Assembly: GCA_019096065.1 (NCBI GenBank)
Contig: JAGUCH010000006.1
Coordinates: 4,546,001-4,610,000, forward strand
Reading direction: 5' to 3'
Length of the DNA: 64,000 nt
Source of the DNA: Paracyclopina nana
Lineage: Eukaryota > Arthropoda > Copepoda > Cyclopoida > Cyclopettidae
A model generated the notes under the pieces. That model was not told the DNA's origin, ran no database searches, and saw nothing but the letters and a program-made list of their open reading frames with translations. This document shows, piece after piece, positions 1 through 64,000 of the stretch. A program made the position numbers and the translations under genes. Numbering within the stretch: the first letter of the stretch is position 1; the number at the start of each line of letters is the position of its first letter.

Positions 1-3000
1 CAATCAGGTCAACACAATAAAAATGCTCATAAAGTCTATGGTATAAAATATTGTTTCAGAGCTGTCAGGGTATCACGAGTTTGTGGGTTTTGTTCCATTG
101 CGCGCCCAGGAGAAAAACCAACGAGTAATTTCTTTGAACACGAACAGGTGACAACAACAAATGACAGCTTTCTGACGAGTTTTGACATTCAACTCACAAA
201 ATTTCTTGATTTCTTATTGCTTCTGTTCTTCTTGAAAGAGAGCAGTAAAAGTGTGGCAGACGACAGTTTGTTTACCCAACTCTACAAACACGAGATGTGT
301 GAATTTCTTTGTCTGCTACGAGTTTTTTATTGATTTCCAGCACTTTTACTAGTATATTGAGAGGGTCCAAGCCCAAAATTGATCGAGGCATGTAAGCTTT
401 TATGTAATATCTAATCTTTGACAACTCTTCTAAGAGCCCAAATCAAAGACTAATGACTGTGTCTCCCAAAAGTTTTCTCGGACAATGTAAAAACAGACCC
501 AAATTTTAATGGTGATGATGATGCAGCAGCCACCACTCAACTACTGGTACCATTAGATTCAAATCTGGCCTTGGAAATCCTGATAACAATAATGGTGAAT
601 TCTTTTATGAGCGGCATAAATTCATAGAGGAAAATTGAAAAATCCCAACTCGTGGCATCACAATCAGCATTTTGCCTCCTCTTCCAAAAAATAATGGCCA
701 CTTTTTGGCCAATCTGTTACCCTGCTGCAACGTGTATGTATTTACCTCGGAAAAACTGCTACTGGAATTTTTTGTGGAATAAAAAACTTCCGTGACCCAG
801 CCAGAAAAAAGCTAACTGTCTTGTCTAGATTTTTCTCAGTTGGGGGAAACTTGAAAATTGCATGATCATGATGATGGATAACATACTGTAGTACTTCATA
901 AAGAATGAAGGGTTAATTTAAACCATGTCATCCTATTTTGCGGAAATGTCCATCAGAAAAATGATGACCAAACTGCGACCGTCGTTGGTAACCTTTCTGG
1001 ATTGCTAAGTCAAGAAACATTTGTACGAGACTTGTGGGCTAAAAGGTTTGCTGTCATCAAGACGTTGTCTTCAAAATGTGATTTGACACATCAAGGTCGA
1101 AACTTTAAAGGGCCAGAAGGCAAGACCAACACACAGTGGGAGACTGTGTATCTAATTAACAGTCTTTTCAACAGCTAATTTTCAGGCTGAATAAAGTTTT
1201 CAAACTGCCATACTTGCTAGCTCAGAAATTGTAACAAGGGAAAGCTATTCAGAGAGGAGCTAATTGATGATTAATTAATCTTTGTTTCCAAGAGATCTTC
1301 TTTATATGGACTATGAGAATGCAGGTGGTGAAGTTTTATTTGCAAGGCTCTAATTTGCACACGAGTTGTTTCTCAGTTCGTTGGAGGAATTCATCAAGCG
1401 TTCGTAGGTGTTACGATCGCGTGACTCCACATCTTTGGCGAAATAAAACATTTTTTAGCCATGCTCTAATTACTACTCCTAGCTGGCTATAAAGTATTTG
1501 TGCCAGTGGCAAGCACATTTTTTTCCTTTTATTAAAAATCATATCTGCTTAATTGATCGCCCACCGTGAAATGCAAAAGGTAGGTTTTTCTTTGAAGTTC
1601 AGAGAACAAACATATGGTTAGTGTTTTTTTGCACCAAAATCACTTATGGTGGTCTGAGTTCATTTACAAAGCATATTTATCATGCTTGCAGTAATAATTG
1701 AGCAAAAACGTCTTTAGCCAAATTCATTGTCGGCTAGCATTTCCATAAGGTGTAAAAAATCGCGCCACTGACCTTCTCACTTTTAAGCCCAGAGGGAAAT
1801 TCACCCGAAAAGGATTAATGATTTATGCATTGCCAAGTCTGAGCATTTGTAATGTTGCACTCCTGAACCGCCTGTAAAAAGTACCTGCCTAAAATTATGA
1901 AATCTTTTTAAAAATACCAATTGATATCGAGCTTTAACCGGAAGAGCTTTATAAGTTTTATCATCAAAGGCCTCCAAATGTTAGGTAGTATGGTGGCTAA
2001 TAAGTTATGGCACAAAATGAAGGAGCAAGTTGGCTGTCCAGTATCCTTGACCATCAGGGGATTAAGATAGTAGAAGCGAGGACTTCACTAAAAGATAATT
2101 GGCACAAGGCTCTTTATTTGAGCTGGTTGGCTGGGTTTTATTGGCACAAAGAATCTAAGCTACTAATGAGTTCTGAAGCAAATTCTGGCCATATAGACCT
2201 ATATAGGTAATGATTATAAATAATGAACCTCAGATCGGATCTCTAAGCAAGAGCCCTCAACCACAGTTCAGTCCACGCCTTTTGTGAGGGAAAAAATCTT
2301 TATTAATAAAAGTCATCAACATAAATGGGCTGGAAAGTCGATTAAAAACCGTAGTGGAAGACGATGTAAATTATTGAGCCTAAGTAATTCACTTTCTAAT
2401 TAAGAATGGTAATTGGCAGTTTTTAGCCCTCTTCTGCATCATTAAGGAGTGTCTCAAGACGCCTGGCCTATGAAGCCATAAAATAGGCCCAATTTGTGGA
2501 CTGCCATGTTTGCAGTCGTTAATTTTAAATTCCAAGATTTACGGCTAACTCAATCTAATATTAAGATACTCGGTTTTATCTGGGAATCCTTTCAGTTTTG
2601 CGATAATAATTTAGGCCCTGAATTGAGCGTTCAATCTGCATTCGCTCAAAATGGGCCGATTTGTCATCAGCTTTCAGGATGAGAAATGCTCCACACTCTC
2701 AACGATATCCATTTTTGCCTTGGTAGGCCATCAATTTTTTCTCTGAATGCAAGCTCTAACAAGCCTCATAGGCTGATGATGATGATGCTAATGAATCCCA
2801 ATATATCACCAGAGCACTAGGCTCCACAAGGAACTAGAGCTCAACATCAAGGTCGAAATAGCCATGAAGCTTTTATAAATTTTCTCATACCGAACCCTTT
2901 TTCGTGACTCCATCTAAGGTGGACCTCACACCTACGGAGTGCGTTTTTCTGCTAAAATTGCCAACCTTCCAAATATTAAAACCAAAGGACCCCTAGGTGT

Positions 3001-6000
3001 GCATATAATATGAGCATGATTAGTTCTCGTAATACAGGGTGTTTGGCCAAATATGGCATGTTTTTGATGCACAAACTTCAGACACACTTTGTAGTATCAA
3101 ACCCTTTTTGCAGTACCTATCTGTCCTTGGGTGGCTTTAATATTTCCTATGAAAAAAAAGTTATGGCCATAGCAAAATTGTATATGCACTCCTAACTACT
3201 TCTCTTGTGATTACCCATGAAGAATAATTTTGCTGGATGAAATGACATGAAATTATCTTGGCCAAAATTACTGACCATGGGGGTGGTCAAGAGGGGAAAA
3301 AAACTCTAAAGGGTCAAACCAAGCCTGCCTTGTGGATCACAATGATTGATGGACAAACCATTTCATTAGGACACGTTGGTCTAACTGTTTCAGCAGCTCG
3401 AATTTTGCACATTTGACCTGGATGAGCTGTGAAAGGCAAGATGATACAGTTTTAGGCCCTTTTGGCAGCCTTTATGTGGCTTCAAGATAGCAGCATATTT
3501 CAGAATGAAGATAAGCAGTTTGACGTGACGTTTGGCACAGCTGCTGCATCAATTCCATTTTGAATTGGTAATTCCTTGCTAGCGAGGAGTCCATAGGTGA
3601 AGCGCATTCCTGCTTATGACATTTTGCACTACACCCTCCGATATTTCCGCAGGGACAGGGTTAAGGTCAGCATTTCCGATTTGGCAAGCTGATGTAAAAA
3701 CGCGCGTTTTTTGGACCCCCACCTGAGCTTTTTCTATCTTGGCTCCTTCTTTTGATGATGATGCTGATGCACACCTCATCTTCTCTCCCCTTTGATCCAT
3801 TCAAATTTGCAGTGTCCTTCTTCTATGAAAAAGTGACGAATGACCCCATTAGTGGCTAAAAGGATTCAATCAACGCCCTTTACTGTGACCTTGAATCATG
3901 TTTTGGTCCCTTCAATGCTTCAAGTAATTGGCTTTTGGCGAGCCCAACTTTTCAATTAGATGCATTATTCCTATCGATCAGATTAACAAGGCCAGCAGTG
4001 GATATATGCAGTGGTTCAATTGTTTCAGTAACAGCCCGTAACTAAGTAGTATAGGCAAAAAATGGCTCAACTATTCTAACAAGGCGTTAAATAGCAGTCA
4101 GCACATCCAGGATGTGCGTATGGTAAAAGAGCCATTAGACAGTACTCCTTCTTGTTAATTCTCGCGAGATTATGCAAAGAGTATGATAAATAGGGTCATT
4201 CCAACATTACACCTCAAGTTCACAGGGCAGTTGTTTATGATTCACGTGGTTGCATTGGCTGGTTGTTACTTTCGTCGGTTTGAAATGCGTGAAAGGTTTA
4301 CGCATAATTGACGCAGAAAAGAGTCGACTTGTTAGTCATCTTCTTCCTTATTCACTCGTGCGTTCAAAAACAGTTTTTATTCGCCAACTCAACTGAGAGA
4401 CAAGATCTGGCCCAGAACTTGGACAAATGACCTCCATGCACTCAAGATCTGACCTTCCAAACAGACCTCAACTTTTCTGTAGCTACTCCATCTTCCTGCG
4501 ACAATCAATGGATATGTCGCGTGATTTCCTTACACGCTAATGTGACTTTTGATACCAAACAATTATGGGACACATTGAGCCTCGTGTGACCATGAACATC
4601 ATTTGTTGGGCACTGGAGTAACACGGCTTCATTTCCTTGAGCCAACCACAAGTTAGGCACATAACAAAATTACGTGTGTAGTCCATCACGCAATTCGCAC
4701 CTTATTTTTGGCTCTGTTCTTGTTTTTTTGATAAGATGGCGTTTCATATCGTGACTTTTTCAAGGAGGATCGAATCGCATCATTGTGTGTGAGTGTTGTC
4801 TACTGCCGGGATTTTATGGGGAAATCATGAAAAGTTGATTTGCTGAATATGCAAACAAGCCAAGGATAATTCTGGCTGATTTTCGTATGCTCAATGCACA
4901 TAGATGCATCTTATCCTCTATGCATCACTTGGTCCTTCTTCGAACGAAAGCTTCAAAAAAGTTTAATCTTGACCAGAATTCACATAAATCTCAGCCCCAC
5001 TCTGCTTCCAGTAAAATCTATTTCTACATACTTTATGGGCACTAACCGATAGTTTTTTCTAATAAATATCCCCAGTTCCACCGCCCATCTTTCTCCCAAC
5101 CAGCAACACCAGATGGCAAGAAATGGTGGGTGCTGATCTGGCACAGTTTCATCGAGACACACGATGTGTGTGCGCAAGCTGTTTTAAAAAGATCTTGAAA
5201 TGTCATTTCGGATCATCTTCCGCTGCGTTTCTCTCCTTCTCTCGAAAACTTTGAAATGACATTCGGAACTCAAGAATGAGGCGACAAAATCTGACCTTAT
5301 TTCACACGTCAATGCATCTGGAAAATATGCAGAAATTCGACCTATATTCCTTGCCAAACCAAGGTTACAGCAATTGCTCCAATTTGTTACATTACAGCGC
5401 ACATATCCAAAAAGAAAGAAGTGGAAGATGGAAAAGTGCAAAAAAATCCGACAACGAAAAAGAATAAACAGGCAAAAAAGATCTTTCGATAAAGCAGAGC
5501 AGCATTACGTGCTTCTTCTCTGTTCAGTCTTAAGAAGTAGTGGCAAAAAACAAGCAAGATTTTGACGAAATGAACATAGAAACTCTCACAAGGGACCGAG
5601 CTGTAAAAACTACTGATGAAAGACGAGTTCATACAGCATAAGTGCTAACTTGACCCAGCCAAAATTAGGGTCAATGTGATGAAGCATGGCTCTTATTTTA
5701 AAAGCTGGATCCAATTCATGGACGAACTGAAATGAGAATAGCATGGCAACTTCAAACTTGGATTTGAAACCAATATCAAAAGAGCCATCGTCTTTGTAGA
5801 ATTGCTTCGAAAAAAATTGGTTGGTGGAGGAGTCTAGAAAAACAGTTGGTTGGTGTTGACTACAAATGACCTTTTTTCCATTCCTTTCTTTTTCTCATTT
5901 TGGCAAGCTGGTTTCTTGCTTGTATTTGCTCTCCTGTAGCATCAAAGCTGCTTTCAAATGCACATTGGTTTGTATTGACTTTTTTCCGCCAACACTAGCG

Positions 6001-8450
6001 CCAACGAAAGGTTAATAGTACATATCCCAAATGGCAATTTATAGAGAAGGAAAAGGGGTACAGTGAGTCCAAGAGATTGATCTTGTGAGATGACAAGGCC
6101 CTTTAGGATTGACCTAGGACGATTTGTCCTTAGTAAGCGAGGAATTGGAACAAGAGATGGATGTCCATTGTCTTTTGTGGCGAAACCCACACTTTTTTGG
6201 GCTCCATTCCTCGCAAATCCCCTTTTTGTGTCACTAGAAAAAGGTGAGAAAGGCGCGTCTAGAACTTCCTTTCGCCCATGACAAATTAGCAACCACTTAA
6301 TCTTCATTTTGGGCAAAAAATAGCAGTATGACAGGAGAAAACAAGCGATCAATATCATCAGAACGTAGGATATTGTATGAAGGTTTAAATACGGTGTGCA
6401 AAGACCATCATTTACCAACTCTTATGGGCTCATATTAAGCCGTCTTTAAAATTCAGCCGGTGTTCTCTCGCAAGGTACCTGGAAACAACAGGCATGCAAA
6501 TTGCATTTTTGCTTTTGCTAAAAAGGTTTTTTTTCTAAATAAGAGCCGCAAACGAGGCCAGATTCTTTCAGACATCGTAAAATTCAACTCAATTTGGAGC
6601 GTTAATGCTATGCTGTTCAGTAAGTTAGGGTGGTGCCAAAATCCCATTTGGAAACTGGTCTATAGTGGTATCAATTTAGAAACTATCCATGGACTGATTT
6701 GCAAAAGGGGGTCGAACATCCAAAGAACCGAAGAAAATCTTATCTTTACGTAGAATCAAATTAATTTTTTTCAGTTTCTGTTTTGTTCACTCCGCACCCC
6801 ACTACTAGTGAATGTTAGGGAAGCAATGGCAGCTATGCATACTGCCCCATTTTTCAACTGCACTTGTAAATATAGTGGCTCGTTTGGTGATGTTGAAAAA
6901 CTGCCACTTCATGGCCATCTTGATGGGAGACACTTTATTCAATTTCATGCCATGGCAAATAATCAGAAATAGTCTTTGCTACAGCCATTTTCTGTCTGGT
7001 ATTGATTAACCATTACTTATCCTGTAAGAGGAAAGCGATCTTAATGTTACACTGGGAATTCAGTCCTTGCAAAAAGTGCAAGATAATAATGTGGCATTTA
7101 TGCAAGGCTGACATCTTGCAACATGAATAGTGATGCCAGCATGTTTTAAATGAAGTTTTTAATTAAAAGAGCAAGCCAGTGTGTCCAAGCATTATTTCCT
7201 TGGCAGGGAAACACTGATCCCACCCTCTTCATTGAGATGTCTCATTTCTGTACTAAATGTATTGTGACCAGAAAACTGATCATCAGCTGTATTATAGCGA
7301 TGCAAGGGTGTGACTCATCATCACTCATAGCAAACTGATGAAGGCGACGAGACAAGAAAACTGATGAGTCTAGAATCATCATCAGTTTTGTATGGGGTTA
7401 AAGGTGTCAGCCATCTTCAAGAAAGAATTGGGGACATAAGTTTCCACATCATTTACTAAGGACATGATCACAAAAATAGGATCTACCTGATGTTTTTGCC
7501 TCACCATAATCCCTTTGACCTACATAGAAGAAGAAACAGAAGGGAATCATACAGTGAGCAGAAGTGTCTTTTTTCACTAATAAATGCTGCTGCATTATTT
7601 CAGAGAATTAGAGAAGCCAATCATTCGGAAATGGCTGTCTTTTAATGGAAGAAGAAACGAGGCATGTGTTCAGGTCAGTGAACGATACAGGAGATATCTT
7701 CCTACAGCCCATTGCAAGGTATATCAGATCATTGGTTCTCATTACAAGAAGTTGCTTGCTAAGAGGGAACATAACCATTCGGCCGAATGTATCCAGCTGG
7801 CATTTACCGCCATAAAAGTGTCATTTTTCCTATAATTTGGCACAATTTCACCAAGAATGGGGGATCAATTTCTCAACAAGAGATTAGAAAGTGTGAATTG
7901 TTGTTTTGGCTAGAAATTCCTCCTTAAGATTGTGCATTGGACCAAATGATTGAAAAATCTTCTTGAACGTTTAATCCCTCTGTTTAAAGAAGTACGACCG
8001 AACGGCGAAGGCTCTTTGTTGGATCTGGGGGGAAATATGCTGTTGCCTCAATGTAGCTGCCAAGCAACTTTAATCCCCTTGAAGAAAGGAAAAAGCAATG
8101 GTTTGCAAGTTTTGAAGGCCTCCACGCATGATGACGACGAGGTTGTAATAAGGTGAGAAATGCAGCGTTCAAGCTCAATATTTGATATTTATGTAGTCAA
8201 GTTGTTAGCCAAGATGAAGGAGAAGAAGAGTTGTTCCTTACTTATAAGACGAAACTACATGCCCACCTTAAAATCAGCCAAGTGCTAGCTGATACAGAAG
8301 AAGTGAGCATAACCAAGGCCAAAAGAGTCTTGCCATAAATCATGGCAAAATAAATCCAAATGAGTTGCCAAACATAGCGGTCAGAGCGTAATCGGTGTCG
8401 TTGCGAATTTGACCGATTCGGCTCCTGAGAGCGATTCAAAGTTGTCGCCA
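1..8450. other. Intergenic, no supported gene
   Basis: AT-rich sequence with only short ORFs on both strands. The longest, 154 codons on the minus strand near 6.0-6.4 kb, is within chance expectation and matches nothing I recognise. I see no tRNA, no transposase or reverse-transcriptase reading frame and no long repeat. Distal regulatory DNA for gene A may lie here but I cannot point to it. Confidence 0.5.
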
Positions 8451-8493
8451 AATAGATAAAGTGGCTTGCTCTTCTCTGGAGAGTTGGCCATAG

Positions 8494-8511
8494 TAGCAGC
8501 AGCAGCAGCAG
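8494..8511 (+). repeat. Short AGC trinucleotide run
   Basis: About six AGC units just upstream of the CpG-rich promoter block of gene A. It is not inside a supported coding exon. Confidence 0.7.
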
Positions 8512-8519
8512 ACGCTACC

Positions 8520-8665
8520 ACCACCAAGTAAATGGAGGAGCTCGCTTCTGTGAGCGGAGCGAAGCGCGCGAGTCTGCTACGCTAGCTACGTAGCGACTAG
8601 CGAGGGGTGAACGAGCGACGCCGCATCGTTTCAGTCGCCGATCCGAGCTCAGTTCACACAGACGC
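8520..8665 (+). promoter_or_regulatory. CpG-rich core promoter of gene A with initiator and DPE
   Basis: CpG density rises sharply between about 8520 and 8665 against an AT-rich background. An arthropod-type initiator TCAGTC lies at 8631-8636. Taking its A (8633) as +1, positions +28 to +32 (8660-8664) read AGACG, which fits the downstream promoter element consensus RGWYV at the required spacing. A second TCAGTT is at 8649-8654. The 10-bp palindrome GCTACGTAGC sits at 8585-8594. The gene A start codon follows about 170 bases downstream, and no TATA box is evident. Confidence 0.6.
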
Positions 8666-8689
8666 GAATTCTATTGAGTGAATTTTCCA

Positions 8690-8757
8690 ATGTTGCCATC
8701 AGCTTCTTCCAACTTTGTAGCTGCTGCAACGAGAAACTCGAGTTTTGGCAACTGATG
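8690..8757 (+). other. Upstream ORF in the gene A leader
   Basis: An ATG at 8690 opens a 21-codon frame ending in TGA at 8755-8757, in a different frame from the receptor start at 8806. If transcription starts near 8633 this uORF would be in the mRNA and could dampen translation. An in-frame ATG at 8755 would add 17 residues before the signal peptide. Its context (C at -3) is weaker than that of the ATG at 8806 (A at -3, G at +4). Confidence 0.4.
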
Positions 8758-8805
8758 AAGCCAAGTGATCATCAGCTCATTTCAAAGGTTTTTTCACATA
8801 GAAAA

Positions 8806-11800
8806 ATGGGCGGCTTTGGGAGTACGAAGTCATTTCTCCTCACGCTACTTTTCGTCACAATCTTCGCTCCTTGCCAAGGTAAGCACGACGATGACACGAC
8901 CAGGGTTTTAGCATACAATGGGCTGCATCTTCAAAGATTTATGAAAGCCCAGGCAGGGTTGAGATATCGTTAGATATGATGTGTGTCTAGGATTAAGTGG
9001 TGCCATATATCTTGAGAGGCGATCTCAGACAACGATAGTCGCATTTACTAGTGAAAGTTTTTTATGGCCACAAAAAGAAGGGTCAAGACCTGCTGAAAAA
9101 TGTCTCCTTGTCATCATGGAGGCAAAACAAGCCCCGGATATCTCTTTGCTTTGTGTGGTGACCACTGCTGTCAGATACCCTTTTTCTCAGCCTTCTGAGA
9201 AATGTGCTCTGGCATCTTGACACCAGATCACAAGCCCAACATTGTTAACTTAATTAATTGAGCTGACTTTCTTTCATTCTTCCTCCCCTGTGCTCCCGGA
9301 ATTCTAGAATTCATGGGAAAAGGAGTGGATTTCTTCTGGAAGAATTTTTCTAGGGTCAGTTACAATTTTCAAAGGAGTTCAAAAGTCAGACAGACATCAT
9401 GCTTTGAGTGAAAAATGATGCTTTCAGCTCAGAGATCGGGTAGAGTGTTAAAAAAACCTGATGACATGTGTTTTAAGCAATAGTGAGGCTGCAGTTAGTT
9501 TTTCATCCAATATCAACAGAGACTTGTATATGTGGGGTGGGAGGGAGAGTGAAGAAGAAATGAGTTCTAGTTTCAAAATAAACAAAAGCTTTCAGATCAT
9601 CTGTTTTCTTAGGGCTGGGTCATTCAATTACCACTGTAGCTCTGTTCTGCTGCTACAATTCCCTCCTGACAAATCTCTGCTTAATGAAAGGATTACTGGG
9701 ATGGATCCATCTGTTATTGCAGAAAATGGATCACTGCCTAGTCACATATGGACATTTTCCACCCTCAAGATAGCTCGCAGACTTTCGCGTGCAACTGTCA
9801 AGTCCACTCTGTTTCTTTTTTTCTCCGACTCTTTTGAGCTCGAAAAAACTTGCTGAAATCTTTGCTTCTGCTGCTAGGCCAAAAATTCTGTGGCTTTTCG
9901 GTATCTATCTCCAATCTGTTATCTTGGGAATGCAAGCAGAAAAGGAAGCTTGACAATTGCAAGTACTTAGGAATATATGTCTCTTCTGCATGCAGCTTGA
10001 AACAGATGCTCAACTTTCTGACAGACTTAGAATTCATTCAAGCATTTTATGGGGGTCTCATGGAAAAAAGCTGACATTCTTAAGCCTCACAAAGTATTAC
10101 TAGTAAAACCAGGCAATAACCTTTTTCACACTACCGCAGCCTTATATTAACATCATAAAAGCCAATTTTCTCCTGCAAAGAAGAGAACTCTTCCCATTGA
10201 ACTCCCGGAGATTTAGGTATTGTAAAAATGCAATCAAATCAACGCCCCACTGGCTTATAATAAAAATTAATATTTGCTTCCTGAAAAATTCCATGGCTAG
10301 CGAAAAATCAACACAGCAATTACCAATACATATCTGTGGTCAAAGGATTTTTGGGGAAAATATTTGAGCTTCGGCCAAAACTGATTATTAGGCAAAAATC
10401 TAGCTGGCCCAAAATTGCTAGTTTTCATGTGATCTGCAGAAAAACAAAACAACAACAAAGTGATTTAGCACCATGATGAACTACACGAGTTTTGGAGGAT
10501 TTTTTCTCCCCACAAAGCCTGGCCCTGCATCTGCTACTCTTTTTGAACAATTGGAGCTACAAAACCTCACAGCGTGAATTTTAGCTAATACTAATCGCAG
10601 CTTTTAGAGAGCTGCTTCTGACCAAGAATGGTGGTACTTCAACGACGAAAAATCCTCATAAATCAGATTTCTCTAACTAGCCGAGAGCTCTAAATATAGG
10701 CTTGATTATAATCTTGCATACTAAGGCATACACTGCTCACGAAAAAGGGGCATGATTTGCATAGTGCGGTACCCGACCTTTTTCACCTAATAATCCACCG
10801 ATAAAAAATTCCATCAACTTTCTTGCTCCGTTATCAAATCCTGAATAATAGGAGATTAGAAACTTGACCTCTACTTAGGGAAAATCGCCGAAATATTTCA
10901 TTAGCATTTAGCTCTCTGCGAAACGTATCCGACATGAGGTAGGAATGTTGCCAATTTGTATTGACAAACTCAAACTGCAGCGATAATTGAAGCACCAAAG
11001 AATTTTGATGTCGTTTCCAGAATCTCTTTTATGGGCACACTATTTAGGGTCGCCTGTCGGCTTTGTCAAAGAAATCACACAAAAGCAAACTATTGCATTT
11101 TAACAAGCTGTAGCAGCACTCGAATGTTTATCTATATCTGGCCATTTCTATGGCAAATTCAACTACTAATGATCATCGATTGTCAACACCCTCCCGCTGG
11201 AAATTCCAGCAGAATCAATACATAGAATTGGTCTGGAAATAATTTTTTTTTGCGGGTGACACATGTGAAAATTCCTTACTCTACAGGGGTCTTTACACCG
11301 CGCTTTTTTAAAATGACATTTCGGTGGTGAAAGACAGCATTTTTGGGGGCAAACTGTTTCTTCTACGCTCTGAGCGGAGGGAAATGCAAATATGGCCTCA
11401 AAGTTGAGAGATTGAATATGTAATAACGGCATGAATTAGCATGATAATCAGATATCTTTTTTAATTATCATGAAAATCTCATTTTACCTCACACAAGCTG
11501 GCTAGCTAGCTCTGAGCACACACATGCGCTCATCCATAATATTTCAGAACAGCTGTAGAGATATTCACAAAAATGCCGCCGCGCAGAAAGAGCGAGGAGC
11601 TACTTAAGCATATATTTCCTGGGGCACAAGGGTGGATTTTCTCAGCGTCTTTCTTACCTTTTTATGGCACACTGACCGTCGTAACTTTTTGCCAGGCTTT
11701 TAACGGAAAAAAACTAGTGCGATCGCCTCAGGCAGAATTTTACCTTATTTTTAAAAGGCAATAAAATGGGGACGTCAACATGGTTGATTTTCGGCTATCT

Positions 11801-14693
11801 AATTTTCCAAATCTTTCAGGTTTCGAGAGGAGGACGAAATATGGCTGTGAGGGCACAACTTTGCACATTTCTTGCGAAGAGGGGACCGTGATCAACCTGG
11901 TCAGAGCCAATTTTGGCCGATTCTCCATATCTATTTGCAACGAAGAGGGTGTCACTGATTGGAGTGTCAATTGCATGGAACCCAGAACGCTCAGGGTCAT
12001 CAACGCAAGGTAAATACTCCCCTATTAATCTGGCTTAGCATCAATCCAAAAGGCAATAACAAGTTGTTTGCCACCATCTTTTTTCCCTTTTTCTCGCGAA
12101 ACTGGACAGCAGTTGGAAATTTCCATATTATTTTGCATTTTCGCTTGGCACGCTACAACGCAAAATTCGGGTCAATTGAAGTTTTATGCAAAATTTGACA
12201 ACAATTTGTCACACAGCAACTAACGACCATTGTGTCCATTTTAGGTGTGATGGAAAGCCCAGTTGTCGCATTCAAGTGGATTCCAACATTTTTGGAGATC
12301 CATGCCCAGGAACCAACAAATACGTTGAGGTCCACTACACGTGTGAACCGATACAAAAACCTGCAACCACCGAGAAACCCCTACCACCCTGGCTGCTAGA
12401 TTTGGCTGCTACGCCTTCTTATGCTCCAGAGATTGCAGCAGAGGTCACCACATCCACCACATCTACAACCACGACCACTACATCAACCACTACAACTCGG
12501 TCATCAACTACCCCCATCACGACAACGACCAGTGAGGCCATTTTGAGGACGGTTCCCAATCCTCTGCACAAGTCTACCTCTCCTCCATCCACGACAATGG
12601 AGGCTGAGCTCCAGATCCTGGAGGAAATCGTCGACCACTGTCCTCCCAAAAACGCACGAGGCCTCTACTGGAACTGGACCAAAATGGGCGAAGATGCCAT
12701 TCAAGTCTGCCCTCAAGGCTCCTCAGGCTTTGCCAGATGGTCTTGTGGTCTTGACGGCATGTGGTCGTCAGAAAGGCCCAATTTGGGCGAATGTCAGTCC
12801 TTGTGGCTCAGCCGACTGGAGCAAAGGTTGCAAGGGTCCACAGAGCAAATAACTGGCCTTGCCAGCGACCTCTCCGCCTCCACTGAGACCAAGAGCCTTT
12901 ATGGTGGTGATTTTAATGTTGTCGCAAAGATTTTACAAGCTCTATCGCACCGACTGAGGCAAGAGCTGTATTTGATGCCGTCGCAAAGTGAGAAAGAGAC
13001 CCTTGTGGCCGAGCTGCTGCAGAACGTGCTCAAAACAGCCTCCAATCTTTTGGACAGCTCTCAAATGATCGGCTGGGATGACCTTAATGGACAAAAGAGG
13101 TCGAATGCAGTGACCTCCATCATGATTGCAGTGGAGGAGAATGCTCTGCTGCTGGCTGAGACCATCAACAACGAGAAGAATCTGGCAGAAGCCACCAACA
13201 ACATTCTGGCCTCGGTGCGAATCATGCGAGCGAGGGGGGTATATGACCAAATGTTCCCCACTGTCGAGGACTCCGAGCCCTCGGTGTTGATTGTGCCATC
13301 CAATGCACTTTTGGAGACCAGTGTGGACGGAGCTGTCAGAATCGTTTTCTTCCTCTACAACAGCCTCGAGGCTGTCCTCCCGGCCTCCTACCAAGGACAA
13401 TACGTCAATTCCAAAGTGATGGGAGTTGTGGCCTCCAAAGGCAGATACGAGAGGATCGAGGGACGACCAGTCAAATTCACGATGAGACACTTGACGAGCA
13501 ACCCAAACAATAACAACTTGTGTGTAGCTTGGGACTATCCAAGCAAAGAGTGGACCTCACAGGACTGCTCAGTTGTTATGACTAATGCCACGCATACCTC
13601 CTGCAGTTGCAAGAGGCTGGCCAACTATGCTATCCTCTCCTCGGACCAGGCTGCCCTAGAGACCCACGTCACCGACCACACTGGACTGGCTGAGCCCCAC
13701 CTCGAGTCGAATGGATCAGACAAGAGCGAGGACTCCAACTTGGCCATCATTGTGTCCGTCTCCACTGTGGCCCTGTGCCTGGCCTTCATTTTGGTCGGCC
13801 TCTTCGTCTTCAGACACAGTGACCTCAAGCCCAAAATCGAGAAGTTCATCCAGTCGAAGAAAGCGGCTTGCTTCCACTGCAAAAAGTCAGACAGTCAGAC
13901 CAGCTCAGGGAGCGGCCTTTATCCGGCCTTGACCAGCTCGCCGACCTCAACCACAGTGTCCGCTGGCACGCCAACGACCATGAACGCCTCTTCCAATTAT
14001 CTGGTGCAGATCTTGGAGCAACAAGCCGAGACGATGAAGCATGTGCGAACGAACGGCGGCAACAAGGCCATGCCACAACAGTACTCGAGTGGCGCCATCT
14101 ATCAAGTCACAGCTCCACGCGGCAACAATGTGTTCAGGCCGGTGAGCCCCTACAACCACCACATCTACATGGAGATCGATCCAGTGTACCAGCACCACTT
14201 GATGAACCAGGCTGCTCAGCACCAGCACATGGAGTCGTCAGAGGGTGGACACTCGGATATTCAGCTGTCAGACATTTCCGATGATGATTTGAGGCGATTC
14301 AGCGACGGCAACAGGGCCCGCTACGCCGAAGAGAGGCCTTTGATCAGAGGCAACAATTTGCCCGATAACAACCAGTTCCAGCAAGCGCAACGCCATTGCA
14401 TGACGACTCAACGTGGCCACCAAGTTGTTGGACAGCTCCAAAACGGTGTCACTCTGCGACCAGTGCAAGTGTCAACGTTGGCCAACTGTGGTCATCACAG
14501 CTTACGCGGACCAAGAAATAATGGCCATTTTCGGCCTCAGCCTCACTTTTTCGGCAATCAACAGCAACAACAGCAACTGAGTGGATATGCTCAAGAGGCT
14601 CCCATCACAATAGCTCTCCAAGGCGGAGACCAATTCGTGAGCCTTCAGATTGACAAGGCTGAAAACTATGCTGGATTGCATCTGCATCACTGA
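8806..14693 (+). CDS. Latrophilin/Cirl-like single-pass receptor, gene A (903 aa)
   Basis: Three coding exons: 8806-8878, 11820-12009, 12245-14693 (introns of phase 1 and 2, all GT..AG). The signal peptide is about residues 1-24, followed by ERR at 27-29. The SUEL/RBL galactose-lectin fold (Y32-C121) carries RANFGRFSI and FGDPCPGT, close to arthropod Cirl. A Thr/Ser-rich mucin-like linker spans 156-184. The HRM domain is C220-C271 (YWNWT, GFARWSC). The GAIN region leads to a GPS at C514 with a CSC cluster. The tripeptide is R545-L546/A547 instead of HL/T, so self-cleavage is not expected. One TM helix (586-610) is followed by a 293-residue tail with [13 protein letters not shown] (722-734) and RPLIR (785-789), rich in His and Gln. 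The 7TM bundle of adhesion GPCRs is missing. Latrophilins are neuronal adhesion and mechanosensory receptors; what this form binds is unknown. Domain identity is firm; the exon joins are inferred. Confidence 0.88.
12438..12535 (+). repeat. Thr/Ser-codon low-complexity tract in gene A
   Basis: Imperfect ACC/ACA/ACT trinucleotide run encoding an almost pure Thr/Ser stretch between the lectin and HRM domains. Such tracts are typically O-glycosylated stalks and often vary in length between individuals. Confidence 0.8.
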
Positions 14694-15300
14694 GCAACAA
14701 CGTTGATTTCATATGGCAAAGACTGTGATACTCAATAATTATGATTCATGCTGATGATGGTTGTCCTATTATTGCAACCGTATTGCTTTTGACTCTCGAG
14801 TTCTTATTCATGTAAAATTTACTACTAATGTAATGTGTGTGTTACCAACCAAAGACAAATACATCTAAAAATCCTCAATTTAAACCTGCTGCACTTCAAT
14901 ATGCCTCAGTATGATACCGGAAAGAAACCGAGCAGAATCTCAAGTTTTGATCATCATCAGGTGAAAGTAATGGCAGGAAGCCAACAAATTATTTTGCGAG
15001 GGGTGACATTTTGCGGTAATAATGATTGTAAGAGCCTACGAGCTGGTAGGCAAAGAAGAACAAAAAATCATTTCCTTCATTGTTTTATCGCGGTACTTCC
15101 GACTAGAAAGTAGCAGATTGAATCCTCAAGAAAAATGGCAAAGTTTCTAACTAATTTGCAACTAAACCGCACAGGAATCAAGGCGGCTACTAAAACGATC
15201 GATATTCCATTTTTCTGATGGGTTTCCATTTCCATTTGGTGTGCCTTCAGGGCTCTATGCATTGTGAATACTAAATAAATAGGTTATGTTGGAGTAAAGC
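14694..15300 (+). other. 3' untranslated region of gene A, AATAAA at 15274-15279
   Basis: A stop codon (TGA) at 14691-14693 is followed by AT-rich DNA without coding potential. The first canonical AATAAA downstream is at 15274-15279, giving a probable 3'UTR of about 0.6 kb. The polyadenylation point was not determined. Confidence 0.4.
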
Positions 15301-18300
15301 AGGGAACAACATCGCAACGAACGGTCTCTTTGTCAAATGTCGGAGATGACAAGACAAAGGCCGCGCGCGCATATAATAATCATTGAAATAAGAAGGTCAA
15401 ATGGACCGAAATAGCGGGGAAATCGTGATCACTCAAAAATACTGCTACGACTATCATGACTGGACTTAAGGGTGGCCAAAAAAGGCTGGTAAAACCGTCA
15501 CCTGCTCGATAGAAACAACTCCGCCCTTTTTACCAAGTGTCCCGACAAAAGTGACCACACCTGTAGTAAGCAAAAAATACAGGACCACCGCAGTCTTGAA
15601 TTTGCTGACGATTAATTAGAATTTGATTTGAATCAAATCTGTTCCTGATGGCTGCTGATTAATGGTAACGAGTTAAATAATTTAATTGCTGTTTGATCCA
15701 CTTGCTAGCAATCGATTCTGCTGCAGTCACAAATCAATTCACACTGAGCCTCAAAACTTCATAATTGCCCTTAAGTGTCTAGTTGAGAGAAGTAGACTGG
15801 AGAAAGAGAGTCCCAATTGATGGGACGCTGCAATAAAATGGGAAGGCGAGAAGCAAAAGCATTTGTGGCAATAATATGTTGGCTAGGGCGAGTTTTAGTG
15901 ATACCCCGTCATTAGAACTGGCAAATGGATGGCTGTAAGCTATGTCGAAAATAAGAACAACATGCTTCAAAAACCGCTTCACAAGACCATATACATTTGA
16001 GCAAAATTGATCATGGAAGGCTCTGCTTTGAAAAGGCTTGCTTTGAGTTGCTACAAGTGTCAACATTTTAGTCCGACAAATCTGATTAATGCTCCAGTTT
16101 TGGGCTTTTAACAACAACAATGAAGATTTATGGACGCTGCTAAATAATTAATCCATTGCATAGATTGAGACTGGCACTATGGGGGGCTGAGAAAGCTAAC
16201 TATATACTGGAATAAGAAGAACATAAGATTATGCACTACTACTGGACCTCAGATGCTGGAAGAATTTCGTCCTGTTATTCAATTATTCCAGTTGATAATT
16301 ACGAACGCAAGACAGTAGAATTACCAACATGGAATTCTTCTATTTTGGAATGCAGAGAGTTGAATTCAAATTATGGGAAATGACAGGTTGGTAGTAGTAT
16401 TTGTAGCCCTACCCCCTGCCTTCAAATGCTGTGGTATTTCACTACTTCCCTTTGCAGTTTAGGTGGCAATTAGACTTCTCATTCGTCTCGTGTCAGTCAG
16501 AAAAAGTTGGTTGGTTACCTGGAGAATAACTACTAGAAATGGCACAAAATCTTGAGCTATAACAATTATACGTTAGAGCCAAGCAACAACTGTTGCTGTA
16601 ATTAGAGAACTGCACTAAATTAAAAAGCCTACAGTTTTTTGAAAATAAAAAGAGCAATTAAAGACCAAATAACTCTCTTTTCTTTCCTAAAGTCATCAGT
16701 TTTGCCAAGAAATAAGTTGTCGTGGCAACTTGATGTGAATGGAACAATTAAAATGTCTGGAAAAGTAAATGAGCAGGCAGTTTCACTTGTCATGATTTCA
16801 TCGCCAAATTATTCGTGTTTCTGAGTAGAATTAACTGAATGTTTTATGGATGTTAATTGCTCCTGGAAACAGGTACTAACAGTGCAACTTGAATGCTGTA
16901 ATTATTTGTGGGTCCACGTGGTTGTAAACACATTTGAAATTCAGCTTTTATGATCCTGAGAGTGTTGCAAAAAATAACCAAATTAGCTTGGCCAATAAAA
17001 AAGTTCACCATCATTGTGATAACCATCAAATCCTCAACGCCTTCAGACAAAATTTCTAAGCATTGCAAGAGCTGCTGTTGAATCTCACCTGCTCACGATG
17101 CATGCTAATCTAAAAAGATCAGCAAACACACTGCATAATTTAAATAAAACATCCAGCTGAAGAAGTTAGAAAATAAGAATTGATATGACCAGTAGATGAA
17201 GATTACACAATATTGACTGCCAAGTACAGCAGATGGGGATGGTCCAAGCTAGCAGTTCAATGACTGTTAAAAATGAAATCCCAAATTCAATCGCCTTGTC
17301 ATTCAGAGAAGAAACCTTTTTTGGCTCGTGGGAGAGATCGCGTGCGAACAAGCAACAACACCTACAATTGAAGCTTTTATGAGGAAGAACTGGAACAAAA
17401 TGTTTGGTGTTGTGCTTGTACCAGAAAATGCATGTCCAATTCTCTCATGAGAGGACGGAACGTGGGCTGCATGACAAGACCAGAAGAAAAGCAGAAAAAA
17501 ACAGCCAATATATTGTACAAATGTATGTGCATGTGGTCGCTGCAACTAAGGCCTCTATCCATTACACACATTAACTTTGAGACCAGCTAGGAGCCCAAAA
17601 GAAGAAGATAAACTCGATTAGCAGCAACTGCACAACATAAGCTATTTTAAAGTACGACAGTACCTAATAAAGGAACTTTTACAATTCTGACCAAATATGA
17701 AGCCATATAACACACATCTTTGGCTGATCACAATCTAATTGGAACAAGGTCAAAGCTGAAAAGTTGAACATGGACAAAGATGAAGACTACAAAAATGGGC
17801 AGGAAGTTTCTAAGAATAGCACAAGAACCATAAAGATGAATTGCAAAGCTGTTCTCTAACAAGTTACGATCGAGGCAAGACTAGCAAACTTTGTGCTCTT
17901 CCAGCCCAAATCTGAGCTTAAAATAATTCAAGCTAATCAACAATCTTCTATTTAAGCTAATTGGCAAATCAGCCGACTGCCTTTTTGGTGTCCTAATTGC
18001 ATTGACGCTAATGGAGTCCATGGGTGGTGCCTTCATCAATTTAGCAGCATTAAGGATTTATTTGAATTTGGGCGTAAGACCACTCCCAATGAGCTAGTGT
18101 AATTCATTTCTTCACTTTTAATAATAATTCACACCGCAGGCACCTTTAAGCCTCAGAAAATGCCCCCAAGGAGCCTGACATTGAACATCTGCAATAATAT
18201 GCACATGTATAATGCATAGACACGGGAATCGTCTAAGGGCCAAAGGAATGAAAGAGGCCACAGCTTCCTAGATTGAGTTCATCTTTGAAAGTAGCCTGAT

Positions 18301-21300
18301 GAAAAAAAACCTATCCTGCAATGAGCATTAATCATGGCCCGTTCTGCTTACAGAATGTTTCAACTTTAATAGGTCTCTCACAGAGCGAATTCATACTGGG
18401 CACACAGCATATTAACAAGGAGCCACAATATCCTCCTTAATGACCTGGTGAATCTTAAGCCACAAAGTTGGTAAGTGATTATATTGTCCATGCGCAATCA
18501 TTCATTCGAATGTGCTGATGCACTTGTAGTGGAGCAACCAGGCAATTACCCAGCCAATATCAAGGTGTCAACAATTTTCTACAAGGTCATTTTAACAAGT
18601 GCAATTTGGGGTCAAAATCATCTTCATCCCGGAAATCTAGGCAGCCAGCGCACCTCAGCATGCATATGGAGGACAAATTGGATCTTTGGGTGGCAAAAAG
18701 TTGGACCAATTTGGATTGTTCACCCACACTTTCAAACAATGATATTATCATTCCCACACATGCGTGAATGTGTCTTGAGGTCACATTCAATTGCTCATCC
18801 TGACAAAATGACAGCTTATTTATGATGAAGCAAAAAGATGACATGAGCTTAACGCTTCTCACCCCGGCCCCTTTTTCAGGTTTTTGCGTCGCTCAATCTA
18901 TTTCAGGACAAATGTTTTAGCAGTTGTTGGGATAGGCTTGAACAACAAGCGCGTTAAGCTTTAGTTATTCATAAGTTGACAAAAAAGAAATAGCATGACA
19001 GCTTTCAATGGATCAAATGAAGCCATGCATGTTTGAAGGGATTACTTCCATGTCATATAAAAGAACTACCCCTTTTTTGGCAGGGCTATCACGAAATGGA
19101 AGGACGAATAAGCTAAGGTCGATATATATCCAATTATTTTTGACAAAAACTGGGAGGACCTGAAGTAATGCATTAGCAGGGCAAAAAAGCCACATGACAA
19201 AGTTTGCACAACTACATTCTATGTATTCTTGAAGAGAACCTTCCATATCCATGTAAAGGTTGGTAAGTTCCTGAGCAGGCTCATTCTTAATTGTCAAAGA
19301 AGAACAAAGGTTTCCTCTGAAGCCGAAAAAGATGCTCCATGACCCCCGGACTTCTACAAGAACAAATAATGCAAATAATGGCCATCATTTGGGGCATGCA
19401 GGGAGGAGACCATGGTCTGCGAAGTGATAATTTATGGACATTAAAATATTGTAGCCTTACGGGCTGTTATCCTTACGTGCTTGGAATTGACATACAAAAA
19501 AGTTGCCCCATAGCCATATATGCACCATTTGGGAGGGCGTAATAGATGGAATGAACGGTGATTGTGCCGTTTGAAATTAATGGAACGTTTTTAACTAGGA
19601 CTCTGTTTACCTTTATTTAGAGCCAGCAGGGAATAAGACAATTTACAGCATCAATGGGAATGCCCAATTTTGCTCAGAATAGATCTCCAACTGGGTTAGC
19701 TGAAAACAGTGCACAGTTTTGCCATTTTGCAGAACGTTTCAATTTTTGCGGGCAAAATGAAGTTCCTTAAGCCAAGGGGTTGCAGCATGGGACATGAAAA
19801 ATATGATAGTCAGCACCCTCGAGTCAGTGCGCCAGTTTTTGAGGTCATTCTGCTCCTGTCGGCACTTGCCTCTAAAGCAGTTGTTGGCTTAGTGAGACCT
19901 AACCCCTTTACACTCTTAGCATACACAGCTTTTTCATTGCCTCTGCAGTGTTGAATTGTAAAACTTAGACAAAATACGTAAAATTAAAGCTTCTGATACT
20001 AAAAAAGCAAAGCGAGGCCGTGGCCAAGAGGTCTCATTTTCCGCCTAATGATCACCTCAGTGTTGAGCATTTCTCGGAGCAAGGTGGAAGGAAACTGCTC
20101 TACTAAGGTTTCACACAGAGGGACCCTACCTTATTAGCATAATACCCCTTTAGCTTTATTCTCTCTATCCCCAGCTTTACTGCTGTGCTGAAAAAATGTC
20201 TTCTCATGTCTAGTGAATATGAAAGAGGTCATGAATAATTGTGTTGTCTCAAACGATGCTTGAAAAAGCTAAAAAGAGGCAGAAGGTTGATTTCTTTTGC
20301 TCTTAAAGAAAATAAAGGCAGACATCAAGATTCTTCAACAATTGACTAATATTATTTTAAAATCTATCTCAAACGCGAGTCACCCCAAATTGCTTCACGA
20401 TTCTCGACACGAGTTGTTGGCGGTTGACTCTTGAATAAAGAAGGAGACATTTTTACTTTTGAATGGTCCCATAAATTCAAATTTACTGAATGTTGATGTT
20501 GAGTTTTATGGCGCTGGCTCGGGCGGAAAATCGATTGAGAGAGTAACAAGGGGATTGAGCAAGAAATTAGGCTGTGAGCCAATTTGTAAAATGCTTCTTT
20601 TTTGCAGGCTAATCTGAAAGTAGCCTTACAGCTGTCACTGGCAGTCATTGGTCAAGTCCAAAAATGGACAAACTAGCCGGAGGAACTCATCAGGATGATT
20701 TGTTTGCCCCCTGGGTCTCTTCATACCCCTTTGATGAGAATTGAGTCGATTTTTGATTTATATCCCCAGCTGCCATCATTTTTTGCCAGTCAAGCAGAAA
20801 ACAGAAGAGTTGCGCAGCCACCGCCCACCAAAGCTTAACTATTAATCCATGTCAGGACTTCCAATTTTTATTATTGCTAACCAGCCGCCCAATTATAGTT
20901 GTAACTGATCTTAAACGCCCCAATAAGCAAATCAAGATCTCGATAAATCAGCTCCTCAATACGCATTGACAGGCGAAGCTAAAAAGCAGGAGTTTCTCTC
21001 ATTATCCACAACCATGAAGAGCATAACATGCATGATAAAAGGAGTGATGATTCGAGCCGAAAAGCTGTGAGAAAAATCGAGCCGAATTCCATTGAGCGTT
21101 GTCGTCGGCAAAACTCTGTGTGACAAATAATACTGCAGGTTCATTCATTGCCATTTCTTTAGAAAAGGACACAAGAGAGAGCAGCGTTATTGAAGACGAA
21201 AACCGACATAACAATCAATCATGCCACAAATATCGTTAACTGATCCAATATAAGAACTGTCATCATCAAGAAAATGCTCCACCAGATGCGTTTAATGATG

Positions 21301-24300
21301 TACCACTTTTCTTTATACAGTGCTGATGCGGCGAAACGGCACATGCAAAAAATACAACATAAGGCTCCGTAGAAACTCGTCTCAAATTGGTTAATGTGGC
21401 ATGAAATCAAATTTATAAACCACAAAGCAAGCAACAACCTTGAGCATCATCCAAAAAATGAGGTTTGGGGATGGAGCTTCAAAATTGACAAGAAGACAAC
21501 GCAAGCGCACTTCTTGGCATTTTAAAACAAGACTTCCCTAATGCTGAAAATGTTAGCTAGTTTTTATGATGGCAGCTTTTGCGCCCCGCTTTTCCAGTTT
21601 TGACGCACAAAAAAAGGACTAATTAACTTGGCGACAACCGATTGAACAGTAGACAAGAGACAATTTTGAAAAATGCAAAAAAGCCCCACCTCCCCCTGCC
21701 AGGGAGGGTTGAAAAAGAAAAACACAAGACACAGTGGGAGATCCTACTTTGCGGCATTGTGTTTTTACAGCTCCACTATCTCTGTGAGCATGGAGTGAAG
21801 TAGCGGTCAGTTTTATCCCAAAGAGCGAAACTTTCGCCAATGCAAATGAGCATTCAATGACCCACTGAAACATAAACAGAGCTCTACTAATTTTGCTTCC
21901 AATCAGCCAACACTGGACAGTTTTTTTGGAACGAATTTCCCACAGTGTATTATTGTACAAGGGCTGTAAAGCCTTCAATGTAACCTGTGAAATAGTGGCC
22001 ATTTTCGTTTGTCTTTGTCTTCTTTTCAGCAGCAGTCCTGATGGGGTTGTTGTCGCGGGATCCCACCAGTCTTTTTGAGCGCCATTTTCTCAGCTTGACT
22101 CCAGGATCTTTGTCAACAGCAAACTTTCACACAGCAGAGACAACAGAGAAGTTGACCGAAGCGGCCTTCTGCGTGCGCGGTCTCCTAAATAGCCGCAAAT
22201 GCTGACCAGATTATGAATAATTTGTCTGGCTAAAGAGCCGAAAATAGACTCAAATCCCGGTTCGTGTTTGATCAAGCATTAAAAAGGACTTGGGCTAATG
22301 CTACACCAATTTCCGGACTGAGAAAAACACTAATTCATGAATTCTTCTCTGACATACATATATCGGCCAGTATTTGTAGTTTGGAAAACGTAGAAGCCCG
22401 CCGACCCGCGATGGGCAGCAACAAAGAGAAAACTTTGCTTGAGTGAAGTTTAAAGGACTTCAATGGCTGAAGTTTGTCAACGCCAGACATGGTTACATCT
22501 TGTTAGCTAAAAATGAAACTGAGCACATATTCCAGCTCTGCCTTCCGATTATGGCCAGGTCTTTACACAAATAATAAAGGGGAACATTTCCCCACATTCT
22601 GTTCACGAGCAACATTTATATCTTTCCTGCACATGTGAAGATACTACTAGCTACGGGGGAAAAAACGAAACAAAACAAAGGCCATTCCACAGTACTGGAT
22701 TTAGATATGATCTCGCGCGGTTACTTTGACTCCTACTACCAAACTATCTTAAGTATGCTACACAACTACGGCTCTGGACGAAATGAATCCAGTTCCAGAA
22801 GCTGCTCGGCTCATTCACAAAGTTTTCCTCTGCAGTGCCTAGCCGCAGAACTTGGGAGAACCACACACAAAAAAGATCAGCTATTTGTGATAATTTCTGG
22901 CCTCTTTTGTTACTCCATGGACGTTTGCTCAAGCTCTAGACAACAGCAAATAGTATTCATTCGCGAAGAGACAAGATGACAGCATTAGATCCCGACACTA
23001 AATGGGATCGTAGATGGCCTGACAGAAAATAACACTGGAATATGCATAATTTGGACGCATTATTATTTCATTACTTATGCTGTAATGCAACCTCATTACG
23101 AAGAGTGCATCCATATGTCGACCAGACTTTGTAGTAGTAGCATTGACCAAATGTTGGAGACGACCAAATTACTAGCTCAAAGACGCCTTTGCATCTCCTA
23201 GCTGTTGCACTTATAGTCATTCACTCTCAGGAGCAGCAGCAAAAATATCCATCAACCGCGAGCAGCACAAATAGGAAATGTCATTGACAGTTGGCTGAAA
23301 ATAGAGACTACTTTTCTAACGCGGGAAATCTCACACAACAAGAGTGTTGAAAATGAAAAGCGCACTAATGAAAAGAGACAACTTTTCAGGCTTCGTCCCA
23401 AATTGACAGCAGCTAACTTTTCTAATACACAACAACGGTTCCACCAAAATACTTCCCGAAAGTTGCGAGAAATCTGATATTATTGAGACACGCGTTGATT
23501 GACCGAAAGCGGCATCACGGTCAAATGAGTTCTCATGTGATTTTGACGTTGCAATGTTGCCAGATTAGTGGAGCATTCACACAAATTGATTTCTCGATAT
23601 AGATTGGCCACAATGGCAAGCAATATATCCTGACAATCAAGGTTGAGTACGATACCCGACTCTAATACTTCCTTGTAATAAATGAACAACTCTTACATGT
23701 CATTACTGCAAGTGCTCCTAAGAGATTTCCACCATAAGCTTATTAACGATCAAAGCCCCGCTTTTCATTTTGATATATAAGACCACAGAAAATCTCGAAA
23801 GAAAAAACGGAAGCAGGCAGTTAGATAAACATAAAGATTTTCCGCCAAAGTCGTTAATTATGTTGAGACCTTCCTCTAGGAAAATGCACAGCGTAGCAGT
23901 CGTTATGAGGAATGCCATGGCATCAGATAATAGCCAGAGTTAACGTAAATAAATGCAAGCGCCATGTCCTCCTTTGAAATTGGCCGCAAAATATTTATAG
24001 CTAGCTACAAAAGAAGGGAAACCTTGACAATGTCATAGAGGCGATTTTCGGGCTGCTCCTGCTACAAATTGAGATTCGTTGCTCGTCGTACTGGTTTTTC
24101 ACAGAAGCTTTTGGAAGTCAAGTGTAAATGGGTGCCTTTAGGAAATTACGACTTGACCATAGAGAAGCAGATTGCGAGAGATGATACAACAAATGGTGTT
24201 GACGTCAATGCTGAAGCTCGAACAAACAACTCTCTGATTGAGCACTTTTCGAGGCAAAATGATCCAGATTAGAGACCACGCCGCTCACCATATAGCGTGT

Positions 24301-27300
24301 GAAAAATTGACGAAAACATCAAACTCTGGCCCACTAGGATGATGATAGGGGTGAGAATGTAGCACTGATCAAAAACATCTGAAATCCATTATTATACTCC
24401 CTCGGCACAGTAATGGTTGATTTTTAAGCAGAGGGATAACCTTTGCTCCTGGTAAAGTAAAAGATCATTGAAGATCATTCGAGTCCCCTAATTGTTTCTC
24501 TATCTGACCACAACAGAAAATCTTGGGGACTTAAGTACTAGGTGAAAGTTTTGGGACAGATTCTTATCCTCAAATCCACGAGATTTTTGCCTCGATTTTG
24601 AAAGATGTCTGTGAATAGAATCTCCATTGTGATTTTGTTTTAAGCCTTTGCAGCTATGGGCGATTGCCACACTTCGTTCTTTCTTTTCAGATAAATGCAC
24701 AAAAGTGGAAAACAAAGAGCACGTTTGTTTTCCCAATGCTGCCAATCTCTATGGTGGTGGTGGTGAAAGAGCCAATTCTGCACGACTGGCTCAGTGGGTG
24801 GTGAGTAAGACTAAAATGTGTACACAGTTTTGAAAGATCTCACTTTAGCCCGAATCAACAATAAATTGGCAGCAAGAACAAGCATAGTACAAGAGAATCC
24901 AACTTTCACCACGTTCTGCCAAACACAGGCATCAAGCAGTCATAAAGCTATCTTTATGAGAAACATCCAACCAAACTGAAATCACTGTTGGTGGAAACAT
25001 CACGACAGAGATTAAATTTCAGTAGCATCCGTCTTCCACTCACTCATTTATGCTATCTAGCTCAAAGGATTGATTATCTCTGTTAATAATTCTATAGCAG
25101 TGCCAAGAATAGCAAGCTTAGCTTCCTCCCAAGATGGAAATGAACTTCCAAACAATTCAATGCCATTCCCCAATTCATGCTGTGAGGAGGAGTTTCTTCT
25201 ACTTCTATTTTTAAAGCTAATTTGGGTCTGGAAGAAATGCTTTCCTGCCAATACAAAATGAGAGAGTCTAAAAATATCCACACAACATGGACCCAATCTA
25301 ACATTTTCCTATGCATTTCCATTCTACGTAACTAAGTTAGCGAAGCTCCAGGAAGTTTGGCGAGAATAAAACTGGCACAAGTCATGACATAAAATTAACA
25401 GTCAATGCAATTCAGCCCATGAGCTCATAGGCAGCAGCAATTCTGACCACCATTCTCTACGGAAAGGTTGTAAATATGCAAATGAGCCATTCTACTGCTT
25501 CTTAACCTGCCTCGAGAGGTTTTTTAAAAGAAGGTCGCTTTTTCTGCACGCGTCATAATTCCGGTTGCAATAAAGCCGGAAAACAACAATCTGCGCCTTA
25601 TATTCATAGCCTTTTACACCATGCCACAAATACAATTTCACAGAAGCACACATCAAGATTTCTCCCCAAGCAAATCTTGCTGCTCAAAGGGTGGTATGGT
25701 GGAAGCCACTTTCCATTAAGCAATCCGCAGGGGGACAGTAGAGTAGAGTACTCGAATTTCAACTAGACTCAAGGAGCCGCAGAGCAGAGCTGATTTCATT
25801 TGGAAAATTGAAAAGCAATAAAATCCTGACTTTAAAGTGATTCCATTCAAGCATAACGCTATTGCAACAATTGTGCCATAAATTGAGCCCGAAGTCACAT
25901 CAGCTGGCTGGAAAGATGACAAGGGACCCATTGTTCTGAGGTTGAGACATTCACATCAACAGATTTATTATGACATTTCCAATGTCTTGCTTAGCCAGTC
26001 GGGGTCGGTATTCACGCTTTTTGAACCACAATGAGCATAACTTTGGCAAAAAGACAAAGCTTTCTCTTGCTTTATGGGACCTAGATAGCAATCTTGAGAT
26101 GCACAAGTTCCTGGTTAGCAAAAAAATTTAGCATGGATTGAGGGTCACTTGACTGAATAAATATGGCTTATCTATCAACACGGGACCAAATATCAGGCCT
26201 CGTAGCACCACGCTTCGATAGCTAAATTGTCCTGCAAAGAATCGTAAACAAGACAGATAACGTCATCAGCTTTAAAGCACATGCCTTGACTTGATGGCAA
26301 TGATGCCAAAATATGCCCACGTTCAGTTGGTTGTAATGTTGTCAAAAGGGATTTATCTGGAGAATTTATTGGTGCAAGAACAAAACCGGCCAGGGAAGCT
26401 GCATTTAGGACACACACTCTAATAAGGATTGATTTCTCAATGCATGGCTCATTAAAGTTGTCGAGACAGGCGTATCTAGCCCGAAAAGGCAAAACATGTG
26501 GGTGTTCTTATGCTCAAGTCAGTATGCAAATCAGAGTAAAGCTATCAATTTCAAGAAAAACCAGATGCTGATAACGCAATGAACTTGGAAACAAACAACG
26601 GGTATTTGCGTTAACTTCAATACTGGAACATTAACAGAGTATCCTGCTGGTATTTTTTTTTACAAAAAGCTGAACTCGATAGCAAATATTGTGAAAATGC
26701 AAATTAATTATGTTTTAGAGCAAAACAACAAATAGAATGAGCTGTCTGTTGAGAAAAAAGCTAAATATAAAAAACAAAGTGTTGACAAGACGTTAGAACG
26801 TAGATGTGTTATTCTAGCCATAAGTCAGCTAAAAACTCATTACATGCTATTAAGTTTGTCAACCTACTCGGAACGCGAAAGTTACAAAAGGCTATCAGAT
26901 TTCCTCTAAGCAAAACCCATTCATCAAACACAGGATCAGAGTGCATTGTTCAAAGAGCATTTTTAGACCCGACTTTGAGATGAAATCAGCAGGTGCTTCC
27001 TAGAGCATTTAGTGGTTTGCTGACTCTAAAAGTATGCCGGATCATTAGCACAGGAAAGTGGGCAGACAATGCTGGTGACAACACTCAAAATCTGTCCTCC
27101 ATTCAAGAGACTTTTCAACAACATCTGCCACACTTTTGGGGTTTGCTACAAAGGGTTGGGGACACATCTGAGTTTTGCGGTGGATTACTTCAACAAAATG
27201 AGCCAGCTCATTTGAATGCAATTACACAGACAGACAGGCTGCCACGAGACCGACACACAACAGTGCCCCAACATTTGAGGAAGCCGTTAGCTTATGGCAA

Positions 27301-30300
27301 ATAATACAGCTCACAGGAAAGCTTCTCCCCAAAACTCCTAAGATTTCTGCATGCAGCCAAAAATTGGTTAAAACATTTTTCAAGATTTCTTATTGAGAAT
27401 TCGAGAGCCACAGCAACACTCCAAATAATTACCACGATTGCTAATAAAGTTTAAACACAGGGTTGAGAGCACTGTAGGTGAACATATAGCTGAGCTAGGG
27501 TTGGAAAGAGACAAGCAATTAGAATTCCAACTCTTTCCCTCAAAATATCGCCTGAAGGACTATTATGGTAGGGCACTAAAGCTGTAATGTCCACAATTAA
27601 AAATAAATGGATCATTTAACCATAGCCATCCATACGATGGTTTCATTGCTTTGGGAGTTGGGAGGACCAGCCCAATATTACGAGCTAAATTGCAAGACTA
27701 TCTCTCATTTACACATCATATAGCAAGATGAATTCACATGACACATACCCCATTTAACTGAAAGCAAAACTCTTTGAAAGACATCACGTACCCTCTAGTA
27801 CAAGTGTTTCTCAGTAATGAGCATCTTAGGTGAGTGAACTGAAGTGTCATTAGCTTTGGCCAGAAAGCAAACGCAGAAGAGATTGGACACTTTTAATAGC
27901 CGTTCTATAACAGGGGAAACTGGAAATATTGAACAAATAAAGGCTTAATGAGAATATTCTTTGGCCAAATCGTTATTTTGATGATTTGTACGTGAACCAA
28001 GAAAAGGGGAGAATAGCCACAATATTGTCGTCCAAAATTCCTAATATGATGGGACAAGGGTGGAGGCCACCTTCATTCTAACTGACATGGGAAAAATACG
28101 TAAAACCTGATCCTTTTCAGTTGCTACAAGTTTTTATGAGTCCACTGAACTGTTCTTTTGGTGGTTGGGGGTACGCGAAGGGAGGCTTTCTTTAAAACAA
28201 GGGGACGCTGGTCCATATCGTTATTATTACTGGCACTGTGCGAGTCACACACAAAAAAAAAACTAGATATCTTGAATATCTTCCCTTTTTCAGATCTAAG
28301 GAAGAACATCAATATGTTTTAGGCATATGCAAAACAAGAAAAAAATGGTGCCCGATGTGGAGAACACTCTTTGATCATAAAGGAAAGAAGTTGGGACGTT
28401 CGCCATAAATGACAATGACTCTGCCAGATTTAGCCAGCAAACTAATAGGGTATCAGGAAAATCCAAAAACCCTCAAATGTAGGGAGGGCGAGAGTGCATA
28501 AGAATCATAGATTGGAGGGGGGAACAAAAAGTTTCTTCATGAAAAAGGATCACGAGAAAAGAGTCTTATATGGCTAGCTCTTGGCTTATACTCACGAGAT
28601 GCGAATTCTTATTTTACTATGACAGAATAATCAAGCTAAAGGCACTTTGTTTATTTGGACAGTGAGCTCTGTATTCATGCTGGATGTTATGCACTTACTT
28701 TCCAGACAAAAAGAACCTATAAGAGTCCTGAACAGCCAGACTGTAAAATGAGAAAATAGTTCCATATCATTGATCTTATCTTCCACATGTGTGATCCGTC
28801 ATCACATTGAAGTAATAAAGACCAAACTTTTTCGGGAGAATCTCAGCAAGTGTGAGTCATCATAAGCTTTCTTCTGTTATATAATACGATTGTGACCCTT
28901 ATGTGGCACGTTTTTGAGCTTCATAGCACATTCAGGAGGGGCCGGAACTAATCAAAACTGCTTTTGTCTGCTCTCCTGCTGGCTACACATATTTGAAGTA
29001 ATATCATTAAGTACAACAGTAATAACGTTTTCTAAAGCCCTAAAACTTACTTATAGTCATGCATGAAATTACTTCTTCCCGACACATCTCGCACTGACAC
29101 AGAGTTGGGGGTCTTCAATGCAATGAGCAACAACTTTCAAAAGTTGAAACTTTCTCACTCCTCCCTCCTCCCAATATTCCACTAATTTTATGAAGAATGA
29201 CTATCTTGTTCCTTCTTGACAAGAAAAAAGGTGTTGCTCATGACAGGGTCTTCTGAGCTGGAGGAAAGTGAATTGTTGAGAAAAATTTAAGTTGAAGTTT
29301 CTCGCTTAAAAAAGTTATTTGTTGTTCTTGTAGGCTCAACCTGCCAAGAAAATAAAATTAGCCTAACTTGTTAAACGTGTGCTGATGACCCTGTGAACAA
29401 TCTAGCATGTTTCCAACTTTATGAATTCATCAGCACTCTCTACTGTAGAGGAGTGAAACTTCTTGCACAAAGAATAAGACAGATATTTCCAACATTCCTC
29501 AGGGGAAGGAAATGAAATGGGTGGGTGTGACATTCAATCCAATTACACAATGTGTTCTCCTTCTTAGGTGAGGTCTGCTGATGCTTTCTATGCTATGTAA
29601 GGCTTTATTGTAGACGGATAATGCGTTTGCATTACGGCTGATCCTTAAAGCTGAGCAGAAGTAAGATAACGCCCAGCACAAAAGATCCCGAAGAAGGGAG
29701 AGAAAAGTATAATGTCTCTATTACAGATGTCAAGATTATACACCAAATGCTCACGGCAGAGAGGAGGAGGATGGGGACAAAGTGCAAAAACAAGGCACGC
29801 CCTCACTTAATAAGCATTAATCAATACTGGGATAAGAAACTAGCCAAATGACTATCACGATTTCAATTTGAACTTAATCAATAATATCCACTTAACATTA
29901 GCCAAGTAGATGCATAGGCAAGTGCCAAACTTGGCTTCTTGCAATATATCCGAATACAAAACGGATCACTTAGAAGTCTGCATGGTGCAAAAGCACAGTT
30001 GGACGAGCAGCTGAAAATACGCTGACCTCAATTACTAGAGAAACAACTGATTCCAAGGCTACTTCATGACTGCCAGGAAAATTCTCAATGGAGACATTTT
30101 TTGAATCCCCATTTCAGTAGGGGATGGGTACGAGGTAGGTAACCGAATGGAGCACGATGGAAGAGTGCCAAAAAGTGTTGTAATAGCTGATTTGCAGCAT
30201 AGCAAGCAGCTTGGCCGATAAGCTATGGATTGGATGTCCTTGTCGACTAAGTTAAGCGAACCAATTATGCAAAAGGTGGAACAATGAGGCTTGGCAAAGA

Positions 30301-33300
30301 CTTTGAGGTCAATTCTATCCCTTTTGACCGAGAACTGACCCAACTAATGCGTCTTCCCCTCAAGCCAATCCAAGTATTTCGAGGTGGGCGGATAAAAACG
30401 ACGAGGTTCATAAATCCTACTCCGGTTTCACTCAAGTAACATCAAGTGAACTTGTCGGCCAAAATAAAACGCTTCAAAGTTAAGCTTCTTTTCTTCTTTT
30501 GGCCTCGATATTTTAAGCCTTCCTCACTTCAGCAGATTAAAAGAACTCTCCACAGTTTTTACTAATATGATAACATATAGAGCCACACGTTACATGCTTC
30601 ATAACAGAATTGTCTTCATACGGGAGGAATCTGGAGATGCAGACAATGTGAGGTATGTCGGCCATTTAACTGATTTTATCATGAATGAGTACTGTGGAAA
30701 CAAAATATTATCCTTGTTGAGGAGAAAAGAAAGTTGAGTTGTAAAAAGAAGCAGATGAGAAGAAGTAGATTCAAGCTTGCTTACCTTTGAAAAAATGAAG
30801 CTATGCTCTATCTTTATGGCATATCAGAGGCTTTGTGTCTCTTCTAAGATGTTAAAACTTCATAGCAGAAAAGCATCAACAGGCAATGATCACGGTGGGA
30901 CATCTCCTACGCGAATTTTCTTTGTCTCAAAATTATGCATGAGTGCACACACTGCTTATGGCTCTTAAAAAAAGCTTCCAGCTGACCTATGCATTCTGCA
31001 GTGGAAAGTAGCCAACAGATTTTTTGCTTGTGCAATCCGAAAAAAACCGCAGAGGCAAGTCTCAACAGGGGCTCAACAGACTGTTTTTACACATTCGTTC
31101 AAATTCTAGCAATCTTGACAGTTGACAATAAAACTGCGATTTTAATGCTAGCCTTAGAAAGTCGGAATTCGATAAAATACAAATCTAATATTTCATGTAA
31201 CTGCAGCGTATTTCATCGTCAGTCAAACGTAGATAACGAGCAATAATAAAGGTGGAAATGAGATGACGATGCTACAAGAGAGGCCAGGAAGGAAACTTTC
31301 TCTTGTTTCATACGGTGTCGATATAAAAAGAGAAGAGGTATTTTAGGTGGTATATTCCACGAGTCTAAGTAACCAGTATGAGAGATGATGATGGAGCTTG
31401 GGCCGTGTGATGTCACGCATGTCAGCTTTGGGCCCTCCTTTTACTTAGAAATCGTGACCCGATATCTTTTGCCAGTTAGATCCCGTAGTATGCAAAATGC
31501 ATGCATGCACACACAAAAATAGCGGGAGGTCCACAAGAAAAAATCTTGAGAAATTCCATGCCAAAGCCAGTTTTAATAGCTCCCCCTTTAGGCTGGAGAC
31601 TGCTTGTGCAGATTCTGGAACTAGTTCGAGCATTCTTCAATTTCGCTCCGTTCAGGGGAAAAAAGTTATGTCCGATGCCAAAATTAGGGAAGAAATCTTC
31701 CTCTCTCGTCATCTATTCTTTTGGTGCGTGCCATGAAGCAAACGCATCCATACTTTTAGTGAAGTCGGTAGTAGGATGTGAAATTACCTTGCTCGTTTAT
31801 TTAGCTAGCCAAAACCCTCTTCTTGTAGCAGCCAGCTCTCATTTCCACCACACACATGAGGAAAATATTTGCTTAAGGCAGACAATTCTCTCCTCTACTC
31901 CTGTGCATTTCATTTAGGCGTATCAAATCAAGTCAAGAGACATAATAGTCAAGTCTCTGCTCTGCCAAAAAGGTACCAATTCCCAGCATAAATTCTGGGA
32001 AATATCTGCTTAGCAAATGTTCATGCGACTCCAGAGATTATTATAACTCTTCTTTCGAGTCAGGGGGGAACGCTTATAAATGTTCCAGGGTCAGTGGCTA
32101 GCTTTTGAAGGGAATACTATATAGTGAAAAAGGAGATAAAAAGGTTGCTGAGATGAAAAATGAAAAGGATAAATGGATATGGCATGGGTAAGGGGTGTGC
32201 CAAAAATGACGTCGTTTTTTCCATTTTTCCTTCAATGCAGAATCGTGAAACTTGCCTAGGATTCTCGAGCTGCTCTCGCTACATATTTGCATAAACTTTT
32301 CCACATCTTTTATGAGATAATAAAAAACTTGACTTGGGCTTCTTACCAGGTTGTTATTGCAGACGCATTGAAGAAAGCGTGAAAAGTGTATGCAAGGATA
32401 TGCCTATGCAGAATTGCCAAACTTGCAATGAGTTGCCTGATTATTGTGATTTCAAACCGAGTGATTGAGCAATGTCCTACGCTGCAGTTATTACCAAGAC
32501 TGTCCGTGCACAAACTTGGTTAAGACGTGACCGAGTCTTCAAGCATCGTCGAAGATACACAGCCAATTTAAAATGGGTTGTGCACAAGTGGATAAAAACA
32601 TTTGGGAAAAATATGGGGAGCAAAAGACAGACAAAATGCAATAGATGGTGCTGAATTTTTGGTTCTTTGGCGTACGAGTAAGCGTGCGTAGCAATTGCGG
32701 CAAAAATAGCGCTTCAAACAAAAAGTAAACAAAAAGTTTTTTAGAGTTGTAGGCAACAAAATGACAAAGAAAGCTCTCTTTTTGAGCTTGTAACAGTACA
32801 ATTGATTCAAGGAACAGAATGGTACCATTTTGAGCAAGATTCATGAAAGTCAAGAAATTTTGGATCATGAGTCTCATCATATCCAGACCTGAGCATGAAG
32901 GATCGAATAAGAAAAAATAGCCTTACTTTTTGCAGCTCCACTCTGTGTGCGTTCAAAACAAATAAGTTCATCTAGTGTGGGTTCAATAAAAAGAGCCAGT
33001 TTTTTGACAAATAAGCCATTTCTTGCAATGAATTGAGGAAAAAGTATTTTCTGGTAATCATGATGGCCATGCTATAGTTGTTGTACTGGCATGGCAAAAG
33101 CTAAGAAAATTGGAAAAAGCCAGCCCAAAAGTAGTGAATTGTCCCTAATTTCTAGAAATAGTCCTCAAAAACTTGATAATATCTTTGAATCTAGGGCTTT
33201 GAAAATAGGTATTCTTAGCATAGGAAATCTTTTAAACTACAAGTAGTTTAGAGAACCAAGGAGAACCAAAAGATACTGCACCTCTATTCAGAGAACCAGC

Positions 33301-34140
33301 CAATTTTAATTGTGAGCCCACCTAGACAAGGCAGTTCTCAGCCCTCCATGGTTTCAACTAAAATCCGCGAGCAGAAATATGGTACTTCTTGTTTCGCCCT
33401 ATTCACGCTGAACAATATTTTGGCATTTCGTGGTTTGCTTGTTGACGGCAACGCGCGTAGGAAAGCTAAAACGTTGCGTTAGCAAATGTACGCCAAGATT
33501 CTTTGGCACTCTATAATTTCAAGGGGAAAGCGAAAATTAGATTTGCCATAAAAATTGCAGCCACTCTTTTGCAGGCTCTCATAATTAGAGCTCGAAATTG
33601 CAATAAAGCTTTGCTTGGAATTGGCAAGTCTCACGTACCTTGGCTGGGTGTTTCATAATGATATGTGTCCTCTCGCCGTTCGTACGTTGCGGAAAGAAAT
33701 GAAAGTGTGACTAATTTCCAGCGGCAATGGTGTGATGCAGTTGAGACTCATCTTGGTCCATTCCAAAAGAAGGAGCCATATTTCAAAAATATCCACATAC
33801 TACACATCTTGCAGCACCAGGGAATGAATGGCGAAATTTCTATCATCATCATCATTTCTATCATCTCTTGTAACGTGGCATGAAGGCAAAAAATCCGAAT
33901 TCCAAAGTCTATTAGTTTAAATGGCTCAAGACTTCTTGCTTCTCTCCCCTTAGGATTGCTGTTGTTGCATCATCACAGCTCCCAATTGTATGCTGCAAAA
34001 GGAAAAACTGAATTTGTAATTTAAGGCAGGGCACCCCTCAATTTCGAAACTTTAAAAATCAATCTATTGAAGCTCAAAAGTTTAGCAGGAGCAGCCGCAA
34101 GAACCGTTTTTCAGGATTAGAAAATTTATTGCTGGCAGCT
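15301..34140. other. Large intergenic interval without supported genes
   Basis: Nearly 19 kb of AT-rich DNA. All ORFs are short (127 codons at most) and occur on both strands with no domain I recognise. No 7TM-like, transposon or RNA-gene signature was found. Two small CpG-richer patches lie near 22.15-22.20 kb and 22.39-22.42 kb but do not form a convincing exon. Confidence 0.45.
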
Positions 34141-34162
34141 TAAATCAATTTAGAATTGCGAA

Positions 34163-34408
34163 ATGAATGAAAAATCCGGTGCAATAAAGCCGCCCAAACG
34201 AGCAATTGGGATCGAAATATTGATGAATTTGATCAAGGCTGCGTTGACACCAATCATGATTTATTACCTAGGAATGCCAGAGTTGTTGGTGATTTCGGAA
34301 GGAAGTGATGGCGACGAAGACGACGACAATTTCGAAGAAGACCACCGCGAAGTAAATCTTATCAATTGGTCACGCAAAATTGGCCCCGGAATTTTCGGCC
34401 ATTTGTGA
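34163..34408 (+). CDS. Hypothetical 81-aa ORF with acidic stretch
   Basis: ATG-initiated frame of 81 codons. It has a basic N-terminal part (KPPKRAIGIEI), a short hydrophobic middle (AALTPIMIYYLG) and an acidic run rich in Asp and Glu at about residues 48-62. I do not recognise it. The acidic C-terminal flavour recalls nucleosome-assembly-type proteins, but the match is too weak to use. It lies 370 bases upstream of the 196-aa ORF on the same strand, in a locally CpG-richer segment, so the two could belong to one transcription unit or to the remains of one older gene. Confidence 0.3.
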   Translation: MNEKSGAIKPPKRAIGIEILMNLIKAALTPIMIYYLGMPELLVISEGSDGDEDDDNFEEDHREVNLINWSRKIGPGIFGHL

Positions 34409-34778
34409 AGACATCTTCAATTTCTTCGCTGCTGCTAATTCGTCCTCCCCACGTCTTCGCATTTAATGTAACGGAACAGTCGAAACAATTAACGAATTTT
34501 TAGCGAATTCGTCGGCATCAAAGCCGTTGTTGTCGCTAGCGTGCGAAGTGCGAAGTGATTTAGCGGATTTTTAAAGTTTTGTTTACTAACAAAAATAACG
34601 TTGCAACAGCGTTGCTTGCTTGGCAACTAATTGATTAAAGCTCCGGTCATTGTGACTGTTTTTGACAGTTTATGGCCATAAAGCTACTGTAAGCAAAAAA
34701 TACTCAAATATCCAGAATTTTCTCGACGACAGCTGATTTTCAAAACTAATTAACGACTATTGAGTGAAATTTGAAATA

Positions 34779-35369
34779 ATGTGTTTCAATGAGCAATTGG
34801 CCATCAAATCGGCGCAAGCCGAAGCATTGGCGAAAATAAAGTATGACTGGATTAAAAGATTGGATAGCAAAATCCAAGACGTATTTTTCATCGAAGAAAT
34901 GGAATTGATGGACTTGGAGTTGATGGTGGCGAGCTACGGCGATCCATCTGTTGCCATTATCGGATCAGTCCTCGATTTTGGACTGCGTTTCCCCAAAGAA
35001 ATCCGTCGAGAGGCGACAAGAAAGAGGCATGCTGACAAATCTATTCAAATAATGCTCAACCGGTTCCTCATGTTGGCTAATGGGTTCGACATTCCGACTG
35101 TGATGATCATGAACCATCCGAAATTGCATGACAAATGGGCCTTATCTAAGCTGAAGGAGGGGAAACCATTGGAATTGACCGTGCCAGTGGAAGCTGACCA
35201 AAAGTTGGCCAAAGTCCTGGCTGAAATGATGATTAAAACTGACGTCTTGACCCATCAAGTCAAGTTTTTCGAGCGAAAGCAAGCCAAGAAAGCCCTGCTA
35301 CAACATGACTGTGGTAAACTTTTATCATTTCCTCATGCCTCGAAAGTTTTAAAAGTGCGCCTTGCTTAG
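34779..35369 (+). CDS. Unrecognised 196-aa protein, single open exon
   Basis: An in-frame TGA lies at 34761-34763, so the first ATG at 34779 (A at -3) is the likely start; the stop is TAG. The frame has richer third-position GC and more balanced amino-acid use than surrounding chance ORFs, which argues for real coding or a young pseudogene. The product is helical and charged, with no signal peptide and no transmembrane segment. It contains a Lys/Arg stretch (RREATRKRHADK), a Met-rich centre and a Lys-rich end. I recognise no domain. A possible splice donor, GTAAAC at 35314, would remove the last 18 residues if the gene continues. No AATAAA was seen close downstream. It may be a lineage-specific gene or a retrocopy. 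Confidence 0.5.
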   Translation: MCFNEQLAIKSAQAEALAKIKYDWIKRLDSKIQDVFFIEEMELMDLELMVASYGDPSVAIIGSVLDFGLRFPKEIRREATRKRHADKSIQIMLNRFLMLANGFDIPTVMIMNHPKLHDKWALSKLKEGKPLELTVPVEADQKLAKVLAEMMIKTDVLTHQVKFFERKQAKKALLQHDCGKLLSFPHASKVLKVRLA

Positions 35370-38300
35370 CTGCTGCTGAAAGCTGCCAAGCAAGAAACTT
35401 TCATAAACGCCTCAATGCCTTTGAAGCGGTACATTTTATCTAGGAAGCTGCTATAATTCAGCATTGAGCTGTATTAGGAATATTTATGCGGGAATGCATT
35501 ATGCAAGGCCCTGGAAAGTTGGCAGCAGAAGGCCTTGAAAGCCCGTCGTTTTCTGAACTTTTAACTGGTGATTTTGTAAGCTGGAAACTTTTCATTTGAT
35601 GGGCTGCACTATTTCCATGAAGAATTAAGCGACTGCAGCAGCGATGAATCAGAGTGCACTTTGTCTTGGGATTTTTCAAAGGATTGGAGAGGGGCAAGAT
35701 CTTTTTTCCAACCTTGGGGAATGAATAGTACTTTTGCTCCTCACTGTTTGCTTATTCTGAGCGAGTTTTCGCACATATAAATTACAGCCTTTCTGCTACG
35801 TGAACGATGATGGCCTTTCTTGTGAAAACACACACACTTTTTCGCCACTTCACTGATAATCCTTCCCCACTTGCCACCTCATTTCTCTATATAAATAGTA
35901 CACGCGACCTGCACTCTTATCTGCTGCTCCCTTTTGTGTTCTTTCAGAGCTGGACGAATGATCTTTGAATTTTTAGTAGGCCACACTCTCAAAGCATTCA
36001 GCTACATGAATACGATATGCAATTACTCGGCATTACCGAGTAATGATAGATCATCATGGTCCAGCCAATTAAATTCTTCTTCTTCTTCTTTCAATGCGTT
36101 TGCATTTTTTTCTTTCAGGTTAGCACCAGCTGCTGCCGCCAAAGGGATAGAAATTGCACATCCAGAAGTCAAATAGGTCACGCGACTCGTTGCAATTAGA
36201 AATTATGTAAAAAAAAACTTTTCAAATGTACAAGCCGTGCTCGGACTGCCAAAATATAAAAGTCGTTTTCAATTGCATCAAATTCATGTTGGTGGCGTGA
36301 AAATAATGGGAGTTGATTATATGCTATCATGTAGCTCCAGTTGTGACAGTTTTCAATTATTTTGATTAATCACACGAGGCTAGTTGTTTTAAAATATGGG
36401 ACAGTTATCCAGGCCGTTCATGACGGAGGCTTTAGAAATGGCGCAAAATTGAAATGGAGGCAAGGAAGTAGATATGCCACATCATTACAGCAAGTAATGC
36501 TAGCCTATTGTGCGAGCAGAATATTAATTGAAGAGAGCTATAATCAGCATTATATGGCTCAATTTATCAAGGAAATCCTTTCGGCCGCCAATTGGAAAAT
36601 GTGCACATCATGCCACTTATGGCTGGCATTCATCAAGTGGAAAGTGCGTTTTCTTTAAGAATGAGGATGAAATGGGCATCATTAACAGCTGATAAGCTAC
36701 CGCACAGTAGCGCCTAAATGCTATTGCAAAATGGATGCTTTGTTGACTCAAAAGTATCCTCAGCAGAGCTGGCAATCTCGTTTTTGAGGGGTGTAAAATT
36801 AACTTTTTTGGCGTCATCGTGCAAAATAGTGGAGTCATTTTCATGGTCAAATACGCACTCTAATTTGGCTGGCATGTTTTGAGCATCGCATGAATGGCTG
36901 AGTTGTTGTATCTTTGGGTGGCCAAATCACGATTACAGCGATGATTGCTTTATATTGAGGGATGGCTGCATAGTGACAATGACATGCATGCAGTACGCGG
37001 TGTGCCAAACGCCTCTTTATGAATGGCAAGCCATCATTTTGCCAAAAAATGCATTTCCAGGTGCTATATTTTCCCCCTGTGCGAGATAAAAGAGTGCCAA
37101 ATGAGAAATACTTATTATACGGGAAAGAGTGATACTGTAGCGGAAAACTTTTATAGCCTCAACCAAAGCCTCCAATGAAAAAAAACCCTGATTTTTCAGG
37201 GTAGGAAAATTAAAGTCAAAATAAATAGTCCGGATGCTCAGTGTGGTGCAGTTGGTCTTCTGGTCAAGATCGCCTAAGTAAGTTAGAAGACCTTGATGTA
37301 TTTTAATGGGAACCCTGGAGCTGAAAAAGAGGCCCAAGAAGTGTGCAAAACGTGAAGAGAATTCCATCCTTAGGAACATTACTGGACGTTAACTGGCATG
37401 AATTAATGATGAAGTAATCGATCCGCGCACAAAGTTGCAATAACTTTTAAACGGAAGCCTCGTTTTTAATGATCTCGACCCTGCAACTGATTTCATTTGA
37501 AGCCAGCTAAATATTGTTTTCATTGCGTGAGCTGCTTTTTTTGGCCGAACCCAAATCCAGGCTCGTTTTGTCCACTGAAAAAAGGTAACTAGCTATTGGT
37601 TTGCTATCAGCGATCACATCGGTACAAAAAGAAAATTGAAAAGGGTACATAAGTACCCCGTGCTATTTAGCTGTCAAGCTTGAACTACTGAGATGCTCAA
37701 GGTGTTGAATGACCGTGCTTGCCAGCATGCATGAGGCAAAAAGAATAGATGGGCTCAAACTGGGTAATGACACTGAAAAAAAGAAATGAAGCCAAGGACT
37801 CGCAGAGTCTGACCATGCAATGGTCAAAAGTGAGGTCTCTGACGCGCGTGTAAAAAACCCAACACACTCAAAATGTTAATGCATACAAGAAGACAGTATG
37901 CGTTTAGCTAAATTGACCAGAAGCTCCTTTGTGCAAGCCCAGAAAAAATTCAGTACGACGAGGAGCAGTTCCTCTTGTTTATTTTGAAAAACTCGTTTTT
38001 TCTTTATACACTTGAGAGCAACAAGGCTAATGCATTCTCTGGTGGTGCAAGTAAAGCCCAAACTTTTTTCTTTTCCAGACCTTTTTTCTTGGTTCGGAGC
38101 TTTGCACTTTCCAACCAACTACTAACAAGGTTAATACCAACTACTGCTATTGCACATTCCTCCAAAAAGGCTATTACGTTGCTAGTAGTATATAAGCTAT
38201 AAAATGGGCTTAATGAGTGAAATGTGAAATGCAATCGGCCAATCAAATGAGGGAGCCACTTTTTGCTCAAGTCTACTTTTTTAGCCTGTCAAAGTTTCTT

Positions 38301-41300
38301 CTTGTCGGGAGCAGCTTTTAAATTGGCGGCAAACCCTTTTCTCCATGTCCATTTATTTCGTCTCTATCTGAACCGACAAGATCCTACTTTGGTACTACAC
38401 GCGCGTGTGTGTGTGATGACATTCCCAAGATTGGTCGTTTCATCCACGTATAATTGACTCACCATTTTTGCCTGCAAAACAAGCGGTCAAGTGAACCGGG
38501 AAATTCATCGATCAAAAAAATTTAACAAGCTCGGAAAAGTCATTTTTTCTCATTTTTTACAGGCCGTTTGGGGCAACAACGGACTTTTGTCTGTGACACG
38601 GTCATTAATTGCCCCAATGCTGCTGCTGCTGCTACATTGACCGGAATCTAGGACAAATTCTTGCTGATTGACTAGAGAGAAAACAGCCTAAAAATGCCAT
38701 AAAAGCTCAAAAAGAACAACAAATGTCAAACATAGGCGGGCATTTCTGGGATTCCATTCTCTCTATGCTACTTTTAAGTAGTTTTCCAATCAAGAGGTGC
38801 ACTCACACGACATTGCTCTTTTTCAATCTAATAGAGTATCATCCACGATCGTTTTGATGTTCCAAGAACTTTGGCCATCATCAGCATGGGGCCGCTAGAT
38901 ATCCGAAATGAGATCGAGATAAGAATAGAGAACCTGAACCCTGCTGCCACATTCCTTGGGGTCAGCCAAATTGATGCCTACCCTCAAATATTCAGCTTCA
39001 AGAAATTTGCATTTAAAGCAGAACTTGGAAGTTGCTGGTCAGAGCTGCTGCAGTCGTCAAATGACAGCCCAGAAATACTACAAATTCGAAGGTCCTGCAA
39101 GTAGTAAATCTTGACAGCAAACAATGCACCAAACTTGTACTATTCTATCACCACCACGCTGATTGACCAAGCAGATATCTGCCATGCATTTGAATTGAGT
39201 TTTTTATTTTTGTGTGTGTCTCCTAAAAGGCTCTGGTTAACAAGACAGGTTGAGTCCTGGCCAGTCCAGATCCTACCTCTCAATTTATCTACCGTGTGTA
39301 GGAAATCTGATTTCATCACCATCGTCATTATTTTGCATTGATAAAAACAAGTCCTTGAAAGTGCAGTTTCATCCACTGATTTCTTTTTGGGGTGTGGGTC
39401 ACTTAAAAAGAATAATGCGATCATCATCCTTCTTCTGCGAAGAAAAAGTTATCAACTCGGCCCACTTGATGAGCGTTATTCTAGATGTTTTATATTATTC
39501 CTCTTAAAATCGTCCGTTTCGATTAGGAAAAGAAGCATCTCACGATTTCGGTTTCACGGTTAGATTTGGACAAAAACTGGCTGATCACGATCCCTTTTTA
39601 AATAACAGTGGTATAATGAGTTCTTCTAGGATCTGGCAGCAACGTTAACGATGGTTATCTCCCTCGAAAAGGTTTCAAGATGGACATCACTGAAGTGCAA
39701 AAAGATGATCTGCTTAATCGCATGTTGCTGCTGCTGTTCAGTTCAGCCGTACGTAAGATCTCAGTAGTGCTTTGTTGTTGTTCATGTTGTTTTCCTTATC
39801 GGGGAAAATTATCTATTCCGAAGCAACCGCCGCAAAGTTTTCAGGTAATTGTTGCTGCATTTGTTCAAGCCCTCAAAGTTCCGAAAATTCCAATTTTCCC
39901 TTGTTAGCAAGGAAAAAGTGCAAAAATGCAGCTGTGTTTTTCTTGTGTGCACTGCGAAAAATTGACAAAACGCTCGCTGTTCACTTGCCCCATTTTTCTG
40001 GCTAGTTAAGTTTTTGATTGAAATCTGAGCCATTTGTGCTTGCATTTTTCTCTCAGATTTCAGTCTTGCTTCACTTTGGCAAATGCCTTAACAAATTCAC
40101 AGTGTCAGAGCAAATCAGGGCACGCCCTTGATGTGGCAAGCCATCCCTTTGCAAAATAGGATTTTATAATCCTCTTGCCAAAAAAAGGCTCGCAGCAACA
40201 GCCCATTTTTGATTCATGACAAAATGAAGTTGGCTCGGCCCATCCTCTGAAACTGTATCAACTGTTTGTTGTCGTCAATCTTATGGCCCGTACGTGATGC
40301 TATTTCGTTGTTTTTATCAAATTGGTTCCACTTAGAAGGTCTGGTGTACACACAAAGCTGGTCACTCTTGACATTCAGCCTTAAATAGAGTCACATTTCA
40401 CAGTATTTCACTCAGACATTTATAATTGAAGTAACACTATTTGGGATATGAGAGACAAAGGGCAAATGATTGCAATTGAGGCTTGGTTTTTAACAAGATT
40501 GAAAAACAGGCGCTTGACAGCATAATTTCTCGGCCTAGGGAACACATCATGTTGGTTTTTTATGAACACCTGACAACTACCATTACGTGATGCTCAAGTT
40601 TAGCAAAAACAATTTCCATCCTACATCGCATAGCTCTTCTTCTCGAGGTATGAATAATGTGGACACACTGGCATCTCAATAGCATGCGCATCTTAATTCA
40701 GCTGGAATTCACTGAATTTAACAGAGAAATTCATAAATCTTGGGATATGCAGCATAGGTAGACTTCAAAGCCCGCTAGATGCTAAAGTTGTACGTAGATT
40801 CTTTGAAGCTTCTAAGCTATAAACTAAAAGGTTGGCCCAAACTTGTTGAGTGACTGTAGCACCCTGTAAATACATTTTTCGTTTCTACCTACTAGAAGTA
40901 CATGCATAGTAGTGTAGTGCTTTCCCAAAAATGCAACGGAGCAAAAAGAATACTTCGTGTTGAAAAAATGGCAGCAATTTAGCATAGTTGACCCATATTG
41001 ATCCTGAACAATGAATGAGTGAAAAATTGCGACTGCTCGCTGAAATTGGTCACTTATCTCATGTCAAAAAAAAATATGTGGACTGGATCGTTGACCAGAC
41101 TTTTTGTTCTCGCTCATCTTCGTGATCCTCATGCTGCTTTTTTGCGACAAAATCGTGATGCACTATGTGTCATGTCAAAAGTGTGATGAAGACATACCTG
41201 GTCACAAGGAGGAGGAGGGAAATAGCCCCCTTGAGCATCTTTTTTGGGGGGTGAAAAACAAAAAAGTAGGCATTTGTACTAAATTATGCAAAGCATAACG

Positions 41301-41340
41301 TATATTGAGGTTTTTTACCTTGTTGGAACAATAGAGAATG
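35370..41340. other. Intergenic, no supported gene
   Basis: AT-rich sequence with short ORFs only. It contains a (TGC)5 run at about 38618-38633 and a short GT run at about 38404-38414. No recognisable coding, RNA-gene or transposon signal was found. Confidence 0.45.
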
Positions 41341-41413
41341 CGGCTTGTTTTCTACACGATCGAATTTCACATATGTTATAATTTGATCAGGATGCCAGTT
41401 TATCAAGATAAAG

Positions 41414-42474
41414 ATGAGGCTCGCGTTGCAGCTGATTTTCGTGGACTTGGTTCTTCTAACCAGAGGCCAAGGAAGAGGTGGTGGGCTCTTGGGAAGACTC
41501 CCAATCAGGCCACATAACAGAGGAGGAGGAGGAGGTCCCATTCGGATACCCAAGACGCCAAAAGTGACCTCTCAAATTTGCATGAGTGACCTGTCAATTC
41601 GAGCCATGACTTTGATTGAGAAAATTGCTTCCATTTCCGAGACTGAAAGGGCCGACAATTTCCTGGCCAATGCAGAAGCTTGCATGATGCAAGGAGCTCA
41701 AGGGGGCTCTCCAGGTTATACTTCAAGCATAATTGCTTAAGGGTATCACGCCTTTATTTTTAATTAGGAATCCAAGGCAGGCAAGGATTAAGGCCCTGGG
41801 GAAGTCGGCCTAATCCGAGAGGATTTGGGCATCAGTTGGGAGGTGGTGGATTGCAGATGCCTCAATTGAACAATGGAGGAGGCCAAATGGAAGAATTTCC
41901 ACAAGTGAATGGGGGTGGCCAAGTGGGAGGCTTTCCTCCAAATAATAACGAGGGTGGACGAATTGGAAATAACCCCCAAATAGGAAATAACCCTCAAATA
42001 GGAAATAACCCCCAAATAGGAAATAACCCCCAAATAGGAAATAACCCTCAAATAGGAAGTAACCCCCAAGAAAACCAAGGTGGTAGGTCCAAACCCAAAC
42101 TTCCTATTGATGATACTGAAGATGCCTTGGCTTCTCCTGAGTCTCCTCCTGAACCTTTTCAACCTCAGGAACAGCCTTCCAACTCAACTGAAGCTCCTGA
42201 GAATAACAGTGAACCAAAAATTGAAAGCAAGACTAGATTGGGGGACTACGACATCACAGAGTTACCTGACGAGCTACTCGAAAACGAAGAAGAGGAGTAC
42301 GACTACAACGAGGAAGTAGACGAGAATTCCCCGCCTGAAAACGAGCCTTCGCCTGGAGATGTGGAAGATGATGATACGTTTGAAGAAGATACACTGGAGC
42401 CAGTTGAAGAAGAAGAAGACGTCACTGAGGAACCTGCAGTGCCCAAAATAAGAAGGCAGTCCTTCCAGGGATAA
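41414..42474 (+). CDS. Secreted Gly/Gln-rich acidic repeat protein (335 aa)
   Basis: Two exons, 41414-41714 and 41768-42474, join in phase 1 across a 53-bp intron (GT at 41715, ATTAG at 41767); only this acceptor restores frame. The sequence begins with a signal peptide (about 1-19), then a Gly/Arg/Pro segment. A short helical module follows, bounded by C56 and C90, the only two cysteines noted. A Gly/Gln/Asn-rich part has six copies of GNNPQI-type hexapeptides at 167-202. Next is a Pro/Glu-rich segment, then a strongly acidic domain (about 250-325), ending KIRRQSFQG with a dibasic site. No known family recognised. The composition suggests an extracellular matrix, cuticle or mineral-binding protein, or a secreted precursor; this is inference. 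A weak TATA-like GTTATAAT lies at 41375-41382. AATAAA is at 42552-42557. Confidence 0.75.
41715..41767 (+). other. 53-bp intron of the secreted repeat protein gene
   Basis: It begins GTTATA and ends TTAATTAG. The unspliced frame hits a stop (TAA) within it. Joining 41714 to 41768 gives a continuous frame with the same Gly/Gln-rich composition on both sides. It is the shortest intron in the window. Confidence 0.65.
41965..42072 (+). repeat. 18-bp coding tandem repeat, six units
   Basis: Five near-identical copies of an 18-bp unit (41965-41982, 41983-42000, 42001-42018, 42019-42036, 42037-42054) differ mainly by a CCC/CCT synonymous change, followed by a diverged sixth copy at 42055-42072. Each encodes GNNPQI (last copy GSNPQE). 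Near-identity at DNA level points to recent or ongoing unit duplication. Confidence 0.95.
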
Positions 42475-42551
42475 CGTGTAAACAGCTCAATACAACTTGA
42501 ATAACATGCATGCAGCTCTGTTGTCCTCGTGCCAATTAAAACTACTATTTT

Positions 42552-42557
42552 AATAAA
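42552..42557 (+). other. Polyadenylation signal AATAAA
   Basis: Canonical hexamer 78 bases after the stop codon of the secreted repeat protein gene, preceded by an AATTAAA variant near 42534. Confidence 0.6.
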
Positions 42558-42579
42558 GTCTAGGGTCAGAAAACGTTAA

Positions 42580-45470
42580 AAAATCAGCTTGACAAGTCTC
42601 TGGTCGACCTCACAGAATCGTTGATGATGGATCGATGCTAAGCTATGGATACGCTGCTCTTCACTTGAGGGCATACTTTGTGGAAAAACAACCATGAGGC
42701 TAACTACTTGTTTTCCACTCATGCTTACATTTTCGATAAGTTTCAGATTACAACGTGAGCACATTGAGGCAATTTGACCAAATAACTGTCAAATGAGCGA
42801 GATTTTAGTGCCTTTGACGTGGCTCGCCCATGCTACAATATGCACTTCAAAGTATAGCCTGTTGGAAACCTGGTATTAAGTTACTTCTCTGCACTAAATG
42901 CATATAGGAGCATGGAGGCAAATTGCCCATGACCAATATGACACTTCCTACCACCAGCAGGAGGAGCAGCTCCTATAGTGCAATTGTGTAAAACTAAAAT
43001 GCCACTCTCCCTTCATTTGGAAAAAGGTAAAAACCTGACATTTCAAAGTAGAAACTGGATTTTTTCTGTAATTTGACATGGCCATCCAAGTCCAAAATGG
43101 GCTGCTGCTGCTGCTGCTGCTTCTGTGTTGAATTTGAGATAGACAAATACTAGAATAACGTTCTGGCCAACAGAAATTGAGACATTTGTTTGCTTTTTCT
43201 TCAGCGCGTTGGCTGTTGACTTAGTATAGGTGTCACATTCATCTTTGGATGTAAATTGAAGTGACATTGCAAAAATTCCTTGATGTGCCTTCACACAGCA
43301 TTTTTGGTGTGTTGTGGGTCCGGAAACTCCTCCTCTTATTATTCACAACAAGTTTAGTCAACTGGAAATTCCGAACAACGACGATGTCTTGTCGGCAACA
43401 ATTTACTTTAATGGTGTGCTAATTTTTCATCCAATCCAAAGATGGTTCAGGGTGATAAGATCTCAATCACAGCATTCTCTTAGTGGTACAGCACAGTGGG
43501 ACCACTGAGCCAAAACTGGGAAATAGTCAACATAAAACATGAATGACTGAAGCCACATTTTCAGACCAGTTTTCTTCTTGTGTTTTCGATAGTCAAGAAC
43601 TTTAGCTTTGATGTTGTGCAACATGTTGAAAACAATTATGAGTCAACATTTCGATTTTAGTCATCAAGTCTTATGATATTACCTTCAGAGGCCATAAAAC
43701 AGCGCAAAATTCATAGTGTTGTTTTTAAGGGCGCAGCTTACGTCAGTAGCTATAAGTCCATCCAAAAGAAGAGTTATTGTTGGCTCTTCAACAAATCGTA
43801 AAACACAGCGATTCTTTTGTCTTTGACGATGTTTTTGTTTCCTCCAGAGGCATTGTGGCAGAGTCGTCGTTGTGAAATAGTTCGAAAGCCTGCAAGCCAT
43901 AAATTGCCAATGTTGATGCATTTGCTGATTTTTTTGCTACGGTTGACCGTTAATGCAAGTTGCCTTGAAATTCACGGATGAAGTTTGATTAGGCAGATGT
44001 GCGGGCACTCTAAATGCTCAATGAAATCATGATTCATTCACACCTCGCTTGATTCAGGTGAAGAACTATAGAACTTTACCAGCATTAACAGATGGCTGTT
44101 GGCAAATGGCAGAAACAAACTGAATTCGGTTGTAAAAATAGAAGCTAGCTGTGAAGTCCATTTTTATACTACTATAAAGTAGCTTGGTTGTGGGGGAGAA
44201 TAATAGTGACAAAAATCATCATCAATTGTTTGCAGTGGAATTACTATTTTCATTTCCACTCCCAACTGAGAGGAAGTTCACGTGGAGAACTTCAGACAAA
44301 AAGTCATGACCATTTAATGGTAGAAAAGTCATTAAAAGCAGGGGATCTTGTCACCTGGCATGATGACTTTTCAGAAACTGAGCGAGCTAGCGTGGTGGTA
44401 AAATATATACATACTAGTATACTGAGCCAAAAAAAGTTTCATTTACTTTTAAATGCTGACTGCAGACTCATCATAACAAAGAGCGGCCGGAAAACTGTCC
44501 ATGAAATCTATAAGCCCCGAAGCAAAGCCATTTGTCAACCTACCTCGGGGTTGCTTTTAATAAGCCTCAATTTTCAATTTCTACTACATTTGTCGTGTGG
44601 TGCAATCACTTCAAATGGCTTGAAAGCATTTTTGGTGTGTGTGTGCACAATGTGGCCGCCGATGAAAATTTGTATTTTTGTAAGCGGGGTCTTGCGGTAT
44701 CAACGCACTATTTGTTCTTTGCGGATTTCAACGTCTTCAAAAGCATCATGTTTTGATAGTAATTTTCACTCCTCACACTCGCGGCCAAATGGAGGCATTA
44801 CTGTACGTCATATAATGATAGAGGAATGCTTCTCAAATTGCACCTAATCGAAGATATCTGTTCGTGCTGCACATAGTATGATTTCTTGACAAGAGAAGGT
44901 GTAAGTTACTGTGTAATTTGAGCCTCATGAGAATTATTGATACATCCCTGCTGGGAAATAACCCTGCATCGATGGAGAGCATCGTAATGAGCGTGTGCTA
45001 TTTTTTCGAAACTTGCCAGGTCTCAGCGGAGTGATTTGAACCATGCTAACTGAATTGTTTCAAAAACCCGCTTTTGTTCCAATTGGACATTTGGCTATTT
45101 TTGCCAGCATGTGGTCGCGAGCTAAGCCTAAGTTGAAAAGCGACTTACATCAATTCCCATGTGCTCTCAGGCATAAAAGGAGTTTTTATTACAAATGGGT
45201 CGGCCCCAATGAAAATAGCTAACCTCCCACTGATTTTCTTGCCTCTTGGCCATCTCGAATGGGGCTGAACCAACTGCATGGCTGGCAACAAAGAAAATGA
45301 CAGTCTCAAATCACATCATTTCCAGCGAAAAATGACGCGCCAAGCCTACATTGCATTGTAGGCTAGTGGAAAAAGCCCAAAAAACCCACAACCTATCATT
45401 TTTCACTAAAAGTTGATATCGCAATGACGCATTGGCATTTGCAGATCTTTTCTGGGAGATGTTGCAACTT
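42580..45470. other. Intergenic, no supported gene
   Basis: Contains a GCT trinucleotide run at about 43101-43122. The longest ORF in an unassigned stretch (219 codons, plus strand, 44188-44847) starts at GTG, has no recognised domain and has the composition of chance AT-rich frames, so it is not called as a gene. Confidence 0.4.
43101..43122 (+). repeat. (GCT)7 microsatellite
   Basis: Uninterrupted GCT trinucleotide run in non-coding DNA. Confidence 0.85.
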
Positions 45471-45513
45471 GGGTGACTGCATATAAATGCCAATTTCATG
45501 GTTCTGCCTCGCA

Positions 45514-45566
45514 GCGCCCCCTATACGAGCAGTTTCGAAACGTGGCTGCGACGGGGCGCCACCTAT
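45514..45566 (-). promoter_or_regulatory. Pair of CTCF-like motifs 42 bp apart
   Basis: On the minus strand two related elements read ATAGGGGGCGC (45524-45514) and ATAGGTGGCGC (45566-45556). The second contains AGGTGGCGC, the core of the Drosophila CTCF motif. Both face the same way and are offset by exactly 42 bp, about four helical turns. They lie at the start of a CpG-rich block between the 41.4-kb gene and the 46.7-kb promoter-like region, which suits an insulator or boundary. Binding is not demonstrated by sequence alone. Confidence 0.4.
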
Positions 45567-46194
45567 CGCAAAAACTGCGAACTAGTTTTTATAATAGAGC
45601 TCGAGGCGGGCGCCCAACGCAGACACAAGGTAAAAATGGTCAAGCCAGCCAACAATCTGAGCTGTAAGTAAGCTGGGGGCCTAATGAGCCTTCTCGGGTT
45701 CCAACGAGGCATGCTTTTCTTATTTGCCGAGGACATCGAAAAGAAGCTGAAAAAGAGAGCTGTTCAACGTCCAACGAGCGAGGATAGTCGTAATAAGTGG
45801 TTGTAACAGCCAACGACGACGTTTTGGTTTTTCAGTCCCCAATCACACATAATTCGTACATACCGAGCCGACCCGCGATCTGTCAGTAACAGACGATAAG
45901 GACACATTAAGTAATCGCAAAAATTGGGAGACATTCAATGGGGAAAAAACTAGGTGGGGGATATTTGAGTCCTGATCAATTAAAAGACACGTTCGCTGCA
46001 ACATTACATTCCGATAATAATTTGCCTTCAATTAGGGTACATTTGCGATGAAAAGAGGCATTTTTCGAAGTTTACACAATTCAAAGCTTAATTTAGAATT
46101 AACGTTTAAAATATTGACGCCCAATTCTGCGTTCGGATTATTTGCTTAGTTTGTCAATACCGTAGTCTTGCTCGGAAGGGTACGTAAAAGTGAC

Positions 46195-46780
46195 ACTATT
46201 GAGCATTTCGGAAAATTCGCCTTCATCGGCCGTTCCGTTTTTCAGCTATGCAGCTGCGAGCTGGTAGTAAGCTGATGCGACCCTTCGTTGTTGTGCCGGA
46301 CTGTCCGCGCGCGTCTGACCGTGTCTTTCTTGCTGGTTTCCTTTGGCTACGTAGTGATTTGGGGTCGCGAGTTGGTAGCCGTCGGTCGCAGTTGGGACGG
46401 ACCGACGACTAAGCGTGGAGCGACCGCGTGCCCTCCAGCCAACACATTAACATTCTTTGGGGCGGCTCGGGCTGCGCTCGGACGCGAATGGGGGGCTTAA
46501 CCAACCACCTGTAGCGGCCGCCGGCAGGTAAACATTGAGCTGGCTCGACTTGGGCACGCCGAAACACCACCGCTACTCAGTTGAGCTACATCGCCTTGCC
46601 AGTGTCCAAACTTCGCCATTTCAACAACCCTTTGCCGAGCTCGCAAATTCCAAACAGCAGAGGCTGCCATTTTGCCTTTTGCAGACACAATAGTGCACCG
46701 ATTTAACCCGAATTCAGCATGGAGGTCAGCCTCAAATCGGCCGGCGCCGAGGATTTGCCCGCATTCTTCGAGGGTGAGTG
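46195..46780 (+). promoter_or_regulatory. CpG-rich probable promoter block
   Basis: This is the densest CpG stretch in the window besides the gene A promoter (46200-46500, with many CG dinucleotides). It is followed by a well-placed ATG exon with a strong donor at 46774. No coding exon clearly follows within 6 kb on the plus strand. The next supported plus-strand exon is gene B coding exon 1, which begins right after a splice acceptor. The block may therefore be the promoter of gene B, or of an unresolved gene. A TCAGTT initiator-like sequence is at 46577-46582 but has no downstream element at the right distance. Confidence 0.4.
46719..46773 (+). CDS. Possible first exon (MEVSLKSAGAEDLPAFFE) with GTGAGT donor
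   Basis: The ATG at 46719 has a good context (CAGCATGG). An 18-codon GC-rich frame plus one base runs to a consensus donor, GTGAGT, at 46774. The continuation is not identified and I do not recognise the peptide. If spliced to the acceptor at 53226, the frame would read two more codons and stop at 53232-53234, six bases before the gene B start. It would then be a leader ORF and not a protein N-terminus. Confidence 0.3.
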
Positions 46781-49700
46781 AGAGAAGGGCAAAAGGGCAA
46801 AGTGAACCGCTAAGGAGCATTTTTGGGGTTAAACATGGCACCACCAGCGACTTCCTCTCCATTGTCCTTTGGTGCTCAGACAGAAATGAACAAATAGCTT
46901 CTTTTGGTAGCATCGTTCATTTTTATTTTGCAATTGAGGCATTATACAGGAGCTTTTTAAGGGTTCACCCTATGGAAAAAGCTCTAGAAGTGCATTAGCT
47001 TTAGCAGTGGAATGGCGGCCTTTTCACCGATTTTTTCATATAAAGAAGCCCTCCTTTCTCCCATTAGAAAAGGCCATCTTGAAGCTGCTTTTGAAGTTGG
47101 CATAAAGTGGGTTTGCCCAGAGTCAACACGTTTTGAGCCTGATATTTTTCCACCTGGGCAGGGGGTAAAATGACCAAACGGTTTGAGTGACATGTTTTTC
47201 ACTTACTTTTGAATTTTTGCCTCCTCGCGATGACAGCAGTGAGCAGCCACAGTTTTTTTTTTCATGAGCAATATTTTGTCATCTGGGGCCAAAAAGCTTT
47301 TGAATGAAAACAAACGCGATAATGCAACAACCCTATTCCACTTTATTGTGTAGTGAGTGCATAAAAATGGGGAGCAACATTTCTCCTACACTTTTTTACG
47401 AGGCTATTTGAGTCGCGACGAAGCAGCATGGACCACTGTGTGCAAATGGGATGGCAAACAGAAAAAAATTCTTACTTAACTTTGCTTGGTCCTCAAAAGT
47501 CCCAAAGAGGTTGTTGTAGCAGAATGCCAATTTTGAGAGGATTCTCCGAGCCAGGGAGCAACTTCTCGTTACCATGCATTTTGGCCTGGAAAAAAGTTCG
47601 CCAGACAGATCTGGGTTGATCCCATCGTTTATTCGAGTTATATTTTTTGCCTAAAAAAAGTTGGAGGAGCTCCGCGGAAAAGTTTTCAATTTTCTCTGCA
47701 AGAGCTACACTTATAGCAACGATTTTTCAACGTTTGGGGAGCTGTAATTTATTTCTGTAAGCAGTTGAATTCAGAACCCTTTTTTCCATTGCTGGTCGTG
47801 CCCTTGCTCACTTTGAAAGTGATTGACAGAACTGCAATCAATATGTCTGTCAGCCAGTTTCGGTTTTCCTGCTGCGCTGTGATAAAGGGTCAAAAATGGC
47901 CTGCTCGCACAGAATGTGTAAGGCGCCAAAGTTTGCCAAATAAGTCGGTCAATGATGCGTCATTTGATTCTTTCTGATAGATCCGGACAACTTTTCCTCC
48001 CCCTTTTCCGATTCCCGCACGTCTAGTTGCCTCGCGGTGCTTAGAATGACTTTTGCTTTCGGATTCACATTAGATAAAGGCTCACCGGTCAGTTGTTGTG
48101 CATCATAATCTGCTTGAGCTTCTTTTGTCCTTAATTGCAGATCTGCCATGTAAAAGATTCCTTCTTGTTCTAAGTAAGAGAAAAGCTTCTTTTCCTCCAC
48201 TCTTTTCGAGCCGCTCCAATCTAGAGCGGTATCGAGGTCAAATGCCCAAAAGTTGATCGGATTGGGAGAAAATTTCCCCAGCAGCTGTAGCAGCACTCTT
48301 TTTGGCATCAAAGGGGAGGATGACTTCTGTCATAGCCAAAGTCGTCGGAACTGTTGTAGAACTTTTTGACATCACAGCTTTGAGCGCAATTTAACATAAC
48401 AACGCGCGGCTGCATAAGCCTCCAAAATTAATTAAACTGGCTTTTTCGGCAAATGAGCCAAAGCTTAGCCACACTACAGAAAAAAATTCTTTTTTTTCTG
48501 CTCAATTTCAACTGTCGGGAAATCTTCTTATTCATGTGTCAACACTTTTTGGTTTGGGCAAATCTGTCACTTTTTGTCAATTTACAGCTTGACAGCCAGT
48601 CTGTAGAGTGACTGAGCATTTTTTCTCTCCATTATTGTTTTGCTCGTATTTGCTCAGTTTCACTCTAACAGTCTTTGTTGACTTTTTGACCACGTTGACT
48701 CCGCTCTGTTTATGTTCGCGTTTCTTCTTGCCAAATCCTCTGGCAATTAGGATTTTTAGCCTAGTCCCAAAGGTCGTCTGCTAATTTGAACTGACAGCCA
48801 GGCTGATTAAACAAAAAAAGGAGGAAAGGCCGACCTTTGACTTTGAGTGGCCTTGAAGGCTACCCTGAAAACCAAAACTTCTTCAATAGGAAACGAAAGC
48901 TTAACTTTAGGAAATTGGAAACTTGCACATGAAATGTATACATCCAGGGCCTACACAAGTCAAGACAAGATACTGGTAGCAAACTTTTTCATCTCTTACC
49001 AACAGCAAAAGTTTTCTCACAACAACAACACCTTAATAAAAAAGGCTGCTAAAGCTCAGATGGCCCACAGCCTTTTCATTCATGTGCACCTGCAACCAGA
49101 CCATGTAAGCTTTTCAGTCGACAAAAAATGAGGAAAGTAAGAAGACTTCATTGTCTTATTAGTAAATTCAATTAAATGGCTAATGCTGTTAGTGAGCTGG
49201 ATGTTCAATACCAATAATGAGTAGGTCCATTTTAGCTGAGCCAACGTGTTTTCTGTAGGTTGTATTTTGTAGTGGTGGCCCTATAATAGAGAAAAAGATG
49301 ACGAGGAGCCTATACATGCTCCCCTGTCCAATAGTTTCCCCATTTCTTCCCTGCCTTGAATACAAAAGACGACGGAAAAACTGACTAATGGAGTAAGATT
49401 AATTACTTGCATGGCCTCGAAAAAGATCCTTCTTTTTACCAACGCCATCCAAGTGGGTCCAAAGCTCCTCTTACCAAACTGTAATGGCCTTTGCAATGTC
49501 CCAAGAGACTCGGTTTCCTATCTGCCTTGCAATGCAAGATGTGGAATAGTCAAATGATGGCAGATTGCAATTTTGCGTTCGAAAAATAATTCGAACTTCA
49601 TAAAATGGAGTCGTGTCCAGCATGTAAGATTGCAGCAGCATATGAAGAGGGCAGGGATGAATTATTTATATTTTGCCATGATTTGGGGCTGTCATGCTTG

Positions 49701-52700
49701 AATTAGCCTGACCCTGCTGAATCTTTTGAGATTAATTGAATTTTTTACCATTTTTCTTCATCTCATATCTGGCTTCGTGGGGCCATCATTACAGGGCATT
49801 AGAATCAGCTCTAGCCCTGTTTACCCAGCAGCTCTAAAGCTTCACTTTAGAGATTGTGTGTTGCTGTCATTTGTCCAAAGTGGTCAATTTGGTCAGAAAT
49901 TTTCACGTTCAAGTAATTGTGACCATTGCCCAACAAAACCTACTGGTCTTGGGTAGATAAGCAAGCACGCGTGATGTAGTAGTGGTAAGAAAACAGCCAT
50001 CTTGGAGGAGAAAAACAACTCTATTTGTTATCAGTTCAAAGTATTACTTTGCACTATGGGACATGCCAGACGTAATTGCTCATTTTCTACCTGTTTCTGC
50101 AGCTGGTTTGACATTTAGTCAACTTTTGCCATAAACTACCTGCTGAGGGATTTTATGGAAATTGCCCCACAGTGGCTTTAAAGTTGGGATAATGGAGGCT
50201 TCTGTCTTTTATCAGATTTGGAGGAGAGTGAGCATCAAAATATTGACTATGGCAGATCAATTAGTTGAATCCCACCATTTACATTTTGTTTTATGGTCCA
50301 TTCTAAAGAAGAGAACATGTAAATCAAGAGCTGGAAAACATCCTTGTAGCGAAAAAAACAGCATGAATTTCCATTTTGCAAATGCACTTCCCATTTCAAA
50401 GCCTTCCAATTAAAATCTTGAAAAATGCCCTAAATTGTGCAAAAAGTGAGCTATTTTCTGACATTCAACCAGCTGCTCACAAAAATTCCTGTCCTTGCTT
50501 TAATTTAGCTCCTAATAGCACCTCGCCGCGCTCGCGACCTTAGCTTTGATGTTTTTTTACCCGTTTTTTTTTTTGGTTGAAATGGAATGAGTAGCAATTT
50601 CAAGAATTGCAACTATTACTGCTATAATCACCCGAATAGGACACAAATCTGCAAAGTTATGGCTCTCTTGGGAGCCGAATGCGTAATTTGAGGTCGTTTT
50701 TGTCCTCGTTTCCCTTCATGCAGAGGGAATTTTTTATGGATGAGCATGGAAAATGTGAAAAGAGGGACACATTTTTTTCTGGGCCAGTGGTTGTATTGAA
50801 AGGTCCGGCTGCTCCAGGAAAGATGTGGTCAAGATTCTTTCAAAGAGTCAATGTTGTAGCAGCTTTCTCTCCCTTTTTTATCTCGGCCTTGCGCCTCCAT
50901 CAAAAGGAAGGCTTGTTTTCATCATGTGATCTCAAGTGTAGAAAATATCCAGTTTTTAGGCACTTTTCCTTAATTCTTTGATTTCGTGCTAAAGCGCTTG
51001 CCTGATTTTCCACTCTTTTTGGAAGCCCCATCAATCTTTGCCTTCATGGGAAGCCGAGGCTTAATTAATGCATGCAATTGAGCCATTTTCGATGATCAGA
51101 AGCTCAAGCTCCATTTTGGCTAATTGGCCCATTTTCTTGACGCGCATCTACAGCACAAAAACTTGGTCCAAATGACTTTTTAATTGGCGCATCAATTAGG
51201 CATGTATTTCATTTTGTTACCGCTACGTGGTTATAGAAAGTTTTCATCTAGCATGCGATTGCCATTCGTTTTCGACGACTTCAAGGAGCAATTTCCTTCA
51301 ATTAGGGTTAAAAGCGTTTGGCTTTCTGGACTCTTTTCAATTGGGCTCAGCAGCAAAGTGAAGCCTAATTGTTCACGGTTCTCTTTGTCGGGGATTCGTT
51401 CACAGCTAGTCTCTTCTTTGAATGGCTCGACAAATAGTACGAAAACTGAGAGCTGCGAGAGCTGGGAATGGTTTTCAGTCATGCAACTTTTGTTGGTACA
51501 AAACGCGTGTAAGTTATAGCCATACACACATAAGACTTTACTTGTTGTGAGGTCGGGTCAATGCATGCTGCAAAAGCAAAGAGGTTTGTCTGAGAAATCA
51601 TCATTTTTGAGGAGATTGCATGGCTCGTAGCTCTGTAGTAGATCGAGCAAAAAGCCAATCAAAATGTGGACCATTTTGGGGAAAAAAAAAGAATTGACCT
51701 GACCAAAAATCATCTTCTTCTTCTGCAGCTGCTGGGATTATGATTACAAATATAAGCTCGCGTGTCCAACCTCAACTAGGGCTAGAAAAAGCGTCTGAGA
51801 TTGTAAATTGAGTTTACTATATTTGAATTCAGTTGCAAAGCATTGCTGGAATTTTAGGCCTGCCCTGGCCAAGAGGAGAAGCATTTTCCAAGAGAAATTC
51901 GTTACACGAGGGAATGTCAGGAATTTCAACCTTCATCATCGTCATCATCATGTGGTCTTTATGCATTGGAATTTTTCGTCGACTTCACTAATTGAACTAG
52001 TTCTATAGTAAAAAAGCCGACCCTCAAAGGACGCTCACTTTTTTGACTCAAGTGTAAATGTGTCAATTGCCAGGAGCTTGCAGCTGGTCGTATCGGCGGT
52101 GGACAACTTTACAACTGTCCATCTTTGTCCAAAAATACCATTTTCGAATGGCAGCGCAGCAGTCCCTTTTTTAAATAGGAATTTCAACTTGGTAGCAAGG
52201 TTGTAAAGTGTAAACCTCTCCTTAAGGGCCATTCTGACAAAAAGGAACAGAAGAAGAAGAAGAAGTAAAAAGTGAGAATGGACACTTGCAGATAAGGATT
52301 TGTTGCTGTTTGCTAGAAATTCCATCTTGGCCCAGTTTTATGAGAGACTGCCTATTTTTGAATCTGTTGCCCGCGAATCAAAATTGAGTGTAATGAGATT
52401 TCGCTCGTTCTCAAATTGTTATTGCTCACATTCCAACCCTGCTGGGAGAATGATTTGTTCCTGCAATCAAACTACAGGCCAGCCATTCATTATTATTATA
52501 AGTCCAGCTAGATTTTCTCTTCAGCTGGACTCTTCTGGCCTGACATGATTTAAGATCACAACCACGGCTCAGTGAGACTAATAATAATATGGCAGCATCC
52601 TTCTCATAATCTCTTGTGGTCCAACTAGTCAACTCAATAATTTTGGACTGGCTCCTCTGCAGCTTTTTAGATTAATGCTGATTGACAAGGACGTTGTCCA

Positions 52701-53220
52701 AAAGATTAATTGGGCAATAATAGGAGCTAAGTGGAATTAATTTGTGTTGCTGCAATTTGAAAGATTAGGACAGATTTGCGCAAAAGCCATCACCCGGATA
52801 GTACATAACACTGGCTGAAATAAAAGAATATGCGTTTGCTCCAGCAGGAAAAAACTATTTAGTGGCCATATGGGACCAAGGGAAAAAAGGGGTCACGCTT
52901 TTCCTTCAGTGTGGTGAACATAATTTAAGCAAAAACGAATCGTTTTTTGGTCCACTCGGCATCAAAGTGACACTCAAAATGCAAAAGACCCCCACTTTTT
53001 GCTCCAATAAAAAAAGGAAAGTGCTAATTGGGGGTCTGTAGTGGACTACTCTTACACCAAGATTTATATGAATTGCCATGGCAGACTTATTAGTGCTCTT
53101 TTCCCCAGCAAAAAGCCTCTGTTTAATTGGTTGCATCGTTTTTCATTCTGCCCATCTTGAAGGGTTCATTTATCAGGATCAAGGTTTTATGCACAGCACC
53201 TTAATGCATGCTCTTTTCCC
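46781..53220. other. Interval without firmly supported genes
   Basis: Probably includes the 5' intron of gene B. Two minus-strand ORFs, 47949-48311 and 51231-51515, have somewhat coding-like composition but no recognised domain; the first is listed separately. I saw nothing else. Confidence 0.35.
47949..48311 (-). CDS. Low-confidence hypothetical ORF (about 120 aa)
   Basis: The minus-strand frame has ATG at 48308 (MPKRVLLQLLGKF). It runs through a charged, soluble-looking sequence with WAFDLDTALDW and a Glu/Lys/Gln-rich second half. Codon choice is more even than in neighbouring chance ORFs. A possible donor (GTGAGC) sits inside it after QQLTG. No family was recognised and no splice partners were found. 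It could be an exon of an unresolved gene, a pseudogene fragment or chance. Confidence 0.25.
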   Translation of the reverse strand: MMPKRVLLQLLGKFSPNPINFWAFDLDTALDWSGSKRVEEKKLFSYLEQEGIFYMADLQLRTKEAQADYDAQQLTGEPLSNVNPKAKVILSTARQLDVRESEKGEEKLSGSIRKNQMTHH

Positions 53221-53240
53221 TTGCAGAATATTAACCAAAC
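53207..53240 (+). other. Splice acceptor and 5'UTR segment of gene B
   Basis: A pyrimidine-rich tract ending TTTTCCCTTGCAG (AG at 53225-53226) precedes the start codon by only 14 bases. This is a textbook acceptor, so the mRNA of gene B should carry at least one further upstream non-coding exon not resolved here. Confidence 0.55.
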
Positions 53241-56200
53241 ATGGCGGCAGGAGCCGAGGCAAAAATTCTATTTCTGGCCTTAATCACGTTGGCAATTGCC
53301 AATTGTCAGGATGAAAACTCGGGAAACTTCCAAGGTAAGCAAAAAAATCCTCCATATAACTACATAGTACACTGCTGCGTTAATGAAAAGGGTTCGAAGT
53401 TGGTGAGTGAAAATCACCCCAGGGGAGAAAAAGTTCAACTTGGGAAAAAGGAAGGGCGGCCGCGAGAAGCATCGAGTTTTTGTGCTCGGCATTCATTTTA
53501 TAGTAATAATACTGGCCTCCTTTTATTGCAATATGGGACAAAAAGATCCTTTTTGTGTCATTTTGGCAAGATGGTTAAGACCCGCGCAGTAGCTGGAGCA
53601 CACTGAGCTTGCAGGAATTTACGGCCCTGCCTACACACTGGGCAATCTGAGCTTAGAACCCCTCTCATTTGCCCCATAGGCTTCTGGAGAATTTCTATGA
53701 ATTGATTTGCCCCCACAGTAGCTCCAGGTTTTATCCTGTTGTTCCAATCGAGTGCGTTTTATTAGAAGAAGGTTGAACCTTTTGCTTGCTGTCATCTGCC
53801 ATAAAGCCAGGAAAAATTGGCAAAACCATCTTTTGTCCACCCGTTTACGAGATGGCTTTATATCTTGGCCAATATTTTCCAATTAGAGCAAATCCACACC
53901 AACAGCCGTAGCTTTGTAGTTCATAACTTTTCCCCTTGCGATAATATACACTACTGCTGCCCATGAGAATGTGCCTTTGTGGAAGTGATAAAATTCAGCC
54001 CATAAAGTTATTGACCTCACGAGCAGGGCTGAAAATTGCTTTGTTGTTGTTGATGTGTTTTTCTGATTGATGTGCATGAAAATCACTGTTGACTCGGGCA
54101 ATTTTCTTGAAAATGCAAAAAATCATAATGATTGTAGCAGCAGTGAGATATCAGTAATGATGCTCTCCTCTTCAAACAAAAATGATGGTGGCCTGAGGCC
54201 ACCAAAACAGTTTCTGTCTTGTTCGCCAAAAGCATTTATCATTCGGATCTATTCAAAAGGATTAAAGTTCTGGGAAACTTTTGCGACAATTCACACAAAT
54301 GAGCTCCAATTAGCCGTGAAATATGGGGATCGTCAACAATTTCTGCAGGAATTCGCTGCTGATGTTTGTCTACTCCCATTTCAAAGGATTTCCTTGCTTT
54401 ATCACCATATTTTTTTGAAGAGGCTTAAAAGGCTTGTTTTTTGCTTTTTCTGCCATTATTGTAAAGAAATGATTGATTGGTGTTCCAGTAATGCCTGATA
54501 TCTCAAGCCATTAAAGCTCGATTTCCCTCATTTATCTTGCAATTTGCTAAAATGTGTCATCACACGAGACTTTCTCCTTGTAGTGTAGGAGTTGAGCCAT
54601 TTGGTATGGTCTTTGGGCAAAAGTGGGACAATTTGGTGTCAATAAGTGCCCAAGCCTAATTAGATTTGCTCACACCACCCTTGCAAAACAATAACAGTTA
54701 TATTGCTTTCGGCCAACTTGTTGACTTAACGATCATTGCGCGTAAGCTGACATGCTAATAAGCCATGGTGCAGCAGAATAAAATGGCCTTAAGGAAGCTG
54801 AGTAGCAACCGGGGCACGCAGGCTGCAAGATCAATATTCAGATATGATCGACTGATTATTATTTGATCACATGATCGAATTTGTCTTTGTCACCCTTTCT
54901 GCTGATTCGAAGCAAAAGCCTGAGCTGAATTTTGATGCACGCCCTTCGATTGTGATCATCAAAAAAGTTTTTTGCTGATTTTTATGGCCTCCACCGCGTT
55001 GCTCAAACGGCCCAAAATTTGCTGCTCTCGCTCTCCAAAATAAGGTCTAATTTTTCACCTTCAAAAAGCACTTAGATTGCATAAAATATGAGCACTTTTG
55101 GAGGATGACTAGACACTTTAAGCTGCCGCAGAAAAAAGCATTTGTCACTCCATGCAACATGTCAAAACCTTTGTTTTCATCTGCTAATTGGACCAATTTG
55201 CCAGAAACATCAAATGTTGTTGGCAACAAGCTCTTGTTGGACTAGCAACTGCCACGATAAAATACTAGATCGAGCTTTCAAAAAAAAGTTGATGGGGGAG
55301 AATAAAAAGCGAAAATTGGCTAGCATGCATGCCAGCTTCATTTGAAGTTAAGTCCGTTTTTATAGCAGTCAGAAGATGGCATGATTACGTTTGGCGAGAG
55401 TTAGCTGCGCGTGAGTTGTGAAATTCCGCCAAAATACTATACTGAGCTTCTGCTGCTGTGATGGGATTAATTTAAAATGGCATGCAATTTTTTAGAGGGT
55501 AGCAAAAATAGCTACTTGCTACCTCAGAGATAGGAGAATGACAAATTATTCTTCTTATTTGAGTTGTTTCTCTTTTTTGTGGTTCAAAACTTCGCTAATG
55601 GGGAAAAACCTCAAGCAAGGGAAGTAGAAGAGTATGATGGCAAGAGAAAAAAAAGTTTTTTCAAAGTGTGAGAGATAAGTGATGTATTGTGTTCATCCCT
55701 CAAGGCAGGCCTAACAAAGATCTTTTCAGAGAAAGTAGTTTTTAACGGAAAAACTTCTTTTTAAGGCAGGATTTTTGCTGCATATTTCATGAAACATGTC
55801 CAACTTTAAAGTGGCCCTTGGAGGCTTCATAGAAGGGAGAAACTTGACGTGAAAAAATTCTCGCAGGATGATTATGGCATGCTCACAAATCCAATTAAAA
55901 CTTGTTAGGATATATCTTGCTATAAAATGCTGGGAAATAATGCTATCTTGGCCATTTTGAGCATCCTCGTGTGCTTTTGTCCCCCTTTTTGCGCTGTATT
56001 ATATAAAAATCAACGACATACCCCATCCATTTCCCTGGGCCATTATCTGGAATCAATGAGCCATTATTTCTGGCAAACGCTGCAATTCTCGTCTTTACGT
56101 ATTTCGTCTGCTGCCACCCGGAGATAAAAAAGTTTTCCAGGTTGGAAAATTTAACTGAATCTTGAGGGCTTGAGGTGCCTTTGATGTCCTCAAAGGCCTG

Positions 56201-59200
56201 CTCTGAACAAAGTTAACCCGGTTGTGGCCTTAACCAAACAGCTAGGCAGTGCAGCTTCCGCAACTTTACTCCAACTTTTCTCGAAAATATTCTGATGAGT
56301 GTAGAATTGCCAAGTAAGTGTTAGTTGCTAGTTGCTGCTGCTGCTCTTTTGTTACCTGAGGCTTTTTCGGTTGAAGCTGCTGCTGTTGTTTGGGATGCAT
56401 AAAAGTTTCCCCAAAGCAAACTTTTCGAGGGGCTGATGCTAACTCGAAAGTAGGTATGCTATTGTAATGGATCGAATACACCCCCAAAAAAGCTTGCCTC
56501 CAGAAGTTGTTGCTCTAGTTCAAGATGATGTCAGCATTTGTAGAAAACCAAGGGCAGCAGCATTGATTTATTCAATTTTTCAAACATAATTTTATTCCTC
56601 GCACACCACTCCAGCTCCAGTGTTTGACAAGCAATTGGCATGGGTTGACCAATAGCAGTCATCCAAGGTGGTGGTTTTTGCGTTGCAAGAGAGTTGAGTT
56701 AGTGCAAAAGCTCCTTTCACAGGTCCAAAATAGGAGCCATATGCTATGAATTGTGCACCATCGAATCCCATGTCTCTGCACACTGAGATTGCCTACAGAG
56801 GTACGCATTTTTTAGAATTGAGACCAATTTGGTGTGTGCAATGAGCAATTTCACCTCTTCATGGCCAAATCCTGTATCACACACTGGTCCAAGTACCAAG
56901 TCTTCTCCCGCGGCATACAAATTCCCCTCAAATTCATTGGCACCATCCAATAGTATGGTCATTTGCTGTTTCAATTCATTCAAAGGCTCTAATACATCGT
57001 TCGTTTTAAAATGGCTAACTAGGAGATCATTTTGAAAGTTACTATTCAAACGGCAAGCTACTCCTGCAGCTTTAAAGATGTCGCTGCAGTCGGCTCGTTT
57101 GACTGAAAACGAGCATCCACTGATGCTCGCTTCGGTCCCCGTGCATTTCATGTTGGTCAATTTATAGCTGGGACAAGCTTTGGAGCGGAATAAATTTTGC
57201 CTAGAAACTCCAATCAAGCCTGCATTTCGCCCTCCAACTTGAGAGCAAATTACAGCTCCCTTAAACGTCGGGACAGCTCGCATACATTTGCATAGAATAA
57301 TATGCATTTGTCATAATTACCTCCAGTGGGCCGAAATCGGTGCTATCAATGACGACAATTTCTTCGTTGAGAGGTCCAAGATGAGTAGTGATGATAATGT
57401 TTCCAGCAACCAAGTCATCGGCGCCGTTGAAATTATCCGAAGTTAATTGCACAGTATCAATATTCTCGGTGATAGCTCGGCTTGTAGAATGTTGGATGTA
57501 TTGATACATAACGTAGCCACTTGCAGCAATCAGCGCCAAAGAGACAAACAATAGCACAGGGAAAATTGGGGAGCAGCCATGCCTGCGATTTTTCTCATTC
57601 TCTATGGTGTCATAAGGCAAAATCATGTTTTTCCCCACATATTGCTGCACTTGAATCTGCTTCGTTTCCAAAGGGGGTGGTTGCCTCTGGAATAAAGCCA
57701 CTTGCTGCGGAGCATCATATCTTGGCGCAGAAGGCAAAGCCTCAGAGCCACCGTCCTAGAAAAAAGGAGCAAAAAATTGACTATCAGGGCTGCGAATGCG
57801 TGACATTTTTGCCTACAGGGACAGCAAATGTGTAATTGATGCTCAAAATATTGCCGAAAGCTGCCCGAACGCGACGTGGAGGCCCATAATCGTTGGCCTC
57901 CATGTCAAAGAAGCTTCTGGGTGGATACTACAAAAATAGCGTGTATTCCCTGAGTATCTTAGTTTCCTTGGCTACTTGGCAATTTTGAGGTCAACTGCAA
58001 TCAATTCCATCTACGTAAATTGTGGGTATGCACGACTGAGCAACTTTTTTCAGCAATCAATAAAGGCAATTTTGATGTTGACAAAAGGGGCCCCTCTTAG
58101 GAAACAATATTTTCTCAAGCTGCTCCTTATCTTGCCAACCCAAATTTTCACCTGAAAAATGCTTCTTCAAAGCAAAGAGGGCATCAATGGGGATATGCTC
58201 CATATTTTCCCTCCCCGCTTCCTGCGTGCACACTCTAGAAGATATACAAGGTGCTTCATCAAACTGTAGTAATCAATGAAATTGGGGTACAAAGAAAAGT
58301 ACTATCCCGTCAATAGAAAAACGCGTGGATTAAGCTGTGCTTATTTTGACTAAAGTTACAGTTGGAACTCACTGTATTTATTGACGAATCAATATTGGAA
58401 AGGCGTACAGTAATCTCTGACTTCGGACCCTCTTTTTCAAAGCGGCATCCTTCTGCGCGATGTATGAAAGCGAAGCTTATGTGGGTTTAACGTTTCTTTG
58501 AACTACTATTTTCAGGCCAAGTTGATAAATCCACTTCAGTGACCTCCGAGGCTGCCGCTCCTCGGCCTCGATCAAAACGGAAGACAGATCGTCTTACAGC
58601 CTACGCATGCGAGGATACAACTTTAAACATAACCTGCGGCCAGGATTTGTATTTGGACGTCATCCGAGCCAACTACGGCCGTTTCTCAATCACAATCTGT
58701 AACGACCACGGAAATACAGATTGGAAAGTCGACTGCCAAGCTGGAAGAACCTTGCGGGCTATGCAAGCAAGATGTAGCAATAAGAACCAGTGCATTGTGC
58801 CCGTACAGAGTTCAATATTTGGGGATCCGTGCCCAGGAACCTTTAAATACATCGAAGTGCACTATGCTTGCAGAGCAGGTAATTTATTGCAAAATACAGA
58901 TAGCTAGTACAGCATTGTATTTTTGAAAAGGCGCCATTTTCATTCTTCGCCCATCTCTTTTTCTTATTTTCCCTTTTGTGAAAGTCGAAGAGGAGATCTA
59001 TTACCGATTCCATTAAGATGGAGTGGCCGGAATGGAAAATTTTGAGCACTGCGCACCAAGGCGTACATCTCGAAAGAAAAGCCATAAAAAAGTTTTATCT
59101 TCTTTGCAGATCCCGTATTGCCAAAAACGACAACTTCGAGGCCCCTTCCTCATTGGTTCCCGCCAGCCTCTCCGAGGCCCGGCGATTGGACTTCCATCAA

Positions 59201-62008
59201 CTTGAATGGCCTCAAAAACGAGACGTCTCTATCTGTATCGAATACAACCACAATACAGCCGATTGTATTGACCACCCTGGACCCAGAAGATTACGAGGAC
59301 GAGTCCAACATTCCTGGCCTTTTTGATGGAGACTACGACCGGGTGATTCAAGTGAAAGTGCCCAAGGTGCCTTACAACTTCGAGGCCATCCAGAAGCAGC
59401 AGTCTAAATCTCATTTACCGATACATTTGCCAGAGGAGAATACTACCGAAGGCCCCGATGCTTCCACGCCGCCATCGACCACGACCACAAAAAGGCCATC
59501 TGTTAGCCTGCAGGTCTTGGCCAACTTTACCCAGTACTGCCCTCCAGCCAGATCGCGCAGCCTTTTCTGGAACTGGACTCTGGCCGTAAGAAATTTATCT
59601 GTTTTAAATGCATTGCTTGCAATCTCTGAGCTACTTGGTAGTATCAGCAGCGATTATCGTAAATATTCACGAATAGAGCTAACATGTTTATCTCTCTTTG
59701 CGCAGGGTGATTCTGCAGTGGTGCAATGTCCGTCAGGATCCACTGGATTTGCTAAATGGAGTTGCGATTTGCCTTCCCCGAATGGAGACCATCAAAGAGT
59801 CACTTGGGACTCGAGAGGCCCCATTTTTGCTGAATGCCGCTCCTTGTGGCTCGGAGAGCTGGATTCCAAATTAAGAGGAGGGCTCGCGAGTGTGCGAGAA
59901 GTTGGCCAAATTCTGGCTGAAAAAACAGCACAAATCCATCCTGACACCGGAAATCTGCTCTTCGGCGGAGATCTCGTCCTTGGAGCTCGCATGCTCAAAC
60001 ACATGGCGGAAAGGATGCACTATGACCTTCAAAGGACGGTGAATCTGGAGGCCAGAGAGGCTATGGTGACGGATTTGGTGCAGAACGTTGTGAAGACTGC
60101 GAGCAACTTGATCAGTGACAGCAGCTTCACTCGCCAAAGCTGGAGCGATTTGAGTCCGGATGAGCTGGGAAGAGCTGCCACAGCTCTACTTGTCGGCCTT
60201 GAGGAAAATGCCTTCCTGCTTGCTGAAACGGTGACCAGTGAGAAAATCATCATCAAGCCCACTGACAATGTTTGTAAGTGCAACTTTTCCCCTTATCACT
60301 CACATCATTCGATCTAATTTCCTCCCATTTTACAGTGCTTTCCATTCGGGTGATGCAATCTCGTAATGCGCACAAGCAAGTGTTTCCTTCGGTGGAAACG
60401 ATTGAAAGTTGGCCATCCACCATTGGGGACTCCATCGAACTGAGCCCCCAAGCAATCCTGCAAAACGGCAACAATGGGGCAATCAGGGTAATCTTCACTG
60501 CCTTCAATCAGCTCGATCAGCTCCTCATCCCAATCAAAACGAGGCACGCTGCGGCGGAGGCGGGAGGAAAAGTGGAGAGCAGGAAATTCATCAATTCCAG
60601 AATCATTGCTGCTTCACTGGGCCGTGGCAGGCACATCGAGTTACCGCAACCAGTTCAAATCACATTCAGGCACCTTAATGATGTCGATCCAGCCAGGGTC
60701 AGGCCAGAGTGCGTTTACTGGGACTACGTGAGCAATGCCTGGTCCTCAGAGGGCTGCCAGCCCGTTTTGAGCAATGTCACTCATACCCAGTGCAGCTGCA
60801 ACCATCTCACCAATTTTGCCCTCCTCATGTCGCAAGTGGGCCAGAATGGGCACAGCGCTACGTTGGACAACCCGCCCAAAATGGCACCGAGCTCGAAAAA
60901 GTCCGAGCTAGGGGCCAACTCGTACATCTCCACCATTGTGGTCTCAGTGGCTGCCCTGATTGTTCTGGCTGTGATCATGTTCTTTGTCATCTATGCCTGG
61001 AAAAGGTTCCAGGTGTCCAGCCAGTGCAGGTCAGCCCTGGAGAAGAGTGGCCTGCCCTGCTTCCACAAGGGCAAGGAGTTGCCTGGCAGTGATAAAGATA
61101 AGGGCAACAATAAGGGCAACTTTTACACAGTTACTCCCAAGCTGAATGCCAATGGGCAGAACCAGCTGAACTCCTCGAGCAACGATGAAGTGGCCGAGGC
61201 TCAGCAGTTTTTCGAGCATATGATTAATCTGCAGAAAAACGAGCAAAGTGCCATCTCCAGATCGATGACGTTGAAAAGGCTCAATAACGAGGTGAGTGAG
61301 GCCTCGGAGAACAAGCCCAACAATCTGGACAACAAGATTTATCCCAAACGGAGGGCTCTGAGCCCGTACAACCATATCTACATGGAGATTGAGCCCAAAA
61401 GTGAGCAAATGGACATGGCTCAGCAGCAGCCGGTGTACGAGCCACTGACGCACAGTGAGACTTACCTGATGTCTACCATGAGTGATCTAAGTGAAGACAA
61501 CTACAATTACTTGACCAATTGTACCCCAGCTACCACGGACGTTTCGAGACAGTCGTCTTCTAGGGAAATTACCAGACCTCTTATTAGGACATTACCACAG
61601 AATAGCAATCCTGGGAATTCGGCCAATCTTTTGCAGACCATAAGTGGAGTGCTGCACTCGCAATCAGTGCGGATTGCTCCCAGCTCGGCCAGAGCTCAAA
61701 CTTTGCATTATCCCACGATGAGAAGGAATAATGAGCTGATCAAGCTCAATTTCGCTGCTGATCCCACTTACATAGCTTCCACCACTTCTGATTTGGGTCA
61801 ACAACAGCCACCGCAACTGCCAATCCAGAACCATATAAATGGCGCGGCTACTATGATGGCTTCTTCTACCAGTTTCCAAATGACTAATGCCTACCTTGGC
61901 AAGCATAAGCAGTTCCTCAGGCAAAACTCCACCCCGAATACAGGAGCAGTGATGATGCAAATGACTCCTATGATGGCTCAACAAAATCAATTTGCAAGCG
62001 AAATCTGA
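53241..62008 (+). CDS. Latrophilin/Cirl-like single-pass receptor, gene B (1057 aa)
   Basis: Five coding exons: 53241-53334, 58516-58878, 59110-59585, 59706-60273, 60336-62008. Introns are of phase 1, 1, 0, 1, all GT..AG. Signal peptide is about 1-22, with a furin-type RSKR at 50-53. The SUEL/RBL lectin domain is Y61-C150 ([17 protein letters not shown]), identical to gene A at about 52 of 90 positions by hand alignment. A Pro/Thr/acidic linker leads to HRM C296-C355 (FWNWT, GFAKWSC). The GAIN region contains ASLGRGRHIEL, as in arthropod Cirl. The GPS starts at C626 with CNHLTNFAL, so canonical cleavage at L658/T659 is expected. There is one TM helix (about 698-721). The 336-residue tail has SPYNHIYMEIEP (843-854), RPLIR (914-918) and a C-terminal SEI, a class I PDZ-ligand pattern. 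No 7TM bundle is present. Likely a surface adhesion receptor; ligand unknown. Intron 1 hosts an antisense gene. Confidence 0.9.
56567..56572 (-). other. Polyadenylation signal of the SRCR gene
   Basis: AATAAA on the minus strand, 19 bases after the stop codon of the nested SRCR gene. Confidence 0.7.
56592..57903 (-). CDS. Type II membrane protein with two SRCR domains (375 aa), nested
   Basis: Four minus-strand exons: 57903-57817, 57755-57321, 57259-56855, 56792-56592. Three introns of 61, 61 and 62 bp are all phase 0 and GT..AG. The cytoplasmic N-terminus (about 1-92) is Pro/Gln-rich, with no signal peptide. The TM helix at about 93-116 is preceded by NRRHGC, giving a type II topology. SRCR1 spans about 131-243 and SRCR2 about 275-373. 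SRCR2 has the six cysteines of group A (C301, C314, C345, C355, C363, C373). SRCR1 has I where the first cysteine (VCD) should be, and an extra C203. Layout recalls class A scavenger receptors without the collagen region; a role in ligand or microbe binding is inference. The frame is open upstream of M57903 to a TAG at 57930-57928, so a further 5' exon cannot be excluded. The gene lies wholly within intron 1 of gene B, on the opposite strand. Confidence 0.85.
59586..59705 (+). other. In-frame 120-bp intron inside the HRM domain of gene B
   Basis: The intron starts GTAAGA and ends TTGCGCAG. Removing it joins WTLA to GDSAVVQCP, matching [13 protein letters not shown] of gene A. Its length is a multiple of three and it has no in-frame stop, so retention would insert 40 residues into the HRM domain without breaking the frame. 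Confidence 0.75.
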
Positions 62009-64000
62009 ATGTCTTTCTGTTCAATAAGCCCACCTTTTTTTCTCGCATCAATTTTGATCTCTCATCTATGATAATGATTCAACTACATTAGTTTTTTTTG
62101 CATTTTTTCCCTCTCCCATATGAATGTGTGGTATCTAGTCATATTCCTAAAGATTTGCTATTTGGCCTAATCTTGGATCCAATCTTTAAAATTGAAATAC
62201 ATTCGTAGAAAGCAAGATTTACTGTAGTCTTCGTCCGGATGCTCGCAATTTCGGAAATTTTTCCTTTGGCAACCTCGTTCAAGCATATATGTTGTAGTAG
62301 TAATCGATCTACTTTTTTTCTATTTTTCCTTTGTCGGAATGTTCAAAAACAGGATCCGGATCAAATTTGTTAAAATCCGGATTTGTATTTTCAAACAGGA
62401 AACTGGCCTATTACAATCTAAATTTGAGACTGAAATTAATTTTGAAAGCTGGTGGAAAGAGTGCTACATTTTTAAGGCGTTCATTTCCTGGACAAGTTCG
62501 CAAAACTTGAAGTGCGGAGCCACAGCAAAGTTTTATCAAATGCAACTTAAAAGTTGCATGCATGTGTTAATTAAACGACAACCCATTATGAAACACTGAC
62601 ACGTAAATCATGGCAGGCTGAATACATTTTTTATGTTCGCCTGGCATGAACCAGGCTCAAGATTGCATATTATATACACCTACCTCAAAGGCCCCCAACT
62701 CTTCAATGAGCAACTCTCGAAAATTACAACATTCGGCCTGCGTTGAAAAAATAATCGTGCACTTCACACAAGTTAAGCTGAAAAGCCAACGAAAGATTAT
62801 GACACATGGATAAATAGGCTCGCATGCATTATTAACATGTCTCATATATTTCTCTTGCGTTCACCTGCCTCAGCGAACATGCTATATTATGGTTGCTATT
62901 CAGTATATATTGCTTGTTTATTTTGCAAGAGTGACGATCTGGAGCCGTTTTTTATGCTTGATGCGTTCAATATACTACGTACGCATACTGTGTGTGTGCA
63001 GTTAAGGGGGTTATAATTGCTATCTAGTTAGCTTGAATATTAATGGCCAGTCTTCTTTTGAAAGCTTATTAAAGCTAATATGAAGTAGTATGGCAATATG
63101 ATATTTGTGCATTGCACTTTCACCTTCAAAAATCGATCCAGCAAATAGAAAATCTGGTTTCATGCCGACTCTGTGAGTCAATTTGCTCTGTGCAATGAAT
63201 GGTCAAGCAGCTCCCTAACGAAAGCCGCGATTACAAGGTCACTCTTCATTTATGCACAAGCCATTGGTTACCAATTTGTATTTATTTGCAGACCTTGAGC
63301 AGTTGCTAGCGGCACAATAAAGGCAGCAACTTCAAGGCATGCTGCTATAAAGTAATATACCTACTACTATTTGAAGCCAATACACACAACCAAGGTCCAG
63401 TATTTTTGGCCTTTTTTATGTTTATTACGAAGGCCTGGCGCTACTACTATGAAAATTGCTCATAAATGCATGATAATTGACTTGTTCCATATTATGGTAG
63501 CTATTACTGCGTCACTTTATCATTTTTTGTGTGTAGCGTTTGGAAATCAATGGAGGAATAGTTTTTTAGATCCATTCTTTAGGACCTTTTGCATTTAAAC
63601 GAGTTTAGCCCAGAGCGCGAGTCCCAAGAGAAACACATCATTACGTGAAGCCTCCCGACAGAAATCATAACATAAAAAACCCCGTTAACTCGTCATGCTA
63701 CATTAAATTCTCACAGTGCCGAATTCTACGTGAGAGAAAAAGGTGTATAGAAGAGAAGAAACTAGAATTCATTAACTGCGCACATCCCATGAGTATATAG
63801 TGAAAAAGGCCGTTAAAAAGGGGAATAAGGGTATATGCATTTGAATGGTAGCGCCCTTGTTTTGTTTGCTATGGACCAATTGCAATTCATGACCTCGTTT
63901 TCTGACCATAAACTCTCTCTGTGCTTGGAAACGAAAAACTTCTTAGGCTGACCTCTCATGGTGGAAAAGTCTATTAGAAAGCCAGATTTTTCCGCCCAAA
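62009..64000. other. 3' flank of gene B, no further gene seen
   Basis: AT-rich. No canonical AATAAA lies close behind the stop; an AATAAG occurs just after it and an AATAAA at 63316-63321. No 7TM-coding exon is visible downstream of the single-pass tail. Confidence 0.4.

Follow-up and report, generated by a model that had tools for sequence, protein, structure and literature searches.

Introduction

Latrophilins are normally seven-pass signalling receptors on nerve cells. To our knowledge, it is not settled whether the adhesive and G-protein parts of adhesion GPCRs do different work; studies of the question have so far relied on engineered truncations and on splice isoforms. One closely related system is Drosophila Cirl, reported in a paper citing Bormann et al. 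2025 to exist in seven-transmembrane (7TM) and single-transmembrane (1TM) forms, the latter arising by intron retention; the two seem to heterodimerise and to signal via Gαo (PMC13197933). According to a proposal in one review, the link between the 7TM part and the N-termini of invertebrate latrophilins may be no more than modular (PMC6422961). ADGRE2 cut to one TM helix was still reported to be cleaved and to arrive at the cell surface (PMC12488864), which makes a one-pass product physically plausible. One-pass Cirl is therefore already known in the form of fly isoforms; what appears new here, judging from gene structure, is dedicated genes lacking TM2–TM7, of which we found no description in the literature covered, which lay largely outside the subscription journals.

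We analysed a 64,000-nucleotide stretch (the window) of the genome of the copepod Paracyclopina nana (GCA_019096065.1, contig JAGUCH010000006.1, positions 4,546,001 to 4,610,000, forward strand). Like arthropod 7TM Cirl (ADGRL type), the genes described below have SUEL, HRM, GAIN and GPS domains, a TM1-like helix and a tail with Cirl modules; unlike it, they are one-pass genes without TM2–TM7, and one of them, gene A, also lacks the GPS cleavage triplet. They share the latrophilin ectodomain and the single helix after the GPS with the Drosophila 1TM isoforms. Those isoforms, however, are reported to stem from a gene whose products also include 7TM Cirl, whereas the one-pass genes keep the ancestral tail and 7TM exons were not found for them.

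Results

Gene A encodes a latrophilin-type protein with one transmembrane helix

The open frame of gene A spans 12180–14693 on the plus strand (837 codons, with a TGA at 14691–14693) and encodes, in order, SUEL, HRM, GAIN, GPS, one TM helix and a 293-residue tail. A SUEL lectin exon (11820..12009, +; AG and GT flanks) supplies the first half of that domain and joins in frame to the last coding exon (12245..14693, +), which holds the rest of SUEL, a Thr-rich linker, HRM, GAIN, GPS, the TM helix, the tail and the stop; the sole stop codon in the joined sequence is the terminal one. No signal-peptide exon was located. Pfam detects SUEL at 39.4 bits (cut-off 31.4) from the second half of the domain alone, HRM at 32.3 (26.2; PF02793, ORF residues 153–207, 12636..12800, +), GAIN at 102 (26.5) and GPS at 37.6 (22.5), and no 7tm_2 domain in the gene A protein. 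The GAIN domain including the GPS occupies 12858..13637 (+), with the GPS Cys-x-Cys at 13602 and R-L-A in place of the catalytic H-L-T at 13614–13622. The TM helix lies at 13737..13811 (+) and is followed by the cytoplasmic tail (13812..14690, +), whose modules fall at 14145–14189 (15 residues), 14253–14288 (12 residues), 14319–14345 (RYAEERPLI) and 14604–14645 (14 residues), all on the plus strand. AlphaFold predicts a single confident TM helix (residues 518–546) and a low-confidence tail.

A first-pass annotation, made from the DNA letters of the window, had proposed a latrophilin/Cirl-like receptor with one TM helix instead of seven, in a frame unbroken from the GPS through the helix and a 293-residue hydrophilic tail to the stop. 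The Pfam domains without 7tm_2, the predicted single helix and the open 837 codons bear this out. Gene A has the N-terminal SUEL, the HRM followed by GAIN and GPS, and the arthropod Cirl tail of a latrophilin, and it lacks the seven-transmembrane domain, the 7TM core for G-protein coupling and an H-X-S/T triplet at the GPS. Gene A is descended from a latrophilin, but it is not a 7TM latrophilin.

Six one-pass genes in the genome

Profile searches of the genome (92 Mb, 10 contigs) with SUEL, GAIN and GPS, combined with exon-by-exon tblastn, yielded six one-pass latrophilin-type genes, A–F, five of them (A, B, C, D and F) on contig C6 and gene E on C8. Gene B, which is single-pass as well, follows as the window's next latrophilin gene, at 58.5–62.0 kb on the plus strand. 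It comprises a SUEL exon with approximate edges (58540..58885, +), an open frame with the linker, HRM and the first part of GAIN (59088..60269, +), in which an in-frame intron of ~126 nt seems to be present at ~59580–59705, and a segment with the rest of GAIN, the GPS with an intact H-L-T, the TM helix (60923–60994), a tail containing SPYNHIYMEIEP and the stop (60335..62008, +). Genes C and D are on the minus strand of C6 at 4.64 and 4.70 Mb, gene F, found via SUEL and tblastn, is on the plus strand at 3.24 Mb, and gene E is at 3.24 Mb of C8. A, B, C and D are clustered within ~145 kb (C6:4.558–4.702 Mb).

Each of the six has one hydrophobic helix after the GPS (read by eye in C–F). A and B are intron-free from TM1 to the stop, and gene A lacks an intron that gene B has; in C–F a phase 0 splice donor follows soon after the helix. 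The tail exons of D and E were located downstream of TM1, while the tails of C (two candidate segments with weak E values, 0.27 and 0.66) and F (one piece, read by eye) are incomplete here.

All eight GAIN-family matches in the genome fall within genes A–E. The GPS search listed 11 loci: A–F, four near a 7tm_2 match (C1:5.905, which is gene G below, C5:4.191, C2:4.610 and C5:45 kb) and C1:3.356. This census overlooked a further 7TM gene (H, below), in which an intron apparently interrupts the GPS.

The one-pass form is widespread among copepod relatives

With gene A as query, the 63 best of the 120 matches listed (254 hits) lack PF00002, and the 64th is a beetle 7TM Cirl. Crayfish, prawn, isopod, spider, tick, mite and horseshoe crab proteins with PF00002 come after it. 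In the same list, PF00002 is absent from Tigriopus P0061 (assigned by its tag) and P0063 and from fly P0065, P0069 and P0072. The salmon louse protein P0179, used as a query in turn (best 120 of 264), recovered Lepeophtheirus P0179, P0189 and P0190, Tigriopus californicus P0185 and P0257, and P0212, whose tag Tk we take to denote Tigriopus kingsejongensis, all without PF00002; the insects, the one crayfish and the ostracod Darwinula among the matches listed carried it, except for sandfly P0065 and P0214. A query with the last exon of gene B gave PF00002 in 1 of 62 hits, a figure biased by restricting candidates to 0.55–1.75 times the 576-residue query, which excludes full-length 7TM Cirl.

We sorted 294 proteins by whether they matched a Cirl 7TM profile: 151 did, P0069 weakly, and the other 143 did not. 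Those with a match contain 3–9 hydrophobic segments; those without contain one (115 proteins), two (21), none (6) or three (1), and include insect P0065, P0072 and P0214 and the brittle star protein P0180. The Lepeophtheirus salmonis entries called ‘latrophilin Cirl’ (P0179, P0189, P0190) and the Tigriopus ‘Cirl-like’ P0185 have the same one-pass architecture as the P. nana genes; their names imply a 7TM receptor, yet the sequences are without one. Together with TCAL_12812 and TCAL_12813, these entries are E-, B- and A-type relatives. Some Tigriopus and Lepeophtheirus entries are labelled ‘isoform X2’, and their one-pass status refers to the X2 forms alone. TCAL_12812 is B-type and TCAL_12813 A-type; like the neighbours A and B in the window, the Tigriopus A- and B-type genes stand side by side by their consecutive tags (TCAL_12812/12813 and Tk03806/03807).

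These comparisons confirm, from protein entries, that the one-pass form is common to the copepod-named relatives listed and to dozens of further relatives, whereas the other arthropods listed have 7TM Cirl, save for a few insect isoforms or partial entries. Four proteins of the ‘merc’ source, presumably a metatranscriptome catalogue (P0006, P0008, P0036 and P0134), and a Trinity transcript (P0181) continue in a single frame from the GPS across the TM helix and the tail, an indication that the one-pass form is transcribed; a fifth ‘merc’ protein, P0014, enters the tail and then departs from it.

We built trees from the HRM-GAIN-GPS-TM1 region (SH-aLRT, tool threshold 95). One tree held all 68 rows, bird ADGRL2/3 forming the outgroup. 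In it, eight 7TM rows (chelicerates and two others) diverge before the rest, including gene A, with a support of 95, and the ectodomain tree thereby places the ancestry of gene A within arthropod Cirl. In this tree gene B groups with Tigriopus P0257 and P0212 and one more protein (support 99), in keeping with the copepod origin of the window, and the long-branched ostracod 7TM protein P0292 falls among one-pass rows at an unstable fork. A reduced tree omitting seven long-branch rows of the 68 (our gene F, P0085, P0066, P0060, P0061, P0063 and P0023) has the 30 copepod-type one-pass rows that it retains on one side of a branch with SH-aLRT 76.6, below the threshold; A and B together receive 95 and the E-type 100. 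These trees are most simply read as one loss of TM2–TM7 that preceded the gene duplications, though this is not proven.

The helix resembles TM1 and the tail is the Cirl tail

We compared the one-pass helix profiles with each of the seven arthropod Cirl helices separately. TM1 was the best match in all three families: for the A-type with a probability of 93% (E 2.9e-7; second, TM5, 7%), for the B-type weakly, at 26% (second, TM6, 16%), and for the E-type again weakly, at 38% (second, TM4, 2%). The TM1 identity is accordingly strong for the A family and weak for the B and E families, where the profiles point in the same direction. An origin of the helix from TM7 is not favoured, TM1 topping all seven helices in the A, B and E families. 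The segment after the helix resembles the segment after TM7 of Cirl weakly (E 0.0027, 0.027 and 0.038), and given this weakness we make no claim about the exact junction between TM1 and the tail.

The tails of A-type (61 of 63 usable, first 60 aligned), B-type (44 of 48) and E-type proteins (10 of 10 given) were compared by hhalign with those of 101 arthropod 7TM Cirl proteins (first 60 aligned), and matched with probabilities of 98.3% (E 1.3e-14), 98.3% (E 1.5e-14) and 97.0% (E 1.1e-10), respectively. Modules in common are SP(Y/W)NHxYMEI...DPVY, SD.SDDD and SRQSS..Y..RPLI. A YxEI motif in the last 40% of the protein is found in 64/65 A-type, 30/48 B-type, 11/12 E-type and 85/115 arthropod 7TM proteins (shuffled expectations 1.5, 1.1, 0.25 and 5.35) and in 0/35 bird proteins (2.9). 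Profile comparison of arthropod with bird Cirl tails gave nothing usable (probability 19.5%). An extra terminal QFVxL module occurs in 42 of 65 A-type and 32 of 48 B-type proteins, against 2 of 115 arthropod 7TM and 0 of 12 E-type proteins.

The gene A tail itself is matched by 57 of 65 A-type homologues, at up to 72% identity over ~300 residues, and the architecture of gene A is therefore not due to chance. The first-pass annotation had named an unspliced intron in place of the tail as a finding that would overturn its reading; this is ruled out by the conservation of the tail and its homology to the 7TM Cirl tail. By the profile matches, the tail is not new sequence, it is the ancestral Cirl tail. 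Since the helix is TM1-like and the tail that of Cirl, the part lost between the two is TM2–TM7.

The GPS cleavage triplet is lost in the A family and kept in the B family

The canonical GPS cleavage motif is given as H-X-S/T in PMC13062082. Genes B, C, D and E read H-L-T, with that of gene B at window 60791–60817; gene A reads R-L-A and gene F S-L-A. H-X-S/T is present in 1 of 65 A-type proteins (55 scored by pattern, one of them with the motif, and the other ten by reading, none with it), while H-L-T is present in all 46 B-type proteins scored, the other two of the 48 lacking a GPS pattern. The E-type family is mixed, with H-L-T in 7 of 12; on reading, the motif is absent from P0186 and from P0189, where the pattern had mis-hit. 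For comparison, 149 of 150 7TM proteins were scored and 145 have H-L-T, three of the other four being mis-hits. Reading the 13 proteins left unscored by the pattern added no H-X-S/T.

On these counts the A family, having lost the motif, is predicted not to self-cleave and the B family is predicted to do so. For ADGRB2, H-L-S by itself is reported to be insufficient for cleavage. Gene B, with its triplet kept, stands beside gene A, whose family lost it.

The search for TM2–TM7 and two further 7TM genes

The earlier claim that no 7TM-like ORF follows gene A in the next 38 kb holds over a wider range. None of the 35 genome matches listed for PF00002 (7tm_2) is on contigs C6 or C8. Searches with the 7TM Cirl of Cherax and of Galendromus gave no TM2–TM7 match in 174 kb around gene A or in the sequence around any of A–F, and the whole-genome search with ostracod and cockroach 7TM Cirl listed no TM2–TM7 match on C6 or C8. 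In D and E, no 7TM match lies between TM1 and the downstream tail exons.

Ectodomain matches in the ostracod and cockroach searches were to A–F; 7TM matches were several weak ones and two nearer genes. Gene G (C1:5.903–5.909 Mb, loci L030 and L031) has C-type-lectin-like segments by eye, HRM, GAIN, GPS and 7TM. Its 7TM domain shares 49% identity with cockroach Cirl across 100 residues and, in a separate comparison, up to 48% with insect Cirl; its best solved match is ADGRL3. Gene H (C1:6.588–6.592 Mb, locus L046, 3270–7087) shows, by eye, a signal peptide; it also has a SUEL-like segment that scores 14.7 bits against a Pfam cut-off of 31.4, a GAIN-like segment, a GPS with H-L-T and 7TM exons 36–41% identical in the ostracod and cockroach search and 42% to insect Cirl. 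No Cirl tail modules were seen on reading the tails of G and H. In a tree of 7TM domains, G and H fall outside arthropod Cirl; constraining both to lie with Cirl is not rejected (p-AU 0.196).

Of the separate 7TM Cirl gene that the first-pass annotation had thought worth seeking elsewhere in the genome, the canonical form was not found: no gene in the genome searched combines a canonical Cirl ectodomain, a 7TM domain and a Cirl tail. Latrophilin-like 7TM domains do exist in G and H, on ectodomains that are of another kind or highly divergent. H is possibly a divergent 7TM latrophilin; G and H may be separate paralogues or may be the displaced 7TM half of a latrophilin. Through their domains, 7TM latrophilin function may persist in the animal. 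Assembly incompleteness may play a part in the absence of a canonical Cirl gene; as the whole explanation it is opposed by the Lepeophtheirus and Tigriopus entries.

Discussion

The reading we prefer, with a probability of roughly 0.7, is that gene A belongs to the Cirl family and has lost TM2–TM7, most likely once in copepods, with SUEL-HRM-GAIN, TM1 and the original tail remaining. Overlooked 7TM exons, with A–F as mere 1TM splice isoforms of ordinary genes, would be a rival explanation; in its favour, intron retention is reported to yield the fly 1TM isoforms (PMC13197933) and C–F have an intron directly after TM1. We consider it very improbable. A and B are intron-free from TM1 to the stop, so that gene A, open from GPS to stop and with no TM2–TM7 match near, is not built like a Drosophila-type isoform. 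The Cherax and Galendromus helices found no partner around A–F, and none is listed there genome-wide; in D and E no 7TM match separates TM1 from the tail exons that follow it. By eye, the insect isoforms P0065 and P0072 are without the ancestral tail. That the copepod splice donor is that of the intron retained in insects is likewise unsupported, the insect isoforms diverging ~10 residues further on than the copepod donors, again by eye. Decay of a 7TM latrophilin copy would fit the degraded GPS triplet (R-L-A) of gene A and the absence of the gene B intron, and is still harder to credit with 837 codons open, tail and ectodomain conserved in many homologues, and the loss of the cleavage motif common to the A-type family (64/65).

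A split receptor is a more serious, if doubtful, alternative: adhesive TM1-plus-tail subunits (A–F) would assemble with a separate 7TM protein, G or H, fixing in the genome the pair that the fly makes from one gene. The 7TM domains of G and H are near ADGRL/Cirl in identity, ADGRL3 is the best solved match of G, neither tail shows Cirl motifs on reading, and the fly 1TM and 7TM forms appear to heterodimerise (PMC13197933). The 7TM tree, however, leaves G and H outside arthropod Cirl, with the inside position unrejected; the G ectodomain is lectin-like, not SUEL, and H stays below the SUEL cut-off. We therefore regard only tentatively a copepod latrophilin divided by genes into a one-pass adhesive family, cleavable in B–E and non-cleavable in A and F, and a 7TM half that, if surviving, resides in G or H and joins it in a heteromer. 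If so, the outcome of alternative splicing in the fly would be hard-wired in copepods as separate genes.

If gene A and its sisters are, as we prefer, one-pass descendants of Cirl, their products would be type I single-pass adhesion receptors at cell contacts. The ectodomain would bind partners across the contact, with teneurin as a candidate. Tox-GHH, which we take to be the C-terminal domain of teneurins, has two matches in this genome, on contig C9, and on that basis this animal probably has an equivalent of the mammalian latrophilin ligand. The conserved tail, with its YMEI, SD.SDDD, RPLI and QFVxL modules, would recruit cytoplasmic partners. B, C, D and E, with H-L-T kept, could self-cleave and shed the ectodomain, whereas A and F, without the cleavage residues, would remain one covalent chain and serve as a permanent tether. 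The Stachel of a one-pass protein could not activate a 7TM core in cis; signalling would pass through the tail, perhaps via a 7TM partner, and a G-protein output would need such a separate partner, as in the fly 1TM–7TM pair.

The copepod genes offer a natural test of a latrophilin without its signalling core. At the level of genes, they are consistent with the idea of modular 7TM attachment (PMC6422961). A lineage that keeps ectodomain, TM1 and tail without TM2–TM7 suggests that tail and ectodomain have selected functions independent of a 7TM core in cis. It also suggests that one paralogue family can do without GAIN cleavage, which another retains. The name latrophilin Cirl on a copepod database entry does not guarantee a seven-pass receptor.

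Additional loci

Beyond A–F, SUEL-type matches were found at C6:1396838–1397074, C1:7941203–7941382 and C2:5210294–5210590. For the GPS motif at C1:3356349–3356471, no nearby 7tm_2 match is among those listed. Between genes A and B, the window contains a 236-codon open frame (41764–42474) in which an 18-base tandem repeat (IGNNPQ) occurs six times at 41961–42069, and an open frame on the minus strand (56747–57310) with a weak SRCR match (25.0 bits, cut-off 26.1).
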